Assembly (NCBI GenBank): GCA_017992055.1
Contig: JAGOPK010000015.1
Span: 71,333-135,332 of the forward strand
DNA: 64,000 nt
Source: Burkholderiaceae bacterium
GTDB taxonomy: Bacteria; Pseudomonadota; Gammaproteobacteria; Burkholderiales; Burkholderiaceae_C
Direction of reading: 5' to 3'
Position 1 is the stretch's first letter, and each line of letters begins with the position of its first letter. Positions 1 through 64,000 of the stretch are shown here, in pieces. A model generated the notes under the pieces. That model was not told the DNA's origin. It did not search any database and worked only from the letters and a program-made list of their open reading frames with translations. Position numbers and translations under genes: made by a program.

Positions 1-5983
<5,983 letters not shown>

Positions 5984-6155
5984 CCAGATCTCCTGCGCCA
6001 CACAGCGGCGATGCGGGATCCCGAACGGAGGGTACGGCTGGACCGGCCGGGGACTAGACCTGCATGCTAGGACAAAGCGGGGCCATCCCTCCCGGTCTGC
6101 AGGCCGGCAACGCGGGCCGGGCGTGCAAAAACTCCGCGACCGCCCCGGGCCGGGC

Positions 6156-7124
6156 TCATTTGGCGGCCAGCCCCAGGCGCTCGATCAGCGCCCGGTCCTT
6201 GACGAAGGTGTCGCGCGCCCATTGCAGGTAGTCGGGGCCGCTCTTGTACCAGCCGGCCTGGTTCAGCTGGTCCAGCACCTTCTGGTGCTCGGGATCGTCC
6301 ATGGCCTTCTTGAAGGCGTCGTGCAGGGTCTTCACCACCGCCGGGTCCATGCCCTTGGGGCCGACCAGGCCATAGGGCGAGTTGCCGACCACGTTGTAGC
6401 CCAGCTCCCGGGCCGTGGGCACCTGCGGCCAGCGCTTGGTGCGCTGCTCGCCAAAGGTGACCAGCAGGCGCATCTGGCCGCCGTCGACGAACTTGTCCCA
6501 GCCGCTGGCATCGCTGGCGGCCATCACATGGCCGCCCAGCAGGGCCTGCATCTGGTCGGCATTGCCCTTGAACGGGATGTGGTTGAGCTGCACCTTGGCG
6601 GCGTCGGCCAGCTCCTCCAGCAGCAGGTGCGGGCTGGTGCCGCTGCCGGTGGAGCCAAAGTCGATCTTGCCGGGCTGCTTGCGCGCGGCCTCGATGTAGT
6701 CGTTGAAGCTCTTGTACGGCGAGTCGGCGCGCACCACGAAGCCGAAGGTGTAGCCCGACACGCCGAGGATGAAGCTGAAGTCGTTGATCGGGTGCCAGGG
6801 CACCTTCTGCATGTGCGGCAGGCGCAGCATGCCCATCGGGTACTGGGCGATGGTGTAGCCGTCGGGCCGGGCGTTCAGCGCCATCGTTCCCGGGCCGTTG
6901 GTGCCGCCGCCGCCGGGCTGGTTCTGCACGATCACCGGCTGGCCCAGGTGCTTGGCGGCCAGCTCGGCCAGCGCCCGCAGGTGGCGGTCGGTGGAGCCGC
7001 CGGCCGGCCAGGGCACGATCAGCGTCACCGGCCGCGACGGATAGGCCGGCGCCTGGGCCGGGGCCGCCAGCGGGGCCAGCAGGCCGATGGCCAGGGCGGT
7101 GGACAGCAGGTGGCGGCGGTGCAT
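6156..7124 (-). CDS. Bug-type tripartite tricarboxylate transporter substrate-binding protein
   Basis: Periplasmic solute receptor of 322 residues. An N-terminal signal peptide (MHRRHLLSTALAIGLLAPLAAPAQA) is followed by the family pattern YPSRPVTLIVPWPAGGSTD, a VIVQNQPGGGGTNG ligand loop and the family C-terminal half. Bug proteins bind carboxylates or amides, often for a TctAB permease, but no tctA or tctB is nearby. AGGAGA precedes the ATG by seven bases. It is divergent from an IclR-type regulator across about 200 bp, which suggests local control. The ligand cannot be read from the sequence. Confidence 0.9.
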   Translation of the reverse strand: MHRRHLLSTALAIGLLAPLAAPAQAPAYPSRPVTLIVPWPAGGSTDRHLRALAELAAKHLGQPVIVQNQPGGGGTNGPGTMALNARPDGYTIAQYPMGMLRLPHMQKVPWHPINDFSFILGVSGYTFGFVVRADSPYKSFNDYIEAARKQPGKIDFGSTGSGTSPHLLLEELADAAKVQLNHIPFKGNADQMQALLGGHVMAASDASGWDKFVDGGQMRLLVTFGEQRTKRWPQVPTARELGYNVVGNSPYGLVGPKGMDPAVVKTLHDAFKKAMDDPEHQKVLDQLNQAGWYKSGPDYLQWARDTFVKDRALIERLGLAAK

Positions 7125-7326
7125 GGACGGTCTCCTGGATCATGTTGCGCAGCAGCATTCCGCTGCCTGGAACGGATCAGTCTATGCAGGCCACGCCCGG
7201 CTTGACAACGCCATTGAGGGAAAACGACCAGCGCTTTTGTCGCTGCTGCGACAGGTTCCGGCCCGCCGGCCGGCGCACCATTTCTCAGCGCGGAATAACG
7301 GAACAACAAGCGGCGGAGGACGGCAG

Positions 7327-8163
7327 ATGGGACGGCAACGCGACCAGGCGATGGACCATGGCAGCGAGGACGCCAGCAGCGACCGGCGCTTCGTCACCGC
7401 GCTGGCGCGCGGGCTGGAGCTGCTGCGCTGCTTCAAGCCCACCGACCGCTGGCTGCCGCACCAGGAGCTGGCGCGCCGCACCGGCCTGCCCCAGGCCACG
7501 GTGTCGCGGCTGAGCTTCACGCTCACCGCGCTGGGCTATCTGCGCCACCGCGGCCCGCGTGGCGAGTACGCGCTGGCGCCGGGCGTGCTGGCGCTGGGCT
7601 TTTCGATGCTCGGCAACTTCGACGTGGCGCGCATCGCCCGGCCGCACATGCAGGCCCTGGCCGACCTGGCGCAGGCCGCGGTGTCGCTGGGCGTGCGCCG
7701 CGAGCTGGGCATGGTCTATGTGGCGCACTGCCGCAGCAGCGCGCCGCTGACCCTGGGCCTGGACGTGGGCACCCAGCTGCCGCTGGCCACCACGGCCATG
7801 GGCCGGGCGCTGTACGTGGCCCTGCAGCCCGACGAGCAGGCGCGGCTGGATGCGCGCCTGCAGGCCCAGGCCCAGCAGCGTGGCGGCATTCCCTGGGCGG
7901 TGCAGCAGCAGGGCCTGGAGCGCGCCCGCGCCCAGCAGCGGCTGCAGGGCTTCGTCACCAGCGAGGCCGAGTGGGAAAGCGACATCAGCGCCGCCGGCGT
8001 GGCGGTGGACCTGAACGACGGCCGCGAGCCGCTGTCGCTGACCGTGGGCGGCCCGGCGGCGCGGCTGCAGGGCGCCTTTTTGCAGCAGACCGCCGGCCCG
8101 GCCCTGGTGCGCACCGCGGCGGCGATCCGCGATGCCATCCATGCCGGCGGCTGGGCCGACTAG
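7327..8163 (+). CDS. IclR family transcriptional regulator
   Basis: 278-residue DNA-binding regulator. The N-terminal winged helix (about residues 20-80: RFVTALARGLELLRCF, LPQATVSRLSFTLTALGYL) is followed by the IclR effector domain (about 95-270) with LPLATTAMGRALYVAL and the late D-I-S-A-A-G-V-A-V segment. The frame is open further upstream, but the ATG at 7327 has GGAGGA six bases upstream and starts just before the conserved HTH. It diverges from a Bug binding-protein gene and is the natural candidate to control it. The effector is unknown. Confidence 0.92.
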   Translation: MGRQRDQAMDHGSEDASSDRRFVTALARGLELLRCFKPTDRWLPHQELARRTGLPQATVSRLSFTLTALGYLRHRGPRGEYALAPGVLALGFSMLGNFDVARIARPHMQALADLAQAAVSLGVRRELGMVYVAHCRSSAPLTLGLDVGTQLPLATTAMGRALYVALQPDEQARLDARLQAQAQQRGGIPWAVQQQGLERARAQQRLQGFVTSEAEWESDISAAGVAVDLNDGREPLSLTVGGPAARLQGAFLQQTAGPALVRTAAAIRDAIHAGGWAD

Positions 8164-8179
8164 GGCGGATTAGGGCCGA

Positions 8180-8602
8180 TCAGGGCCGGTACAGCTCGAT
8201 CAGCGCCGCCGTGTCCACATAGGGGCGGAAGCGGATGGCCAGGCCGCGGTCCACCGTCCAGTGGTGCAGCTCGGCACTGCTGATGCTGCGGCCGTTGCCG
8301 CGGTGGCGGGCCTCGAACTCGATCTCGGTGACCACCACCTCCTGGTCGGCCAGGAAGCGGCCGACCTCGAAGCGCAGGAACTCCAGCCGCGCCACGCCGG
8401 CAAAGTAGCGCTGCACGGCCTCGTGGCCCACGCCATGGCGCAGCATGGGCACCTGCTCGGCGCCGGGCGCGGCGACGCTGACACCCCAGTCGATCTGCGG
8501 ATGCAGCTGGGCCAGCAGGCCGAGCAGATCGCCGCGGCCGAAGGCGGCGTAGATCGCCCGCACGGTATCGAGCGGCTGGCGCAGGGGGTTGTGCGTGTCC
8601 AT
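8180..8602 (-). CDS. NTF2-like (SnoaL/ketosteroid-isomerase-type) protein
   Basis: Small alpha+beta cone-fold protein of about 140 residues. It has the typical opening LDTVRAIYAAFGRGD and an IDWGV beta region, with F-x-G-V-x-x-L-E-F-L and an HHWTV end strand. The fold binds small hydrophobic molecules and includes isomerases, cyclases and non-enzymatic members; no catalytic activity can be assigned. The start is uncertain because neither the ATG at 8602 nor the one at 8617 has a clear ribosome binding site. It is convergent with the IclR gene and divergent from the alcohol dehydrogenase. Confidence 0.8.
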   Translation of the reverse strand: MDTHNPLRQPLDTVRAIYAAFGRGDLLGLLAQLHPQIDWGVSVAAPGAEQVPMLRHGVGHEAVQRYFAGVARLEFLRFEVGRFLADQEVVVTEIEFEARHRGNGRSISSAELHHWTVDRGLAIRFRPYVDTAALIELYRP

Positions 8603-8808
8603 GGCCGCACCATGCACGGCCGCCGGGCCAGCGTCATCGGCAACAGTCCCGATGGCAGGATCGCGGGCGCCTGGCGGGGGGGTGGGCGCGATGGGCTGCG
8701 GGGTTGATGCCAGTCAACTGCAGCGGCCGGATCTGCCGCTGCAATCGGGGTTTGGGTGGCCGGTGTGCGGCCGCCCTGACCCAGCCGCCAGCCGGCCAGG
8801 AGTTGTCC

Positions 8809-9906
8809 ATGTCCCAGCGCATGAGGGCCGCCGTGTTCGTCGAACCCGGCCGCATCGAACTCACCGACAAGCCCATTCCCGACGTGGGCCCCAACGATGC
8901 GCTGCTGCGCATCACGCTGACCACCATCTGCGGCACCGATGTGCACATCCTGAAGGGCGAGTACCCGGTGGCGCCGGGCCTGACCGTGGGCCACGAGCCG
9001 GTGGGCGTGATCGAGAAGCTGGGCAGCGCGGTGAGCGGCTACCACGAGGGCCAGCGCGTCATCGCCGGCGCCATCTGCCCGAACTTCAACTCCTATGCCG
9101 CGCAAGATGGCGCGCCGTCGCAGGACGGCAGCTACCTGGTGGCCTCGGGCCGCTGCGGCTGCCATGGCTACAAGGCCACGGCCGGCTGGCGCTTCGGCAA
9201 CCTGATCGACGGCACCCAGGCCGAATACGTGCTGGTGCCCGATGCCCAGGCCAATCTGGCGCCCATTCCCGACGGCCTGACCGACGAGCAGGTGCTGATG
9301 TGCCCCGACATCATGTCCACCGGCTTTGCCGGCGCCGAAAACGCCAACATCCGCATCGGCGACACGGTGGCGGTGTTCGCCCAGGGGCCGATCGGCCTGT
9401 GCGCCACCGCCGGCGCCAGGCTGCGCGGGGCCAGCACCCTCATCGCCATCGACGGCAACGACCACCGGCTGGAAATGGCGCGTCGGCTGGGCGCCGACGT
9501 GACGCTGAACTTCCGCAGCCAGGACGTGGTGGCCGAGGTGATGAAGCTCACCGGCGGCCGCGGCGTCGACGCCTCCATCGAGGCGCTGGGCCTGCAAAGC
9601 ACCTTCGAGCAGGCGCTGCGTGTGCTCAAGCCCGGCGGCACGCTGTCCAGCCTGGGCGTCTACAGCAGCGACCTGAAGATCCCGCTGGATGCCTTTGCCG
9701 CCGGCCTGGGCGACCACCGCATCCACACCGCGCTGTGCCCCGGCGGCAAGGAGCGCATGCGCCGGCTGATGAACGTGCTGGCCAGCAGCCGGCTGGACCT
9801 GCGTCCGCTGGTGACGCACCACTACGCGCTGGACGACATCGTCAGCGCCTACGAGCTGTTTGCCCACCAGCGCGACGGCGTGCTGAAGGTGGCGATCCGG
9901 CCTTGA
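8809..9906 (+). CDS. Zinc-dependent alcohol dehydrogenase family protein
   Basis: Medium-chain dehydrogenase/reductase of 365 residues. The GroES-like domain has the catalytic zinc motif TTICGTDVHILKG and GHEPVGVIEKLGSAV, and the Rossmann domain has VAVFAQGPIGLCATAGARLRGA. The usual four-cysteine structural zinc lobe is replaced by a segment with only three spaced cysteines (ICPNFNSYAA, GRCGCHG), as in isopropanol-dehydrogenase-like members. The ATG at 8809 follows AGGAG by about six bases; the longer upstream frame lacks a recognisable start. It probably oxidises or reduces a small secondary alcohol or aldehyde; the substrate is unknown. Confidence 0.88.
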   Translation: MSQRMRAAVFVEPGRIELTDKPIPDVGPNDALLRITLTTICGTDVHILKGEYPVAPGLTVGHEPVGVIEKLGSAVSGYHEGQRVIAGAICPNFNSYAAQDGAPSQDGSYLVASGRCGCHGYKATAGWRFGNLIDGTQAEYVLVPDAQANLAPIPDGLTDEQVLMCPDIMSTGFAGAENANIRIGDTVAVFAQGPIGLCATAGARLRGASTLIAIDGNDHRLEMARRLGADVTLNFRSQDVVAEVMKLTGGRGVDASIEALGLQSTFEQALRVLKPGGTLSSLGVYSSDLKIPLDAFAAGLGDHRIHTALCPGGKERMRRLMNVLASSRLDLRPLVTHHYALDDIVSAYELFAHQRDGVLKVAIRP

Positions 9907-9910
9907 GGGC

Positions 9911-10684
9911 TCAGAGCGCCGCCGCCTGGGCCGGCAGCGCATCCAGCGCCAGCTCGAACACCGGCCCGCCGTCGTCCACCGTGATGTGGTGGCTGTAGCG
10001 AAAGCCCGCCTGCCACAGCAGTTCCAGCAGCACGCGCGCGCCCGGCGCCACCTGGGCGATGGCGGCCTGGGCCGGCGCCGGCAGAAAGGCGGTGTAGACC
10101 GGCTGGCGCGGCAGCAGGGCCGCCACATGGCTGCGCCAGGCCGGGCCGAAGCGCTCGGCCGCGGCCCGCGTATCGCCGCTGTAGAAGTGCCGGCCCAGGC
10201 CCTGCCAGAACGGGCTGGCGCCGTCGCCATCGCGCAGCCCGGGCAGCTCGACGATCAGCGTGGCCGCATGCTCGTCGCGCCGGGCCTGGATGCGCGCCAG
10301 CGCCGCCGCCAGCAGGGCCTGCAGGGCCGCGGCCTGCTCGGGCAGCGGCAGGGCCGGGTCCCAGGCGATGTCGGCCAGCTCGCTGGCGCCGCTGTGGTCG
10401 TGGCCCAGTTGCAGCCGCGTCAGCCGGTGGAACAGCGCCAGCGCCGGCGCCGCATGCACCACGCAGCCCACGTGATACCAGGGCCGCGGCAGCTGCAGGC
10501 CGATGCGCTGGCGCAGGCGCAGCGCGGCGCACAGGCCGGCATCGTCGCCCGGGCCCTGCACGCCCAGCCAGGCCTCGGGGTCGCCGGGCTGCGGCAGCTC
10601 GCGGGCCGCGCCGGGCGTCAGCCAGGGCAGCACGCGGTCCAGGTCGGCGGCGCGCAGCTCGCGCACGGTGTGGGGCGCGGTCAT
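9911..10684 (-). CDS. aruG: Arginine N-succinyltransferase subunit beta-like (short form)
   Basis: Homologue of AstA/AruG, which transfers succinate from succinyl-CoA to arginine or ornithine in the first step of the AST pathway. It has 257 residues, against roughly 340 for usual AstA. Conserved family blocks are visible: SPFWQGLGRHFYSGD, HVAALLPRQPVYTAFLP, LLELLWQAGFRYSHHI and DDGGPVFE. The C-terminal part of the family is missing and the N-terminal GNAT part is divergent. Its ATG overlaps the stop of the upstream alpha-like subunit by four bases, so the two are probably made as a heteromer. The assignment to beta rather than another paralogue is by gene order. Confidence 0.72.
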   Translation of the reverse strand: MTAPHTVRELRAADLDRVLPWLTPGAARELPQPGDPEAWLGVQGPGDDAGLCAALRLRQRIGLQLPRPWYHVGCVVHAAPALALFHRLTRLQLGHDHSGASELADIAWDPALPLPEQAAALQALLAAALARIQARRDEHAATLIVELPGLRDGDGASPFWQGLGRHFYSGDTRAAAERFGPAWRSHVAALLPRQPVYTAFLPAPAQAAIAQVAPGARVLLELLWQAGFRYSHHITVDDGGPVFELALDALPAQAAAL

Positions 10685-11760
10685 GGCCTTGCTCCATCCA
10701 GCAGCGCGCACCAGGCGCGGCCATCGGCAAAGGCCGGGCGGTCGGCGGCGGCCAGGGACAGGGCCGGCGAGCCGGCACCCGCGGCCGGCGCCGCGGCCAG
10801 CAGGGCCACGAAGCCGTCGCCGCCGCCGTTGTCCACCAGGGCCAGGCCGGATGGGCTGCGGGCCGGCGGCGCGCCGTCGGCGGCCAGTGCCACCGGGCGG
10901 CGCCGACGCACCGTCTTCAGCGCCGCGACGCGGCCTTCGGCGGTGGGCCCGCCATCGAACAGGTTGAGGTGGCTGTCGCCGTCCAGGCCCTCGTCGAGCA
11001 GGATGGAAAACGGCAGCTCGCCCACCGGATGCAGCTGGCCCAGCGCCCACTGCGCCTCGTCGGGCAGCAGCGGCACATAGATCGGGCTCTGCGGCATCAG
11101 CTCGGCGATCCAGGCCTTGGGATGGTGGCCGCCGCTGCTGCGCTCGGCCTCCGGATAGGCCATGCCGAAGAAGCGCTGGCCCACCGCCTCCCAGAACGGG
11201 CAGCGGCCGCTGTCGTCGGCCAGGCCCGGGTTCTCGGCGGCGATGCGCTCCGAGAAGCGCTCGGGATGGGCGGCGATGAAGGCCAGGCGGCCGCGCGACA
11301 GCAGCTGCGGCGCGGCGCTGTCGGCCAGCGCAGCATCGATGTGAAAGCCGGTGAGCAGGGTGGCGCCGGTCAGCTCATGGCACAGGTGCAGGGTGTGGAT
11401 GCGGTTGCGCGCGCCCAGCTCGGCGCTGGCCTGCACGATGAACTCGTTGCGGTAGCTGTAGAAGCGGTCGTTGAAGCCGGCCGCCGCGGTGATGCCGGCG
11501 GTGCCGACCAGGGCGCCGCCCCGCGCCTGGTCCTGCAGCACGAACAAATAGACCTCCTCGCCGCTGGCATCGTCGCCGCTGGCCATGGCGGCAAAGGCGG
11601 CGCAGCTGCGCGCCAGGGCCTGGGCCAGCAGGGCGCGGTCCTCGGGCAGCGAGGTGATGCCGATGGCGCTGGCCTGGGCCAGCGCGTCCAGCGCATCCAG
11701 GTCGGTCTCGCGCGCCGGGCGCAGGCGCCAGCGGCTGCTGCCGTCGTGCAGAAAGGTCAT
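10681..11760 (-). CDS. aruF: Arginine/ornithine N-succinyltransferase subunit alpha-like
   Basis: 359-residue AstA-family acyltransferase for the arginine succinyltransferase pathway. Recognisable blocks are GITSLPEDRALL, YLFVLQD, GTAGITAAAGFNDRFYSYRN, LHLCHELTGATLL, FWEAVGQRFFGMAYPEAE, WIAELMPQSPIYVPLLPDEAQ and LFDGGPTAEGRVAALKTV. AGGAG lies six to seven bases before the ATG, which overlaps the stop of the AraC-type regulator. The downstream neighbour is the beta-like subunit. Placement after aotJQMOP-argR matches the Pseudomonas aru region, but aruC, D, B and E are not in this window. Confidence 0.85.
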   Translation of the reverse strand: MTFLHDGSSRWRLRPARETDLDALDALAQASAIGITSLPEDRALLAQALARSCAAFAAMASGDDASGEEVYLFVLQDQARGGALVGTAGITAAAGFNDRFYSYRNEFIVQASAELGARNRIHTLHLCHELTGATLLTGFHIDAALADSAAPQLLSRGRLAFIAAHPERFSERIAAENPGLADDSGRCPFWEAVGQRFFGMAYPEAERSSGGHHPKAWIAELMPQSPIYVPLLPDEAQWALGQLHPVGELPFSILLDEGLDGDSHLNLFDGGPTAEGRVAALKTVRRRRPVALAADGAPPARSPSGLALVDNGGGDGFVALLAAAPAAGAGSPALSLAAADRPAFADGRAWCALLDGARP

Positions 11761-12839
11761 GGGCTCTCCTGCGGATCGGGGCATGGATCGGTGGCCGCCT
11801 CGGCGGCCTCGCCGCTGCGCCAGGCGGCGGCGCGTGGGCTGCGCTCCTCGCGCGGCGTGCGGCCGAAGTGCGCGCGGTAGGCATTGCTGAAGTGCGGGCC
11901 CGAGGCGAAGCCGCAGCCGAGCGCGATCTGCAGCACCGACTGCGGCGTCTGGCGCAGCAGGCGCTGGGCGCGCGCCAGGCGCAGCGCGATGTACCAGCGC
12001 GAGGGCAGCGCATCGAGGTGCTGCTTGAACAAGCGTTCGAGCTGGCGCCGCGACACGCCGACCAGGCGCGCGATCTCCTCGGTGGGCAGGGGCTCGGCCA
12101 GGTTGGCCTCCATCAGCGCCACGGCCTCGGCCAGCTTGGCCGAGCCGCCGCCCTGCTGGGCCACCAGGCGCGCGCCCAGCGGCACGCTCTGGCGCTCGTC
12201 GGCGGCCGGCACATGGGCCAGGCCCAGCTGGGCCGCCAGCTCCTGGGCCAGGCGCTCGCCGTGGCGCCGGCCCAGCCAGGCCACGAACAGGTCGCGTCCG
12301 GCCTGGTGGCCGGCGGCGGTGAGGCGCTGGCGGTCGATCTCCCACTGGCGCTGCGACACCAGCACCTCGGGATGGCGCTCGGCCAGCGGGCCGATCTGCG
12401 GCCAGTGCACGGTGGCGCGGTGGCCACGCAGCAGGCCGGCCTCGGCCAGCCAGGCGGCGCCGCCGCCCACGCCGGCCAGCACATGGCCGGCGGCGGCGGC
12501 GCGCCGCAGCAGGGCCAGCAGGGCCGCGGCCGGGGCCTGCAGCGCGCCGGGCGGCGGCGCGCCCTCGGCCACCACCACCCACAGCGCGGCGGCACCGCCG
12601 GCATCGCCGACATCGGCCAGCACGGCCTGCAGCGGCTGGGCCTGCACCACCACGCCGCCGGCCGCGGCCACCGGGCCCGGCCCTTCGGCGGCCACCAGCT
12701 GCAGCGCATAGGCCGGCGCCGCGCCGGGCAGGGCCAGCAGCGCATTGGCGGCCTGCAAGGCCTCGACCACGCCGGCCAGGGCCGACAGCGCAAAGCCGGG
12801 CAGCAGCAGCAGCGCGCAGCGCTGCGGCGGCTGGGTCAC
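11757..12839 (-). CDS. argR: GlxA/ArgR-type AraC family transcriptional regulator
   Basis: 360-residue regulator with an N-terminal DJ-1/PfpI (class I glutamine-amidotransferase-like) sensing domain (about 5-190) and a C-terminal AraC double-HTH domain (LVGVSRRQLERLFKQHLDALPSRW and IALGCGFASGPHFSNAYRAHFGRTPRE). This architecture is that of Pseudomonas ArgR, which activates arginine uptake and succinylation genes in response to arginine. The start is read as GTG at 12839, overlapping the TGA of the ABC ATPase gene; its end overlaps aruF. Its position inside the aot-aru cluster supports the arginine assignment, though the inducer is inferred. Confidence 0.85.
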   Translation of the reverse strand: MTQPPQRCALLLLPGFALSALAGVVEALQAANALLALPGAAPAYALQLVAAEGPGPVAAAGGVVVQAQPLQAVLADVGDAGGAAALWVVVAEGAPPPGALQAPAAALLALLRRAAAAGHVLAGVGGGAAWLAEAGLLRGHRATVHWPQIGPLAERHPEVLVSQRQWEIDRQRLTAAGHQAGRDLFVAWLGRRHGERLAQELAAQLGLAHVPAADERQSVPLGARLVAQQGGGSAKLAEAVALMEANLAEPLPTEEIARLVGVSRRQLERLFKQHLDALPSRWYIALRLARAQRLLRQTPQSVLQIALGCGFASGPHFSNAYRAHFGRTPREERSPRAAAWRSGEAAEAATDPCPDPQESP

Positions 12840-13612
12840 TTCAATCCGCCCGACAGGAACTGGCGCAGCCGCTCGCTGCGCGGCGCGGCCAGCACCTCGC
12901 GCGGCACGCCCTGCTCCTCGACGCGGCCCTGGTGCAGGAACAGCAGCTGGCTGGCCACCTCGCGCGCAAAGCCCATCTCGTGCGTGACCACCAGCATGGT
13001 GCGGCCCTCGGCGGCCAGCTCGCGCATCACCGCCAGCACCTCGCCCACCAGCTCGGGGTCCAGCGCCGAGGTCGGCTCGTCGAACAGCATCACCTCGGGG
13101 TCCATGGCCAGCGCGCGGGCAATGGCCACGCGCTGCTGCTCGCCGCCCGACAGCTGGGCCGGGTGCACGTCGCGGCGGTGCATCAGGCCGACACGGGCCA
13201 GCAGCGCATCGGCGCGGGCCACGGCCTCGTCGCGCGAGCGGCCCAGCACATGGATGGGCGCCTCGGTGATGTTCTGCAGCACGGTGCGGTGGCTCCACAG
13301 GTTGAAGCCCTGGAACACCATCGACAGCCGCGTGCGCCAGCGGCGCAGCTGGGCAGCGTCGGCGGCGGTGAGGCTGCCGTCGCGGTCGGGCTTCAGCGCC
13401 AGCGTCTCGTCGCCCAGGCGCAGCGTGCCGGCATGGGGCTGCTCCAGCAGGTTCAGGCAGCGCAGAAAGGTGCTCTTGCCCGAGCCGCTGGAGCCGATGA
13501 TGGCCACCACGTCGCCGGGGCGCGCGGTCAGCGACACGCCACGCAGCACCTCGCGCTGGCCGAAGCGCTTGTGCAGCTCGCTGACTTGGAGGACTTGTCC
13601 ACTCATGGTCAT
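12836..13612 (-). CDS. aotP: Basic amino acid ABC transporter ATPase
   Basis: Cytoplasmic ATP-binding subunit of about 258 residues of a polar-amino-acid importer (HisP/ArtP/AotP class). It has Walker A GSSGSGKST, Q-loop MVFQGFNLWSHRTV, signature LSGGEQQRVAIARAL, Walker B MLFDEPTSALDP and the H-loop THEMGFAREVA. FNLWSH and the early HKRFGQREVLRGVSL are typical of histidine/arginine/ornithine systems. The start is taken as the ATG at 13612; a second ATG two codons later is equally possible. It lies between the aotO-like gene (34-bp gap) and the argR-like gene (overlap). Confidence 0.92.
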   Translation of the reverse strand: MTMSGQVLQVSELHKRFGQREVLRGVSLTARPGDVVAIIGSSGSGKSTFLRCLNLLEQPHAGTLRLGDETLALKPDRDGSLTAADAAQLRRWRTRLSMVFQGFNLWSHRTVLQNITEAPIHVLGRSRDEAVARADALLARVGLMHRRDVHPAQLSGGEQQRVAIARALAMDPEVMLFDEPTSALDPELVGEVLAVMRELAAEGRTMLVVTHEMGFAREVASQLLFLHQGRVEEQGVPREVLAAPRSERLRQFLSGGLK

Positions 13613-13646
13613 GGCTGCGGATCGTCGCATGCCGGGACGGCGACGA

Positions 13647-14777
13647 TCACGGAGACAGCAGGGCGCCGTCGCGCCGCGCCTCGTGGCCGGCGACCTTGCC
13701 GATGGACATGCCGGCGGTGGCAAAGCGCCGGTTCTCGCGGGCGAAGAACAGGCCGTCGACCGGTGCGGTGATGGGTGTGAGCGCGCCGGTGAACGGGTCG
13801 ATCAGGTCGGCGATCGTGTCGCCGGCCTTCACCCGTTCGCCCGGCGCACGCACGAAAACAACCATGCCGCCCTGGGGCACGTGCAGCGGCATCGAGCCGG
13901 CCAGCGGCAGGCCGTCGCAGTCCAGCGGCGGCAGCGGTGGCGGCGGCTCGGCGGCCGGCGCGGCCACGCCACGCTCGACCAGGAAGCGTTCGATGGCCAG
14001 CGCATCGCCGGCGGCCAGGCCATGGTCCACGTCGGCCTCGCCGCGCAGCTCGATGGTCACCGCCAGGCAGGCCTGGGGCAGCGGCGTGGCCTGCAGGTCC
14101 AGCCGCGCCGCCAGCCGCGCCCAGGGCATGGAGCAGGCTTCGTCGAAGGGATCGCCGCCCGACTGCTCGGCCAGCAGGGCCAGGCGCGCGCCCATGGCCT
14201 GGGCCAGCGGCTGGAGGCCGGGCCAGCAGGCCGGCGTGGTGTAGAAGTGCAGCAGACCCTCGCCGTCGCAGTGCAGGTCCAGCACCAGGTCGGCGTCGAT
14301 GGCCAGGCCGTAGAGGGTGTGGCGCAGGCTGTCCAGCGTGCCGGCCACCGGCAGCGCGGCCACCGCCTGGCGCAGCGCGGCGCGCACCAGGGCCACATTG
14401 GCCGCGGCATCGGCGCCCAGGCGGCCGGCCACGGCGGCCTGCACCGCATCGCTCAGATCCAGATAACCGCGGTTGAAGTTCTCGCCGCTGCCCTGGTGGA
14501 AGCGGCCCAGGTGGCTGCGCAGCAGCCACTGGCCCAGGCCGGGCGGATTGGCCGCCGGCACCAGCACCACCTCGCCGCGCAGCCGGCCGCCGGCCTCCAG
14601 CGCCGCCAGGCGGCCACGCAGGTGGTGGGCCACCAGCATGCCCGGCACCTCGTCGGCATGCAGCGAGCCCTGGATGTAGACCTTGCCGCCGGGGCCGGGG
14701 GCGCCGAAGTGCAGGCTGGTCAGCGTGTGGACGGTGCCGGGCGTGCTGGCGGCGAGGGAATGGTGGACGGTGCGCAT
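13647..14777 (-). CDS. aotO: Succinylglutamate desuccinylase/aspartoacylase family protein (AotO-like)
   Basis: 376-residue zinc carboxypeptidase-like deacylase. The zinc-site pattern of the family is present: GSLHADEVPGM (His and Glu ligands), ANPPGLGQWLLRS, GENFNRGYLDLS and DLHCDGEGLLHFYT, plus a late IELRGEADV. The C-terminal third (about residues 290-376) looks like a lipoyl/barrel-type appendage: GGMVVFVRAPGERVKAGDTIADLIDP. In Pseudomonas the aotO gene sits at this same place in aotJQMOP, and its biochemical role is unclear. It could remove an N-acyl group from an imported amino acid. Confidence 0.85.
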   Translation of the reverse strand: MRTVHHSLAASTPGTVHTLTSLHFGAPGPGGKVYIQGSLHADEVPGMLVAHHLRGRLAALEAGGRLRGEVVLVPAANPPGLGQWLLRSHLGRFHQGSGENFNRGYLDLSDAVQAAVAGRLGADAAANVALVRAALRQAVAALPVAGTLDSLRHTLYGLAIDADLVLDLHCDGEGLLHFYTTPACWPGLQPLAQAMGARLALLAEQSGGDPFDEACSMPWARLAARLDLQATPLPQACLAVTIELRGEADVDHGLAAGDALAIERFLVERGVAAPAAEPPPPLPPLDCDGLPLAGSMPLHVPQGGMVVFVRAPGERVKAGDTIADLIDPFTGALTPITAPVDGLFFARENRRFATAGMSIGKVAGHEARRDGALLSP

Positions 14778-14800
14778 GCAGGACGGGAAACGAGAAAGGC

Positions 14801-15529
14801 TCAGGTCTTGGCCGCGGACGGCGCGGTTGGCGACTGGCGGCCGGCGGCGGCCGTCAGCGGCGCCAGCCAGCGCCGCTCGGCGGCATGGAAGCCGGCCACC
14901 AGGACCACGGTGACCGCGATGTAGAACAGCGCCGCGGTGATGAAGGCCTCGAACGGCAGGTAGTGCACCGAGTTGACCTCGCGGGCCACGCCGGTCAGGT
15001 CGTGCAGGGTCACCACGCTGGCCAGGGCCGTGGCATGCAGCATCAGCACCACCTCGTTGCTGTAGGCCGGCAGCGCACGGCGCAGCGCCTGCGGCAGCAC
15101 GATGTGGCGGAAGCTGGCCCAGCGCGAGAAGCCGTAGGCCCGCGCCGCCTCCACCTCGCCGGCCGGCACGGCCTTGATCGCGCCATGCAGGATCTCGCAG
15201 CTGTAGGCCGCGGTGTTGATGGCCAGCGCCGCCACCGCGCAGAACCAGGGCGAGCTGAGCGCGCCCCAGGCCACGCTGTCGCGCACGGCCTGGAACTGGG
15301 CCAGGCCGTAATACAGCAGGAACAGCTGCACCAGCAGCGGCGTGCCGCGGATCACATAGGTGAACAGCCACACCGGCCGCCACAGCCAGGGCGAGGGCAG
15401 GCTGCGCAGCACGGCCAGCGGCAGGGCCGCCGCGCCGCCGGCCAGCAGGGCCGCGGCCAGCAGCTGCAGCGTGGTGCCCAGGCCGCCCAGGTACAGCGGC
15501 AGGTTGTCGACGATGACCTGCAGGTTCAC
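14801..15529 (-). CDS. aotM: Basic amino acid ABC transporter permease (AotM/HisM-type)
   Basis: Inner-membrane permease of 242 residues with about five hydrophobic segments and the EAA loop EVEAARAYGFSRWASFRHIVLPQALRRALPAY that contacts the ATPase. It opens with the family pattern YLGGLGTTLQLL and YVIRGTPLLVQLFLLYYG. The start codon is GTG at 15529, only 13 bases after the upstream permease stop. It should pair with the AotQ-type permease as a heterodimer in the arginine/ornithine/lysine importer. Confidence 0.9.
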   Translation of the reverse strand: MNLQVIVDNLPLYLGGLGTTLQLLAAALLAGGAAALPLAVLRSLPSPWLWRPVWLFTYVIRGTPLLVQLFLLYYGLAQFQAVRDSVAWGALSSPWFCAVAALAINTAAYSCEILHGAIKAVPAGEVEAARAYGFSRWASFRHIVLPQALRRALPAYSNEVVLMLHATALASVVTLHDLTGVAREVNSVHYLPFEAFITAALFYIAVTVVLVAGFHAAERRWLAPLTAAAGRQSPTAPSAAKT

Positions 15530-15542
15530 AGCACCGCCACCG

Positions 15543-16235
15543 TCATAACACCGCCACCTTCTGACCCACCGCCAGGCGCCGGCCCAGCCAGGCGAAAAAC
15601 GCCTCGGACAGCGAGGTGAAGGCCAGATAGACCGCGGCCACCGCCAGGTAGAAGGTGAAGGGCTCGCGGGTGGCGCCGGCGGCCTGGGCGCCGCGCGCCA
15701 TCAGGTCCGACAGGCCGATCACCGAGACGATGGCCGTGCTCTTGACCATCACCAGCCAGTTGTTCGACAGCCCCGGCAGCGCATGGCGCAGCATCTGCGG
15801 GCCGACGATGCGCGCCAGCACCTGGCCGCGGCTGAAGCCATAGGCCAGCGCCGCCTCGCGCTGGCCGGCCGGCACGGCCAGGAAGGCGCCGCGCAGCACC
15901 TCGGTGAAATAGGCGCCGAAGATGAAGCCGATGGTCAGCACGCCGGCGACGAAGGGGTCGATGTCCACATAGTCCCAGCCCAGGCGCTCGCCCAGCGCAT
16001 TGACCGCCGTCTGGCCGCCGTAGAACACCAGCAGCATCAGCACCAGGTCGGGCACGGCGCGGATCAGCGTGGTGTAGGCCAGCGCCGGCCACTGCAGCAG
16101 GCGGTGCTGCGACAGCTTGGCCAGCGCGCCGGCCAGGCCCAGCACCAGCGCAATCGCCAGCGAGCCAAAGGCCACTGCCAGCGTCAGCAGCGCGCCTTGC
16201 AGCAGGCTCAGGCCGTAGCCGTGCAACAGGTCCAT
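15543..16235 (-). CDS. aotQ: Basic amino acid ABC transporter permease (AotQ/HisQ-type)
   Basis: Inner-membrane permease of 230 residues with about five membrane segments. It shows the HisQ-type start MDLLHGYGLSLLQGALLTLAV, TLIRAVPDLVLMLLVFYGGQ, and the EAA loop GQREAALAYGFSRGQVLARIVGPQML. It lies between the binding protein gene (15-base gap) and the second permease, in the aotJQM order. It forms the channel with AotM and is energised by AotP. Confidence 0.9.
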   Translation of the reverse strand: MDLLHGYGLSLLQGALLTLAVAFGSLAIALVLGLAGALAKLSQHRLLQWPALAYTTLIRAVPDLVLMLLVFYGGQTAVNALGERLGWDYVDIDPFVAGVLTIGFIFGAYFTEVLRGAFLAVPAGQREAALAYGFSRGQVLARIVGPQMLRHALPGLSNNWLVMVKSTAIVSVIGLSDLMARGAQAAGATREPFTFYLAVAAVYLAFTSLSEAFFAWLGRRLAVGQKVAVL

Positions 16236-16250
16236 GGCCGTGGCTCGGAC

Positions 16251-17048
16251 TTACTTCGTTTCCGGACCGTAGATGTCGAAGTCGAAGTACTTGTCCTGCA
16301 GCTTCTTGTACTGGCCGTTGGCACGCAGCGCTTTGATGGCGGCATTGAACTTCTGCGCCAGCGCCTCGTCGGCCTTGCGCACGGCGATGCTGGAGCCGGT
16401 GCCGAAGTACTTGGTGTCGTTGAACGCCGGGCCGAAGAACGCAAAACCCTTGCCCTGCGGCTTCTTCAGGAAGCCGCCGTCCAGCGCCACCGAATCGCCC
16501 ATGGCCAGCTCGATGCGGCCGGAGGCCAGGTCCAGATACAGCTCGTCGGCCTTGGCATAACGCACGATTTCTGCGTCCTTGAACTGCTCGGTCAGGAAGC
16601 GGTCGTGGCTGGTGCTGCGCTGCACGCCGATCTTCTTGCCCTTGAGGCCGGCGGCCGTGGCCTGCAGCGTGGTACCGGCCTTGCCGAGGAAGCGCGCCGG
16701 CGTGCTGTAGTACTTGTCGCTGAAGTTGACGGCCTTGCGCCGCTCTTCGGTGGCGGCCATCGAAGCGATGATGGCGTCGAACTTGCGCGCGTTCAGCGCC
16801 GGGATCATGCCGTCCCATTCCTGGGCCACCAGGCTGCACTCGGCCTTCATCTCGGCGCACAGGGCCAGGGCCATGTCGATGTCGAAGCCCTTCAGCTTGC
16901 CATCGGGGCCGACCTCGCTGAACGGGGGGTAGGCGCCTTCGACGCCGATGCGGATCTTCTTCCAGTCGGGAGCCTGGGCCTGGGCGGGGGGCAGCGCGGC
17001 CAGCACGAGCAGGGCGGCGGCCAGGGTGGGGAACAGTCGGCGTTGCAT
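16251..17048 (-). CDS. aotJ: Lysine/arginine/ornithine ABC transporter substrate-binding protein
   Basis: Periplasmic binding protein of 265 residues with signal peptide (MQRRLFPTLAAALLVLAALPPAQAQA). Diagnostic blocks of the ArgT/HisJ/AotJ group are IRIGVEGAYPPFSEVGPDGKLKGF, DIDMALALCAEM, WDGMIPALNARKFDAIIASM and NFSDKYYSTPARF. The ATG at 17057 directly abuts GGAG, so the ATG at 17048, nine bases after it, is preferred. It heads the importer genes and is followed by the two permeases. The substrate class is basic amino acids by family, not tested. Confidence 0.92.
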   Translation of the reverse strand: MQRRLFPTLAAALLVLAALPPAQAQAPDWKKIRIGVEGAYPPFSEVGPDGKLKGFDIDMALALCAEMKAECSLVAQEWDGMIPALNARKFDAIIASMAATEERRKAVNFSDKYYSTPARFLGKAGTTLQATAAGLKGKKIGVQRSTSHDRFLTEQFKDAEIVRYAKADELYLDLASGRIELAMGDSVALDGGFLKKPQGKGFAFFGPAFNDTKYFGTGSSIAVRKADEALAQKFNAAIKALRANGQYKKLQDKYFDFDIYGPETK

Positions 17049-17101
17049 GCGAATCATCTCCGGAGAACCAGCGGTGGGTGCGAGGTTAGCGCGTGGCTGG
17101 C

Positions 17102-18412
17102 TCAGCCGGGTAGGGGCCGCCAGGCCTGGTACAGCGGCTGGGCCAGGCGCACCGGGCGCACGTCCAGGCCCATGCGGTGGATGCTGTAGTCCTCGCCGCC
17201 GCCCTCGTCGCTGGTCCAGCCGCGGCAGCCCGGCGGCTTGTACAGCCGCCATTCGAAGCCCAGCGCGCCCAGCGCGGGGTCGTCGCCACCGCGGGGATCG
17301 AAGCTCAGGCCGCGCACCTCGGCAAAGCTGCCGTCGATCAGCTGGCCCATGCTGGCCGGCAGCACGCCATTGGCCAGCATGTCCACCTGGAAGGGCTGGG
17401 TGGTGTATTCGGGCTTGAAGTCCGGCGCCGCGGGGTCGTAGACCTGGCCGCGGGCGCGGTGGGCCACCGGCTGCAGCGTGCGCGTGGCCAGGTCCAGCCG
17501 GTCGCCCCGGCCCAGCAGCGAAATGCGCGCGCCCTGCAGGTTGAACACGCCCAGCGTGGCATCGCTGCGCGCCTCGCTGAGGTCGATGAACAGCGCCTGG
17601 CCGCCCAGCACCTCGGCCTGCAGGCCGCGCATGGCCACGCCGCCATCTTCTTCCACGCCCAGGCCCAGCTGGTGGCCGGTGCGCAGCATCAGCGGCAGCA
17701 GCCGGCCGATGCGGCCGCGGCGCAGGAAATGCTGGTCGACCAGCACCGAGCGGTCGACAAAGCCCAGGCCGGGGCCGAATTCCTGGCCGGGGCGCAGCCG
17801 GCCCTTCATCACCGCCATCAGGTCGGGCGCGTCGACGAACATGGTCTGGCTCATGATGGCCGCGCCGGCCGAGGTGCCGGCGACCACGCCGCCGCCGCGG
17901 TAGACCTCCCAGATCGCCTCCAGCAGCGGCGAGGCCACGCCGCCGGGCATCAGGCTGGAGACGATGCGCTCCTGGGCGCCACCGCCGAAGAACACGCCGC
18001 GCGCCGCCCGCACCTGGGCCACCAGGGCCGGATCGCGCACCGCCTGGTCCACCGGCCGGTCCTTGAGCAGGGGCGACACCGGCAGGGCCGTGGCGCGCAC
18101 GCCGCGGCGCTGCAGCTGCCGCACGATGTTGGCGGCGCTGACCTCGGGCATGCCGCTGGCGGTGCCCAGCACCACCCAGGGCGAGGCGGCGCCACCCGCC
18201 AGATCGACGATGCCGCGCCAGACCGCATCGTTGCCGTCGCTCAGCGCGCCGCCGATGGGCACGGCCGTGCCGGCACTGCCTGTCGGCACGGCGGTGCCGG
18301 CAGCGCCGGCAGCGCCCGTGGCCGGCGCGGCCAGCGCGCCAAGGCTGGCGGGCAGCAGGGCCGCGGCCGAGAGCAGGCGGCGGCGGGACAGCAAGGGGGA
18401 GGTGGCTGACAT
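17102..18412 (-). CDS. Exported cyanophycinase-like S51 serine peptidase
   Basis: 436-residue S51-family peptidase. A signal peptide with SRRRLLSAAALLPASLGALA suggests export, possibly Tat. The nucleophile motif GTSAGAAIM (Ser181), the preceding GGGAQERIVSSLM and VLVDQHFLRRGRIGRLLPLM, and the length fit extracellular CphE-type cyanophycinases (about 400 residues) rather than intracellular CphB (about 270). Such enzymes cut multi-L-arginyl-poly-aspartate to beta-Asp-Arg dipeptides. It lies 53 bp upstream of the basic amino acid importer on the same strand, which supports a role in feeding arginine or lysine to that importer. The start at 18412 was chosen because it precedes the signal peptide. 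The substrate is inferred. Confidence 0.82.
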   Translation of the reverse strand: MSATSPLLSRRRLLSAAALLPASLGALAAPATGAAGAAGTAVPTGSAGTAVPIGGALSDGNDAVWRGIVDLAGGAASPWVVLGTASGMPEVSAANIVRQLQRRGVRATALPVSPLLKDRPVDQAVRDPALVAQVRAARGVFFGGGAQERIVSSLMPGGVASPLLEAIWEVYRGGGVVAGTSAGAAIMSQTMFVDAPDLMAVMKGRLRPGQEFGPGLGFVDRSVLVDQHFLRRGRIGRLLPLMLRTGHQLGLGVEEDGGVAMRGLQAEVLGGQALFIDLSEARSDATLGVFNLQGARISLLGRGDRLDLATRTLQPVAHRARGQVYDPAAPDFKPEYTTQPFQVDMLANGVLPASMGQLIDGSFAEVRGLSFDPRGGDDPALGALGFEWRLYKPPGCRGWTSDEGGGEDYSIHRMGLDVRPVRLAQPLYQAWRPLPG

Positions 18413-18688
18413 GGGGCGCGATGTTGGCACCGGCGCCCCGCTGCCGGCCGCGGGCCTGGCGGCGGCCGCCTGTTTCACGACAGATCATGTCGCACCCAGG
18501 CAAGAAGCCCGGCGCCGGCTGTCGCCAGGCTGACGGCTGCGTGACCCTGCCGCGACAGCCGCTTGCCGCGATGCGACGGCGACTTGCGGCCAAGCGACCG
18601 GCGCATTTCGCCGGCGTTGCCGCCCGGTGAAGCCTTTCTAGACTGCAGCGAACCCGCGCCAGCCGTCCCCCCGACCGGAGAGTCCCGC

Positions 18689-21433
<2,745 letters not shown>

Positions 21434-21440
21434 GCGTCGC

Positions 21441-22316
21441 TCAGACGAACTTGCCCGCCTGGAAGTCCTCCACCGCCTGGATCAGCTGCTCGCGCGTGTT
21501 CATCACGAACGGGCCGTACTGGGCGATGGGCTCGCGCAGCGGCGCGCCGGCGATCAGCAGCGCCCGCGCGCCCTGGGCACCGGCGGCCAGCACCACGCCG
21601 TCGGCCCCCGGCAGCGCATTCATGCTGCCGCCGCGCAGGATGGCCATGCGCTGCTGCGGCACCTGCGTGCCCTCGATGGCCACATCGCCGCGGTACACAT
21701 AGACAAAGGCGTTGTGGCCCTCGGGCAGCGGCTGCGCGAACACCGCGCCGGGCTGCAGGTGCAGGTCCAGGTACAGCGGCTCGGTCACCGGCCGCTGCAC
21801 CGCGCCTTGCACGCCCTGGCTTGCACCGGCGATCACGCGCACGGTCACGCCGTCGCCCTGCCACTCCGGGATCTGCTCGCTGGGAATGTCGCGGTAGCCC
21901 GGTGTCTGCAACTTGTCGGCGCTGTGCAGGTTCAGCCACAGCTGGAAGCCTTCCATCACGCCCTCTTCCTGCTCGGGCAGCTCGCTGTGCACCAGGCCGC
22001 GGCCGGCGGTCATCCATTGCACGCCGCCATTGCTCAGCAGGCCTTCGTTGCCGGCCGAGTCGCGGTGGCGCATGCGCCCGGCGATCATGTAGGTGATGGT
22101 TTCGAAGCCGCGGTGCGGATGGTCGGGAAAGCCGGCGATGTAGTCGCCGGGCTGGTCGGAGCCGAAGGCGTCCAGCATCAGAAACGGGTCCAGCCGCTGC
22201 TGCAGCGGCTGGGTCAGCACGCGGGTGAGCTTGACGCCGGCGCCGTCCTGCGTGGGCTGGCCGGTGACCAGGCGTTCGACGGGACGGGGGCGGGTGACGG
22301 TGGGGGTGGTGTTCAT
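21441..22316 (-). CDS. Pirin family protein
   Basis: 291-residue bicupin. The N-terminal cupin carries the iron-binding pattern DHPHRGFETITYMIAG with the later HRDSAGNEG and the motif WMTAGRGLVHSE. The C-terminal cupin includes YLDLHLQPGAVFAQPLPEGHNAFVYVYRG. Bacterial pirins include quercetin 2,3-dioxygenases and redox-sensing regulators; which applies here cannot be told. It is convergent with the TonB receptor gene (seven-base gap) and divergent from the gene at 22412. Confidence 0.92.
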   Translation of the reverse strand: MNTTPTVTRPRPVERLVTGQPTQDGAGVKLTRVLTQPLQQRLDPFLMLDAFGSDQPGDYIAGFPDHPHRGFETITYMIAGRMRHRDSAGNEGLLSNGGVQWMTAGRGLVHSELPEQEEGVMEGFQLWLNLHSADKLQTPGYRDIPSEQIPEWQGDGVTVRVIAGASQGVQGAVQRPVTEPLYLDLHLQPGAVFAQPLPEGHNAFVYVYRGDVAIEGTQVPQQRMAILRGGSMNALPGADGVVLAAGAQGARALLIAGAPLREPIAQYGPFVMNTREQLIQAVEDFQAGKFV

Positions 22317-22411
22317 GGTGAGCAGATGGTGACAGTCCGCGCCGCTGCCAAGGTGGCGGCGACTTGAATCCGGCATTCAGCGGCATTGACGGTGGCGCTA
22401 CGCTCGCAGCC

Positions 22412-23179
22412 ATGCCGCTTGCCCTCACCGCCGCCCACCGCCGCCGGCTCAAGGCCATGTGGCGCAGCGCCGGCTGGCCCTGCCGCGATCCGCTGGAAGC
22501 CGAGCTGCTGGCCGCTGGCCTGCTGGCGCAGCAGGTGGATGCGGCCGGCCGCGAGACCCTGCGCGTCACCGACGCCGGCATCGTGGTGATGGCCGAGACG
22601 CTGCAGCGCAACCGCGCCAGCCGCGATGCCCACGAGGCCCTGGTGGCGCGGGTGGCGCGCGAGATGCAGCAGGCCGGCCGCATCGTCTGGCGCGGCCTGG
22701 CGCTGCGCGCGCGCATCGGCGAGGACGCTGCCAGCCAGGCCAGCGGCACCGAGCCGGGCTGGGCCATCGCCATGCCCGACGTCTATTCGCTGCGCCACAC
22801 CACGGTCGAGGCCTATCTGGCCCCGGTGGCGCATGAGATCAAGGTGCGGCGCGCCGACCTGCTGGCCGATCTGCGCCGGCCGGCCAAGGGCGAGGCCTAC
22901 CGCTGGCTGGCCGGCGAATGCTGGTACGTGATCCGCGAGGGCATCGCCAGCGCCGACGAGATCCCGCCGGTCTACGGCGTGCTGGTGGCGCCCGATGCCG
23001 GCGGCCCGCTGCAGGTGGCGCGGCCGGCGCCGCAGCGCGCGATGACGCTGCCCTTCATGGTCTGGATGGCGCTGGCCCGGGCCACGCCCGAGCCGGTGGA
23101 CGACGATGCCCAGCTGCAGCTCGGGGAACCGCGCCTGCCGCCACAATCGCCGCTCGATCCCCACGACCCCGAGGCCTGA
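22412..23179 (+). CDS. Uncharacterised protein, possible PD-(D/E)XK nuclease-like (MmcB-like) fold
   Basis: 255-residue protein with no confidently recognised name. Residues 1-70 look like a winged helix (DPLEAELLAAGLLAQQVD, ETLRVTDAGIVVM). Residues 120-185 contain PDVYSL, then HEIKVRRADLLADLR, then KGEAYRWLAGECWYVIREGI. An Asp followed by E-x-K and a downstream Lys/Trp-rich helix resembles the PD-(D/E)XK core seen in MmcB-type DNA repair proteins. This is a reading of motifs only. The stop is four bases before the thioredoxin-family gene, so the two are probably co-transcribed. Confidence 0.65.
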   Translation: MPLALTAAHRRRLKAMWRSAGWPCRDPLEAELLAAGLLAQQVDAAGRETLRVTDAGIVVMAETLQRNRASRDAHEALVARVAREMQQAGRIVWRGLALRARIGEDAASQASGTEPGWAIAMPDVYSLRHTTVEAYLAPVAHEIKVRRADLLADLRRPAKGEAYRWLAGECWYVIREGIASADEIPPVYGVLVAPDAGGPLQVARPAPQRAMTLPFMVWMALARATPEPVDDDAQLQLGEPRLPPQSPLDPHDPEA

Positions 23180-23183
23180 AGCC

Positions 23184-24770
23184 ATGCCCGCCATCGCCCC
23201 GCTGCTGTCCCGCCTGAGCCTGGCCGTCGCGCTGGGCAGCGCCCTGGCCTGTTGCGCGGTCGGCGGGGCCCAGGCCGCGCCGCTGCCCGGCCCCGGCGTG
23301 GCCTGGCGCCAGGCCGGCGTGGATGCCGACGTGGACCGCGCCTTCGCCCAGGCCCGCGCCGAGAAGAAGCCGCTGCTGCTGTACTGGGGCGCCACCTGGT
23401 GCCCGCCCTGCAACCAGCTCAAGGCCACGCTGTTCAACCGCCAGGACTTCATCCACCGCGCCCAGGGCTTTGTCGCCGTGCATGTGGATGGCGACCTGCC
23501 CGGCGCGCAAAAGCTGGGCGGCCGCTTCAAGGTGCGCGGCTATCCGACGCTGATCCTGTTTTCGCCCGACGGCCAGGAGATCACGCGCCTGCCCGGCGAG
23601 GTGGATGCGCCGCAGGTCATGGCCGTGCTGCAGCTGGGCCTGACCGGCGGCCGGCCGCTGAAGGCGGTGCTGGCCGATGCACGTGCCGGCAAGACCATCA
23701 GCGGGTCCGAGTGGCGCATGCTGGCCTGGTATGGCTGGGACATCGACGAGGCCCAGCTGGTGCCGGCGGCCGAGCGTGCCACGCTGCTGGGCCAGCTGTC
23801 GGCGGCCTGCCCGCCCGGCGAGCGCGACGCCGCCACGCGCCTGCTGCTCAAGGCCCTGGCCGAAAGTGACGACGGCAAGGGCCTGAAGCCCGATGCCGCG
23901 CTGCGCGAGCGTGTGCGCGGCCTGCTCGCCGATGCCCAGGCCAGCCGGGTGCAGATGGACTCGCTGGTCAATCTGTCGGCCGACATCACGCGGGCGCTGG
24001 CGCCCGAGCCCGGCGCGGACCGCCAGGCCCTGGTGCAGGCCTTCGATGCCGCGCTGCAGCGCCTGCAGGCCGATGCCACGCTGTCGCGTGGCGACCGGCT
24101 GTCGGCCCTGCTGTCGCGGGTGCAGCTGGCGCGCATCGACGCCGCCAAGACCGAGCGCCATCCGAAGCTGGCGCCGGCGCTACTGCAGCAGGTCAAGGCC
24201 CATGTGGCGCGCGACGACCAGGAGATCAGCGACGGCCACGAGCGCCAGGCGGTGATCACCGCCGCCGCCCATCTGCTGGGCGAGGCCGGGCTGTGGGACG
24301 ACAGCGATGCGCTGCTGAAGGCCAATCTGGCCAAGAGCCATTCGCCGTACTACCTGATGAGCCAGCTGGGCGGCAATGCGCGCAAGCTGGGCCGCCACGA
24401 CGAGGCCCTGCGCTGGTACGAGCAGGCCTTCAGCGGCAGCCAGGGCCCGGCGACGCGGCTGCAATGGGGCGCCGGCTACTTCAGCGCCCTGGTCGATCTG
24501 GCGCCCAAGGACGCGGCGCGCATCGAGCGCGTGGCGCGCCAGCTGTTCGACGAGGCGGCTCGTGATCCGGCCTCGTTCCACGAGCGCAGCGCGCGCTCGC
24601 TGCAGCGCGTGGGCGCCAAGCTGGCCGAGTGGAACAAGAGCGGCCAGCACGACGCCGTGCTGCAGCGCCTGCAGGCCGGCCTGAGCCCGGTGTGCGCCAG
24701 GGTCGAGGCCGCCGACGGCCAGCGCGCCACCTGCGAAGGCCTGCTGCGCGCCGGCCTGAAAAAAGGCTGA
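23184..24770 (+). CDS. Exported thioredoxin-family protein with long helical C-terminal region
   Basis: 528-residue protein. A signal peptide (LSLAVALGSALACCAVGGAQA) is followed by a thioredoxin domain (about 35-150) with the active site TWCPPCNQL (Cys73-Cys76) and RGYPTLILFSPDG containing the cis-proline. Residues 190-528 are alpha-helical and repeat-like (LGGNARKLGRHDEALRWYEQAFSG), resembling TPR. It should act as a periplasmic disulfide reductase or chaperone, and the helical part may hold a partner protein. The start at 23184 lies four bases after the upstream gene. Confidence 0.88.
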   Translation: MPAIAPLLSRLSLAVALGSALACCAVGGAQAAPLPGPGVAWRQAGVDADVDRAFAQARAEKKPLLLYWGATWCPPCNQLKATLFNRQDFIHRAQGFVAVHVDGDLPGAQKLGGRFKVRGYPTLILFSPDGQEITRLPGEVDAPQVMAVLQLGLTGGRPLKAVLADARAGKTISGSEWRMLAWYGWDIDEAQLVPAAERATLLGQLSAACPPGERDAATRLLLKALAESDDGKGLKPDAALRERVRGLLADAQASRVQMDSLVNLSADITRALAPEPGADRQALVQAFDAALQRLQADATLSRGDRLSALLSRVQLARIDAAKTERHPKLAPALLQQVKAHVARDDQEISDGHERQAVITAAAHLLGEAGLWDDSDALLKANLAKSHSPYYLMSQLGGNARKLGRHDEALRWYEQAFSGSQGPATRLQWGAGYFSALVDLAPKDAARIERVARQLFDEAARDPASFHERSARSLQRVGAKLAEWNKSGQHDAVLQRLQAGLSPVCARVEAADGQRATCEGLLRAGLKKG

Positions 24771-25382
24771 TCAGCCCAGCAGGCCCTCGGCCTGCATCGC
24801 TGCCTGCACGCCGGCGCGTGCGGCCATGCGCTCACGCCAGGCCAGCAGGCGCGGATAGGGCGACAGGTCCACGCCGGTGGGCTTGGCCCAGTTGGTGACG
24901 GTGAACAGATAACCGTCGGCCACCGAGAAGGCCTCGCCCATCAGCCAGGTGCGGCCTTCCAGCTGCTCGTTGACCCAGGCCAGGCGGCCGGCCAGCTTGT
25001 CGCGCGCCGCGGCCTTGAATTCGTCATTCGCCGTCGGGTTGAAGAAGATGCCGAAGCCGCCCTTGTGCAGCTCGGTGGCGATCAGGTTCAGCCAGCCCAT
25101 CAGCTGGTAGCGCGCCAGCGTGCCGGCGGCCGGGGCCAGGGCCTTGGCCGGTGCCTGGTCGGCCACGTACTGCATGATCGCCGGGCCTTCGGTCAGGCGC
25201 GTGCCGTCGTCCAGCTCCAGCAGCGGCACATAACCCAGCGGATTGATCAGGCGGTAGTCGCTGCCATCGGGCAGCTGCTTGGTCTTGGTCGGCGCCTTGA
25301 TGGCGGTGAAGGGCAGGCCGGATTCGTGCAGTGCGATGTGCGAGGCCAGCGAGCAGGCGCCGGGGCTGTAATAGAGCTTCAT
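24771..25382 (-). CDS. Glutathione S-transferase (beta-class-like)
   Basis: 203-residue cytosolic GST. The thioredoxin-like N-terminal domain has MKLYYSPGACSLASHIAL, with the beta-class Cys10, and the glutathione-binding LGYVPLLELDDGTRLTEGPAIMQYVAD. The helical C-terminal domain has the N-capping SVADGYLFTVTNW. It conjugates or reduces electrophiles with glutathione; the specific substrate is unknown. Its stop codon touches the stop of the convergent thioredoxin-family gene. Confidence 0.93.
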   Translation of the reverse strand: MKLYYSPGACSLASHIALHESGLPFTAIKAPTKTKQLPDGSDYRLINPLGYVPLLELDDGTRLTEGPAIMQYVADQAPAKALAPAAGTLARYQLMGWLNLIATELHKGGFGIFFNPTANDEFKAAARDKLAGRLAWVNEQLEGRTWLMGEAFSVADGYLFTVTNWAKPTGVDLSPYPRLLAWRERMAARAGVQAAMQAEGLLG

Positions 25383-25462
25383 GTCGAGTCTCCGGGGTCA
25401 ATGAGAGGGATCGGGCGCCGAAGTATGCTGCGCGCCGTCCCAGCCTGCAGAAAGCCGCTGCC

Positions 25463-25831
25463 ATGCCCCGCCCCATCCTTGCCGAAGACGCATTGCACCC
25501 GGCCATCCGCGAGCGCGTGGCGCGCCTGCATGCCGAGGTCATCGCCGAGGCCCAGCAGGCCATCGCCAGCCACCCGGTGGTGGTGCTGGGCATGGCCGGC
25601 AATCCCTTCGTCAAGAAGGCCCGGCGCGCGCTGGACGCCGCCGGCATCCACCACCACGACATCGACCACGGCAGCTACCTCAGCGAATGGCGGCGCCGCA
25701 ATGCGCTGAAGATGTGGACCGGCTGGCCGACCTTTCCGATGGTCTTCGTAAGAGGCCAGCTGGTCGGTGGCGCGCAGGACCTGCAGAAGCTGATGGCCAG
25801 CGGCGAGCTGGCGCGGCTGCTGGCCGGCTGA
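25463..25831 (+). CDS. Glutaredoxin-like protein lacking all cysteines
   Basis: 122-residue protein with a glutaredoxin fold pattern: VVVLGMAGNPFVKKARRALDA, then GWPTFPMVFVRGQLVGGAQDL with the cis-Pro and the glutathione-binding GG turn. The position of the catalytic CPYC/CGFS is occupied by GNPFV, and the protein has no Cys at all, so it cannot act as a dithiol or monothiol oxidoreductase. It may bind glutathione or another ligand, or act as a scaffold. It is divergent from the GST gene with an 80-bp gap. Confidence 0.85.
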   Translation: MPRPILAEDALHPAIRERVARLHAEVIAEAQQAIASHPVVVLGMAGNPFVKKARRALDAAGIHHHDIDHGSYLSEWRRRNALKMWTGWPTFPMVFVRGQLVGGAQDLQKLMASGELARLLAG

Positions 25832-25922
25832 ACCACGGCCGGCGACCGTTGATGCGGCGCCGGCGTCGATTCGCCGCAGCAGGCCTGCCGGACGCGCCGA
25901 TCAGGCCCTAGCATCGCGGCGC

Positions 25923-27536
25923 ATGAAACCCACCCTCCTGGCCGCGGCAGCGCTGCTGGCGGCCACCGCCGCCCTGGCCCCTGCGGCATCGGCCGCCGAC
26001 GCCCCCCCCTCGCTGAACTGGAGCGCCTGCCGCCTGCCGGGCCTGGCCCAGGCCGCGCGTTGCGCGGTGCTGCGCCGGCCACTGGACCCGGCGCGGCCGC
26101 AAGGCCCGCAGATCGACCTGCACATCGCCCTGCTGCCGGCCGTGGCCCGCGCCAAGGCGGCCGATCCGGTGGTCTTCCTGGCCGGCGGGCCGGGCCAGAG
26201 CGCCATCGACCTGGCGGCCACCCTGGTGGCCCGCCATGGCCGGCTGCAGCAGCGCCGCGACCTGGTGCTGGTCGACCAGCGTGGCACCGGCCGCAGCGCG
26301 CCGCTGCTGTGCCCCGACGACCGGCCACGCGCCGCGCTGATGCCCCTGGCCGAGGCCATGGCCATCGACGAGGACCAGCGCCGTCAGCGCCTGGCCGCCT
26401 GCCGCAGCGCCCTGCAGGCCCAGCCCCATGGCGATCTGCGCTTCTACACCACGCTGCTGGCCACGGTCGACCTGGAGGCCGTGCGGCTGGCCCTGGGCGC
26501 CGAGCAGCTCAACCTGATCGGCGCCAGCTACGGCACGCGCGCCGGCCTGGACTATCTGCGCCAGCATCCGCAGCGCGTGCGCCGCGCCGTGCTCGACGGC
26601 CTGGCGCCGCCGGACATGCGCCTGCACGACACGGCCGCGCGCGACAACCAGGCCGCGCTGGACGCGGTGCTGGCGGCCTGCGCCGCCGACAGCCAGGTGG
26701 TGGCCGGCCTGCCCGGCTGCGCCCAGCGCCATCCCGACCTGGCCCGGCGCCTGCAGGCCCTGCGCCAGCGCCTGCCCATCGCCACCCAGCTGCCGCATCC
26801 GATCAGCGGCCGGCCGGAGCGGGTGATGCTGCAGGCCGACCAGCTGTCGGCCTGGCTGCGCGCACCGCTGTATGCGCCGGCCCTGGCTGCCGGCCTGCCG
26901 GCGGCCATCGACGCCGCGGCCCAGCCGCCGGGGCGCGAGGACTTCGCGCCGCTGCTGGCCCTGGCCTCGTCGCTGATGGGCCCGGGCAGCCCGCCGCTGG
27001 CCACCGGCATGCACCTGTCGGTGCTCTGCGCCGAAGACCTGGGCCCCAATGCGCCGCCGGCCGACGCCGCCGACCGCGGCGCCCAGGCCGATGCGGCCAA
27101 TGCCTTCGGCGGCAGCTTCAGCCGGCTGTACCAGCAGGCCTGTGCCGACTGGCCACGCGGCACGGTGCCGGCCGATTTCTACCGCCTGCCGGCGGCCACC
27201 GCCCCGGTGTGGCTGCTGTCCGGCAGCGACGACCCGGTGACGCCGCCGCGCCATGGCGAGCGTGTGGCCCAGGCGCTGGGCTCGCGCTCGCGCCACCTGG
27301 TGGTGCAGGGCGCCGGCCATGGCCTGCTGGCCCTGGGCTGCGTGCGCGATGCGGCGCAGCGCTTCATCACCGCCGCCGACGACACCGCGGCCCTGGCCGC
27401 CACCGAGGCCCAGGGGCTGAACAGCTGCGTGGCCCGCCACCAGCGGGCCACGGCCTACCGTCCGATCGGCACGGCCCCTCCCGCGGCCGCTGCCGCCTCC
27501 ACCGCTTCCAACGCCTCCGCCGAAAGCCGCCGATGA
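25923..27536 (+). CDS. Exported alpha/beta hydrolase (TAP-like / proline iminopeptidase-like)
   Basis: 537-residue S33-type hydrolase. A signal peptide (to about AASA) is followed by VVFLAGGPGQSA (oxyanion), DLVLVDQRGTGRS, nucleophile elbow GASYGTR (Ser202), the acid in LLSGSDDPVTPP and the His in GAGHGLLALGC, in the TAP-like C-terminal arrangement. It likely cleaves small peptides, esters or amides in the periplasm. The stop overlaps the start of the ABC ATPase gene (ATGA), so it is the first gene of a three-gene operon. Confidence 0.88.
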   Translation: MKPTLLAAAALLAATAALAPAASAADAPPSLNWSACRLPGLAQAARCAVLRRPLDPARPQGPQIDLHIALLPAVARAKAADPVVFLAGGPGQSAIDLAATLVARHGRLQQRRDLVLVDQRGTGRSAPLLCPDDRPRAALMPLAEAMAIDEDQRRQRLAACRSALQAQPHGDLRFYTTLLATVDLEAVRLALGAEQLNLIGASYGTRAGLDYLRQHPQRVRRAVLDGLAPPDMRLHDTAARDNQAALDAVLAACAADSQVVAGLPGCAQRHPDLARRLQALRQRLPIATQLPHPISGRPERVMLQADQLSAWLRAPLYAPALAAGLPAAIDAAAQPPGREDFAPLLALASSLMGPGSPPLATGMHLSVLCAEDLGPNAPPADAADRGAQADAANAFGGSFSRLYQQACADWPRGTVPADFYRLPAATAPVWLLSGSDDPVTPPRHGERVAQALGSRSRHLVVQGAGHGLLALGCVRDAAQRFITAADDTAALAATEAQGLNSCVARHQRATAYRPIGTAPPAAAAASTASNASAESRR

Positions 27537-28330
27537 TCCGCGTTCAATCCGTGTCCAAGGCCTATGCCGCCGCCGACGCCGGCGGCCTGAAGCGGCTGCT
27601 GCAGTGGCGCCCCGGCGCAGGCGCTGCCGCCCGGCCCAGGGTGCAGGCGGTCAGCGACGTCAGCTTCCAGGCCGACGATGGCCGCATCACCGGCCTGCTG
27701 GGCCCGAATGGTGCCGGCAAGACCACCACGCTGCGCATGATCGCCGGCCTGACGGTGCCCGACGCCGGCCGCATCGAGGTCGCCGGCCTGGACGTGGCCG
27801 CCGCGCCCGAGGCCGTGCGCTCGCGCCTGGGCGTGCTGTCCGACAGCCGCGGCCTGTACCCGCGCCTGACCGCGCGCGAGAACATCGTCTACCACGGCCG
27901 GCTGCACGGCCTGCAGGCCGATGCCGCCCATGCCCGCGCCGAGGTGCTGGCCGAGCAGCTGGACCTGCGCAAGCTGCTGGAGCGGCGCACCGACGGCTTC
28001 AGCCAGGGCGAGCGCATGAAGACCGCGCTGGCCCGCGCCCTGGTGCACGACCCCAGCCACATCATCCTCGACGAGCCGACCAACGGCCTGGACGTGCTGG
28101 CCACGCGCAGCCTGCGCGAGGCGCTGCGCCGGCTGCGCGACGAGCAGGGCAAGTGCATCGTCTTCTGCACCCACATCATGCAGGAGGTGGAGCGGCTGTG
28201 CGACCGCGTGATCATCGTCGCCGGCGGCCGCACCGTGGCCGATGGCAGCGTCGCCCAGCTGCTGCAGCGCAGCGGCGAAAGCGACTTCGAGGCCGCCTTC
28301 GTGCGCCTGGGTTTTGGAGCCACCGCATGA
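27533..28330 (+). CDS. natA: ABC exporter ATP-binding protein (NatA-type)
   Basis: 265-residue ATPase. It has Walker A GLLGPNGAGKTTTLRMIAGL, signature variant FSQGERMKTALARAL, Walker B HIILDEPTNGLDVLA and the H-loop FCTHIMQEVERLCD. These features are typical of sodium efflux NatA proteins. Both ends overlap neighbours by four bases (hydrolase upstream, NatB-like permease downstream). It powers the permease encoded next. Confidence 0.9.
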   Translation: MIRVQSVSKAYAAADAGGLKRLLQWRPGAGAAARPRVQAVSDVSFQADDGRITGLLGPNGAGKTTTLRMIAGLTVPDAGRIEVAGLDVAAAPEAVRSRLGVLSDSRGLYPRLTARENIVYHGRLHGLQADAAHARAEVLAEQLDLRKLLERRTDGFSQGERMKTALARALVHDPSHIILDEPTNGLDVLATRSLREALRRLRDEQGKCIVFCTHIMQEVERLCDRVIIVAGGRTVADGSVAQLLQRSGESDFEAAFVRLGFGATA

Positions 28331-29526
28331 GCGCCCTGTCGTCCCCCGCCCCCCATCTGCTGGCGCGCGCCTGGCCGGTGCTGGTCAAGGAATGGCTGGA
28401 CGCGCTGCGCGACCGGCGCACGCTGCTGGTGGCGCTGCTGTCGTCGGTGGTCATCGGCCCGCTGCTGCTGTTTGCGCTGTCGATGCTGGTCGCCGACATC
28501 GAGGCCCAGGCCGAGCTGCGCGAGGTCCATGTGCAGGGCCTGGAGCAGGCGCCGACGCTGGCCAACTACCTGGCGCGCCAGGGCCGGCAGATCGTGGCGG
28601 CGCCGGCCGACCCGGCCCGCGCCCTGGCCAACCGCAGCCTGGGCCATGCGGTGCTGGTGGTGCCGCCCGACTTCGAGCGCGACCTCGCCGACGGCCTGCC
28701 GCCACGGGTGCAACTGCTGACCGCCAGCGGCAATGCCCGCGCCCAGACCAGCGCCAACCAGCTGCAGCAGCTGCTGGCCGGCTTCAACCAGGAGCAGGCC
28801 ACGCTGCGCCTGACGCACCGCGGCGTGCCGCCGCCGGTGCTGCAGGCGGTGCGCGTGGACGAGCAGGACATGGCCGATGCGCGCCAGCGCTCGGCGCAGT
28901 TCATGAAGTCGCTGCCGGTGTTCGTGCTGATGGCCGTGGTCTATGGCGCGCTGGCCGCGGCCCTGGATGCCACCGCCGGCGAGCGCGAGCGCGGCACGCT
29001 CGAGCCGCTGCTGCTGACGCCGGCGCCGCGCGGCGCCCTGGTGCTGGGCAAATGGGCGGCGGTGGCCGCGCTGGCCATGGGCATTGCCGTGCTGTCCTGC
29101 CTGAGCTTCCTGCCCGGCCAGTGGCTGCTGCGCAGCGAGACGCTGGCGGCGATGTTCCAGTTCGGCCTGCGCGAGGCCGGCCTGTTCCTGGCCCTGCTGC
29201 TGCCGCTGGCCGCGGCACTGGCGGCGCTGCTGATGGCCGTGGCCCAGCGCTGCCGCACCGTCAAGGAAGCCCAGGCCAGCGCCACCGTGGTGGTGCTGGC
29301 GGTGTCGCTGGTGCCGATGGTGGCGCTGTTCAACCTGGGTGGTGAGCGGCCCTGGCAGCTGTGGGTGCCGGCCCTGGCCCAGGTGACGCTGATGCAGCGC
29401 GTGCTGGACGGCGAGGCCATCGCCGCGCTGGACCTGCTGGGCCCGCTGGCGGTGGCCGCCCTGCTCACCGCCGTCTGCCTGGCCGACCTGGCGCGGCAGC
29501 TGCGCCGCGCCGCCGCCGGCCACTGA
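28327..29526 (+). CDS. natB: ABC transporter permease (NatB-type)
   Basis: 399-residue inner-membrane permease of the ABC-2 type. One N-terminal membrane helix (LLVALLSSVVIGPLLLFALSML) is followed by an extracytoplasmic domain (about residues 60-190), then five or six helices, with the conserved GERERGTLEPLLLTPAPRGALVLGKW. It partners the NatA-like ATPase; NatAB exports sodium in Bacillus, but the substrate here is only inferred. The coupled periplasmic hydrolase upstream suggests a link with peptide or envelope chemistry. Confidence 0.88.
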   Translation: MSALSSPAPHLLARAWPVLVKEWLDALRDRRTLLVALLSSVVIGPLLLFALSMLVADIEAQAELREVHVQGLEQAPTLANYLARQGRQIVAAPADPARALANRSLGHAVLVVPPDFERDLADGLPPRVQLLTASGNARAQTSANQLQQLLAGFNQEQATLRLTHRGVPPPVLQAVRVDEQDMADARQRSAQFMKSLPVFVLMAVVYGALAAALDATAGERERGTLEPLLLTPAPRGALVLGKWAAVAALAMGIAVLSCLSFLPGQWLLRSETLAAMFQFGLREAGLFLALLLPLAAALAALLMAVAQRCRTVKEAQASATVVVLAVSLVPMVALFNLGGERPWQLWVPALAQVTLMQRVLDGEAIAALDLLGPLAVAALLTAVCLADLARQLRRAAAGH

Positions 29527-29530
29527 GCGA

Positions 29531-30007
29531 TCAGTGGGCCAGCGCCCGCTGCAGCGCGGCCTGGCGGCTGGGCGGTGGCGCAAGCGGCGACGCCGAGGGC
29601 GGCACCACGGTCGGCCGGCTGGCATCGCCGACCGCACGGCCGACCTCGTCCTGCCACGGCAGGCTGCGCAGCAGCACGTTCAGGTGCAGCGCGGCCTGGG
29701 CAGATGTGAGCATTTCGCCACTGCCATCGACCAGACGCAGATTGGTCACCACACCCATGGGGTCGGCCATGGCATAAACGCCATCCGACAGTTCCACCCA
29801 GTCCCAGGCCATCGCCGCTTCGCCATCGTCGCATTGCGCTGCCCACAGCGTCTGCCCGACCACCCGCGAAGCCGCCGAGATTCCAGGTTGGGTGATCTGT
29901 GTACACAAATGCTGCAACGGTAACGAAACCTGGCCGCCAACCTGCCACAATAACGGCGGCCAGGCACGCACGGTCCAGGGGGGGCAATGCGCTTGCGAGT
30001 AGTACAC
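29531..30007 (-). CDS. RsaM-like (DUF4902) protein next to a LuxR regulator
   Basis: 158-residue protein starting at a GTG with GGAG eight bases upstream. The core VGQTLWAAQ, AMAWDWVELSDGV, GVVTNLRLVD and LLRSLPWQDEV, with spaced tryptophans, resembles the DUF4902/RsaM family that tunes acyl-homoserine-lactone quorum sensing in Burkholderia and Pseudomonas. The C-terminus is a Pro/Ser-rich tail. It is divergent from a luxR-type gene, as expected for RsaM. The family assignment is from memory of the motif pattern and is moderate. Confidence 0.6.
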   Translation of the reverse strand: MYYSQAHCPPWTVRAWPPLLWQVGGQVSLPLQHLCTQITQPGISAASRVVGQTLWAAQCDDGEAAMAWDWVELSDGVYAMADPMGVVTNLRLVDGSGEMLTSAQAALHLNVLLRSLPWQDEVGRAVGDASRPTVVPPSASPLAPPPSRQAALQRALAH

Positions 30008-30021
30008 GATGGTCTCTCCGA

Positions 30022-30050
30022 CAGTGTTCGAGGTGCCCCGCAGTGTTCGA
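30022..30050. promoter_or_regulatory. Direct repeat pair in the rsaM-like/luxR divergent region
   Basis: The 10-mer CAGTGTTCGA occurs twice, at 30022-30031 and 30041-30050, with starts 19 bp apart, about two helical turns. It lies just upstream of the rsaM-like start. The spacing suits binding of a regulator dimer on one DNA face; the binder is unknown. Confidence 0.4.
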
Positions 30051-30125
30051 CAACGGGCATCGCATGAAAACATGTAAACCCTTGCAGGGGCTCTTCGCGG
30101 CAGACTGCTGAGGTTGTGTTCGTTC

Positions 30126-30845
30126 ATGCTGCAAGGGGATTACGCCGCGGTATTGCAGACTGGAACTCGGGATGAGTTCCGGTCGGAAGTCGTGCGTTTT
30201 GCCCAGAGCCTGGGCTTCGACACGGTGTCGGCGATGTCGGTGGTCGACCATGGCGTGGGCCGCTCGGACTTCGTGCTGATCGACAACACGCCCCAGGGCT
30301 ACACCGACGCCTTCCACGACACCGACAGCATGCGCCGCGATCCGGTGATGCAGCACTGCCGCCGGCATTCCATGCCCATCATCTGGAACCAGGCCACCTA
30401 CACCGAGGCCGGCCTGGGCGAGCTGTGGGAGGAGCAGGCGCGCTTCGGCTACTGCACCGGCATCGCCATGGCCCTGCACCTGCCCGAGGGCCGGCACTTT
30501 GCGCTGGGCGTCGAGCGCTCGCAGCCCCTGCCCAGCGACCGCGTGGAGCTGATGCGCCTGGTGGCCGACCTGCAGCTGTTTGCGGTGATGGCCCAGGACG
30601 CCGCCGCCCGCGTGCTGGTGCCCGAGCCCAGCAGCGGCCCGTCCGACCGGCCGGTGCTGACGCCGCGTGAGCTGGAGGTGCTGCGCTGGACCATGGAAGG
30701 CAAGACCGCCTGGGAGGTGGGCACCATCTTGGGCATCAGCGAGCGCACGGCGGTGCTGCATGTCAACAATGCCATGCACAAGCTGCAGTGCAGCAGCAAG
30801 CACCAGGCGGTGCTGAAGGCCTTGCGCCTGGGCCTGATCCATTGA
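30126..30845 (+). CDS. LuxR family transcriptional regulator with autoinducer-binding domain (solo)
   Basis: 239-residue regulator. The N-terminal autoinducer-binding domain (about 10-165) keeps RRDPVMQH (the Asp-Pro pair contacting acyl-homoserine lactone) and IIWNQ (Trp), while the two upstream aromatic positions are Tyr and Phe. The C-terminal GerE/LuxR helix-turn-helix has LTPRELEVLRWTMEGKTAWEVGTILGISERTAVLHVNNAMHKL. The ATG at 30126 is preferred over an in-frame TTG at 30114. No luxI gene is present in the window. A lux-box-like sequence lies 35 bp downstream of its stop. Confidence 0.92.
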   Translation: MLQGDYAAVLQTGTRDEFRSEVVRFAQSLGFDTVSAMSVVDHGVGRSDFVLIDNTPQGYTDAFHDTDSMRRDPVMQHCRRHSMPIIWNQATYTEAGLGELWEEQARFGYCTGIAMALHLPEGRHFALGVERSQPLPSDRVELMRLVADLQLFAVMAQDAAARVLVPEPSSGPSDRPVLTPRELEVLRWTMEGKTAWEVGTILGISERTAVLHVNNAMHKLQCSSKHQAVLKALRLGLIH

Positions 30846-30880
30846 GCCTGCGGTCCGGCCGCCGGGGGACAAACCCCCTC

Positions 30881-30900
30881 ACCTGTAAGACTTGACAGTT
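30881..30900 (+). promoter_or_regulatory. lux-box-like LuxR binding site
   Basis: ACCTGTAAGACTTGACAGTT is a 20-bp imperfect dyad with ACCTGT, eight spacer bases and ACAGTT, close to the ACCTGT-N8-ACAGGT form of lux/las boxes. About 23 bases further is a plausible -10 (AAATAT, 30924-30929), so the box would sit near -42, the usual activating position. It lies between luxR and the 19-codon gene. Confidence 0.7.
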
Positions 30901-30936
30901 CCAGGATTTGCTCTGGATTGGTGAAATATGTCTCAA

Positions 30937-30960
30937 GCGCAAAGCAAAAAACGTTTGCGC
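30937..30960 (+). other. Stem-loop in the leader of the 19-codon gene
   Basis: GCGCAAA (30937-30943) and TTTGCGC (30954-30960) form a 7-bp perfect stem with a 10-base A-rich loop. It lies 14 bases upstream of the AGGAG and could modulate translation or message stability. Its role is unknown. Confidence 0.5.
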
Positions 30961-30985
30961 GAATCACCAAACCCAGGAGTAGCTC

Positions 30986-31045
30986 ATGCAAGCCGTCAAG
31001 ACCGTCTCGACCCGTCCGGTTCAGCTGCCCCGCGCCGGCTGGTAA
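30986..31045 (+). CDS. 19-residue peptide gene downstream of a lux box
   Basis: The reading frame encodes MQAVKTVSTRPVQLPRAGW followed by TAA. AGGAG is placed six bases before the ATG, which is ideal. It is the only well-initiated frame on a predicted transcript running from just after the lux box to the strong terminator at 31101-31132. The peptide is basic, has two prolines and ends in Gly-Trp. It has no signal sequence and no membrane segment. It could be a secreted or processed signal, a leader peptide, or part of a regulatory RNA. I do not recognise it; expression is inferred. Confidence 0.6.
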   Translation: MQAVKTVSTRPVQLPRAGW

Positions 31046-31100
31046 ACCGAATCCGCGCAGGGTGCGGCAGGCGAATCCAGCCCAGCCGCGCCGGAATGCC

Positions 31101-31132
31101 AAAGGGGGTCCGACGGACCCCCTTTCGTTTTT
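31101..31132 (+). terminator. Strong rho-independent terminator
   Basis: An 11-bp perfect stem (AAAGGGGGTCC / GGACCCCCTTT) with a GAC loop is followed by CGTTTTT. It closes the short transcript carrying the 19-codon gene and separates it from the minus-strand gene at 31157. Confidence 0.9.
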
Positions 31133-31156
31133 GGGTCGGGGCTTTTCGCGGTGGTT

Positions 31157-31351
31157 TCAGCCCCGCTTGGCCGGGCAGGTGTTCAGGCCGATCAGCGGAT
31201 ACAGCGGGCAGAAACCCACCGCACCGGTGAGCAGGGGCACCACGCCGATCCAGCCCCAGGCGCCCACGGTGCCGGTGGCCGCCAGGCCGATCAGCACCAG
31301 GCCGGCGCCGATGCGCAACACGCGGTCGATGCCGCCGACGTTGAGTTTCAT
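31157..31351 (-). CDS. DUF2892 family small membrane protein
   Basis: 64-residue protein with the family opening MKLNVGGIDRVLRIGAGLVLIGL and two hydrophobic helices separated by a short turn, ending GFCPLYPLIGLNTCPAKRG. Two cysteines near the C-terminus are typical of DUF2892 proteins, which are often linked to rhodanese or stress genes. GGAG precedes the ATG by eight bases. It follows a Crp/Fnr-type regulator gene on the same strand. Confidence 0.88.
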   Translation of the reverse strand: MKLNVGGIDRVLRIGAGLVLIGLAATGTVGAWGWIGVVPLLTGAVGFCPLYPLIGLNTCPAKRG

Positions 31352-31458
31352 GCTCGTTGCTCCAGGTTGTTGACGGCCGACTGCCGTGCCCGGCATGTTG
31401 CGCCGCGCCCGTGCTGCGGTCTGTGACCGCGGTCACCAAGCGCGCCGAGGCGGCCGGC

Positions 31459-32154
31459 TCAGCCGCCGGCCAGCTGGCGCAGGGCAGCGGCGTCGGCGAT
31501 CTCGATGCGCTCACGGCCCAGGCGCAGCCAGCCCGAGCGCTCGAAGCGGCGCAGCAGCCGGGTGACGATCTCGCGCACCGTGCCCAGCTCGTCGGCCAGC
31601 ACCTGGTGGGTGGCGGCGATGACCGGGCCATGGCCCAGCAGGGCCGCGGCCAGGCGCTGGTCCAGGCGCTGGAAGGCCACGGCCTCGGCCAGAGCCATCA
31701 GATCGGCCAGGCGATCGGCAAACACGCCGAACACATGGCGCCGGAAGGCCGCCACCGCCACCCATTGCTCGAAGCCGGCCGGCGTCAGCAGCACCAGCCG
31801 CGTGGGCAGCACGGTCACGCCATGGGCCACCAGGGTGGACTGGCCGAACAGGCAGGAGGTGGAGGCCACGCACAGCTCGCCCGGCTGCACCCGGTACAGC
31901 TCCAGCGAGCGGCCCTGCGGACTGCCACGCGCCACGCGCACCTCGCCCTGCAGCAGCAGCGGAAAGCCGCGGCAGGGCGTGCCCTCCTCGAACAGGGTCT
32001 GGCCGGCCGGCACGTCCACCGCCTGGGCCTGGCTGGCCAGCACCGAGCGGCACAGCGCCGCCGGCAGCTCGGCCAGCACCGGGTACTGCGCCAGCAGCGG
32101 GGCCAGCAGCGGCTCGTCCGCGGTTGGATCGGGGATGGCGGACATGGCGGACAT
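31459..32154 (-). CDS. Crp/Fnr family transcriptional regulator
   Basis: 231-residue regulator. The cyclic-nucleotide-binding-type beta-roll (about 25-130) has VDVPAGQTLFEEGTPCRGFPLLLQGEVRV, and the C-terminal winged helix has HQVLADELGTVREIVTRLLRRFERSGWL. Only two cysteines flank the sensor (PC-RGF, TSC), so an FNR-type four-Cys iron-sulfur site is not evident. The upstream DUF2892 partner suggests a sulfur, redox or stress signal, which is inference. An alternative ATG lies nine bases inside. Confidence 0.9.
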   Translation of the reverse strand: MSAMSAIPDPTADEPLLAPLLAQYPVLAELPAALCRSVLASQAQAVDVPAGQTLFEEGTPCRGFPLLLQGEVRVARGSPQGRSLELYRVQPGELCVASTSCLFGQSTLVAHGVTVLPTRLVLLTPAGFEQWVAVAAFRRHVFGVFADRLADLMALAEAVAFQRLDQRLAAALLGHGPVIAATHQVLADELGTVREIVTRLLRRFERSGWLRLGRERIEIADAAALRQLAGG

Positions 32155-32278
32155 CGCAGACGGCTCCTGTGGCCAGCCAGTCTAGGGGAAGGCTATGGCC
32201 GCGATCTTCACTATCGATTTCCATTGATCAATAGAACTCTTCAGAATTCCCGGCATCGCAAGTCTTCTGGAGTCCTCC

Positions 32279-32521
32279 ATGGCCAAGTCCGCCAGTTTCG
32301 GCGTCATGCACCTGGGCATCGCCTTCGGCGTGTCCTATGCGTTGACCGGCAGCGTGACGATTGCCGGCGCCATCACCGTGGTCGAGCCGATCTGCAACAC
32401 GGTGGCCCACTTCTTCTTTGACCGCTGGTGGGATGGCCGGCGCCAGCGGGCCCAGCAGCGGTCGGCCGCGGCCCCGGCCCATCCGACGCTGCCGCCAGCG
32501 GTCAGCCTGGCCTCGGGCTGA
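32279..32521 (+). CDS. DUF2061 family membrane protein
   Basis: 80-residue protein with the DUF2061 pattern [49 protein letters not shown], forming two membrane segments. GGAG lies about eight bases before the ATG. The Pro/Ala-rich tail overlaps by 20 bases the convergent YkgJ-family gene. Function is unknown. Confidence 0.88.
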
Positions 32522-32831
32522 GGGCTGAGGCCGGCCTGGTCTCGGCCTCAAGGCGCGCCAGCCAGCGCAGCGCATGCTGGCGGTCCGCGCCGCACATCTC
32601 GGCCGACGGCGCCAGCGAGCTGCACACCGCCGGCCGCCCGGGCTGACCGAACAAGCGGCAGCGCAGCTGCTCGTCCAGCTGCAGACACGGCACGCCGGCC
32701 GGCTTGCCCTGGGGCATGCCCGGGATGGCGGTGCTGATCGACGGCGCGATGCAGCAGGCGGCGCAGCCCGGGCGGCAATCGGGACGCGGGTCGGGGCGCC
32801 GCTCGGCACCCGGGCAGGAAGGCAGGCTCAC
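32502..32831 (-). CDS. YkgJ family cysteine cluster protein
   Basis: 109-residue putative zinc- or iron-binding protein. The family cysteine pattern is present: [55 protein letters not shown]. The metal and role are not established for the family. It lies on the strand opposite mnmG, sharing the upstream region of about 95 bp. Confidence 0.9.
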
Positions 32832-32925
32832 GGCGCCGAATCATAGCCAGCACGACCGGGGCCGGCTTTTTACAATACGGCCCTTCCCTCCTTCCAGGCG
32901 GCGCCACCGGCACGCCTTCCCCACC

Positions 32926-34970
<2,045 letters not shown>

Positions 34971-34974
<4 letters not shown>

Positions 34975-35696
34975 CGGCGGTCCACGACAGCCTGCTCGCC
35001 GCCGCGGCCCGCCTGGGCCTGGATGCCGAACAAGACCTGACGGCGCGCAAGCTGGACCAGCTGCTGGCCTACCTGGCCCTGCTGCAGCGCTGGAACAAGG
35101 TCTACAACCTGACCGCGGTCCGCGACCCGGCCGAGATGCTCAGCCACCATCTGCTGGACTGCCTGGCCGTGGTGGCGCCGCTGCGTCGCCAGATCGACAG
35201 TCCGGCCGGCGCTGGCCGGCCCTGCCGCCTGCTGGATGTGGGCAGCGGCGGTGGCCTGCCTGGCGTGGTGCTGGCCATCATCGAGCCGGCCTTGACCGTG
35301 GACTGCGTGGACACCGTGGCCAAGAAGGCCAGCTTCATCCGCCAGGTGGCCGCCGAGCTGGGCCTGCCCAATCTGCAAGGCCTGCATGCGCGGGTCGAAA
35401 CCCTGGCGCCGGCACGCCAGCCCTACCAGGTCATCACCTCGCGGGCCTTCGCCTCCTTGCCGGACTTCATCTCGCTGACCCGCAGCCTGCTGGCGCCGGG
35501 TGGCCAGTGGATGGCGATGAAGGGCCGGACGCCGGCTGAAGAACTGGCTGCCCTGCCCGGCGACATCGAGGTGTTTCACGTGGAACAACTGCAGGTGCCG
35601 GATCTGGACGCCCAGCGCTGCCTGGTCTGGATGCGCCCCAGGCCCGGCCCCGATCTGCCATCCGCGGCCACAGTTTCCGGCCCGGCCGCCGCCTGA
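34971..35696 (+). CDS. rsmG: 16S rRNA (guanine527-N7) methyltransferase RsmG
   Basis: 241-residue S-adenosylmethionine-dependent enzyme (GidB) modifying G527 of 16S rRNA. Motifs seen are [25 protein letters not shown], the SAM site [25 protein letters not shown] and [13 protein letters not shown]. It has a 25-residue Pro/Ala-rich tail. It is translationally coupled to mnmG and contains a second, near-perfect parS. Confidence 0.96.
35572..35587. promoter_or_regulatory. parS: Second parS-like site inside rsmG (one mismatch)
   Basis: TGTTTCACGTGGAACA differs from the canonical parS at one base. It is about 1.0 kb from the perfect site and 160 bp before parA. The pair marks an origin-proximal centromere region. 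Confidence 0.85.
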
Positions 35697-35748
35697 TCCG
35701 GCCCACCTCCCAGCCAAATCCCTGACCCCCAGCGGCGATACTCCTGCC

Positions 35749-36543
35749 ATGGCCAAAGTGTTCTGCATTGCCAATCAGAAGGGCGGCGTCGGCAAGACGA
35801 CCACCACCGTCAACCTGGCCGCCGGCCTGGCCCGGGTCAACCAGCGCGTGCTGGTGGTCGACCTCGACCCGCAGGGCAATGCCACGATGGGGTCGGGCAT
35901 CGACAAGCGGGCCATGCCGCTGTCGGTGTACGACGTGCTGCTCGAATCGGCCAGCATCGCCGAAGCCCGCCAGCCGGCGCAGGACGGCGGCTACGACGTG
36001 CTGGGCGCCAACCGCGAGCTGGCCGGCGCCGAGGTCGAGCTGGTGCAGCTGGAACGCCGCAACCAGCGCCTGCGCACCGCGCTGGCGCCGGTGCTCGACC
36101 AGTACGACTTCGTGCTGATCGACTGCCCACCGTCCTTGAGCCTGCTGACGCTGAACGGCCTGTGCAGCGCCCATGGCGTGATCGTGCCGATGCAGTGCGA
36201 GTACTTTGCGCTCGAAGGCCTGTCGGACCTGGTCAACACCATCAAGCAGGTGCATGCCAACCTCAACCGCGAGCTGCAGATCATCGGCCTGCTGCGCGTG
36301 ATGTACGACCCGCGCATCACGCTGCAGCAGCAGGTCAGCGAGCAGCTGCGCGAGCATTTCGGCGACAAGCTGTTCAACAGCGTCATCCCGCGCAATGTGC
36401 GCCTGGCCGAGGCCCCCAGCTACGGCCAGCCAGGCGTGGTGTTCGACCCGTCGGCCAAGGGCGCCCAGGCCTATGTGGAATTCGCCCGCGAGCTGGTGCA
36501 GCGCATCGGCAGCCTGGGCCGGGCGGCACCGGCCACGGCATGA
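35749..36543 (+). CDS. parA: Chromosome partitioning ATPase ParA
   Basis: 264-residue Soj/ParA-type ATPase with the deviant Walker A NQKGGVGKTTTTVNLAA (residues 9-25), Walker A' VVDLDPQGNAT, Walker B FVLIDCPPSLSLLTLN and the C-terminal VIPRNVRLAEAPSYGQP. With ParB and parS it segregates the chromosomal origin. The parB gene that usually follows closely is not found in the remaining 27 kb; the next gene is a GNAT acetyltransferase whose ATG overlaps the parA stop. Confidence 0.96.
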   Translation: MAKVFCIANQKGGVGKTTTTVNLAAGLARVNQRVLVVDLDPQGNATMGSGIDKRAMPLSVYDVLLESASIAEARQPAQDGGYDVLGANRELAGAEVELVQLERRNQRLRTALAPVLDQYDFVLIDCPPSLSLLTLNGLCSAHGVIVPMQCEYFALEGLSDLVNTIKQVHANLNRELQIIGLLRVMYDPRITLQQQVSEQLREHFGDKLFNSVIPRNVRLAEAPSYGQPGVVFDPSAKGAQAYVEFARELVQRIGSLGRAAPATA

Positions 36544-37358
36544 CGGACCCGGATCGGACGGAGGGCCTGGCCGCCGCCAGCGGCTTCGCGCTGCCGTTGC
36601 TGTCGCGGGTCGAGGACGCCGGCATCAATGCCAGCGCACCGCCCCAGCAGCGCTGGCTGGACGGCTGGCTGCTGCGCCTGTCGCCCGGCAAGGCCAAGCG
36701 CGCCCGCTGCGTGCAGGCCGTGGCCGATGGCCGGCTGCCGCTGCAGCAGCGGCTGGACCTGGCGCTGGCCGCCTTTGCCGAGGCCGGCCTGCCGCCCTTT
36801 GTGCGCATCACGCCATTCAGCCGTCCCGAGGGCCTGGATGCCGAGCTGGCCGGCCGCGGCTGGCCGCGCGTCGACGACACCCGGGTGATGGTGGCCAGCC
36901 CCTGCCCCAGACAGGCCGAGGCGCTGCCGCCGGGCTGCACGCTGCGGCGGCTGGAGCCGGCAGCCTTTGCCGAGGTGGTGGGCGCGCTGCGCGGCTCGCC
37001 GGCCGAGCAGCGCCAGGCCCATGCCCAGCGCCTGCTGGCCTCACCCGTGCCCTACCAGGGCTGGGTGCTGAGCCAGGGCGACGATGCAGCGGCGCCGGTG
37101 CTGGCCTGCGGCCAGATCGCCAGCGAGGCCGATCTGGTCGGCCTCTATGACGTGTTCACCGCGCCGGCCGCGCGTGGCCAGGGCCTGGCGCGCAGGCTGT
37201 GCAGCCAGCTGCTGGCGCGCGCCGCCGCCGACGGTGCGCGCACCGCCTATCTGCAGGTGGAGGCCGACAATGCGCCGGCGCGGGCCATCTACCGTCGCCT
37301 GGGCTTCCACGACGCCTACGCCTACCACTACCGCTCGCCCACAGCCGACAGCGCCTGA
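36540..37358 (+). CDS. GNAT family N-acetyltransferase
   Basis: 272-residue protein. The N-terminal half (WLDGWLLRLSPGKAKRARCVQAV) and the C-terminal acetyl-CoA-binding region (VGLYDVFTAPAARGQGLARRLCSQLL, YLQVEADNAPARAIYRRLGFHDAYAYHY) are typical of a GNAT subfamily with a long N-terminal extension. The start overlaps the parA stop (ATGA), so it is co-translated with parA. The acceptor substrate is unknown. Confidence 0.88.
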   Translation: MTDPDRTEGLAAASGFALPLLSRVEDAGINASAPPQQRWLDGWLLRLSPGKAKRARCVQAVADGRLPLQQRLDLALAAFAEAGLPPFVRITPFSRPEGLDAELAGRGWPRVDDTRVMVASPCPRQAEALPPGCTLRRLEPAAFAEVVGALRGSPAEQRQAHAQRLLASPVPYQGWVLSQGDDAAAPVLACGQIASEADLVGLYDVFTAPAARGQGLARRLCSQLLARAAADGARTAYLQVEADNAPARAIYRRLGFHDAYAYHYRSPTADSA

Positions 37359-37400
37359 GCGGCTGGCGGATGCAGCGCAGGCCCTGGGCCGCGGCATTGA

Positions 37401-37429
37401 TTGACACCTAAACTATTCGGGCCTAAATT
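37401..37429 (+). promoter_or_regulatory. Sigma-70 promoter upstream of the marR-like gene
   Basis: TTGACA (37401-37406), a 17-bp spacer and TAAATT (37424-37429) make a near-consensus promoter ending 42 bp before the ATG at 37472. The motif CCTAAA occurs twice inside it (37407-37412 and 37422-37427), 15 bp apart, which could serve an autoregulator. Confidence 0.7.
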
Positions 37430-37471
37430 GCCTGGCCGGCCCGCCCGCCATCCCGGGGTGCCGCTGCCACC

Positions 37472-38099
37472 ATGCCCAGCCCCGCCCGTCGCATCGCCCT
37501 GCCTGCCACAGCCCCCACCGACTCGGCGGCGCCGGCCAGCCTGCGCCTGGCCGACGGCGGTGGCCATCCCGGCCACGAATCCCGCGCCCTGGACAGCGAC
37601 CATGGCTCGCTGAAGCTGTGGCTGCGCCTGCTGGCCTGCAGCACGCAGATCGAGACCGAGATCCGCCGCCGCCTGCGCGCGCGCTTCGGCACCACGCTGT
37701 CACGCTTCGACTACCTGGCCCAGCTGCAGCGCCACCCCGAGGGCCTGCGCATGAATGCGCTGTCGCGCTGCCTGATGGTCACCGGCGGCAATGTCACCGG
37801 CCTGACCGACCAGCTGCAGGCCGAGGGCTGGGTGCAGCGCAGCCCGGCGCCCGGCGCCCGACGACCGCCGCGCCGCCGTGCTCACGCTCACGCCGCTGGG
37901 CCGCCAGCGGTTTGCGGCCATGGCCGCCGAACACGAGGCCTGGGTGGTCGAGCTGTTCGCCGGCCTGGGCGACGACGAGCGCCAGGCCCTGCACGGCCTG
38001 CTGGGCCGGCTGCGCGGCAGCGTGGCCCAGGCCGGTGCCGAACCAGCGTCCGCCGACCCCATCGATGCGACCCATGCGCCACGCCCGGAGTCCGCATGA
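37472..38099 (+). pseudogene. MarR family regulator interrupted by a 7-bp tandem duplication
   Basis: The frame from the ATG at 37472 encodes a MarR winged helix (SLKLWLRLLACSTQIETEIRRRLR, RFDYLAQLQRHPEGLRMNALSRCLMVTGGNVTGLTDQLQAEGWV) up to QRSPAP. It then leaves the MarR pattern. The expected continuation, DDRRAAVLTLTPLGRQRFAAMA to the end, is in another frame and stops at 38099. The junction holds GGCGCCC twice in tandem (37846-37852 and 37853-37859). Deleting one copy restores one uninterrupted MarR protein. As written, the gene would make a regulator lacking its wing and dimerisation helix. It may be a real mutation, a switch, or an assembly error. Confidence 0.85.
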
Positions 38100-38278
38100 G
38101 CCAGCCGTCCAACCGCCCTGCGCCCCGGATCGACCCGGCCATGCTCGCCGGTAACCGTCGGCCGCCGGCCGATCGGTCGGCGGAGCTGCAGGTCGCTCAC
38201 TTTGACTGCCAGGTCGAGCGGGCCGCAGCCACACTGACGCCGAACCAGCCACCCAACATTCAACAGGAGCGACCATGA
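38096..38278 (+). CDS. Small ORF between the marR-like and CoA-ligase genes
   Basis: A 60-codon frame whose ATG overlaps the intended marR stop and whose stop overlaps the ligase start (ATGA at both ends). The product is polar and proline-rich (RPAPRIDPAMLAGNRRPP, ATLTPNQPPNIQQERP) with no recognisable domain. The ligase ribosome binding site (CAGGAG) lies inside its end. It may be a genuine coupled small gene or only the spacer in a favourable frame. Confidence 0.4.
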   Translation: MSQPSNRPAPRIDPAMLAGNRRPPADRSAELQVAHFDCQVERAAATLTPNQPPNIQQERP

Positions 38279-39984
38279 CGCTGCCCACGGCCCATGCCGA
38301 CAGCTTTGCGCGCGACCGATCGCCCCCGGCCGCGCAGTGGCCCGAACTGCTGTTCGAGCTGCCGGCGCTGCAGGCCCTGCCCGAGCGGTTGAACGCCGCG
38401 CAGTGGCTGCTGGTGGACGCGGTGCAGCGGCGCGGCTGGGGCCCGCGGCGCTGCATCGTCGCGGCCGACGGCACGGCCTGGACCTATGGCCAGCTGCTGG
38501 ACCAAGCGCTGCGCATCGCCGCCGTGCTGCAGCGCGAGATGGGACTGGTCAGCGGCCAGCGCGTGCTGCTGCGCGCGCCCAATACGCCGATGCTGGCGGC
38601 GGCCTGGTTCGGCGTGCTGCTGGCCGGCGGCATCGCGGTGGGCACGATGCCGCTGCTGCGTGCGCGCGAGCTGGCCACACTGATCAACAAGGCCCAGGTC
38701 ACGCATGCGCTGTGCGACGCGGCCCTGGCCGCCGAACTGGCCACGGCCGCCGCCGAGCAGCCGGTGCTGGCGCAGATCCGCCACTTCCACACCACGGCCG
38801 ACGACGGCCTGGAGGCGGCCATGGCTCGCCAGCCGGCCGACCCGCCCACACACCCGACGGCCTTCGACAGCCTGGCCAGCGACACCGCGCTGATCGCCTT
38901 CACCTCCGGCACCACCGGCCAGCCCAAGGGCACGCTGCACAGCCACCGCGACCTGATCGCCGCCTGCCTGTGCTGGCCGGCCCGGGTGCTGCGCGCCCGG
39001 CCCGACGACTTGTTCACCGGCAGCCCGCCGCTGGCCTTCACCTTCGGCCTGGGCGGCCTGCTGCTGTTTCCGCTGGCCATCGGCGCGGCCACGCTGCTGC
39101 TGCCGCAGCCGGCGCCGGCCCTGCTGCTGGCGGCCATCGCCGAGCACCGCGCCACGGTGCTGTTCACCTCGCCCACCGCCTACCGGGCGATGGCCGCCGA
39201 GGCCGCGGCGCGGCGCATCGGCGCGCCCCAGGGCGGACCGCTGCGCCAGTGCGTCTCGGCCGGCGAGGTGCTGCCGGCGGCCACGCGCGCGCTGTGGAAG
39301 CAGGCCAGCGGCATCGAGCCCATCGACGGCATCGGCGCCACCGAGATGCTGCACATCTTCATCTCGCACGACGAGGCCCATGCCCGGCCCGGCGCCACCG
39401 GCACCGTGGTGCCGGGCTACCGCGCCTGCGTGCTGGGCGAGGACGGCCGGCCGCTGCCGCCGGGCCAGGTGGGCCGGCTGGCGGTGAAGGGACCGACCGG
39501 CTGCCGCTACCTGGACGACGAGCGCCAGACCCAGTACGTGCAGGGCGGCTGGAACCTCACCGGCGATGCCTACTGGCAGGACGAGGACGGCTACTTCCAC
39601 CACCAGGCGCGCACCGACGACATGATCGTCAGCGCCGGCTACAACATCGCCGCGCCCGAGGTCGAGGAGGCGCTGCTGACGCATCCGGCGGTGGCCGAAT
39701 GCGCGGTGATCGCGCGGCCCGACGACGAGCGCGGTCAGGTCGTCGCCGCCTTCGTGGTGCTGCGCGCCGGCGCCGCCGGCACGGCGGGCGACGACCCGGC
39801 CGGCCGCGACGCGCTGGCGCGCGAGCTGCAGGCCCATGCCAAGCAGGCCATCGCGCCCTACAAGTACCCGCGTGCGATCTGCTTCGTGCCCAGCCTGCCA
39901 CGCACCGAGACCGGCAAGCTGCAGCGCTTCAAGCTCAGGTCGCTGGACCTGCCCGTGCACCCCCGACCCGGAGCCGCCGCATGA
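38275..39984 (+). CDS. 2-aminobenzoate-/benzoate-CoA ligase-like AMP-dependent enzyme
   Basis: 569-residue acyl-adenylate ligase. It has the P-loop IAFTSGTTGQPKGTLHSHRDL (about 206-225), A5 motif GIGATEMLHIFIS, GWNLTGDAYWQDEDGYFHHQARTDDMI (A7-A8) and the catalytic-lysine end LPRTETGKLQRFKLR. ATEMLHIF fits the benzoate/2-aminobenzoate branch. It would activate an aromatic acid to its CoA thioester with ATP. Neighbours are a MarR-type regulator upstream and a RidA protein coupled downstream, a combination seen with aromatic acid degradation. The exact acid is inferred. Confidence 0.86.
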   Translation: MTLPTAHADSFARDRSPPAAQWPELLFELPALQALPERLNAAQWLLVDAVQRRGWGPRRCIVAADGTAWTYGQLLDQALRIAAVLQREMGLVSGQRVLLRAPNTPMLAAAWFGVLLAGGIAVGTMPLLRARELATLINKAQVTHALCDAALAAELATAAAEQPVLAQIRHFHTTADDGLEAAMARQPADPPTHPTAFDSLASDTALIAFTSGTTGQPKGTLHSHRDLIAACLCWPARVLRARPDDLFTGSPPLAFTFGLGGLLLFPLAIGAATLLLPQPAPALLLAAIAEHRATVLFTSPTAYRAMAAEAAARRIGAPQGGPLRQCVSAGEVLPAATRALWKQASGIEPIDGIGATEMLHIFISHDEAHARPGATGTVVPGYRACVLGEDGRPLPPGQVGRLAVKGPTGCRYLDDERQTQYVQGGWNLTGDAYWQDEDGYFHHQARTDDMIVSAGYNIAAPEVEEALLTHPAVAECAVIARPDDERGQVVAAFVVLRAGAAGTAGDDPAGRDALARELQAHAKQAIAPYKYPRAICFVPSLPRTETGKLQRFKLRSLDLPVHPRPGAAA

Positions 39985-40418
39985 CCCCGCCTTCCCACGC
40001 CGCCCAGCCCGCCAAGCAGCTGCTGCAGCCGCCGGCCTGGACGCGGCCCAAGGGCTATGCCAACGGCGTCAGCGTGGCCCTGCCGGCCGGTGGTCGCCAG
40101 GTCTTCGTGGCCGGCCAGATCGGCTGGGACGGCGAGCAGCGCTTCCACAGCGACCGCCTGGCCGACCAGGCGCGCCAGGCCCTGGCCAATGTGGTGGCGG
40201 TGCTGGCCGAGGCCGGCGCCACGCCGGCCCACATCACGCGCATGACCTGGTATGTGACCGACAAGCGCGCCTACCTGGAGCAGGCGCGCGAGATCGGCGG
40301 CCACTTCCGCAGCCTGATCGGCGACTTCGGCATCGCCATGACCGCGGTGCAGGTGCAGGCCCTGATCGAGGACCGCGCCCTGGTCGAGATCGAGGTCACG
40401 GCCGTGGTGCCGGGCTGA
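39981..40418 (+). CDS. RidA family protein
   Basis: 145-residue YjgF/YER057c/UK114 protein. It shows FVAGQIGWDGE, QARQALANVVAVLAEAGATPAHITRMTWYV and LIEDRALVEIEVTAV. RidA proteins hydrolyse enamine/imine intermediates. Coupled to an aryl-CoA ligase (ATGA overlap), it may remove a reactive ring-opening intermediate of aminobenzoate breakdown. The usual catalytic Arg position reads EDRALVEIE. Confidence 0.9.
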   Translation: MTPPSHAAQPAKQLLQPPAWTRPKGYANGVSVALPAGGRQVFVAGQIGWDGEQRFHSDRLADQARQALANVVAVLAEAGATPAHITRMTWYVTDKRAYLEQAREIGGHFRSLIGDFGIAMTAVQVQALIEDRALVEIEVTAVVPG

Positions 40419-40432
40419 ACCGCCAGACGCCT

Positions 40433-41038
40433 TCAGCCAAACAGCCCCGGCGCCACCGCGCCCGCGTCCTCGTCGGCATAAAAGCACTGCGGGCACACCG
40501 CCCGGTAGCGCTCGTTGCCGCCGATCTCCACCTGGGCGCCTTCTTTCACCCGCCGGCCATCGCTGCCCAGGCGCACATTCATCGTCGCCTTGCGCGCGCA
40601 GGCGCAGATGGTCTTCATCTCCTCCAGGTCGTCGGCCAGCGTCAGCAGCGCCGCGCTGCCGGGGAAGGCCTGGCCGCGGAAATCGCTGCGCAGGCCCCAG
40701 CAGATCACCGGCAGGTGCTCGACATGGGCCATGCGGTGCAGCTGCTGCACCTGCTCGGGCGACAGGAACTGGGCCTCGTCGATCAGCACGCAGGCCAGCT
40801 CGCCACCGGCCGCCGCGCGCAGCTGGCGGGCGTCGAACTGCGTGGCCGGGCCGAAGCCCAGGGCCTCGCGCGTCAGCCCCAGGCGCGAGCCGATGCGGCC
40901 GCGGCCGGCGCGGTCGTCATGGGCCGCGGTGAACAGCAGCACGCGCATGCCGCGTTCCTCGTAGTTGTGCGCCACCTGCAGCAGGGCGGTGGACTTGCCG
41001 GCGTTCATTGCCGCATAGCGGAAGTAGAGCTTGCTCAC
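40433..41038 (-). CDS. tdk: Thymidine kinase
   Basis: 201-residue type II thymidine kinase of the salvage pathway (thymidine plus ATP to dTMP). The P-loop AAMNAGKSTALLQ, the catalytic block VLIDEAQFLSPEQVQQL, VICWGLRSDFRGQAFPGS (lasso/thymidine-binding) and zinc cysteines CACARKA and CPQC are present. The start codon is GTG at 41038. It is convergent with the ridA gene. Confidence 0.95.
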   Translation of the reverse strand: MSKLYFRYAAMNAGKSTALLQVAHNYEERGMRVLLFTAAHDDRAGRGRIGSRLGLTREALGFGPATQFDARQLRAAAGGELACVLIDEAQFLSPEQVQQLHRMAHVEHLPVICWGLRSDFRGQAFPGSAALLTLADDLEEMKTICACARKATMNVRLGSDGRRVKEGAQVEIGGNERYRAVCPQCFYADEDAGAVAPGLFG

Positions 41039-41071
41039 CGGGCCGATTGTCGGCGCGGCGCGGCCGCGGCA

Positions 41072-41809
41072 TCAGCAGCGCAACGTGGTGCGCAGCGCGC
41101 CGGCCATCGGCGGCAGCTCGGCCACCAGGCGCGTCAGGTCGTCGATGCGGCGCACGCCGAACTTGGCGCGCAGCGTGGCGACCTGGGTGCGCACGGTGGA
41201 CACCTTGACCTGGCGTTCACGCGCCAGCTGGCCGATGCGCCGACCCGACAGCAGGCCCTGCAGCACGGTCTTCTCGGCCAGCGTCAGCTCGTACAGCCCG
41301 CTCAGCATCTCCACCAGCAGCGCCGGTGCCAGCTGGCGCCGGCCCAGCAGCAGCACCACCCGCGACGGGCCGCCCGCCAGCACCGCCAGCGGCTGCACCG
41401 CAACGATCAGCAGGCACTCGCCGCGGCGCAGCGGCAGCAGCTGGCGCCGCCCGCCCAGGGCCGCCTGCTGCACCGCACTGCGCAGCAGCAGGGCACCGCC
41501 GCCCGGCAGATCCAACTGGCCCTCGGTCGACAGGCCCAGCACGCCGCCCTGGGCCAGCTCGCGCCGACCGGCGTCGTTGGCCAGCAGCAGACGGCCCAGG
41601 CCGTCGCAGACCAGCACGCCGAGGTCCAGCGTGTCCAGCACGGCGGTCAGGCAGCCGGCCGACAGCATGGCCTCGGCGGCGCCGCCATGCAGCAGGTCGT
41701 TCTGCGGCCGGGGCCGGCCACCGCCCGCCTGCGGCGGTTGATCCAGATCGCCGGGCCGGTCGGCCAGGCCGGCCAAGCCCTGGGGCACGTTGCTGTGGTC
41801 CTGGTCCAT
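41072..41809 (-). CDS. LuxR-type HTH transcriptional regulator with PAS-like sensor
   Basis: 245-residue protein. The middle part (MLSAGCLTAVLDTLDLGVLVCDGLGRLLLANDAGRREL) resembles a PAS-like fold. The C-terminus has a LuxR/GerE HTH: LTLAEKTVLQGLLSGRRIGQLARERQVKVSTVRTQVATLRAKFGV. AGGAG lies eight bases before the ATG at 41809. It is divergent from the winged-helix/TPR regulator that heads the haloperoxidase-subtilase cluster, so it may regulate that cluster. Confidence 0.82.
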   Translation of the reverse strand: MDQDHSNVPQGLAGLADRPGDLDQPPQAGGGRPRPQNDLLHGGAAEAMLSAGCLTAVLDTLDLGVLVCDGLGRLLLANDAGRRELAQGGVLGLSTEGQLDLPGGGALLLRSAVQQAALGGRRQLLPLRRGECLLIVAVQPLAVLAGGPSRVVLLLGRRQLAPALLVEMLSGLYELTLAEKTVLQGLLSGRRIGQLARERQVKVSTVRTQVATLRAKFGVRRIDDLTRLVAELPPMAGALRTTLRC

Positions 41810-41868
41810 GCGATCGCTCCTGTGGCTGGGTGCCGGAGCCACTGTGGCCGCAGGCGGCCCTGGCTGTC

Positions 41869-41961
41869 CTTAGACGGTCCTAAGCCTTGCTAAGCGGTCC
41901 ATCCACCCCACGATGGATGACGGCCGGTGCGCAGGCCCCTGCGATACAGTTGTTTCAAACA
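41869..41961. promoter_or_regulatory. Inverted repeats between two divergent regulators
   Basis: CTTAG-N6-CTAAG (41869-41884) is a 16-bp dyad; a related TAAGCGGTCC follows at 41891. TGTTTCAAACA (41951-41961) is an 11-bp palindrome with a central C. These lie between the LuxR-type gene and the winged-helix/TPR gene and are candidate operators. Binding proteins are unknown. Confidence 0.4.
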
Positions 41962-42004
41962 GGTCGGGCCACCGCAGGCCGGGCCGCAGGAGGGGTGGTC
42001 GGGG

Positions 42005-44074
42005 GTGGCGGCAGGCTGGTCGTTCTCGCGGTTCGAGCTCCGCCCGGCGCAGCGCCAGCTGCTGGAGGCGGGGGCGCCGGTGGCCCTGGGTGCGCGGGCC
42101 ATGGACCTGCTGCTGACCCTGGTGCGCCATGCCGACCGCGTGCTCAGCAAGGCCGAACTGCTGGACGCCGCCTGGCCCGGCCTGGTGGTCGAGGAAAACA
42201 ATCTGTCGGTGCAGATCTCGGCGCTGCGCAAGCTGCTGGGCGCCCAGGCCATCGCCACCGTGCCCGCGGTGGGCTACCAGTTCGCGCTGGAGCTGCGGCC
42301 GCTGGGCCAGCGGCCACTGGCGCCGGCCGTGGTCGGCGTGGCCGCGTCGCCCGACGCCGTGCAGCCGCCGCTGCGGCAGGCCCTGGCCGGCCAGCCGGTG
42401 CGGCTGTGCCTGCGCCGGCATCACGACGATGCGGCCCTGGCCGGCGATTGGGCCCGGCTGCTGTCGCGCCACGGTGGCCAGGCCAGCCTGCCGCCGGATG
42501 CGCGCACCTGGCTGGCCGAGCTGCCCGATGCCCGCCAGGCCGTGGCCCTGGCCCATGCGCTGCACGGTCGCGGCCTGGCCCTGGGCCTGCATGCCGAGGC
42601 CGACGGCGAGCGCGCCGCCGCCACCGCCCGTGCGCTGGCCGAGCGGGCCACGCCGGGCCAGGCCCTGGCCAGTGCGGCGGTGGTGGCCCAGCTCGTCCCC
42701 CCGTTGGATGGTGACGTGATCGACCAGGGTCCACAGCATCTGCCCATGCTGGGCACCACGCTGCCGACCTACGAGCTGACACCGGGCTACCTGCCGTTCG
42801 GCCTGGGCAGCGGCGTTGCGGCCGCCACCGCGCCGGCCGGCGGCCCGCGCCGGCTGCGGCCCACGCTGGCGGTGCTGCCCTTCGGCAGCTACAGCGCCGA
42901 GCCCGAGCCGGTGCGCTTCGGCGACCTGCTGGCCGACCAGCTGATCGCCGCACTGTCCACCAGCGGGGCGCTGAACGTCATCTCACGGCTGTCCACGCAG
43001 GGTCTGCGCGACCGCGAGCTGCCGCTGCCGCAGATCGGCCGCTGCCTGGGCGCCGACTACCTGGTGTCCGGCCGCTACTGGCGCACCGGCCAGGGCGAGC
43101 GCCAGGTGCGCGTGATGGTCGAGCTGGCCGACACCGCCGACGGCCACGTGCTGTGGTCGCAGACCCTGGCCGACCAGGAGCTGGCCGTGCTGCACAGCGA
43201 CAGCGAGCTGCTGCAAGGCCTGGTCGGCGGCCTCAGCCAGGCCCTGTACCTGCACGAGGTGCGCCAGCTGCGCACCCAGCCCCTGCCCTCGCTGGCCAGC
43301 CACACCCTGCTGCTGGCCGGCGTCAACCTGCTGTACCGGCTGACGCCGGCCGACTTCCTGCTCGCCCACCAGGCGCTGAGCCTGCTGCACGAGCGCGCGC
43401 CCCGCCATGCCGCGCCGCTGGCCTGGCTGGCGCGCTGGCACCTGTTCCGCGTGGTGCAGGGCTGGAGCGACGACCGCGACGGCGATGGCCGGCTGGCGCT
43501 GGACTTTGCCCAGCGCGCGCTGGACCTGGACCCCGATTCGGCGCTGGCCCTGACCATGCTGGCGGCCATCGAGACCGGCTGGCGCCACGACCTGGTGCGC
43601 GCCGACGACCTGTGCCAGCAGGCCCTGCTGCTCAACCCCAGCGAGTCGCTGGCCTGGCTGCAAAAGGGCAATGCCGCCAGCTTTCGTGGCGATGGCCGGG
43701 CAGCGCTGGCCGACACCGAGCATGCGGTCGGCCTGTCGCCGCTGGACCCGGCGCGCCATGTCTACCTGGGCCTGCTGGCCGGCGCCGCGCTGACCGCCGG
43801 CGAGCACACGCGCGCCATCGAGGCCGCGCGGCAGTCGCTGCGGCTGAACGCCGGCCACCTGTCCTCGCACCGCGTGCTGGCCATTGCGCTGTCGCTGAGC
43901 GGCCGGCTGGACGAAGCACGCCAGAGCGTGCGCCAGATCCTGCGCATCGACCCGACGCTGACCGTGGCGCGCTATGTCGCGCGCTCGCCCGGCGCCCAGT
44001 CGGGCCTGGCGCGCAGCTTTGCCCAGGCGCTGCAGGCCGCCGGCCTGCCGGCGGGCGACACCTCGCCGCCTTGA
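42005..44074 (+). CDS. Winged-helix regulator with FlgO/TolB-like and TPR domains
   Basis: 689-residue regulator. An OmpR/CadC-type winged helix lies at about 5-100: LLEAGAPVALGARAMDLLLTLVRHADRVLSKAELLDAAWPGLVVEENNLSVQISALRKLLG. A TolB-N/FlgO-like region follows (RPTLAVLPFGSYSAEPEPVRFGDLLADQLIAALS, LGADYLVSGRYWRTGQGERQVRVMVELADTADGHVLWSQTL) at about 280-390. TPR-like helices fill the C-terminal 250 residues (ALDLDPDSALALTMLAAI, LNPSESLAWLQKGNA). No membrane helix is seen. The GTG start with AGGAGG 11 bases upstream is the best available. It lies 33 bp upstream of the haloperoxidase-like gene. Confidence 0.85.
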   Translation: MAAGWSFSRFELRPAQRQLLEAGAPVALGARAMDLLLTLVRHADRVLSKAELLDAAWPGLVVEENNLSVQISALRKLLGAQAIATVPAVGYQFALELRPLGQRPLAPAVVGVAASPDAVQPPLRQALAGQPVRLCLRRHHDDAALAGDWARLLSRHGGQASLPPDARTWLAELPDARQAVALAHALHGRGLALGLHAEADGERAAATARALAERATPGQALASAAVVAQLVPPLDGDVIDQGPQHLPMLGTTLPTYELTPGYLPFGLGSGVAAATAPAGGPRRLRPTLAVLPFGSYSAEPEPVRFGDLLADQLIAALSTSGALNVISRLSTQGLRDRELPLPQIGRCLGADYLVSGRYWRTGQGERQVRVMVELADTADGHVLWSQTLADQELAVLHSDSELLQGLVGGLSQALYLHEVRQLRTQPLPSLASHTLLLAGVNLLYRLTPADFLLAHQALSLLHERAPRHAAPLAWLARWHLFRVVQGWSDDRDGDGRLALDFAQRALDLDPDSALALTMLAAIETGWRHDLVRADDLCQQALLLNPSESLAWLQKGNAASFRGDGRAALADTEHAVGLSPLDPARHVYLGLLAGAALTAGEHTRAIEAARQSLRLNAGHLSSHRVLAIALSLSGRLDEARQSVRQILRIDPTLTVARYVARSPGAQSGLARSFAQALQAAGLPAGDTSPP

Positions 44075-44107
44075 TCGCGCACCCCCTCCAACACCGGGAG
44101 CAAGACC

Positions 44108-45088
44108 GTGAGCACCTTCGAGAGCTGGGAAAGTTGGGAGAGCTGGGAGAGTTGGGAAAGCTGGGAAAGCTGGTCGGCCCGTGGCGGCCCGCGTGCCGGT
44201 CCGCTGGTGGCGCTGCGCACCCGCGAGGCCCTGGTCTGGGGCGCCGATCCCACGCCGGGCCTGCCCGCGCCATGGCCCAGCGGAACAGCCGACCAGGGCT
44301 TGCGCAACAGCTCCGAGTTCGCGCGCCGGCATGCGGCGATCTTCGACCTGCTGGTCGGCCTGGACCTGCAGGGCGGGGGCGAAGAGTTCACGGTCAGCGG
44401 CGCACGGCACCCCGGGGCGCCACTGCGGCTGAGCATCGCCGGCATCGACTGGAACGAGCAGACCCGACAGGTCATCGCCGGCGCCGACGAGCGTGCCGAG
44501 CGTGGCGCCGAGCTGCTGGCCCAGCGCAGCTTGGGCCCGGCGCTGTGGGGCCAGCTGCTGCCGCTGGGCCCGCAGCGCACGCCGGCCACGCTGGCGCTGA
44601 TGAAGCTGGTGGTGATGCTGGGCGCGATCGTCGTGCACCGGGTCAAGCTGGCCTTTGCCGTGCCACGTCCGCACGAGCGCTCGGCGCGGGTGCAGCCGAT
44701 GATCGAGACGCCGGCCTTCAGCGCCTACCCCAGCGGCCATGCCACCGAGGCGCATGCGGTGTCGCAGCTGCTGGGCCTGCTGGTCGAGCCGCAGCGGCTC
44801 GGCGGGAGCTGGGCCCAGGATCTGTGCGACCGGCCGAACGAGCCGCCCGGCATGCTCAGCGCGCTGGCGCAGCGCATTGCCGACAACCGCGTCATCGCCG
44901 GTGTGCACTATCCGGTCGATGGCCAGGCCGGCGAGGCGCTGGGCCGCTGGCTGGCCGATTGGGTGGCCTGCTGCGCCCAGGCCGAGGGCATTGCGGGCGC
45001 GCCGCTGCCCTGGCTGTGGCGCCAGGCGCGCGCCGAGTGGGGTCACGCAACGCCGGGCGCCCAGCCCGACGCACGGCCGGCGGCCTGA
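44108..45088 (+). CDS. Vanadium haloperoxidase / PAP2-like protein with (ESW)6 N-terminal tract
   Basis: 326-residue protein starting at GTG (GGGAG seven bases upstream). Residues 5-22 are six tandem Glu-Ser-Trp triplets. The C-terminal half has all vanadate/phosphate pocket motifs: KLAFAVPRP (Lys180, Arg187), YPSGHATEAH (Ser209, Gly210, His211) and NRVIAGVHYP (Arg261, His267). These belong to the vanadium chloroperoxidase/acid phosphatase superfamily, so halide oxidation or phosphate hydrolysis are both possible. There is no signal peptide or membrane helix, unlike membrane PAP2 lipid phosphatases. The stop is two bases before the subtilase gene. Confidence 0.85.
   Translation: MSTFESWESWESWESWESWESWSARGGPRAGPLVALRTREALVWGADPTPGLPAPWPSGTADQGLRNSSEFARRHAAIFDLLVGLDLQGGGEEFTVSGARHPGAPLRLSIAGIDWNEQTRQVIAGADERAERGAELLAQRSLGPALWGQLLPLGPQRTPATLALMKLVVMLGAIVVHRVKLAFAVPRPHERSARVQPMIETPAFSAYPSGHATEAHAVSQLLGLLVEPQRLGGSWAQDLCDRPNEPPGMLSALAQRIADNRVIAGVHYPVDGQAGEALGRWLADWVACCAQAEGIAGAPLPWLWRQARAEWGHATPGAQPDARPAA
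44120..44173 (+). repeat. Six 9-bp units encoding (Glu-Ser-Trp)6
   Basis: Units read GAR-AGY-TGG, with GAG/GAA and AGC/AGT alternating between copies. The silent differences argue that the repeated protein sequence is maintained and is not a fresh slippage product. Confidence 0.95.
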
Positions 45089-45090
45089 GC

Positions 45091-47172
45091 ATGGCTGCGC
45101 CCCACCCGTCGCCGCTGCAATGGCGCTACGCGCCCTTGCCCGCCAGCGGCAGCACACCACCCGACCGCCTGGACGCCTATGCACTGTGGGACGCGCTGCG
45201 CGGCAATGCCCGCCACCGCACGCGCGATCCGGCGTCCGACCATGTGCCCGTGCTGCTGGAGCTGGCCCAGGGCCGCGGTGCCGATGGCGAGCCAAGGCCG
45301 TTCCTGCCGCGGCAGCCGCGCCTGCGGGCCGCACTGCGCCACAGCCTGGACCGCCTGCGCCGGCTGCCGGCCGCCGAGCCCGCCGGGGTGGACGGCGCCC
45401 GGCTGGTGGCGGCGCTGGCCGCATCGCTGCAGCGGGAGCCGGACAGCCCCTTCCACACCGCCATCCTGCCGCAGCAGGGCCTGCTGCCGCTGCTGATCGC
45501 GGCCAGCGCGACCGGCTGGCTGCGCCGCTGGCAGCTTGGCGCCGGCTGCCGCGCACCGCGGCCGCTGGCCGCCGGCCCGCTCGGCGAGCCGCAACGGCTG
45601 GACGGGCCGGTGCACACGCTGGGCGTCATCGACGACGGATTCGCCATCGCCCACCCGGACCTGCGCGACGGGCAGCAACGCAGCCGGCTGCTGTACCTGT
45701 GGGACCAGGATCCGGACGCCGGGCTGCACCTCCCCTGGCAGCGGTTTGCCGCCGCCCCGGCGGACGCGACGGCCGTTGCCCGACAGCCGCTGGTCGAGCA
45801 TGGCGCCGAGCTGTCGCGCCGCGAGCTGTCGCAGCTGCTGCACGGCCTGCCCTCCGGCGAGGCCGCCGAGCGCGGCATCTACCAGGCGCTGGGCCGTGGC
45901 GACTGGGGCCGCCCCGACCGCTGCCATGGCGCCCGGGTCATGCATTTGCTGGCCGGTCCGCTGGACGGCGACACCGGCCCGCCACGCCCGGGCGCCGACC
46001 GCGTCACCGAGCTGCCGCTGATCGCCGTGCAGCTGCCGCTGGCGGTGCTCGACGACACCTCGGGCGACTCGCTGGCCATGCAGGTGCTGGACGGCGTGCG
46101 CTACATCGTCGCGCGCACCCGGGCCGCCACCGCGCCGGGTCAGCGCTGGCGCAGCACCATCGTCGTCAGCCTGGGCGGCGTGGCCGGGCCGCACGACGGC
46201 AGCTCGCTGGTCGAGTGTGCGCTGGACTGGCTGATCGACCACCACAACCACGGCCATCCCGAGCGCGTGCGCATCGTCGTGGCCGCCGGCAATGCCGCGG
46301 GCCAGTGCCTGCATGTGCGCCAGGAGCTGCTGGCCACGGCCGCCCGCCGGCCGCTGATCGTGGCCGCCGCGGCCGGCCACACACGCGACAGCTTTGTCGA
46401 GTTCTGGATCCCCGGGCCTGCACTGGATGCGCTGCGCGTGCAGGTGCAACCGCCGTTGGGCCCGGCGCTGCCCGAGCCGCTGCGCATCGGCCAGGTGGCC
46501 TGGCTGGGACGGGGGCCGGTCGCCGACGACGCGCGCCTGGGCGCCCAGGCCGCGCTGATCGCCGTGCCGCGCTCGGCCCAGGGCCTGAACGGCACGCTGC
46601 TGCTGCTGGCGCTGGCCCCCACCGCAGCGCCGCCCGGCGCGGTGCCGGCGCCCCGCGCCGACGCCGGCCAGTGGCGACTGGACTTCCGCCTGCAAGGCCC
46701 GCTGAGCGCCGCACTGCAGCAGGCCCGGCCGCTGCACGTGCGCGGCTGGGTCGAGCGCGACGACGACGTGACCGACCTGCGCCGGCCGCAGCACACACGC
46801 TTCGTCGATGCCTACCCGCCCGGCCATGCGCAGGCCCAGGTCAGCGACGAGGACACGCTGTCGACGCTGGCCCATGCGGCGCGGGTCGTCGTCGCCGGCG
46901 GCCACCAGCTGATGTCGCAGCGCCGCACGCGCCGCAGCTCGCTGGCCCCGGCCGACCGGGCCGGGCGCATGCCATCGGCGCCGGTGGACCGCAGCCCCAG
47001 CCTGCCCGGCGTGCCGGTGGCCGGCTTCCATGGCGGGCAGCGGCGCACGCTGGGCGGCACCAGCGCCGCGGCACCGCAGATCGCCCGCCTGCTGGTGCAG
47101 GGCAGCGACCTGTCGGCGCGGCGGCTGCAGGTCGATCCACCCTGGGCCGGGCGCTGGCGTCGGCGGCGTTGA
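45091..47172 (+). CDS. S8 (subtilisin-like) serine peptidase without signal peptide
   Basis: 693-residue subtilase. The catalytic set is intact: Asp181 in HTLGVIDDGFAIAHPDL, His279 in RCHGARVMHLLAGP, oxyanion Asn401 in VVAAGNAAG and Ser658 in LGGTSAAAPQIARL. A 250-residue insertion separates Asn from Ser. About 170 residues precede the Asp without a secretion signal, so it may act in the cytoplasm or be exported by another route. It lies two bases after the haloperoxidase-like gene and must be co-transcribed with it. The target is unknown; the partner protein or the Trp-rich tract could be its substrate. Confidence 0.88.
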   Translation: MAAPHPSPLQWRYAPLPASGSTPPDRLDAYALWDALRGNARHRTRDPASDHVPVLLELAQGRGADGEPRPFLPRQPRLRAALRHSLDRLRRLPAAEPAGVDGARLVAALAASLQREPDSPFHTAILPQQGLLPLLIAASATGWLRRWQLGAGCRAPRPLAAGPLGEPQRLDGPVHTLGVIDDGFAIAHPDLRDGQQRSRLLYLWDQDPDAGLHLPWQRFAAAPADATAVARQPLVEHGAELSRRELSQLLHGLPSGEAAERGIYQALGRGDWGRPDRCHGARVMHLLAGPLDGDTGPPRPGADRVTELPLIAVQLPLAVLDDTSGDSLAMQVLDGVRYIVARTRAATAPGQRWRSTIVVSLGGVAGPHDGSSLVECALDWLIDHHNHGHPERVRIVVAAGNAAGQCLHVRQELLATAARRPLIVAAAAGHTRDSFVEFWIPGPALDALRVQVQPPLGPALPEPLRIGQVAWLGRGPVADDARLGAQAALIAVPRSAQGLNGTLLLLALAPTAAPPGAVPAPRADAGQWRLDFRLQGPLSAALQQARPLHVRGWVERDDDVTDLRRPQHTRFVDAYPPGHAQAQVSDEDTLSTLAHAARVVVAGGHQLMSQRRTRRSSLAPADRAGRMPSAPVDRSPSLPGVPVAGFHGGQRRTLGGTSAAAPQIARLLVQGSDLSARRLQVDPPWAGRWRRRR

Positions 47173-47207
47173 GCACGCGGCCATGGGCCCGCGCTAAAGT
47201 GGCCCCC

Positions 47208-48353
47208 ATGCCCACCCCGCTCGCCGCCCTGGAAACCCCCGCGCTGCTGCTCGATGCCACGCGCATGGACGCCAACATCGCCGCCATGTCGGCGCGTGCG
47301 CGGGCCCTGGGCGTGGCGCTGCGCCCGCATGTCAAGACCGCCAAGAGCGCCGCGGTGGCGCTGCGCATGTGTGGCGGCGCGCCGGGCCCGATCACCGTCA
47401 GCACGCTGCGCGAGGCCGACGAGTTCGCCGCCCAGGGCTACACCGACATCTGCTACGCGGTGGGCATCACGCCGAACAAGCTGGCGCATGTGGCGCGGCT
47501 GCTGGCCCAGGGCGTGAGGTTGAGCGTGATCCTGGACAGCCTGGCCGCGGCCCAGGCGCTGGCCGCCGCCGCGCCGGCACTGCCGGCCACGCTGGCGGTG
47601 CTGATCGAGATCGACACCGATGGCCACCGCGCCGGCCTGCGGCCCGACGACGGGCCCGGCCTGCGCGCCATCGCCGCCATGCTGGCCAGCGGTGGCCCGC
47701 GGCTGTGCCTCGCCGGCGTGCTCACCCACCATGGCGCCAGCTACGAGGCCCGCGGCGAAGCCGCGCTGGCCGCCGCCGCCGAGACCGAGCGCGCCGGCGC
47801 CGTGGCCGCCGCCCAGCTGCTGCGCGCCGCCGGCCATGCGGCGCCGGTGGTCAGCGTCGGCTCCACGCCCACCGCGCTGTTCGCCCGCCAGCTGTCCGGC
47901 GTGACCGAGCTGCGCGCCGGCGTCTACGTGTTCCACGACCTGGTGATGGCCGGCCTGGGCGTGTGCCGCATCGACGACATCGCCAGCAGCGTGCTCACCG
48001 CCGTGGTCGGCCAGCGCGCCGACCGCGGCTGGACCCTGGTGGATGCCGGCTGGATGGCGCTGAGCCGCGACCGCGGCACCGCCGGCCAGGCGCAGGACCA
48101 GGGCTACGGCCTGGTCTGCGACGCCGCCGGCCGCGTGCTGCCGGACTGGATCGTGGTCGCCGCCAACCAGGAGCACGGCATCATCGCCCACCGCAGCGGC
48201 GACGCCTCGCGCCTGCTCGACGCGCCGGTGGGCACGCTGCTGCGCATCCTGCCCAACCATGCCTGCGCCACCTGCGCCCAGCATGCCGCCTATCAGGTGA
48301 TCGACGCGTCCAACCAGGTGATCGACCAGTGGCCGCGCTTCGGCGGCTGGTGA
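47208..48353 (+). CDS. D-threonine aldolase / D-serine dehydratase-like PLP enzyme
   Basis: 381-residue fold-type III PLP enzyme (alanine racemase-like N-terminal barrel). The PLP lysine is Lys43 in LRPHVKTAKS; other blocks are ITVSTLREADEFAAQGYTDICYAVGI, VLIEIDTDGHRAGL, GVLTHHGASYEA, VSVGSTPTAL and the metal site NQEHG...PNHACATC near the C-terminus. The family cleaves D-threonine or other beta-hydroxy-D-amino acids, or dehydrates D-serine. It starts a run of amino-acid-related genes. Confidence 0.88.
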   Translation: MPTPLAALETPALLLDATRMDANIAAMSARARALGVALRPHVKTAKSAAVALRMCGGAPGPITVSTLREADEFAAQGYTDICYAVGITPNKLAHVARLLAQGVRLSVILDSLAAAQALAAAAPALPATLAVLIEIDTDGHRAGLRPDDGPGLRAIAAMLASGGPRLCLAGVLTHHGASYEARGEAALAAAAETERAGAVAAAQLLRAAGHAAPVVSVGSTPTALFARQLSGVTELRAGVYVFHDLVMAGLGVCRIDDIASSVLTAVVGQRADRGWTLVDAGWMALSRDRGTAGQAQDQGYGLVCDAAGRVLPDWIVVAANQEHGIIAHRSGDASRLLDAPVGTLLRILPNHACATCAQHAAYQVIDASNQVIDQWPRFGGW

Positions 48354-48378
48354 CCCTGAGAGCACGAGCCAGCCCGCC

Positions 48379-49188
48379 ATGTCCAGCCAGCAACCCCTGC
48401 GCATCGGCATCTCCACCCGGCTGATGCACCAGGTGCCGGCCGAGCTGGGCTTTCGCGGCAAGACCCTGCAGTACCTGGAGCAGACCTTCGCCCACTGGAT
48501 CATGGCCCATGGCGCGGTGGCGCTGATGGTGCCCACGCTCAGCCACGACGGCGAGGTGCCGCGGCGCAAGGTGGCGCTGCAGGGCTATGTGGACCTGCTG
48601 GACGGGCTGATGCTGCAGGGCGGCCTGGACGTCAGCCCCACCAGCTATGGCGAAGAACCGCTGCGACCCGAATGGGGCGGCGACATCGTGCGCGACCGCT
48701 ACGAGATCGAGCTGATCGAGGGCTTTCTGGCCGCCGGCAAGCCGGTGCTGGGCATCTGCCGCGGCTGCCAGCTGATCAACGTGGCCTTCGGCGGCAGCCT
48801 GTACCAGGACATCAACCACCAGGAACCGGCGGCGCGCCGCCATGTGGACCGCGAGGCCTACGACCAGTGGCACCACGCGCTGGCGGTGCGGCCCGACACG
48901 CGGCTGGCAGCGATTTATGCCGAGGCACTGGCCTCGTCCAGCCCGCCGCTGGTCAACAGCATCCACCACCAGGCGGTGCGGCGGCTGGGCAAGGGCCTGG
49001 TGGCCGAGGCCCACTGCCCCGAGGACGGCATCGTCGAGGCCATCCGCGGCGCGGTCGGTGGCCCCTGGGTGGCCGGCGTGCAATGGCACCCCGAGTTCCA
49101 CTGGCGGCGCAGCGACCGGCTGGACCCGGAGCCGCTGCTGGTGGACTTCTTGCATGCGGCCCGGGCATCGCGCAAGGCCGGCGCCTGA
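48379..49188 (+). CDS. Gamma-glutamyl-gamma-aminobutyrate hydrolase family protein (class I GATase-like)
   Basis: 269-residue class I glutamine amidotransferase-like hydrolase (PuuD/peptidase C26). The nucleophile is Cys127 in VLGICRGCQLINVAFGGSLYQDI; His/Glu are in VAGVQWHPEFHW. Also typical are GLMLQGGLDVSPTSYGE and VNSIHHQAV. PuuD cleaves gamma-glutamyl-GABA in putrescine breakdown; the substrate here is not proven. It follows the PLP enzyme with a 25-bp gap. Confidence 0.9.
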   Translation: MSSQQPLRIGISTRLMHQVPAELGFRGKTLQYLEQTFAHWIMAHGAVALMVPTLSHDGEVPRRKVALQGYVDLLDGLMLQGGLDVSPTSYGEEPLRPEWGGDIVRDRYEIELIEGFLAAGKPVLGICRGCQLINVAFGGSLYQDINHQEPAARRHVDREAYDQWHHALAVRPDTRLAAIYAEALASSSPPLVNSIHHQAVRRLGKGLVAEAHCPEDGIVEAIRGAVGGPWVAGVQWHPEFHWRRSDRLDPEPLLVDFLHAARASRKAGA

Positions 49189-49295
49189 GCGCAGCCTGCG
49201 CGCCACACCCTGGTGATCGCCCGGGCGGCGCGCCCCGGCACGGCGCGCGATGATGGACCCCACCCGCCAACGCCACACCGCAGGACCCCAAGCCG

Positions 49296-50507
49296 ATGAA
49301 CGCCCCCCTTCCGCTGTCCGCGCTGCCCGCCCTGGACGAGATCCGCGCCCACGAGGCCGAGAACATCGCCACCCGCCAGGCCATCCATGCCAACCCGGAA
49401 CTGGCCTATGAAGAATTCGCCACCGCCGACCTGGTGGCCGAGCGCCTGGCGCGCTGGGGTTACGAGGTGCACCGCGGCCTGGGCGGCACCGGCGTGGTGG
49501 GCACGCTGAGGGCCGGCAGCTCCAAGCGCAGCATCGGCCTGCGCGCCGACATGGACGCCCTGCCCATCGTCGAGACCAGCGGCAAGCCCTGGGCCAGCCG
49601 CGTGTTCGGCAAGATGCACGCCTGCGGCCACGACGGCCACACGGCCATGCTGCTGGCCGCCGCCCGCCACCTGGCGGCGGTGCGCGACCAGGGCGCCTTC
49701 GACGGCACGGTGCACCTGATCTTCCAGCCGGCCGAAGAAGGCAAGGCCGGCGCCAAGAAGATGCTGGACGACGGCTTTCTGAAGCTGTTTCCCTGCGATG
49801 CGGTGTATGCCATGCACAACATGCCGGGCCAGAAGGCCGGCACGCTGGGCTTTCGCGCCGGGCCCTTCATGGCCAGCTCCGACACCGCCACCATCACCGT
49901 GCGCGGCGTCGGCGGCCATGGCGCGATGCCGCACAAGTCCGTGGACGCGGTGGTGGTCGCGGCCAGCATCGTGATGGCGCTGCAGACCATCGTCTCGCGC
50001 AATGTCGCGCCGCTGGACATGGGCGTGGTCACGGTCGGCGCCATCCATGCCGGCGAGGCCTACAACGTGATCCCCGAGACCGCCGAGCTGCGCCTGTCGG
50101 TGCGCTCGCTGAACCCCGAGGTGCGCCTGCAGCTGCGCGACCGCATCATCGCCGTGGCCCAGGCCCAGGCGGCGGTGTACGGCGCCAGCGCCGAGGTCGA
50201 CTACCAGTTCGTCTACCCGGTGCTGGTCAACCACGCCGCCAGCACCGCCTTTGCCCGCCAGGTGGCCGTGGACTGGCTGGGCGAAGACGCGCTGATGCCC
50301 GACATGCAGCCGCTGACCGGCAGCGAGGACTTCGCCTTCTTCCTGGAGCAGGTGCCCGGCTGCTACCTGGTCATCGGCAACGGCACCGAGGCCGGCGAAG
50401 GCGGCTGCATGGTGCACAACCCCGGCTACGACTTCAACGACAGCGTGCTGTCCACCGGCGCCAGCTACTGGGTGCGCCTGGTGCAGGCCGCACTCAACCC
50501 CGCCTGA
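49296..50507 (+). CDS. M20 family metallo-amidohydrolase (hippurate hydrolase-like)
   Basis: 403-residue M20D amidohydrolase. Motifs are RQAIHANPELAYEE, GLRADMDALPI, the metal-binding KMHACGHDGHTAMLL, FQPAEEGKAGAKKML, VYAMHNMPGQ and a late PLTGSEDFAFFLEQVPG. Such enzymes remove acyl groups from N-acyl amino acids (hippurate, IAA conjugates). No signal peptide is present, so it acts in the cytoplasm. It may belong with the two preceding genes. Confidence 0.93.
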   Translation: MNAPLPLSALPALDEIRAHEAENIATRQAIHANPELAYEEFATADLVAERLARWGYEVHRGLGGTGVVGTLRAGSSKRSIGLRADMDALPIVETSGKPWASRVFGKMHACGHDGHTAMLLAAARHLAAVRDQGAFDGTVHLIFQPAEEGKAGAKKMLDDGFLKLFPCDAVYAMHNMPGQKAGTLGFRAGPFMASSDTATITVRGVGGHGAMPHKSVDAVVVAASIVMALQTIVSRNVAPLDMGVVTVGAIHAGEAYNVIPETAELRLSVRSLNPEVRLQLRDRIIAVAQAQAAVYGASAEVDYQFVYPVLVNHAASTAFARQVAVDWLGEDALMPDMQPLTGSEDFAFFLEQVPGCYLVIGNGTEAGEGGCMVHNPGYDFNDSVLSTGASYWVRLVQAALNPA

Positions 50508-50537
50508 CCCGATCCCCTCTTGCAACCGGAGACACCC

Positions 50538-50780
50538 ATGAAACACGTTTCGCTGATCGCCGCCCTGCTGCTGGCCGGCGCCAGCTCGCTGGCCCTGGCC
50601 AAGCCGGCGGCCGCCACCGGCCACAGCCGGCCCGCGGCCCATGCCAAGGCCGGCAAGGCCGCCCACCCGGCCGCGGTGGCCAACAAGAAGCTGGCCGCCA
50701 AGAAGACCGGCGCGAAGAAGGCCGCCGGCAAGAAGCAGCTGGCCAAGAAGAAGGGCGCCGCCGGCAAGGCCCGGGCATGA
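50538..50780 (+). CDS. Small exported lysine/alanine-rich protein
   Basis: 80-residue protein. MKHVSLIAALLLAGASSLALA is a clear signal peptide. The mature part is Lys/Ala/Gly-rich (NKKLAAKKTGAKKAAGKKQ), resembling histone-H1-type or AlgP-type tails and strongly basic. GGAG precedes the ATG by about eight bases. Its stop overlaps the DUF427 start. It may bind nucleic acid or anionic polymer in the periplasm; function is unknown. Confidence 0.75.
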   Translation: MKHVSLIAALLLAGASSLALAKPAAATGHSRPAAHAKAGKAAHPAAVANKKLAAKKTGAKKAAGKKQLAKKKGAAGKARA

Positions 50781-51055
50781 AGGCCATCTGGAACGGCGTG
50801 GTCATCGCCGAGAGCGACGACACGGTGCTGCTCGAAGGCAACCACTACTTTCCGGCCGACAGCCTGAAGCGAGAGTACGTCACCTTCAGCAACCACCGCA
50901 GCAGCTGCCCCTGGAAGGGCCAGGCCCACTACATGAGCCTGCTGGTCAAGGGCGAGATGAACCCGGACGCGGTGTGGACCTATCCGGAGCCCAGCGAGGC
51001 CGCGGCCGAGATCAAGGGCCGGGTGGCGTTCTGGAAGGGCGTGCAGATCGTCTGA
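50777..51055 (+). CDS. DUF427 domain-containing protein
   Basis: 92-residue protein with the DUF427 pattern: MKAIWNGVVIAESDDTVLLEGNHYFP, NHRSSCPWKGQAHYMSL and VWTYPEPSEAAAEIKGRVAFWKGVQI. The family has no agreed activity. It overlaps the preceding small exported protein gene by four bases. Confidence 0.9.
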   Translation: MKAIWNGVVIAESDDTVLLEGNHYFPADSLKREYVTFSNHRSSCPWKGQAHYMSLLVKGEMNPDAVWTYPEPSEAAAEIKGRVAFWKGVQIV

Positions 51056-51062
51056 TCCGCGC

Positions 51063-51617
51063 TCACAGGCAACCCAGCTGCAGTTGCCGGTTGCGCACCG
51101 CGTGGCGCCGCTCGCGCAAAGCCTGCTGCGACTGGCTGGACTGGCCCTGCCGCGCCTGGGCGTCTATGTTCTCGATCTCTCGCGCCAGCGCCTCGCACGC
51201 CGGCGCGGTGACCACGGGCGATGGCGTGGCCACACGGGACAAGGCCACGGCGCCTCCGGGCGGTAGCGGTGGTGCCGCTGGCACCGCCCTGGTCTGCTGA
51301 GGCAGCGGAGCCATCAGGTTCGCGCCCATGTCGATGCGCAGGGCCTGCGCTCGACCACCGCACTGCGGGTCGTCGCTGTAGCTGACATGCCCATCGGCCA
51401 CGCACTTGTGCACCGTGCGGAGGGCCGGCTTCGGGGCCTGCACCGTCGGTGCCGGAGGCTGGGGCGCAGCGACAGGCCCAGGTCGCTCGGGCAAACCCGG
51501 CAAGGATGTTGGCGGCGCGACCGGCACAGCCAGCCGACCGCGCCCCGAAGGGCCTGACCAGATCAGGGCCACGATCCCCGCGGTGGTGAGCAATCCCAGC
51601 AGAGCGGCGACACGCAT
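51063..51617 (-). CDS. Membrane-anchored proline-rich protein with DUF4124-like region
   Basis: 184-residue protein. One N-terminal hydrophobic helix (VAALLGLLTTAGIVALIW) is followed by a Pro-rich linker and VHKCVADGHVSYSDDPQCGG, the Cys-x-x-x-G-x-x-x-Y-S-D pattern of DUF4124. The C-terminus is a helical segment with many Gln and Arg (QSQQALRERRHAVRNRQ). It probably faces the periplasm. Function is unknown. Confidence 0.75.
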   Translation of the reverse strand: MRVAALLGLLTTAGIVALIWSGPSGRGRLAVPVAPPTSLPGLPERPGPVAAPQPPAPTVQAPKPALRTVHKCVADGHVSYSDDPQCGGRAQALRIDMGANLMAPLPQQTRAVPAAPPLPPGGAVALSRVATPSPVVTAPACEALAREIENIDAQARQGQSSQSQQALRERRHAVRNRQLQLGCL

Positions 51618-51656
51618 GGCCGCAAGCTTAGCGCCTGGCGCCAGCGGCCGTGCCCA

Positions 51657-52640
51657 TCACTCCGGCTCGATCTTCGCCGCGCGGATGACCTCGCCCCAGC
51701 GGCGGATCTCGCTGCCCAGCAGGGCCTGCATCTCGGCCGGCGTGCTAGCCGAAAGACGCATGCCCAGCGGCGCCAGGCGCTGCTGCACCGCGGTGGCGGC
51801 CACCGCCTCGCGCACCGCCCGGCCCAGCGTGGCCACCACCTCGGGCGGCGTGCCGGCCGGCGCGGCCAGCGCGTTCCAGCTGGCCACGTTGTAGTTGGCC
51901 ACGCCGGCCTGCTGCATGGTGGGCACCTCGGGCAGGGCCGGGTTGCGCTGGTTGGACGACACGGCCAGCGCCTTGATCACGCCCGACTGCACCTGGGGCA
52001 CCATCGGCCCGACGATCTCGAAGGCCAGGTCGATCTCGCCGGCGCGCAGCGCCGTCAGCACCGCCGGGCTGCCCTTGTAGGGCACGACCAGGGCATCGAT
52101 GCCGGCCACCGTCTCGAACAGCTTGGCCGCCAGGTGCTGCGAGCTGCCTGGTGCGATGGTGCCGATGTTCAGCCTGCCCGGCGCCGCCCTGGCGGCGGCC
52201 ACCACGTCCTTCATGCTGGCCAGCTTGGAGCCGGCCGCGACGAACACGCCGATGTCGAAGTAGCCCAGGGTGCTGATGGCGGCAAAGTCCTTCTGCACGT
52301 CGTAGGGCAGCTTCTTGAACAGGCCCACGCTGACCGCATGGCCGTTGCTGACCAGCAGCAGGGTGTGGCCGTCGGGCCGGGCCGTGGCCACGGCCTGGCT
52401 GGCGACGATGGCGCCGGCGCTGGGCCGGTTTTCCACCACCACCGGCTGGCCCAGCGTGCGCGCCATGTGCTCGGCCACGGCGCGCGCGGTCAGGTCGGCG
52501 ATGCCGCCGGGCGCAAACGGCACCAGCAGGCTGATCGCCCGTTCGGGAAAACGGCCCTGGGCCAGCGCCGGCATGGGCAGGGCGGCCGGCAGCGCCAGGC
52601 CGGGCAGGGTGGCCAGCAGCGAGCGTCGGGAGAAGGTCAT
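51657..52640 (-). CDS. Bug-type tripartite tricarboxylate transporter substrate-binding protein
   Basis: 327-residue periplasmic receptor. The signal peptide contains SRRSLLATLPGLALPAALPMPALA, suggesting Tat or Sec export. The family blocks FPERAISLLVPFAPGGIADLTAR, VVVENRPSAGAIVASQAVA, PDGHTLLLVSNGHAVS and TIAPGSSQHLAAKLF are present. It lies 26 bp after a porin gene, so porin and receptor may act in one uptake route. No tctAB is present. Confidence 0.9.
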   Translation of the reverse strand: MTFSRRSLLATLPGLALPAALPMPALAQGRFPERAISLLVPFAPGGIADLTARAVAEHMARTLGQPVVVENRPSAGAIVASQAVATARPDGHTLLLVSNGHAVSVGLFKKLPYDVQKDFAAISTLGYFDIGVFVAAGSKLASMKDVVAAARAAPGRLNIGTIAPGSSQHLAAKLFETVAGIDALVVPYKGSPAVLTALRAGEIDLAFEIVGPMVPQVQSGVIKALAVSSNQRNPALPEVPTMQQAGVANYNVASWNALAAPAGTPPEVVATLGRAVREAVAATAVQQRLAPLGMRLSASTPAEMQALLGSEIRRWGEVIRAAKIEPE

Positions 52641-52666
52641 GTCGGCGGTCCGGTGCAGGAGAAGAT

Positions 52667-53767
52667 TCAGAAGCGGTGGCGCAGGCCGAAGCCCAGGCCA
52701 TTCTGCGTGCCCTTGGTGGCCATGAAGCTCGGGCGGGCGTAGCCGCCGACGACACGGTTGCGGTCCACCAGCACATAGGCGTCGGTGCGGCGCGAGAACT
52801 GGTAGTTGGCGGTGACCCAGCTGACCGTGCGCGAGCCCTTCAGCGCGGCGCTGCCGTCCTGGTCGTCCTGGTAGTGGGCCAGGCTCAGCGTCACCAGTGG
52901 CTGCAGCTGCAGGTTGGCGCCCAGCGTCCAGGCGCGGTTGGTCTGCGGGCTGACCTCGGCGCTGCGGCGCATCAGGCCGCCGTACAGCGTGACGCTCTGG
53001 CCGACCTTGTAGTTGCCGCCCAGGCCCAGCACACGCCGGGTCTCGGTGCCGGCCAGGTTGTCCAGCTGCTGCACATAGGCCGCCAGCGACAGTGCGCCGG
53101 CGGTGTAGCCCGCGCCCAGCGCCCAGGCGCTGTTGGCGCTGCTGCTGGCCGCCTGCTCGCCGAAGGTGTAGCTGGCCACCAGGTCCACGCCGCCCAGCTT
53201 GCCGTCCACGCGCAGCAGATTGTCCTGGCGCGCCACATGGTGGCTGCTGAACAGCGAGTGCGCCGTGCTGTTGGGATTGCCCAGCGGCTGGAAGCGCCCG
53301 GCCAGGCTGTGCGCCACCGTGTACTGCCGGCCCAGCGTCACCGTGCCCAGCGATCCACGCAGGCCCACATGCACCTCGCGGCCCCACATGCGCGAGGCGG
53401 CCGAGATCTGGCCGTAGTCGGCGGTGGGCGAGCCCTGCAGCGACGAGCCGGTGCTGGGGTCGAAGCCGCTTTCGATGGTCACCAGCGCGGCCATGCCGTC
53501 GCCCAGGTCCTCGCGCATGCGCAGGCCGAAGCGGCTGCCGGTGATCAGGCCGTCTTCCATCGACCAGGCACTGCCGCCGCCGGCCGAGTTGGTGGAGCGG
53601 CGCGTGGCCGCGTCGATCAGGCCATAGACGGTGACATTGCTGTTGCCGGCTGCCGAAGTGGCTGCGGGCGCCGCGGTCTGGGCCTGGGCGCTGCCGGCGA
53701 GCAGCAGGGCAAGCGGCAAGGCGCTGGGCAAGGCGGTGGTCAGCAGGCGATGGAATCCAGGGGTCAT
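52667..53767 (-). CDS. Gram-negative porin (Burkholderiales type)
   Basis: 366-residue outer-membrane porin. The signal peptide ends at GSAQAQ; the mature start is SNVTVYGLIDAATRRSTNSAGGGSAW. The constriction-loop region, LGTVTLGRQYTVAHSL, and the terminal GLGFGLRHRF with final Phe are typical of trimeric 16-stranded porins. GGAG is eight bases before the ATG. It lies between a lipoprotein metallo-hydrolase gene and a Bug receptor gene on the same strand. Confidence 0.92.
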   Translation of the reverse strand: MTPGFHRLLTTALPSALPLALLLAGSAQAQTAAPAATSAAGNSNVTVYGLIDAATRRSTNSAGGGSAWSMEDGLITGSRFGLRMREDLGDGMAALVTIESGFDPSTGSSLQGSPTADYGQISAASRMWGREVHVGLRGSLGTVTLGRQYTVAHSLAGRFQPLGNPNSTAHSLFSSHHVARQDNLLRVDGKLGGVDLVASYTFGEQAASSSANSAWALGAGYTAGALSLAAYVQQLDNLAGTETRRVLGLGGNYKVGQSVTLYGGLMRRSAEVSPQTNRAWTLGANLQLQPLVTLSLAHYQDDQDGSAALKGSRTVSWVTANYQFSRRTDAYVLVDRNRVVGGYARPSFMATKGTQNGLGFGLRHRF

Positions 53768-53848
53768 GGTTTGTCTCCGGTCAATGCTTGTCCTGGCCCG
53801 TGGCGGTGGGCCACGGGCTGGTTCTGGGGGAACAGGGGGAACGGGGGG

Positions 53849-54727
53849 CTAGAAGCGCAGCGCCTGGCCCGGCATGGCGACGATGGCGCGCACCGGGCCA
53901 CCGCTGCCCAGGGCCTCGCTGAACTGCTGCGGCGTGCCGCGCGCCAGCGGGTTGGCGCCGTAGTGCATCGGGATCACCGCCTTGGGCCGGATCAGCGTGT
54001 TCACGGCCCAGGCGGCATCGGCCGGGTCCATCGTGAAGTTGCCGCCGATGGGCACCAGGGCCAGGTCGGGGCGGAAGCGCTCGCCGATCAGCTTCATGTC
54101 GCCGAACACCGCGGTATCGCCGGCGTGGTAGATGCGAAAGCCGTTCTCCAGCTCGATGATCCAGCCGATGGCCTCGCCGCCCGGGTGGGTCTCGTCCTTG
54201 CCGGTCAGCGGGTTGCGGAACACATAGATGCTGCTGTGCTCGGCACGCACGGCCGTGACCTTGATGCCGGGCACCGGCTCCACCGTGCCGCCCTTGTTGA
54301 GGCGCGGCAGCAGCTCGGCGGGCAGCACGCCCAGGGTCATCAGCGAGTTCAGCAGGTCGCCCGGGCCACGCAGCGGCACCTTGTACTGCTGGGCCAGGGC
54401 CGGCGCGTCGGCGATGTGGTCCAGGTGGCCATGGCTCACCAGCAGCACGTCGATGCGGCCGAAGTGCTCCAGCTGCTTGTAGGCCGGCGGCGTCAGCGGG
54501 TTGGCGCGCAGCCAGGGATCGATGACGATGACCTTGCCGCCGGGCGAGGTGATCTTGAACGCGGCCTGGCCCAGCCAGACCACTTCAACGGCGCCGGGCG
54601 CGGCGGTGGATGGGGCAGGCGCAGCGGCCTGGGGCGGCAGCGCGCAGCCACCGGCCAGCAGCGCCGCGGCCAGGCCGGCCGCCAGGACCCGGCGGCGCGC
54701 TGGCGCTTCGCAAGAGGGGCGTGCCAT
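53849..54727 (-). CDS. MBL-fold metallo-hydrolase, predicted lipoprotein
   Basis: 292-residue metallo-beta-lactamase-fold hydrolase (UPF0173-like). The lipobox LLAGGC indicates a lipoprotein. Zinc motifs seen are VSHGHLDHIADAPALA, EHSSIYVF and IYHAGDTAVFGDM, with VIPMHYGANP at the end. It is encoded three bases after a Bug receptor gene and probably acts at the periplasmic face; the substrate is unknown. Confidence 0.9.
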   Translation of the reverse strand: MARPSCEAPARRRVLAAGLAAALLAGGCALPPQAAAPAPSTAAPGAVEVVWLGQAAFKITSPGGKVIVIDPWLRANPLTPPAYKQLEHFGRIDVLLVSHGHLDHIADAPALAQQYKVPLRGPGDLLNSLMTLGVLPAELLPRLNKGGTVEPVPGIKVTAVRAEHSSIYVFRNPLTGKDETHPGGEAIGWIIELENGFRIYHAGDTAVFGDMKLIGERFRPDLALVPIGGNFTMDPADAAWAVNTLIRPKAVIPMHYGANPLARGTPQQFSEALGSGGPVRAIVAMPGQALRF

Positions 54728-54730
54728 CGC

Positions 54731-55705
54731 TCAGTCCGCCTTCACGTTGCCGCTCTTCACCACCTCGGCCCAGCGCGGCAGCTCGCGGCGGATCAGCTCG
54801 GCAAAGGCCGCCGGCGTGCCGGGCATGGGCACGGCGCCCTCGGCGGCCAGCAGCTGCTGCACCTCGGCCAGGGCCAGGGCCTTGTTGACCTCGGCATTCA
54901 GCCGTACCAGCACCGGCGCCGGCGTGCCCACCGGCGCCACCAGGCCGTACCACTGGTCGGCCTCGAAGCCGGGATGGCCCAGCTCGGCCACCGTGGGCAC
55001 CTCGGGCAGCGAGGGCAGGCGCTGGGCGCTGCTGACCGCCAGCGCACGCAGCCGGCCGCTGCGCACATGGGGCAGCACCGCCGGCGCGCCGGTGAAGGTG
55101 GCATCCACCTGGCCGGCGATCACGTCCGACACCGACGGCGCCGTGCCGCGGTAGGGGATGTGCAGCATGAACAGGCCGGTGCGCAGCTTCAGGTACTCGA
55201 AGGTGATGTGGGCCGCGCTGCCATTGCCGCCGGACGAATAGCTCATGCGCCCGGGGCTCTTGCGCGCCAGCTCGATGAACTCCTTGAAGCTGCGCGCCCT
55301 GGACGCCGCCGGCACCACCAGCACATTCGGCACCCGGGCCACATAGGCCACGGCGGCAAAGCTCTTCAGCGGGTCGTAGGCCAGCTTGGGATAGATGGCC
55401 GGGTTGACCGCCAGCGTGCCGATGTGGCCCATCAGCAGGGTCTGGCCGTCGGGCTCGGCACGGGCGACCTCGGCCGCACCCAGCGAGCCGCCGGCGCCGG
55501 GGCGGTTCTCGACGATGACGGTCTGGCCCAGCGCCTGGGCCAGGCGCGGCCCCAGCGCGCGGGCCAGGATGTCGGTGGTGCCACCGGGGGTGAAGGGCAC
55601 GACCAGGCGGGTGGTGCGGCCTGCGGTCTGGGCCTGCGCCAGCGGCGCGGCCAGGGAGGCCAGGCCGGCCAGCAGCAGCTGGCGGCGGTCGGCGAGCGGT
55701 CTCAT
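54731..55705 (-). CDS. Bug-type tripartite tricarboxylate transporter substrate-binding protein
   Basis: 324-residue periplasmic receptor with signal peptide (RRQLLLAGLASLAAPLAQA). Family motifs are RTTRLVVPFTPGGTTDILAR, VIVENRPGAGGSLGAAEVA, PDGQTLLMGHIGTLAVN and SYSSGGNGSAAHITFEYL. GGAG lies five bases before the ATG at 55705. It sits downstream of the double-HTH LysR gene and upstream of the lipoprotein hydrolase; the ligand is unknown. Confidence 0.92.
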   Translation of the reverse strand: MRPLADRRQLLLAGLASLAAPLAQAQTAGRTTRLVVPFTPGGTTDILARALGPRLAQALGQTVIVENRPGAGGSLGAAEVARAEPDGQTLLMGHIGTLAVNPAIYPKLAYDPLKSFAAVAYVARVPNVLVVPAASRARSFKEFIELARKSPGRMSYSSGGNGSAAHITFEYLKLRTGLFMLHIPYRGTAPSVSDVIAGQVDATFTGAPAVLPHVRSGRLRALAVSSAQRLPSLPEVPTVAELGHPGFEADQWYGLVAPVGTPAPVLVRLNAEVNKALALAEVQQLLAAEGAVPMPGTPAAFAELIRRELPRWAEVVKSGNVKAD

Positions 55706-55869
55706 CGTGTCTCCGTGGGGGCCGCGGCTTGGCCGGCCGGCCCGGGTTCTCAAGGGAGCGCCAGCGTCGCATTGCGGCCGCCGGACCACCAGCGCGCATT
55801 GCCGGCCCAGTCCTGCGTTTCGCTTATGTCCGTAGAACCCGCAGCGGCGGGCCGGGCCAGGCGGCCCGT

Positions 55870-57063
55870 TCAGTCGACCTGCGCGGCCGCCGCCTGCAGC
55901 GCCGCGGCCAGCGCCGTCTGCGACGGCGAGGGCAGGCCGTCGCGGCGCTGCATCAGGCCGATGCTGCGCTCGGTGTCGTGCACCGCCACCGGCAGCTGGG
56001 CCAGCAGGCCGGCATCCAGCTCGGCGCGGATCTGCAGCAGCGACACCAGGGCCACGGCATTGCTGCTGCGCAGCAGCGAGCGCACCACCGCCGGGCTGTT
56101 GGCCTGCACCGCCACGGTCGGCGGCGCCAGGCCGGCGGCGGCGAAGGCGCGCACAAAGGCGGCCCGCGCCGGCGTGCCCGGCAGCGGACCGATCCAGGGC
56201 CAGCAGCGCAGATCGCCCAGCCGGCCCACGCCCGCCGCCAGCGCCGGATGGCCGCTGCGCACCACCGGCATCAGCCGGTCCTGCAGCAGCGGGGTCTCGG
56301 CCACGTCCGGCGGCGCCAGGCCACCACGCAGCGGACCGATCACCAGGTCCAGATCACCCTGGCGCAGCTGGTGCAGCAAGGCCTCGTAGGTGCCGTCGGC
56401 CACCGTGACCTGGATGCCCGGATGCGCGCCGAGCAGGCTGGACAGCGCCTGCGGCACCAGCACGTCGGCGGCCATCGGCAGGGCGCCCACCGCGACACGG
56501 CCCACCGCGCGGCCGCACAGCAGGGCCAGCTCGTCCTCGGCGGCGCGCAGCTCGGCCAGCGCCAGCTTGGCACGCAGCAGCAGGGCCTCGCCGGCCTCGG
56601 TGAGCCGCGTGCCCTGGCGCGAATGCTGGAACAGGCTGCACCGCGCCGCATGCTCCAGCTGGCGCAGGTTCTGGTGCACGGCCGACTGGCTCAGGCCCAG
56701 CTGGCGCGCGGCGGCCGACTCGCTGTGGCAATCGGCCACCGCCAGCAGCACCTGCAGCAGGGTCTCGCTGATGCGCGCGGCCAGCTGCGGGCCGGCGGCC
56801 TGCTGCAGCTGCTGCTGGGCCCGCACCACCCGGCGCACCAGCAGGGCCGCGGCCGGCGTGCCGGACATGCCGCGCGCACCGCGCTCGAACAGCGGGATGC
56901 CCAGCCGCGCCTCGGCCTGCTGCACCGCCCGCGACACCGCCGAGGCCGACACATGCAGCTCGGCCGCGGCCTGGGCCGCGCCGCCGCAGCGCAGCACGGC
57001 CTCGACCGCGCGCAGCTGGCGCCAGGGCAGGCTCGGTGCATCAGCGGCGGTGGCCGTCGTCAT
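55870..57063 (-). CDS. LysR family regulator with two N-terminal HTH domains
   Basis: 397-residue regulator. The first HTH (about 12-70: LRAVEAVLRCGGAAQAAAELHVSASAVSRAVQQAEARLGIPLFER) is followed by a second one (about 97-155: VLLAVADCHSESAAARQLGLSQSAVHQNLRQLEHAARCSLFQ). The LysR effector domain fills residues 180-390 (VAVGALPMAADVLVPQALS). Ordinary LysR proteins have one HTH and about 300 residues. It is upstream of the Bug-hydrolase-porin-Bug genes on the same strand and divergent from a GNAT gene, so it may control the uptake genes. Confidence 0.9.
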   Translation of the reverse strand: MTTATAADAPSLPWRQLRAVEAVLRCGGAAQAAAELHVSASAVSRAVQQAEARLGIPLFERGARGMSGTPAAALLVRRVVRAQQQLQQAAGPQLAARISETLLQVLLAVADCHSESAAARQLGLSQSAVHQNLRQLEHAARCSLFQHSRQGTRLTEAGEALLLRAKLALAELRAAEDELALLCGRAVGRVAVGALPMAADVLVPQALSSLLGAHPGIQVTVADGTYEALLHQLRQGDLDLVIGPLRGGLAPPDVAETPLLQDRLMPVVRSGHPALAAGVGRLGDLRCWPWIGPLPGTPARAAFVRAFAAAGLAPPTVAVQANSPAVVRSLLRSSNAVALVSLLQIRAELDAGLLAQLPVAVHDTERSIGLMQRRDGLPSPSQTALAAALQAAAAQVD

Positions 57064-57185
57064 GGGCTGCGGGTCCGGGTTCACAGTGCGGCTACGGCCC
57101 CCGATGATGCCGTGGCCGGGCGCGCCCATCGTCGGACAGGCTTCGCGACTTTGAGGTAGAACCGGCGACGGAGCCGACAAGCACC

Positions 57186-57890
57186 ATGCACCCCCTCGAC
57201 CGCCCCGTCTGGGCCAGCCTCAACACCCACCGCGCCGCGCTGTCGCAGGGCACGGCGCTGGCGCGGCGCTTCCAGCCCGACGTCAACTTGTTTGCCTCGG
57301 CCGCCGACAACAGCGAGGCGGCCCTGGCCGCACTGGCGGCGCTGTTGCAACCTGGCGAGACGGTGTTTGTGCTGCAGGTGCCCGAGATCCGCCTGCCGCC
57401 GGGCCTGCAGCTGCAGAAGCAGGCACGTGGCGTGCAGATGGTGGCCAGCCGGCCGCTGCGTGGCGAGGCGGCAGCGGCCCCGCCGGCCCTGCCCTGGCAG
57501 ACCCTGGGCGACGCCGATGCCGCCGACATGCTGCAGCTGGCGCGGCTGACCGAGCCCGGCCCGTTCCAGCCGCGCACGCACACCACCGGCATCTACCTGG
57601 GCCTGCGCGAGCAGGGCCGGCTGATGGCCATGGCCGGCGAGCGCCTGCGCCTGCCGGGCTGGTGCGAGATCAGCGGCGTGTGCACCCACCCCGAGGCGCG
57701 CGGCCGCGGCCTGGCACGCCAGCTGTCGATGGCCATGGCGGCGCTGATCGAGGCCCGGGGCGAGCAGCCCTTTCTGCATGCCTGGCGCAGCAATGCCGCG
57801 GCGATTGCGCTTTATGAATCGCTGGGCTTTCGCATCCGCTGCGAGGTCAACGTGGCGGTGCTCACAAGCGCATGTCCAGCGACAGATTGA
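57186..57890 (+). CDS. GNAT family N-acetyltransferase (FR47-like)
   Basis: 234-residue protein. The C-terminal acetyl-CoA domain has GWCEISGVCTHPEARGRGLARQLSMAMAALIEARGEQPFLHAWRSNAAAIALYESLGFRIRCEVNV. The N-terminal 100 residues are a divergent domain. The end overlaps by 29 bases the convergent TonB receptor gene. Substrate unknown. Confidence 0.9.
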   Translation: MHPLDRPVWASLNTHRAALSQGTALARRFQPDVNLFASAADNSEAALAALAALLQPGETVFVLQVPEIRLPPGLQLQKQARGVQMVASRPLRGEAAAAPPALPWQTLGDADAADMLQLARLTEPGPFQPRTHTTGIYLGLREQGRLMAMAGERLRLPGWCEISGVCTHPEARGRGLARQLSMAMAALIEARGEQPFLHAWRSNAAAIALYESLGFRIRCEVNVAVLTSACPATD

Positions 57891-60120
57891 ACTGCGGCCC
57901 GGTGTAGCGCTCGGCGCGGGTGTAGTCGCCATTGGCCAGCACCGTGGCCACCGTGCCATTGGGCGGACCGAAGGGCTGCACGCCAACGGCCATGGCCAGG
58001 CGCATCGACAGGCCGGGCCGGAAGGTCCACTGGCCGAACAGGTCCAGGCCACGCGTGGCGCTGCGCTGCTGGGTCTGCACCAGGGTCAGCTGGGTGTCGT
58101 AGGCCGGGTTCAGGCTCAGGCTGCCGCCCACATTGAGCGGCAGGCCGGCAAAGCGGCGATCGAAGCCCAGCGTGGCCGACCAGGGCTGCTGGCCGTCCAG
58201 CCGGTTGTCCGGCCCGGGCAGGGCCGCCAGCCTGGAGCGGTACAGGTTCAGCGAGGCACGCAGGTTCAGCGTCTTGGCCTCGGGCAGCAGGCTGGGCAGC
58301 AGATCGGCGGCGCGGCCCTTGACCTCGAACTCCAGGCCGCTGGTGCTGGCCGCCGAGAAGTTGACCGGCTGCGCCACCCAGCGCGGCACGCTGGCCCAGC
58401 TCACCGTTTGCAGCGTGGTGACATTGCGCACCACGTCGGTCAGGCGGCGGTGGAACACGCCCACGCTCCACATGCCGCCATTGCCCAGGTACTTCTCGAA
58501 GGCGATGTCCAGGCCGGTGGCCAGCTCGGGCTTGAGCCCCGGGTTGCCGATGCGGTCGGGCGCCAGCTCGGTGTTGGGCTGGCTGGTGTCCAGGTAGCCG
58601 GCGTTGACCGACGGCCGTGCCAGCAGCGCGCCCAGGTTGGGCGCCTTGTAGCTGCGCGTCAGGCTGGCCCGCACCAGGTCGCGGCCCTTGGCATCGAGCT
58701 TGTAGCTCACATGCGCCAGCGGCGACAGCACGCTGCTGCTGTTGCTGACCGAGCTGCTGCTGCCGCGGCTCTCGACACGGATGCGCTCGTGGCGCAGGCC
58801 CAGGTAGAGCTGCCACTGCGGCGAGATCTCCCACTCGTCCTGCAGGTAGAAGGCATCGCGGCGCAGCCGCGCATCGAAGGGCTGGCCCTCGAAGTCGGGC
58901 AGCACGGCCTGGCCCTGGGCATCGGTGGTGCTGCGCTGCTCCTGCCGGCGCCGCGCCTCCAGATCCCAGCCGGCGGTCAGGCTGTGCTCCTCGCCCAGCA
59001 GCAGGTTGTACTTGCCGGCCTGGGTCAGGCCCTCGTCGGTGCCACCGCCCACGGTGCGCAGCTGCGGCTGGCCCTGGCGCAGCGTGCGCGCATCGAAGTC
59101 CCATTGCGAGCGCTGGGCACCGGCCTTCAGCTCGATGCGCTGGTCGGCGCGGAAGCGGTCGGCATACACGGTGTTCAACCGCTGGTTCTGCCAGCTGCCG
59201 TTCTGCGCCGCATCGTCGTCCAGCACCGGGCTGCCGGCCAGCACGCGGTTGTTGTAGTCGGTGCGGTTGTTCCAGTAGCCCTTTTGCGCATAGCCCTGCA
59301 GCGACAGCGAACGGTCGTCGCTGAACTTCCAGTTCAGCCGCGGGCCCAGGTTGTAGCCCCAGCCCCAGAAGCGCTGCCGGCCATCCTGCTCGGACTGCGA
59401 GGTCTGGCCATCGCTGCCGGGCGTGCGGCGCTCGATGTCCAGCCGGGCATCGCGGTTCCACTCGAACAGCGACACCGGCAGCGACATCGACAGCGGCCCC
59501 TTGGACTCGCCCAGCGTCAGATTGACATTGGCCATCGGCCGGTCCACGCCATCGGCCAGGCCCAGGCGCAGGTCGCGCTGCGACTTGCGCGGCGCCTCCT
59601 TGAGGATGATGTTGATGGTGCCGGCAATCGCCTGGGCGCTCTGCTCGGCGGTGGGTGCGCGCAGCACCTCGATGCGCTCGATCTGCGACGGGCTCAGCTG
59701 GTCCAGCGCAAAGCCGGGCGGTGCCGGATCGCCGTTGATCAGGATCTGCGTGTAGCCGGCGCCCAGGCCCCGCATGCGCGGCCCGTCGGAGCCGACGTTG
59801 ACGCCGGGCAGGCGACGCAGCACGTCCAGCGCATTGGTGTCGCCGAAGCGGTCGATCTCCTCGCGGTCGTAGATCTGCTTGGCCACGCTGGCGGCGCGGC
59901 GCAGCTCGGTGGCGCCCTGGCGGCCGGCGATCTCCACCCGCTGCACGCTGCCGCCTTCGCGGCTGGTGGGCGTTTCGCTGCCGCTGTCGGGCCCGGCCTG
60001 CTGGGCCGCTGCCAGCAGCGGCGCGCCGATCAGGGCCAGGACGGCGGCCTGGGCCAGCGGGCGGCGGCGCCAGCCGATGCAGGGGGAGGGGCGAGCGGGC
60101 GAAAGGCGGGCTGGCAACAC
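57862..60120 (-). CDS. TonB-dependent outer-membrane receptor
   Basis: 752-residue receptor. The start is read as GTG at 60120, with GGAG six bases upstream, followed by a signal peptide ending LLAAAQQ. The plug has SVQRVEIAGRQ (TonB box-like), DVLRRLPGVNV, MRGLGAGYTQILINGDPAP and IERIEVLRAPTAEQSAQAIAGTINIILKEAPRK. The barrel ends SLDMRL. The usual DATGMGGVINI plug motif is replaced by EQSAQAIAGTINI. The ligand is unknown. Confidence 0.9.
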   Translation of the reverse strand: MLPARLSPARPSPCIGWRRRPLAQAAVLALIGAPLLAAAQQAGPDSGSETPTSREGGSVQRVEIAGRQGATELRRAASVAKQIYDREEIDRFGDTNALDVLRRLPGVNVGSDGPRMRGLGAGYTQILINGDPAPPGFALDQLSPSQIERIEVLRAPTAEQSAQAIAGTINIILKEAPRKSQRDLRLGLADGVDRPMANVNLTLGESKGPLSMSLPVSLFEWNRDARLDIERRTPGSDGQTSQSEQDGRQRFWGWGYNLGPRLNWKFSDDRSLSLQGYAQKGYWNNRTDYNNRVLAGSPVLDDDAAQNGSWQNQRLNTVYADRFRADQRIELKAGAQRSQWDFDARTLRQGQPQLRTVGGGTDEGLTQAGKYNLLLGEEHSLTAGWDLEARRRQEQRSTTDAQGQAVLPDFEGQPFDARLRRDAFYLQDEWEISPQWQLYLGLRHERIRVESRGSSSSVSNSSSVLSPLAHVSYKLDAKGRDLVRASLTRSYKAPNLGALLARPSVNAGYLDTSQPNTELAPDRIGNPGLKPELATGLDIAFEKYLGNGGMWSVGVFHRRLTDVVRNVTTLQTVSWASVPRWVAQPVNFSAASTSGLEFEVKGRAADLLPSLLPEAKTLNLRASLNLYRSRLAALPGPDNRLDGQQPWSATLGFDRRFAGLPLNVGGSLSLNPAYDTQLTLVQTQQRSATRGLDLFGQWTFRPGLSMRLAMAVGVQPFGPPNGTVATVLANGDYTRAERYTGPQFNLSLDMRL

Positions 60121-60751
60121 GTGCGACTCCAACGACGGGCAACAGGCTGGGCCCGCGTGAAGCGCAGGCGGCGGGCGCATGCTGCCAGAAGGCTCCCGTC
60201 TTGTGGCCGCCGTGGGACAGACGGCGGATGGGACGGGTGAGTGGCGGCTGCGGGCGACCAGACGCAAGGCCGCAGCGCGCCCCGTAGGGCGCCGAATTAC
60301 TTGCTCTGGCGCGAACCGCACGACAGACCCTTAGCGGGGGCTGCGACACAGTGCCCCGCGGGGGAGTGCACGAGTTCTTGCGACTAGCCTTCGGTCGCGC
60401 CAGAGTTCCTTCTTTGGCACGCGATAGCGGAGAGACAGGAGGAGGCGCGACCCAGGCGCTGGTCCCGAGGTCCAACTGACCTGTTTCGGCATTGGCGGAC
60501 GTTCGGCGATCCAAGGCGAACGTCAGCACCCCGTGTTTTCAGCCCTCCGGCCGCGCCTTCGCACGGCTGAGGCGCGTCACCTGATGCTCGTCTGGGCTTC
60601 ACGACCTCCTGCGGCCGGCCACCACTCCGGCAGCGAAGACACCCAGGAAAGAACGGACCTTGACGACCTCTGCGTCCTTCAGGGCAGGCGGTCCCAAGCA
60701 TCCAGCGTTTCAGCTCGGTCCGAAGTGGTCAGCCAGACGGCAGTGAGCAAT
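60121..60751. other. Long non-coding stretch before the lower-GC cassette
   Basis: About 630 bases lie between the TonB receptor start and the first operator-like site. I see no supported gene, tRNA or known riboswitch. It contains a perfect inverted repeat at 60498-60524 and a hairpin at about 60275-60292 (GCGCCC/GGGCGC). GC visibly falls through this interval, marking a junction between backbone and acquired DNA. Confidence 0.6.
60498..60524. repeat. Perfect 8-bp inverted repeat in the non-coding stretch
   Basis: GACGTTCG (60498-60505) and CGAACGTC (60517-60524) are exact complements separated by 11 bases. It could be an RNA stem-loop, a recombination end or a protein site; no T-run follows, so it is not a classical terminator. 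Confidence 0.5.
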
Positions 60752-60764
60752 CGTCGATATGACG
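60752..60764. promoter_or_regulatory. Operator-like near-palindrome, copy 1
   Basis: CGTCGATATGACG has CGTC and GACG arms around GATAT. An identical copy lies 54 bp downstream. This copy is just upstream of the predicted -35. Confidence 0.7.
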
Positions 60765-60767
60765 TGT

Positions 60768-60796
60768 TTGCAGGCGAGCCCGACTTCAGGTAGACT
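60768..60796 (+). promoter_or_regulatory. Predicted sigma-70 promoter of the 60.8-63.4 kb cassette
   Basis: TTGCAG (60768-60773), exactly 17 spacer bases and TAGACT (60791-60796). It lies between the two identical operator-like sites and 40 bp before the first ATG. Confidence 0.7.
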
Positions 60797-60805
60797 TCGA
60801 CACGT

Positions 60806-60818
60806 CGTCGATATGACG
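60806..60818. promoter_or_regulatory. Operator-like near-palindrome, copy 2
   Basis: A second CGTCGATATGACG, positioned at or just after the expected transcription start (about 60803), where a bound repressor would block transcription. Confidence 0.7.
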
Positions 60819-60835
60819 CGCACTCCATCGCTGGC

Positions 60836-61921
60836 ATGAACACCAAAGACACCACCGCTCAAGCCGCAAGCCTCCCGCCTCCGTTTACAAAGGAGCAACT
60901 GCGCAAAGACATCGTCCACGTCTACGTGATGCTGGCGCGTAGCGCGACCCTTCTGCATCCCGACCACATCGCCTGGCCATTGGCTGGTCCTGAGTTGGTG
61001 AGCCGAGCAGGCCGGCTCTGGGAGGTCGACCTTGAGCCCGATGACCTCGACATCTCGTACGCCAACGTCAGGGACAGCCAGTTGGCGCTAGGGCTTGAAC
61101 AGCAGTACGACTTTGGATTCCACGCCCTGGACACCGGGGCTTTGGAGCCCATGGAGTACGAGACCATGCACATGTGGCTGGCCGCGCTGCTGATGGATCT
61201 CAAGGGCGCACACATGATCGAGGAGTGGGAAAGCTACGGTGCGACCATCCGACCGTCGGTCAACCGCTGCCTCCATACGTGCGAACTTGCCAACGCGCGG
61301 CTAACGTTGGAAGGCAAGGAGCCGTTCTCATACTTCGCTGGTTTGGACGGTGCCGGCGCCAAAACAACAAGGATCAATGGCGGCGAGGCAACCTCCCTCG
61401 ACGGCCTGACGATTCGGCAGATGGCTCTGCTGTCCGGCATGGAAGAGATGACGATTCGCACAGCCGCCAGCCGACCGGGCCCGAATCAGTTGCCGACCTT
61501 CAAGGACGAGCAGCGCAGAACGTTGGTCCGCCCGGAAGACGCACGGAAGTGGTTGACGGCGAAGGGCAGGTACATGCCCATCAAGTCCCAGCGCCGTCAG
61601 TTGGATCTCACAAAGGTTCGCACAGAAACGGTTGCCGCCTTCAACGCATTGGTCGCCGAGCGAATCTTCGAGTTGGCACCCACCAACGCCGCACGGGACC
61701 GGTTGCTGGCCTTGGCGCGGATCGAGGCGGCTAAGGGCGGTTATGAGATGACCGACACGCTGACCGGAACCATGCTGCTGGACGACTCCTTCATGCAGCG
61801 CCTGGCGGTCATCCTGGAACTCCCGCCCAGGCTTCTTGCAGCACGGGCACGACAAGCCGCACTGAGAGATGAGGTTGCGGCTATCGAACAACAAATCCAG
61901 GCCGCAGCCAAGGCGAGCTAA
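60836..61921 (+). CDS. Uncharacterised protein with a central helix-turn-helix
   Basis: 361-residue protein I do not recognise. The N-terminal half (residues 20-180) is helical, with WLAALLMDLKGAHMIEEWESYG. Residues 188-245 contain a possible HTH: LDGLTIRQMALLSGMEEMTIRTAA, then LVRPEDARKWLTAKGRYMP, an excisionase- or XRE-like pattern. The last 25 residues form a short coiled coil. Being first behind the twin-operator promoter, it may be the autorepressor. Codon use is less GC-extreme than in the backbone genes. Confidence 0.75.
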   Translation: MNTKDTTAQAASLPPPFTKEQLRKDIVHVYVMLARSATLLHPDHIAWPLAGPELVSRAGRLWEVDLEPDDLDISYANVRDSQLALGLEQQYDFGFHALDTGALEPMEYETMHMWLAALLMDLKGAHMIEEWESYGATIRPSVNRCLHTCELANARLTLEGKEPFSYFAGLDGAGAKTTRINGGEATSLDGLTIRQMALLSGMEEMTIRTAASRPGPNQLPTFKDEQRRTLVRPEDARKWLTAKGRYMPIKSQRRQLDLTKVRTETVAAFNALVAERIFELAPTNAARDRLLALARIEAAKGGYEMTDTLTGTMLLDDSFMQRLAVILELPPRLLAARARQAALRDEVAAIEQQIQAAAKAS

Positions 61922-62029
61922 GCAACGGCTGCACCAGCAGCCCAACCCGACGTCACTTCACGTCGCGCCTAGAGGGCGGGGCTCAGGCCACGCTTTGCCC
62001 GAAATCCAACCAACTCACCGGAGGAGCTC

Positions 62030-62314
62030 ATGAATGGCAACCAATCCATGACCCGACATGCCGCACGCCGCGCCCAGCAGCGCGCCATCCCCCCGATGGC
62101 GATCGATCTGCTGCTGAGGTTCGGGCGATCCGAAAAGGCCGGAGATGGGTGTACCAGGGTCTACCTCGACAAGACATCCCACCGGCGACTCAGGGCCTAC
62201 GCCGGCCGTCTCGCGTCCCACCTTCACGACTACCTCGGCATCTACGCGGTCGTGGCCGGTGATCAACATGTGGTCACCGTTGCCCACCGCATCGAACGCA
62301 TCCGTCGCAACTGA
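62030..62314 (+). CDS. Small DUF4258-like protein
   Basis: 94-residue basic protein with GGAGGAG just before the ATG. The pattern TRHAARRAQQRAIPPMAIDLLLRFG, GCTRVYLDKTSHRRLRAYAG and YAVVAGDQHVVTVAHRIERI resembles DUF4258 and related toxin-like small proteins often found on mobile DNA. No catalytic residue set is evident. It is the second gene of the cassette, 108 bp after the HTH protein. Confidence 0.7.
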   Translation: MNGNQSMTRHAARRAQQRAIPPMAIDLLLRFGRSEKAGDGCTRVYLDKTSHRRLRAYAGRLASHLHDYLGIYAVVAGDQHVVTVAHRIERIRRN

Positions 62315-62352
62315 CTGTCCGAACCGCTGATCAACACAGGCCCCCAAACTCC

Positions 62353-62766
62353 ATGAGCCTCCTCACCGACATCGCGATCACGCACACCTACAAGGGGAAG
62401 AAGTCCCCCGATCCAGTCAGCTTTACCCTGCACCCCTTCCAAAACTCGACTGGCACGCACATCGGGCGGTACGAAGTTCTGCGGGATATCGAGATCGGTT
62501 CACGCACCAAGAAGCGCTCCGCTCATCTGACCAAAGCCGAACTCGCGGAACTCTACGCTCGCGGACTTCACGAAAAGTTCAGCATCCGATTGCGCCTTCG
62601 CCCGCAAGGCGCAACCTATCCGGACGCCCCTCCTGGAAAGAAGGTGCCGAGCCACTGCATTCTCCGTGGTTCAGACTTTGCACGGTTGGTTGCAGCAGTC
62701 GATCCCACTTCCACGATGTCTGGCGGTCTGCGTAACCAACTGGCGCGGATTGGCCTGAACTTCTGA
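62353..62766 (+). CDS. Uncharacterised cassette protein
   Basis: 137-residue protein I do not recognise. It begins MSLLTDIAITHTYKGKKSPDPVSF and seems a beta-rich N-terminal part followed by a helical LTKAELAELYARGLHEKF and a basic loop. No membrane helix, signal peptide or known motif is visible. It lies 38 bp after the DUF4258-like gene on the same strand. Confidence 0.65.
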   Translation: MSLLTDIAITHTYKGKKSPDPVSFTLHPFQNSTGTHIGRYEVLRDIEIGSRTKKRSAHLTKAELAELYARGLHEKFSIRLRLRPQGATYPDAPPGKKVPSHCILRGSDFARLVAAVDPTSTMSGGLRNQLARIGLNF

Positions 62767-62803
62767 AACATCACGCCCGCAATACTGATCAAACCAACAA
62801 CCA

Positions 62804-63439
62804 ATGCAATCATCAATCATCAGCCACCTTGCGCAGAGATTCGAGCCATATCTGACGCTGCACAGGCTGCACCCGTCAAAGGTCTATTCGTACGCCGCGC
62901 GAGAGTTCTTCAACCTCCCGGTCATCGACTACTCACGCCATGCACCCAAGTGCAAGGCCGGAGAGTCGTGGGTCTACATCGCAACCCCTGCCGAGGCCAA
63001 TCTGAGCGCATTGCCCCCCGAGCAGCGGTTGTACGTCGGCGCACAAACACAAGACCGGATGTTCCGGGGTGACGGGCTCTCCGGAGACAACTTTCACCAC
63101 GCCGAGATGCGCCGTGGCCGAGGTGATGACAACCTCGGGTCGTACCTTCAGCAGACGGGCGAGGTCAAAATTCATCGCATCGATGCAGCGTCGATCCTTC
63201 ATGGTGCGAACTCCATTCCCGAACTTCAAAAGCTGACCCGCCTAATGCGCATGCCTCTGCCGGCGCGGGCTCATCAAGCGTGGTGGCTAGAGCAGTACGT
63301 CCTGCACCACGAGTTGCGGACCTGGCGTTGGAACAAGGACGGCGCGGCTGCACACGTCTCAAAGAGCCTGGCCGAAGGTGTGCACGCTGAGCCGCCTCAG
63401 AACGAATCGCAGCCCGACCAACTCGGAAGCTTCGAGTGA
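62804..63439 (+). CDS. Possible divergent GIY-YIG-type nuclease
   Basis: 211-residue protein. SWVYIATPAE and, 15 residues on, RLYVGAQTQDRMFRG resemble the two GIY-YIG strands followed by the catalytic Arg. HHAEMRRGRG and HQAWWLEQYVLHHELRTWRWNKD could supply the His and the metal-binding Glu. The spacing is longer than usual, so the call is tentative. It is the last gene of the cassette; a nuclease would fit a defence or mobile-element role. Confidence 0.6.
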   Translation: MQSSIISHLAQRFEPYLTLHRLHPSKVYSYAAREFFNLPVIDYSRHAPKCKAGESWVYIATPAEANLSALPPEQRLYVGAQTQDRMFRGDGLSGDNFHHAEMRRGRGDDNLGSYLQQTGEVKIHRIDAASILHGANSIPELQKLTRLMRMPLPARAHQAWWLEQYVLHHELRTWRWNKDGAAAHVSKSLAEGVHAEPPQNESQPDQLGSFE

Positions 63440-63875
63440 CCAGCGAGGCGACTTCGAAGAAGCGGGCCGCAGTCCACGCCAAGACCAGTTGAAGAAACTG
63501 TCGGGTAGGACGGCTCCCTTCGTCAACATGACCGCACCAGCCGTTGATCGCAACTACGCTCACTGCATCTACCGCTCTATAAAGCCGTCCGCCGCAAGTG
63601 GGGTTCGGCCGGCCAGAGAGGCCTTCGTCGTCACAAAAAACTGCCACTTGCTACCTCCCGGCAGATCCCCGAGACGCCGCCGCCGGTCTCGAACGGCCGC
63701 CTCCTGGCCGAGCGCCGAACTCACGGACTCGGCCATCAAGAGTCGTTCACAACAGTCAGCTCACCGGCCGCCGCCGTCAACCCCATGTCGGGCCTAGCTT
63801 GCGTTCCTTCCGGAGTGCATCCCATTGGTGACTTCGCCGTTTAGCCTCCAATTTGAGTCAATCTTGCGGCAGCCT
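63440..63875. other. Non-coding stretch between the cassette and the IS end
   Basis: About 435 bases with no frame I can support: the open frames here lack ribosome binding sites and recognisable domains. It may be eroded coding DNA left by insertions. Confidence 0.5.
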
Positions 63876-64000
63876 GTTGGCGCCGACCGAAATTTGACCA
63901 CCCGCGCCGATTGAAATTTGACCAGGGGCGGGAGGCTGTCTTGGAGACAGCCATCTGTGGATAAGTCTATTCGCTGGTCGGGTTGAGGCCCTCCTGGTTG
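63876..64000 (-). mobile_element. Terminus of an IS21-family-like insertion sequence (partial)
   Basis: The interval begins with TGTTGGCGCCGACC and holds GAAATTTGACCA twice (63890-63901 and 63914-63925), spaced 24 bp, the multiple terminal repeat layout of IS21-type elements. A minus-strand frame entering from the window edge ends NQEGLNPTSE at a TAG (63967-63969), which would be the C-terminus of the helper ATPase IstB. The family call rests on this layout only. Confidence 0.6.

Follow-up and report, generated by a model that had tools for sequence, protein, structure and literature searches.

Our comparative analysis of a 64,000-nucleotide stretch of DNA from a Burkholderiaceae bacterium (the window) suggests an undescribed form of signaling, in which a LuxR-type receptor recognizes a genetically encoded peptide. 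LuxR-type proteins are the textbook receptors of small-molecule quorum sensing in Gram-negative bacteria. Within about 1 kb, the window carries a luxR gene, an exact lux box, a ribosome-binding site, a 19-codon open reading frame, and a terminator (Table 1), and comparison of about 100 relatives suggests that the peptide's tail has co-evolved with the receptor pocket. We consider it highly probable that this peptide is the ribosomally made ligand of LuxR, encoded in luxI's place, and that it activates its own lux box. Only slightly less confidently, we propose that a family-wide class of LuxR proteins has exchanged acyl-homoserine lactones (AHLs) for gene-encoded peptides, with peptide and pocket co-diversifying into many specificities; that several lineages, including the window's, have lost leader and exporter, leaving a tiny gene for an intracellular ligand; and that distant paralogues are likewise paired with leaderless peptides of the [LFI]PxxG type, down to 9 codons.

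An earlier sequence-only reading of this locus, which as a whole is partly supported, had described a lux-box-driven transcript for a small peptide beside a solo LuxR and an RsaM-like protein. The lux box, the AGGAG site ahead of the ATG, the 19-codon frame, and the 11-bp terminator stem with its T-run were all found again, and judged from gene order the peptide gene does occupy luxI's place under a lux box. The -10 element had been misplaced: the element conserved across 108 loci is not AAATAT but an extended -10, whose position would put the transcript start within a base or so of the earlier guess near 30933. The ATG given in Table 1 is a possible start of luxR. The RsaM-like neighbor stood up to a profile comparison, in which profile A1 matched BcRsaM (BCAM1869, PDB 4o2h) with an E-value of 2.9e-4; the single sequence reached 0.12 against the same structure, and neither Pfam nor NCBIfam gave a match to the protein. 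Sites of the type CTG-N10-CAG face rsaM in 30 of 46 loci, and the window's own site, which has CAT, misses the regular expression. These rsaM-facing sites look like a second, different type of box (CCTGACAAGGTTTACAGCT-like), so that the circuit may also control its own damper.

Table 1. Features of the locus, in window coordinates.
Feature	Position	Strand	Basis
S33/TAP-like alpha/beta hydrolase, possible secreted peptidase; role in the system conjectural	25923..27536	+	PF00561, PF08386
ABC ATPase and ABC-2 permease, candidate alternative exporter (conjecture)	27533..29526	+	PF00005, PF12679, PF12698
rsaM-like gene (start approximate), transcribed divergently from luxR	29531..30007	-	profile match to PDB 4o2h
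Degenerate lux-box-like site CCCTGCAAGGGTTTACATG facing rsaM	30071..30089	-	sequence
luxR, autoinducer-binding domain and LuxR-type HTH; proposed peptide receptor	30126..30845	+	PF03472 E 9.4e-26, PF00196 E 3.3e-17
Pocket residue of LuxR equivalent to LasR Ala70, here Met	codon 30330-30332	+	
Lux box ACCTGTAAGACTTGACAGTT, found once in the genome	30881..30900	+	sequence
Extended -10 TGgTGAAAT; putative transcript start near 30934	30919..30927	+	TGnTnnAAT at box+36..44, nearly all 108 loci
5' UTR stem-loop, 7 bp, in the window not beyond chance	30937..30960	+	z -0.23
RBS AGGAG	30975..30979	+	sequence
Peptide gene MQAVKTVSTRPVQLPRAGW with stop, leaderless family member	30986..31045	+	sequence and family comparison
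Codons of the conserved core LPRAGW	31025..31042	+	family comparison
Intrinsic terminator, 11-bp stem (31101-31125) and T-run	31101..31135	+	sequence

When the 19-mer alone was searched against 200 genomes of the family, only the window gave a meaningful match (next E-value 0.076), and the peptide family was therefore reached through luxR rather than through peptide similarity. The window luxR matched 54 of the 200 family genomes at E<=1e-30; at E<=1e-40, a window-type LuxR was found in only the window's own genome among 369 genomes of the class. The best locus from 45 of the 54 genomes, together with the window, formed a first set of 46, for which peptide starts were chosen by eye from the list of open reading frames. 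In every one of the 46, a box-like site lies 4-95 bp past the luxR stop (0-2 mismatches in 43 loci; 5, 5, and 6 in G154, G028, and G043), and a small open reading frame starts 82-103 bp past the box. Forty-one of these peptides end in Trp, and when 45 of them, all but that of G195, are aligned, the core Pro and Trp do not vary. A second scan added the best 80 of 172 loci; after removal of 17 rows with short, stop-containing, or duplicate LuxR sequences and of L215, which yields no peptide because its contig ends, 108 distinct loci with a box-like site and a small peptide frame remained. The scan reached Rubrivivax, Roseateles, Rhizobacter, Ideonella, Methylibium, Aquabacterium, Piscinibacter, Mitsuaria, Pelomonas, Paucibacter, and metagenome-assembled genomes (MAGs). 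Where a locus had several open frames, ATG frames with a P..W motif were preferred, and the peptides of L169, L213, and L170 were set by hand, the last being read from CTG. The motif P-x3/4-W occurs in 100 of the 108 peptides; 86 end in Trp, and 42 carry at least two copies of the core, identical to each other in 37.

The alignments used below differ slightly in membership: A2 is without L112 and L137, whose LuxR is cut, and without L136, which has an internal stop; A3 is without G195 (L095); the structure alignment A4 holds 52 of the 80 named loci and the window; and the 44-row LuxR alignment behind the motif reading includes G043 with its stop. That stop, in L136 (G043), is a single internal TAG in the luxR ortholog of a draft genome, and the peptide frame beside it is still open. 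Two precursors (L161 and L166) each carry two different cores (PHRTW/PHGSW and PGGNW/PGKSW), perhaps two signals per gene. Three genomes (G096, G066, and G197, with loci L134, L128, and L102) have three to four extra LuxR paralogues and one exact box each; perhaps these are several receptors for one peptide family.

Within the window's 5.9-Mb genome, the lux box core of 17 bases is found once; with up to three mismatches, there are 20 matches genome-wide versus 31 for a reversed control pattern, so that this genome has no second clear box. Since the peptide's own box is the only strong one, the box search shows no downstream output. The exact pattern was found in 32 of the 200 family genomes, once in each and always just after the orthologous luxR, and the reversed control in none of the 200; among the 369 genomes of the class, the exact box was found in only one genome (G400) besides the window's. 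For the 108 loci, the best box-like site was taken per locus, which means that some site is always reported, and this site has at most four mismatches to the consensus in 107 and five in G154. At 36 to 44 positions from the start of the box follows TGnTnnAAT, each fixed base of which is present in at least 106 of the 108 loci except the first T (101), and the ATG lies 82-111 bp from the box start. The placement of the -10 element puts the box near -43. Class II LuxR promoters likewise have their box near this position. A simple sigma-70 scan returned no promoter at the peptide gene, as is expected if LuxR is needed. From sequence alone, the box would feed back on the signal gene itself.

Is the peptide, rather than the transcript, the product of this gene? 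A short RNA had been offered as the alternative to the peptide, and a short transcript with a terminator and a 5' hairpin would suit a regulatory RNA whose reading frame is incidental. The codons point the other way. In the 84 loci whose peptides end PxxxW*, the Pro codon varies among CCC (48), CCG (30), and CCT (6), and a Gly before the Trp between GGC (34) and GGT (6), with TGG in all 84. In 10 close pairs of equal length, the core has five synonymous and no nonsynonymous codon differences, versus 56 and 33 in the rest of the peptide; the core of one pair (G183/G078) misses the PxxxW expression and was counted with the rest. Three further close pairs of unequal length were left out of this count; one of these has the core PKNTW in one member and PKSGW in the other. 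Selection acts on the frame at the protein level. In addition, RBS and ATG keep a constant place, and amino acid motifs recur in tandem. The 7-bp stem-loop that had been described is present but folds no better than shuffled sequences (z -0.23), and Rfam at gathering scores gave zero matches within the window. In the main, the codon comparison already refutes the regulatory-RNA reading, which we rejected on the synonymous codon use in the core and on the hairpin and to which we give next to no weight.

The receptors themselves have lost most of their AHL contacts. Sensors of AHLs carry the motif WYDPWG (W57, Y61, D70, P71, W85, and G113 in TraR; PMC4414361, in excerpt). The window LuxR reads YFDPWG, and the first position of the motif is Trp in only six of the 108 loci. 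In the same loci, the equivalent of LasR Tyr56 is Thr, Ala, or Cys (96), that of Trp60 is Tyr or Phe (100), that of Ser129 is Gly (106), that of Ala105 is Gln (104), and that of Leu125 is His (108); the equivalents of Asp73 and Trp88 are kept in 106 and 108. The predicted model of the window LuxR (mean pLDDT 86.7, pTM 0.64) would fold like QscR, SdiA, LasR, and RhlR, and its best PDB matches are QscR, SdiA, and LasR. A luxI profile (PF00765) has no match anywhere in the window's genome; the same search gave matches above its cut-off in 22 of the 200 family genomes and in none of 14 control genomes. The receptor is thus a LuxR solo, as had been claimed. Matches to PF00765 occur in six of the 46 genomes (four of them strong), and none adjoins the orthologous luxR. 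One genome from another family of the class (G400) has the window's box sequence between luxR and a true luxI (PF00765, E 8.4e-36), the ATG of luxI lies 82 bp past the box start, and the LuxR carries Trp, Tyr, Ala, and Ser at the equivalents of LasR 60, 64, 105, and 129. It is possible that this locus (L247) pictures the state before the swap of luxI for a peptide gene.

The strongest indication of a ligand comes from covariation. Across 77 loci with all four proteins, we compared each variable position of the core with 978 columns that vary in LuxR, RsaM, HlyD, or the exporter. The residue before the Trp (-1) is tied to a single LuxR column, the equivalent of LasR Ala70 (residue 68 of the 238-residue sequence used), with a z of 15.9; the next column, LasR Tyr64, is also in LuxR (7.8), and the best column outside LuxR scores 7.2. 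Taken together, the pocket columns show no enrichment for -1 (p 0.74), the signal being one column. In 97 PxxxW loci, Thr at -1 goes with a pocket Gly in 28 of 30 cases and with Ser in the other two, and Gly at -1 goes with a pocket Gly in none of 52. Twenty loci outside the scan behave alike, with pocket Gly in five of six Thr cases (Ser in the sixth) and in none of 12 Gly cases. The match seems to be mostly steric, a larger peptide residue going with a smaller pocket residue, and the rule is not strict: Gly cores also occur with Ala, Ser, and Cys, and Arg cores mostly with Ala.

All of these genes share one locus and are passed on as a unit, and shared ancestry alone could in principle tie LuxR to the peptide. 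Columns of the neighboring genes stay at or below the 7.2 just given. On the tree of the 77 loci, the -1 trait changes at least 16 times (20.65 for random labels), and in simulations at five rates, with 2000 traits for each rate, none reached the observed correlation. A tree built from the other three proteins has 16 independent Gly/Thr pairs, of which 15 agree: the Thr partner has a pocket Gly, and its Gly counterpart has something larger. The 16th pairs Ser with Ala. A LuxR tree without the tested column yields 18 pairs, in which the Thr partner has Gly in 16 and Ser (against Trp) in two. Common descent as the sole cause is, on these counts, highly improbable.

For the two residues farther from the Trp, 96 loci were compared: -2 tracks LasR 64 and 56, and -3 tracks LasR 101, Asn going with Lys in nine of 11 cases and Lys or Arg with Leu, Ile, Met, or Val in 65 of 65. 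The RsaM maxima for -2 and -3 are lower (7.7 and 7.3 versus 11.8 and 9.6 for LuxR). Four of the five top LuxR columns are pocket positions (p 1.5e-4), and -3 also scores with the non-pocket columns LasR 63 and 20 (9.3 and 8.6); the list of LasR pocket residues comes from a docking study (PMC10221562, in excerpt). In the 77-locus scan, columns of the PCAT exporter top both -2 and -3 (9.2 and 8.2) over the best LuxR columns (9.1 and 7.3), so that -1 alone clearly exceeds all controls. In eight loci (L157, L169, L191, L193, L150, L186, L213, and L095), the core lacks Trp, as in LPRVS, LPRVG, and LPRIGGL; these loci may form one clade. They are best separated by three LuxR columns (LasR 40, 50, and 76), all of which are on the pocket list and hint at a Trp subpocket. 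We had considered the Trp-less peptide of G195 a damaged copy and dropped this idea, the eight loci forming a variant group.

Because the core covaries with the ligand pocket, the peptide is probably the ligand of the adjoining LuxR. Of the two roles that the sequence-only reading had left side by side, covariation favors a peptide signal and makes an unusual quorum output less likely. Covariation indicates contact or a matched fit and carries no sign, and the peptide might be matched to LuxR as an anti-activator or folding partner, with a negative or homeostatic effect and another molecule as the true inducer. Anti-activator complexes of LuxR proteins exist, and the fold matches of our model include, judged by title, a LasR-Aqs1 structure and a quorum-sensing anti-activation complex (2q0o); a window form without a C39 exporter would also fit. 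Most of the fit lies in positions of the ligand pocket (LasR 70, 64, 56, and 101), and leader, exporter, and tandem cores suit a released signal, so that we hold an inhibitory partner to be unlikely and retain the inducing ligand as the preferred reading.

Most relatives also encode a candidate means of release. In 37 of the 46 loci, the shared gene clusters include both an HlyD-type protein and an ABC transporter, with a looser arrangement in two of these loci (G096 and G066); in representative relatives, these two proteins match PF13437 and PF03412/PF00664/PF00005, respectively, with an E-value of 1e-35 for PF03412 in one exporter. Beyond the exporter lie genes that we take, by eye, to be mnmG, rsmG, and parA. 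Precursor leaders follow the pattern ..LD..L..V.GG, and the mature part past the GG can be as short as 6-7 residues (LPKATW, APGRRW, SPFHRW). A simple regular expression finds a GG leader in 87 of the 88 loci that have both exporter genes and in eight of the other 20 (Fisher 5e-10). The 12 leaderless loci, which include the window, have cores such as LPRAGW, LPRNGW, and LPKQGW or repeats (three PKSGW, seven AGPRGTW). A C39 peptidase gave no match in nine of the 12 leaderless genomes, several of which are MAGs of untold completeness, and matches occur in G143 and in the genomes of L170 (weak) and L187. The window peptide has no GG leader, and its genome has no C39 match in a search that was positive in eight of 14 control genomes, which makes cell-cell signaling in this species doubtful. 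The core has thus outlasted its export machine. In two loci (L110 and L122, from G154 and G028), a short stand-alone C39-like frame lies 336-810 and 373-802 bp past the luxR stop and follows a precursor with four PSPKGTW repeats; by eye, its catalytic-Cys stretch ECGLAC is apparently lost.

A GG leader with a C39 exporter and an HlyD adaptor is typical of class II bacteriocins and microcins. Together with the luxI-type matches in six genomes, this would agree with a quorum-regulated bacteriocin or RiPP, in which an AHL or a foreign signal sensed by LuxR turns on production of an antimicrobial peptide for export. One would expect no covariation between such an output and the receptor pocket, itself mostly stripped of AHL contacts. 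Cores that shrink to six residues past the GG, a distant product of only nine residues, and leaderless loci that retain the core speak against it as well. No modification gene was recognized by eye in the 40 largest shared clusters of open reading frames of at least 110 amino acids, a threshold that smaller immunity genes would escape; one precursor matched TIGR04497 (GRASP_targ_2) below the cut-off (E 0.0088). We regard an antimicrobial role as decidedly unlikely and return to the peptide as ligand.

The genes upstream of luxR are also conserved. Among 60 named loci whose sequence reaches far enough, hydrolase, ABC ATPase, and ABC-2 permease all occur there in 52 (ATPase and permease in 53 each, hydrolase in 52); of the 11 among these that lack the C39 exporter, 10 have all three. 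Such conservation may be mere synteny, or it may reflect a second route of export and peptide cleavage. The window's hydrolase has a weak match, far under the cut-off, to a prolyl aminopeptidase model.

More remote LuxR homologs of the same family show a related arrangement. In 17 such loci (L230-L246), peptides were recognized by eye, and 14 have a short open reading frame downstream of a luxR whose product is 40-49% identical. Thirteen of these frames are tiny and leaderless and lie 94-205 bp past luxR; the remaining one (L242) has a GG leader. Examples are MICLPRVGW, with nine residues, MTQSHSIAPAFPRVGF, MSQAAIAVRTSFPRTGW, and MKLIDFVCELLGLPKLGG, and one locus has a second frame, MTSFPRVGF. 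The leaderless peptides end in the [LFI]PxxG type, and some of the genomes carry the main system too. By eye, no short frame was recognized in three of the 17 (L235, L241, and L244), the last of which is a luxR adjoining luxI, with an AHL-type pocket, in G132.

We propose the following model. The core of the window peptide (LPRAGW) would bind LuxR, and the complex would activate the single strong lux box and yield more peptide, an autoinduction loop that the divergent RsaM-like protein, by analogy, probably damps. In most relatives, the adjoining C39 ABC transporter, together with the HlyD adaptor, would process the GG-leader precursor and carry its product out of the cell; this short peptide (down to xPxxxW) would then be taken up again and serve as a pheromone. 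In the window's lineage, where leader and C39 exporter are gone, the 19-mer or a fragment of it probably reaches LuxR inside the producing cell; alternatively, it may leave by another route, such as the conserved upstream ABC transporter. Binding, activation rather than inhibition, processing, transport, re-uptake, and physiological output are steps that we infer from comparing sequences. If this reading is true, the exporter-bearing relatives have a peptide quorum system, and the window has an intracellular loop or another exit. A branch whose signal and receptor genes adjoin, and in which natural peptide-pocket pairs number in the dozens, would unite the two textbook worlds of quorum sensing; many LuxR solos would gain a testable ligand, and a ready set of peptide-receptor pairs, maybe orthogonal, would be at hand. 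It would also illustrate that a very short and easily missed gene can hold the key to a circuit.

What is the relation of this system to known ones? In the open-licence literature, a scope that lacks preprints and most subscription papers, we found no published account of a LuxR with an adjoining gene for a peptide ligand, and its novelty is provisional for that reason. With AHL quorum sensing by LuxI and LuxR, including the luxR-rsaM-luxI loci of Burkholderia (PMC4357305 and PMC10134790, in excerpt), the window shares the LuxR fold, the lux box, and the rsaM neighbor; it differs in having a ribosomal peptide gene for luxI, no luxI detected, and YFDPWG for WYDPWG. The plant-associated solos PipR and OryR are LuxR homologs that, according to PMC4981722, use no AHL and respond to peptides or a peptide-like plant signal imported by an ABC transporter. 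Genes for a proline iminopeptidase and a peptide transporter flank solos of this subfamily; an S33-type hydrolase and an ABC transporter also lie some 0.6-4 kb upstream in the window, and they are neither a clear PipA nor a clear peptide importer. Unlike PipR and OryR, whose ligands come from outside, the window's receptor has the peptide encoded beside it, in a gene with a lux box, and at the positions of their motif W57M/Y61W (PMC4414361, in excerpt) it has Tyr and Phe. The solos PluR and PauR of Photorhabdus also combine a changed WYDPWG motif with a non-AHL signal, which in the same excerpt is an alpha-pyrone or a dialkylresorcinol, in contrast to a gene-encoded peptide here.

Peptide systems offer the other half of the comparison. 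RRNPP receptors are of the TPR type. Like the window, the RRNPP systems of Firmicutes have a short, linear, gene-encoded peptide, a receptor that is presumed to be cytoplasmic in both, and adjoining genes (PMC13220807, in excerpt); the differences are the LuxR fold of the window receptor, without TPR, the Gram-negative host, and export by C39 transporters in the relatives. These features of the relatives recall a further group. Peptides with a GG leader and PCAT exporters include bacteriocins and pheromones of the ComC type. The relatives' precursors and exporter are alike in kind, the window form has neither, and reception would here be by LuxR rather than by a membrane kinase.
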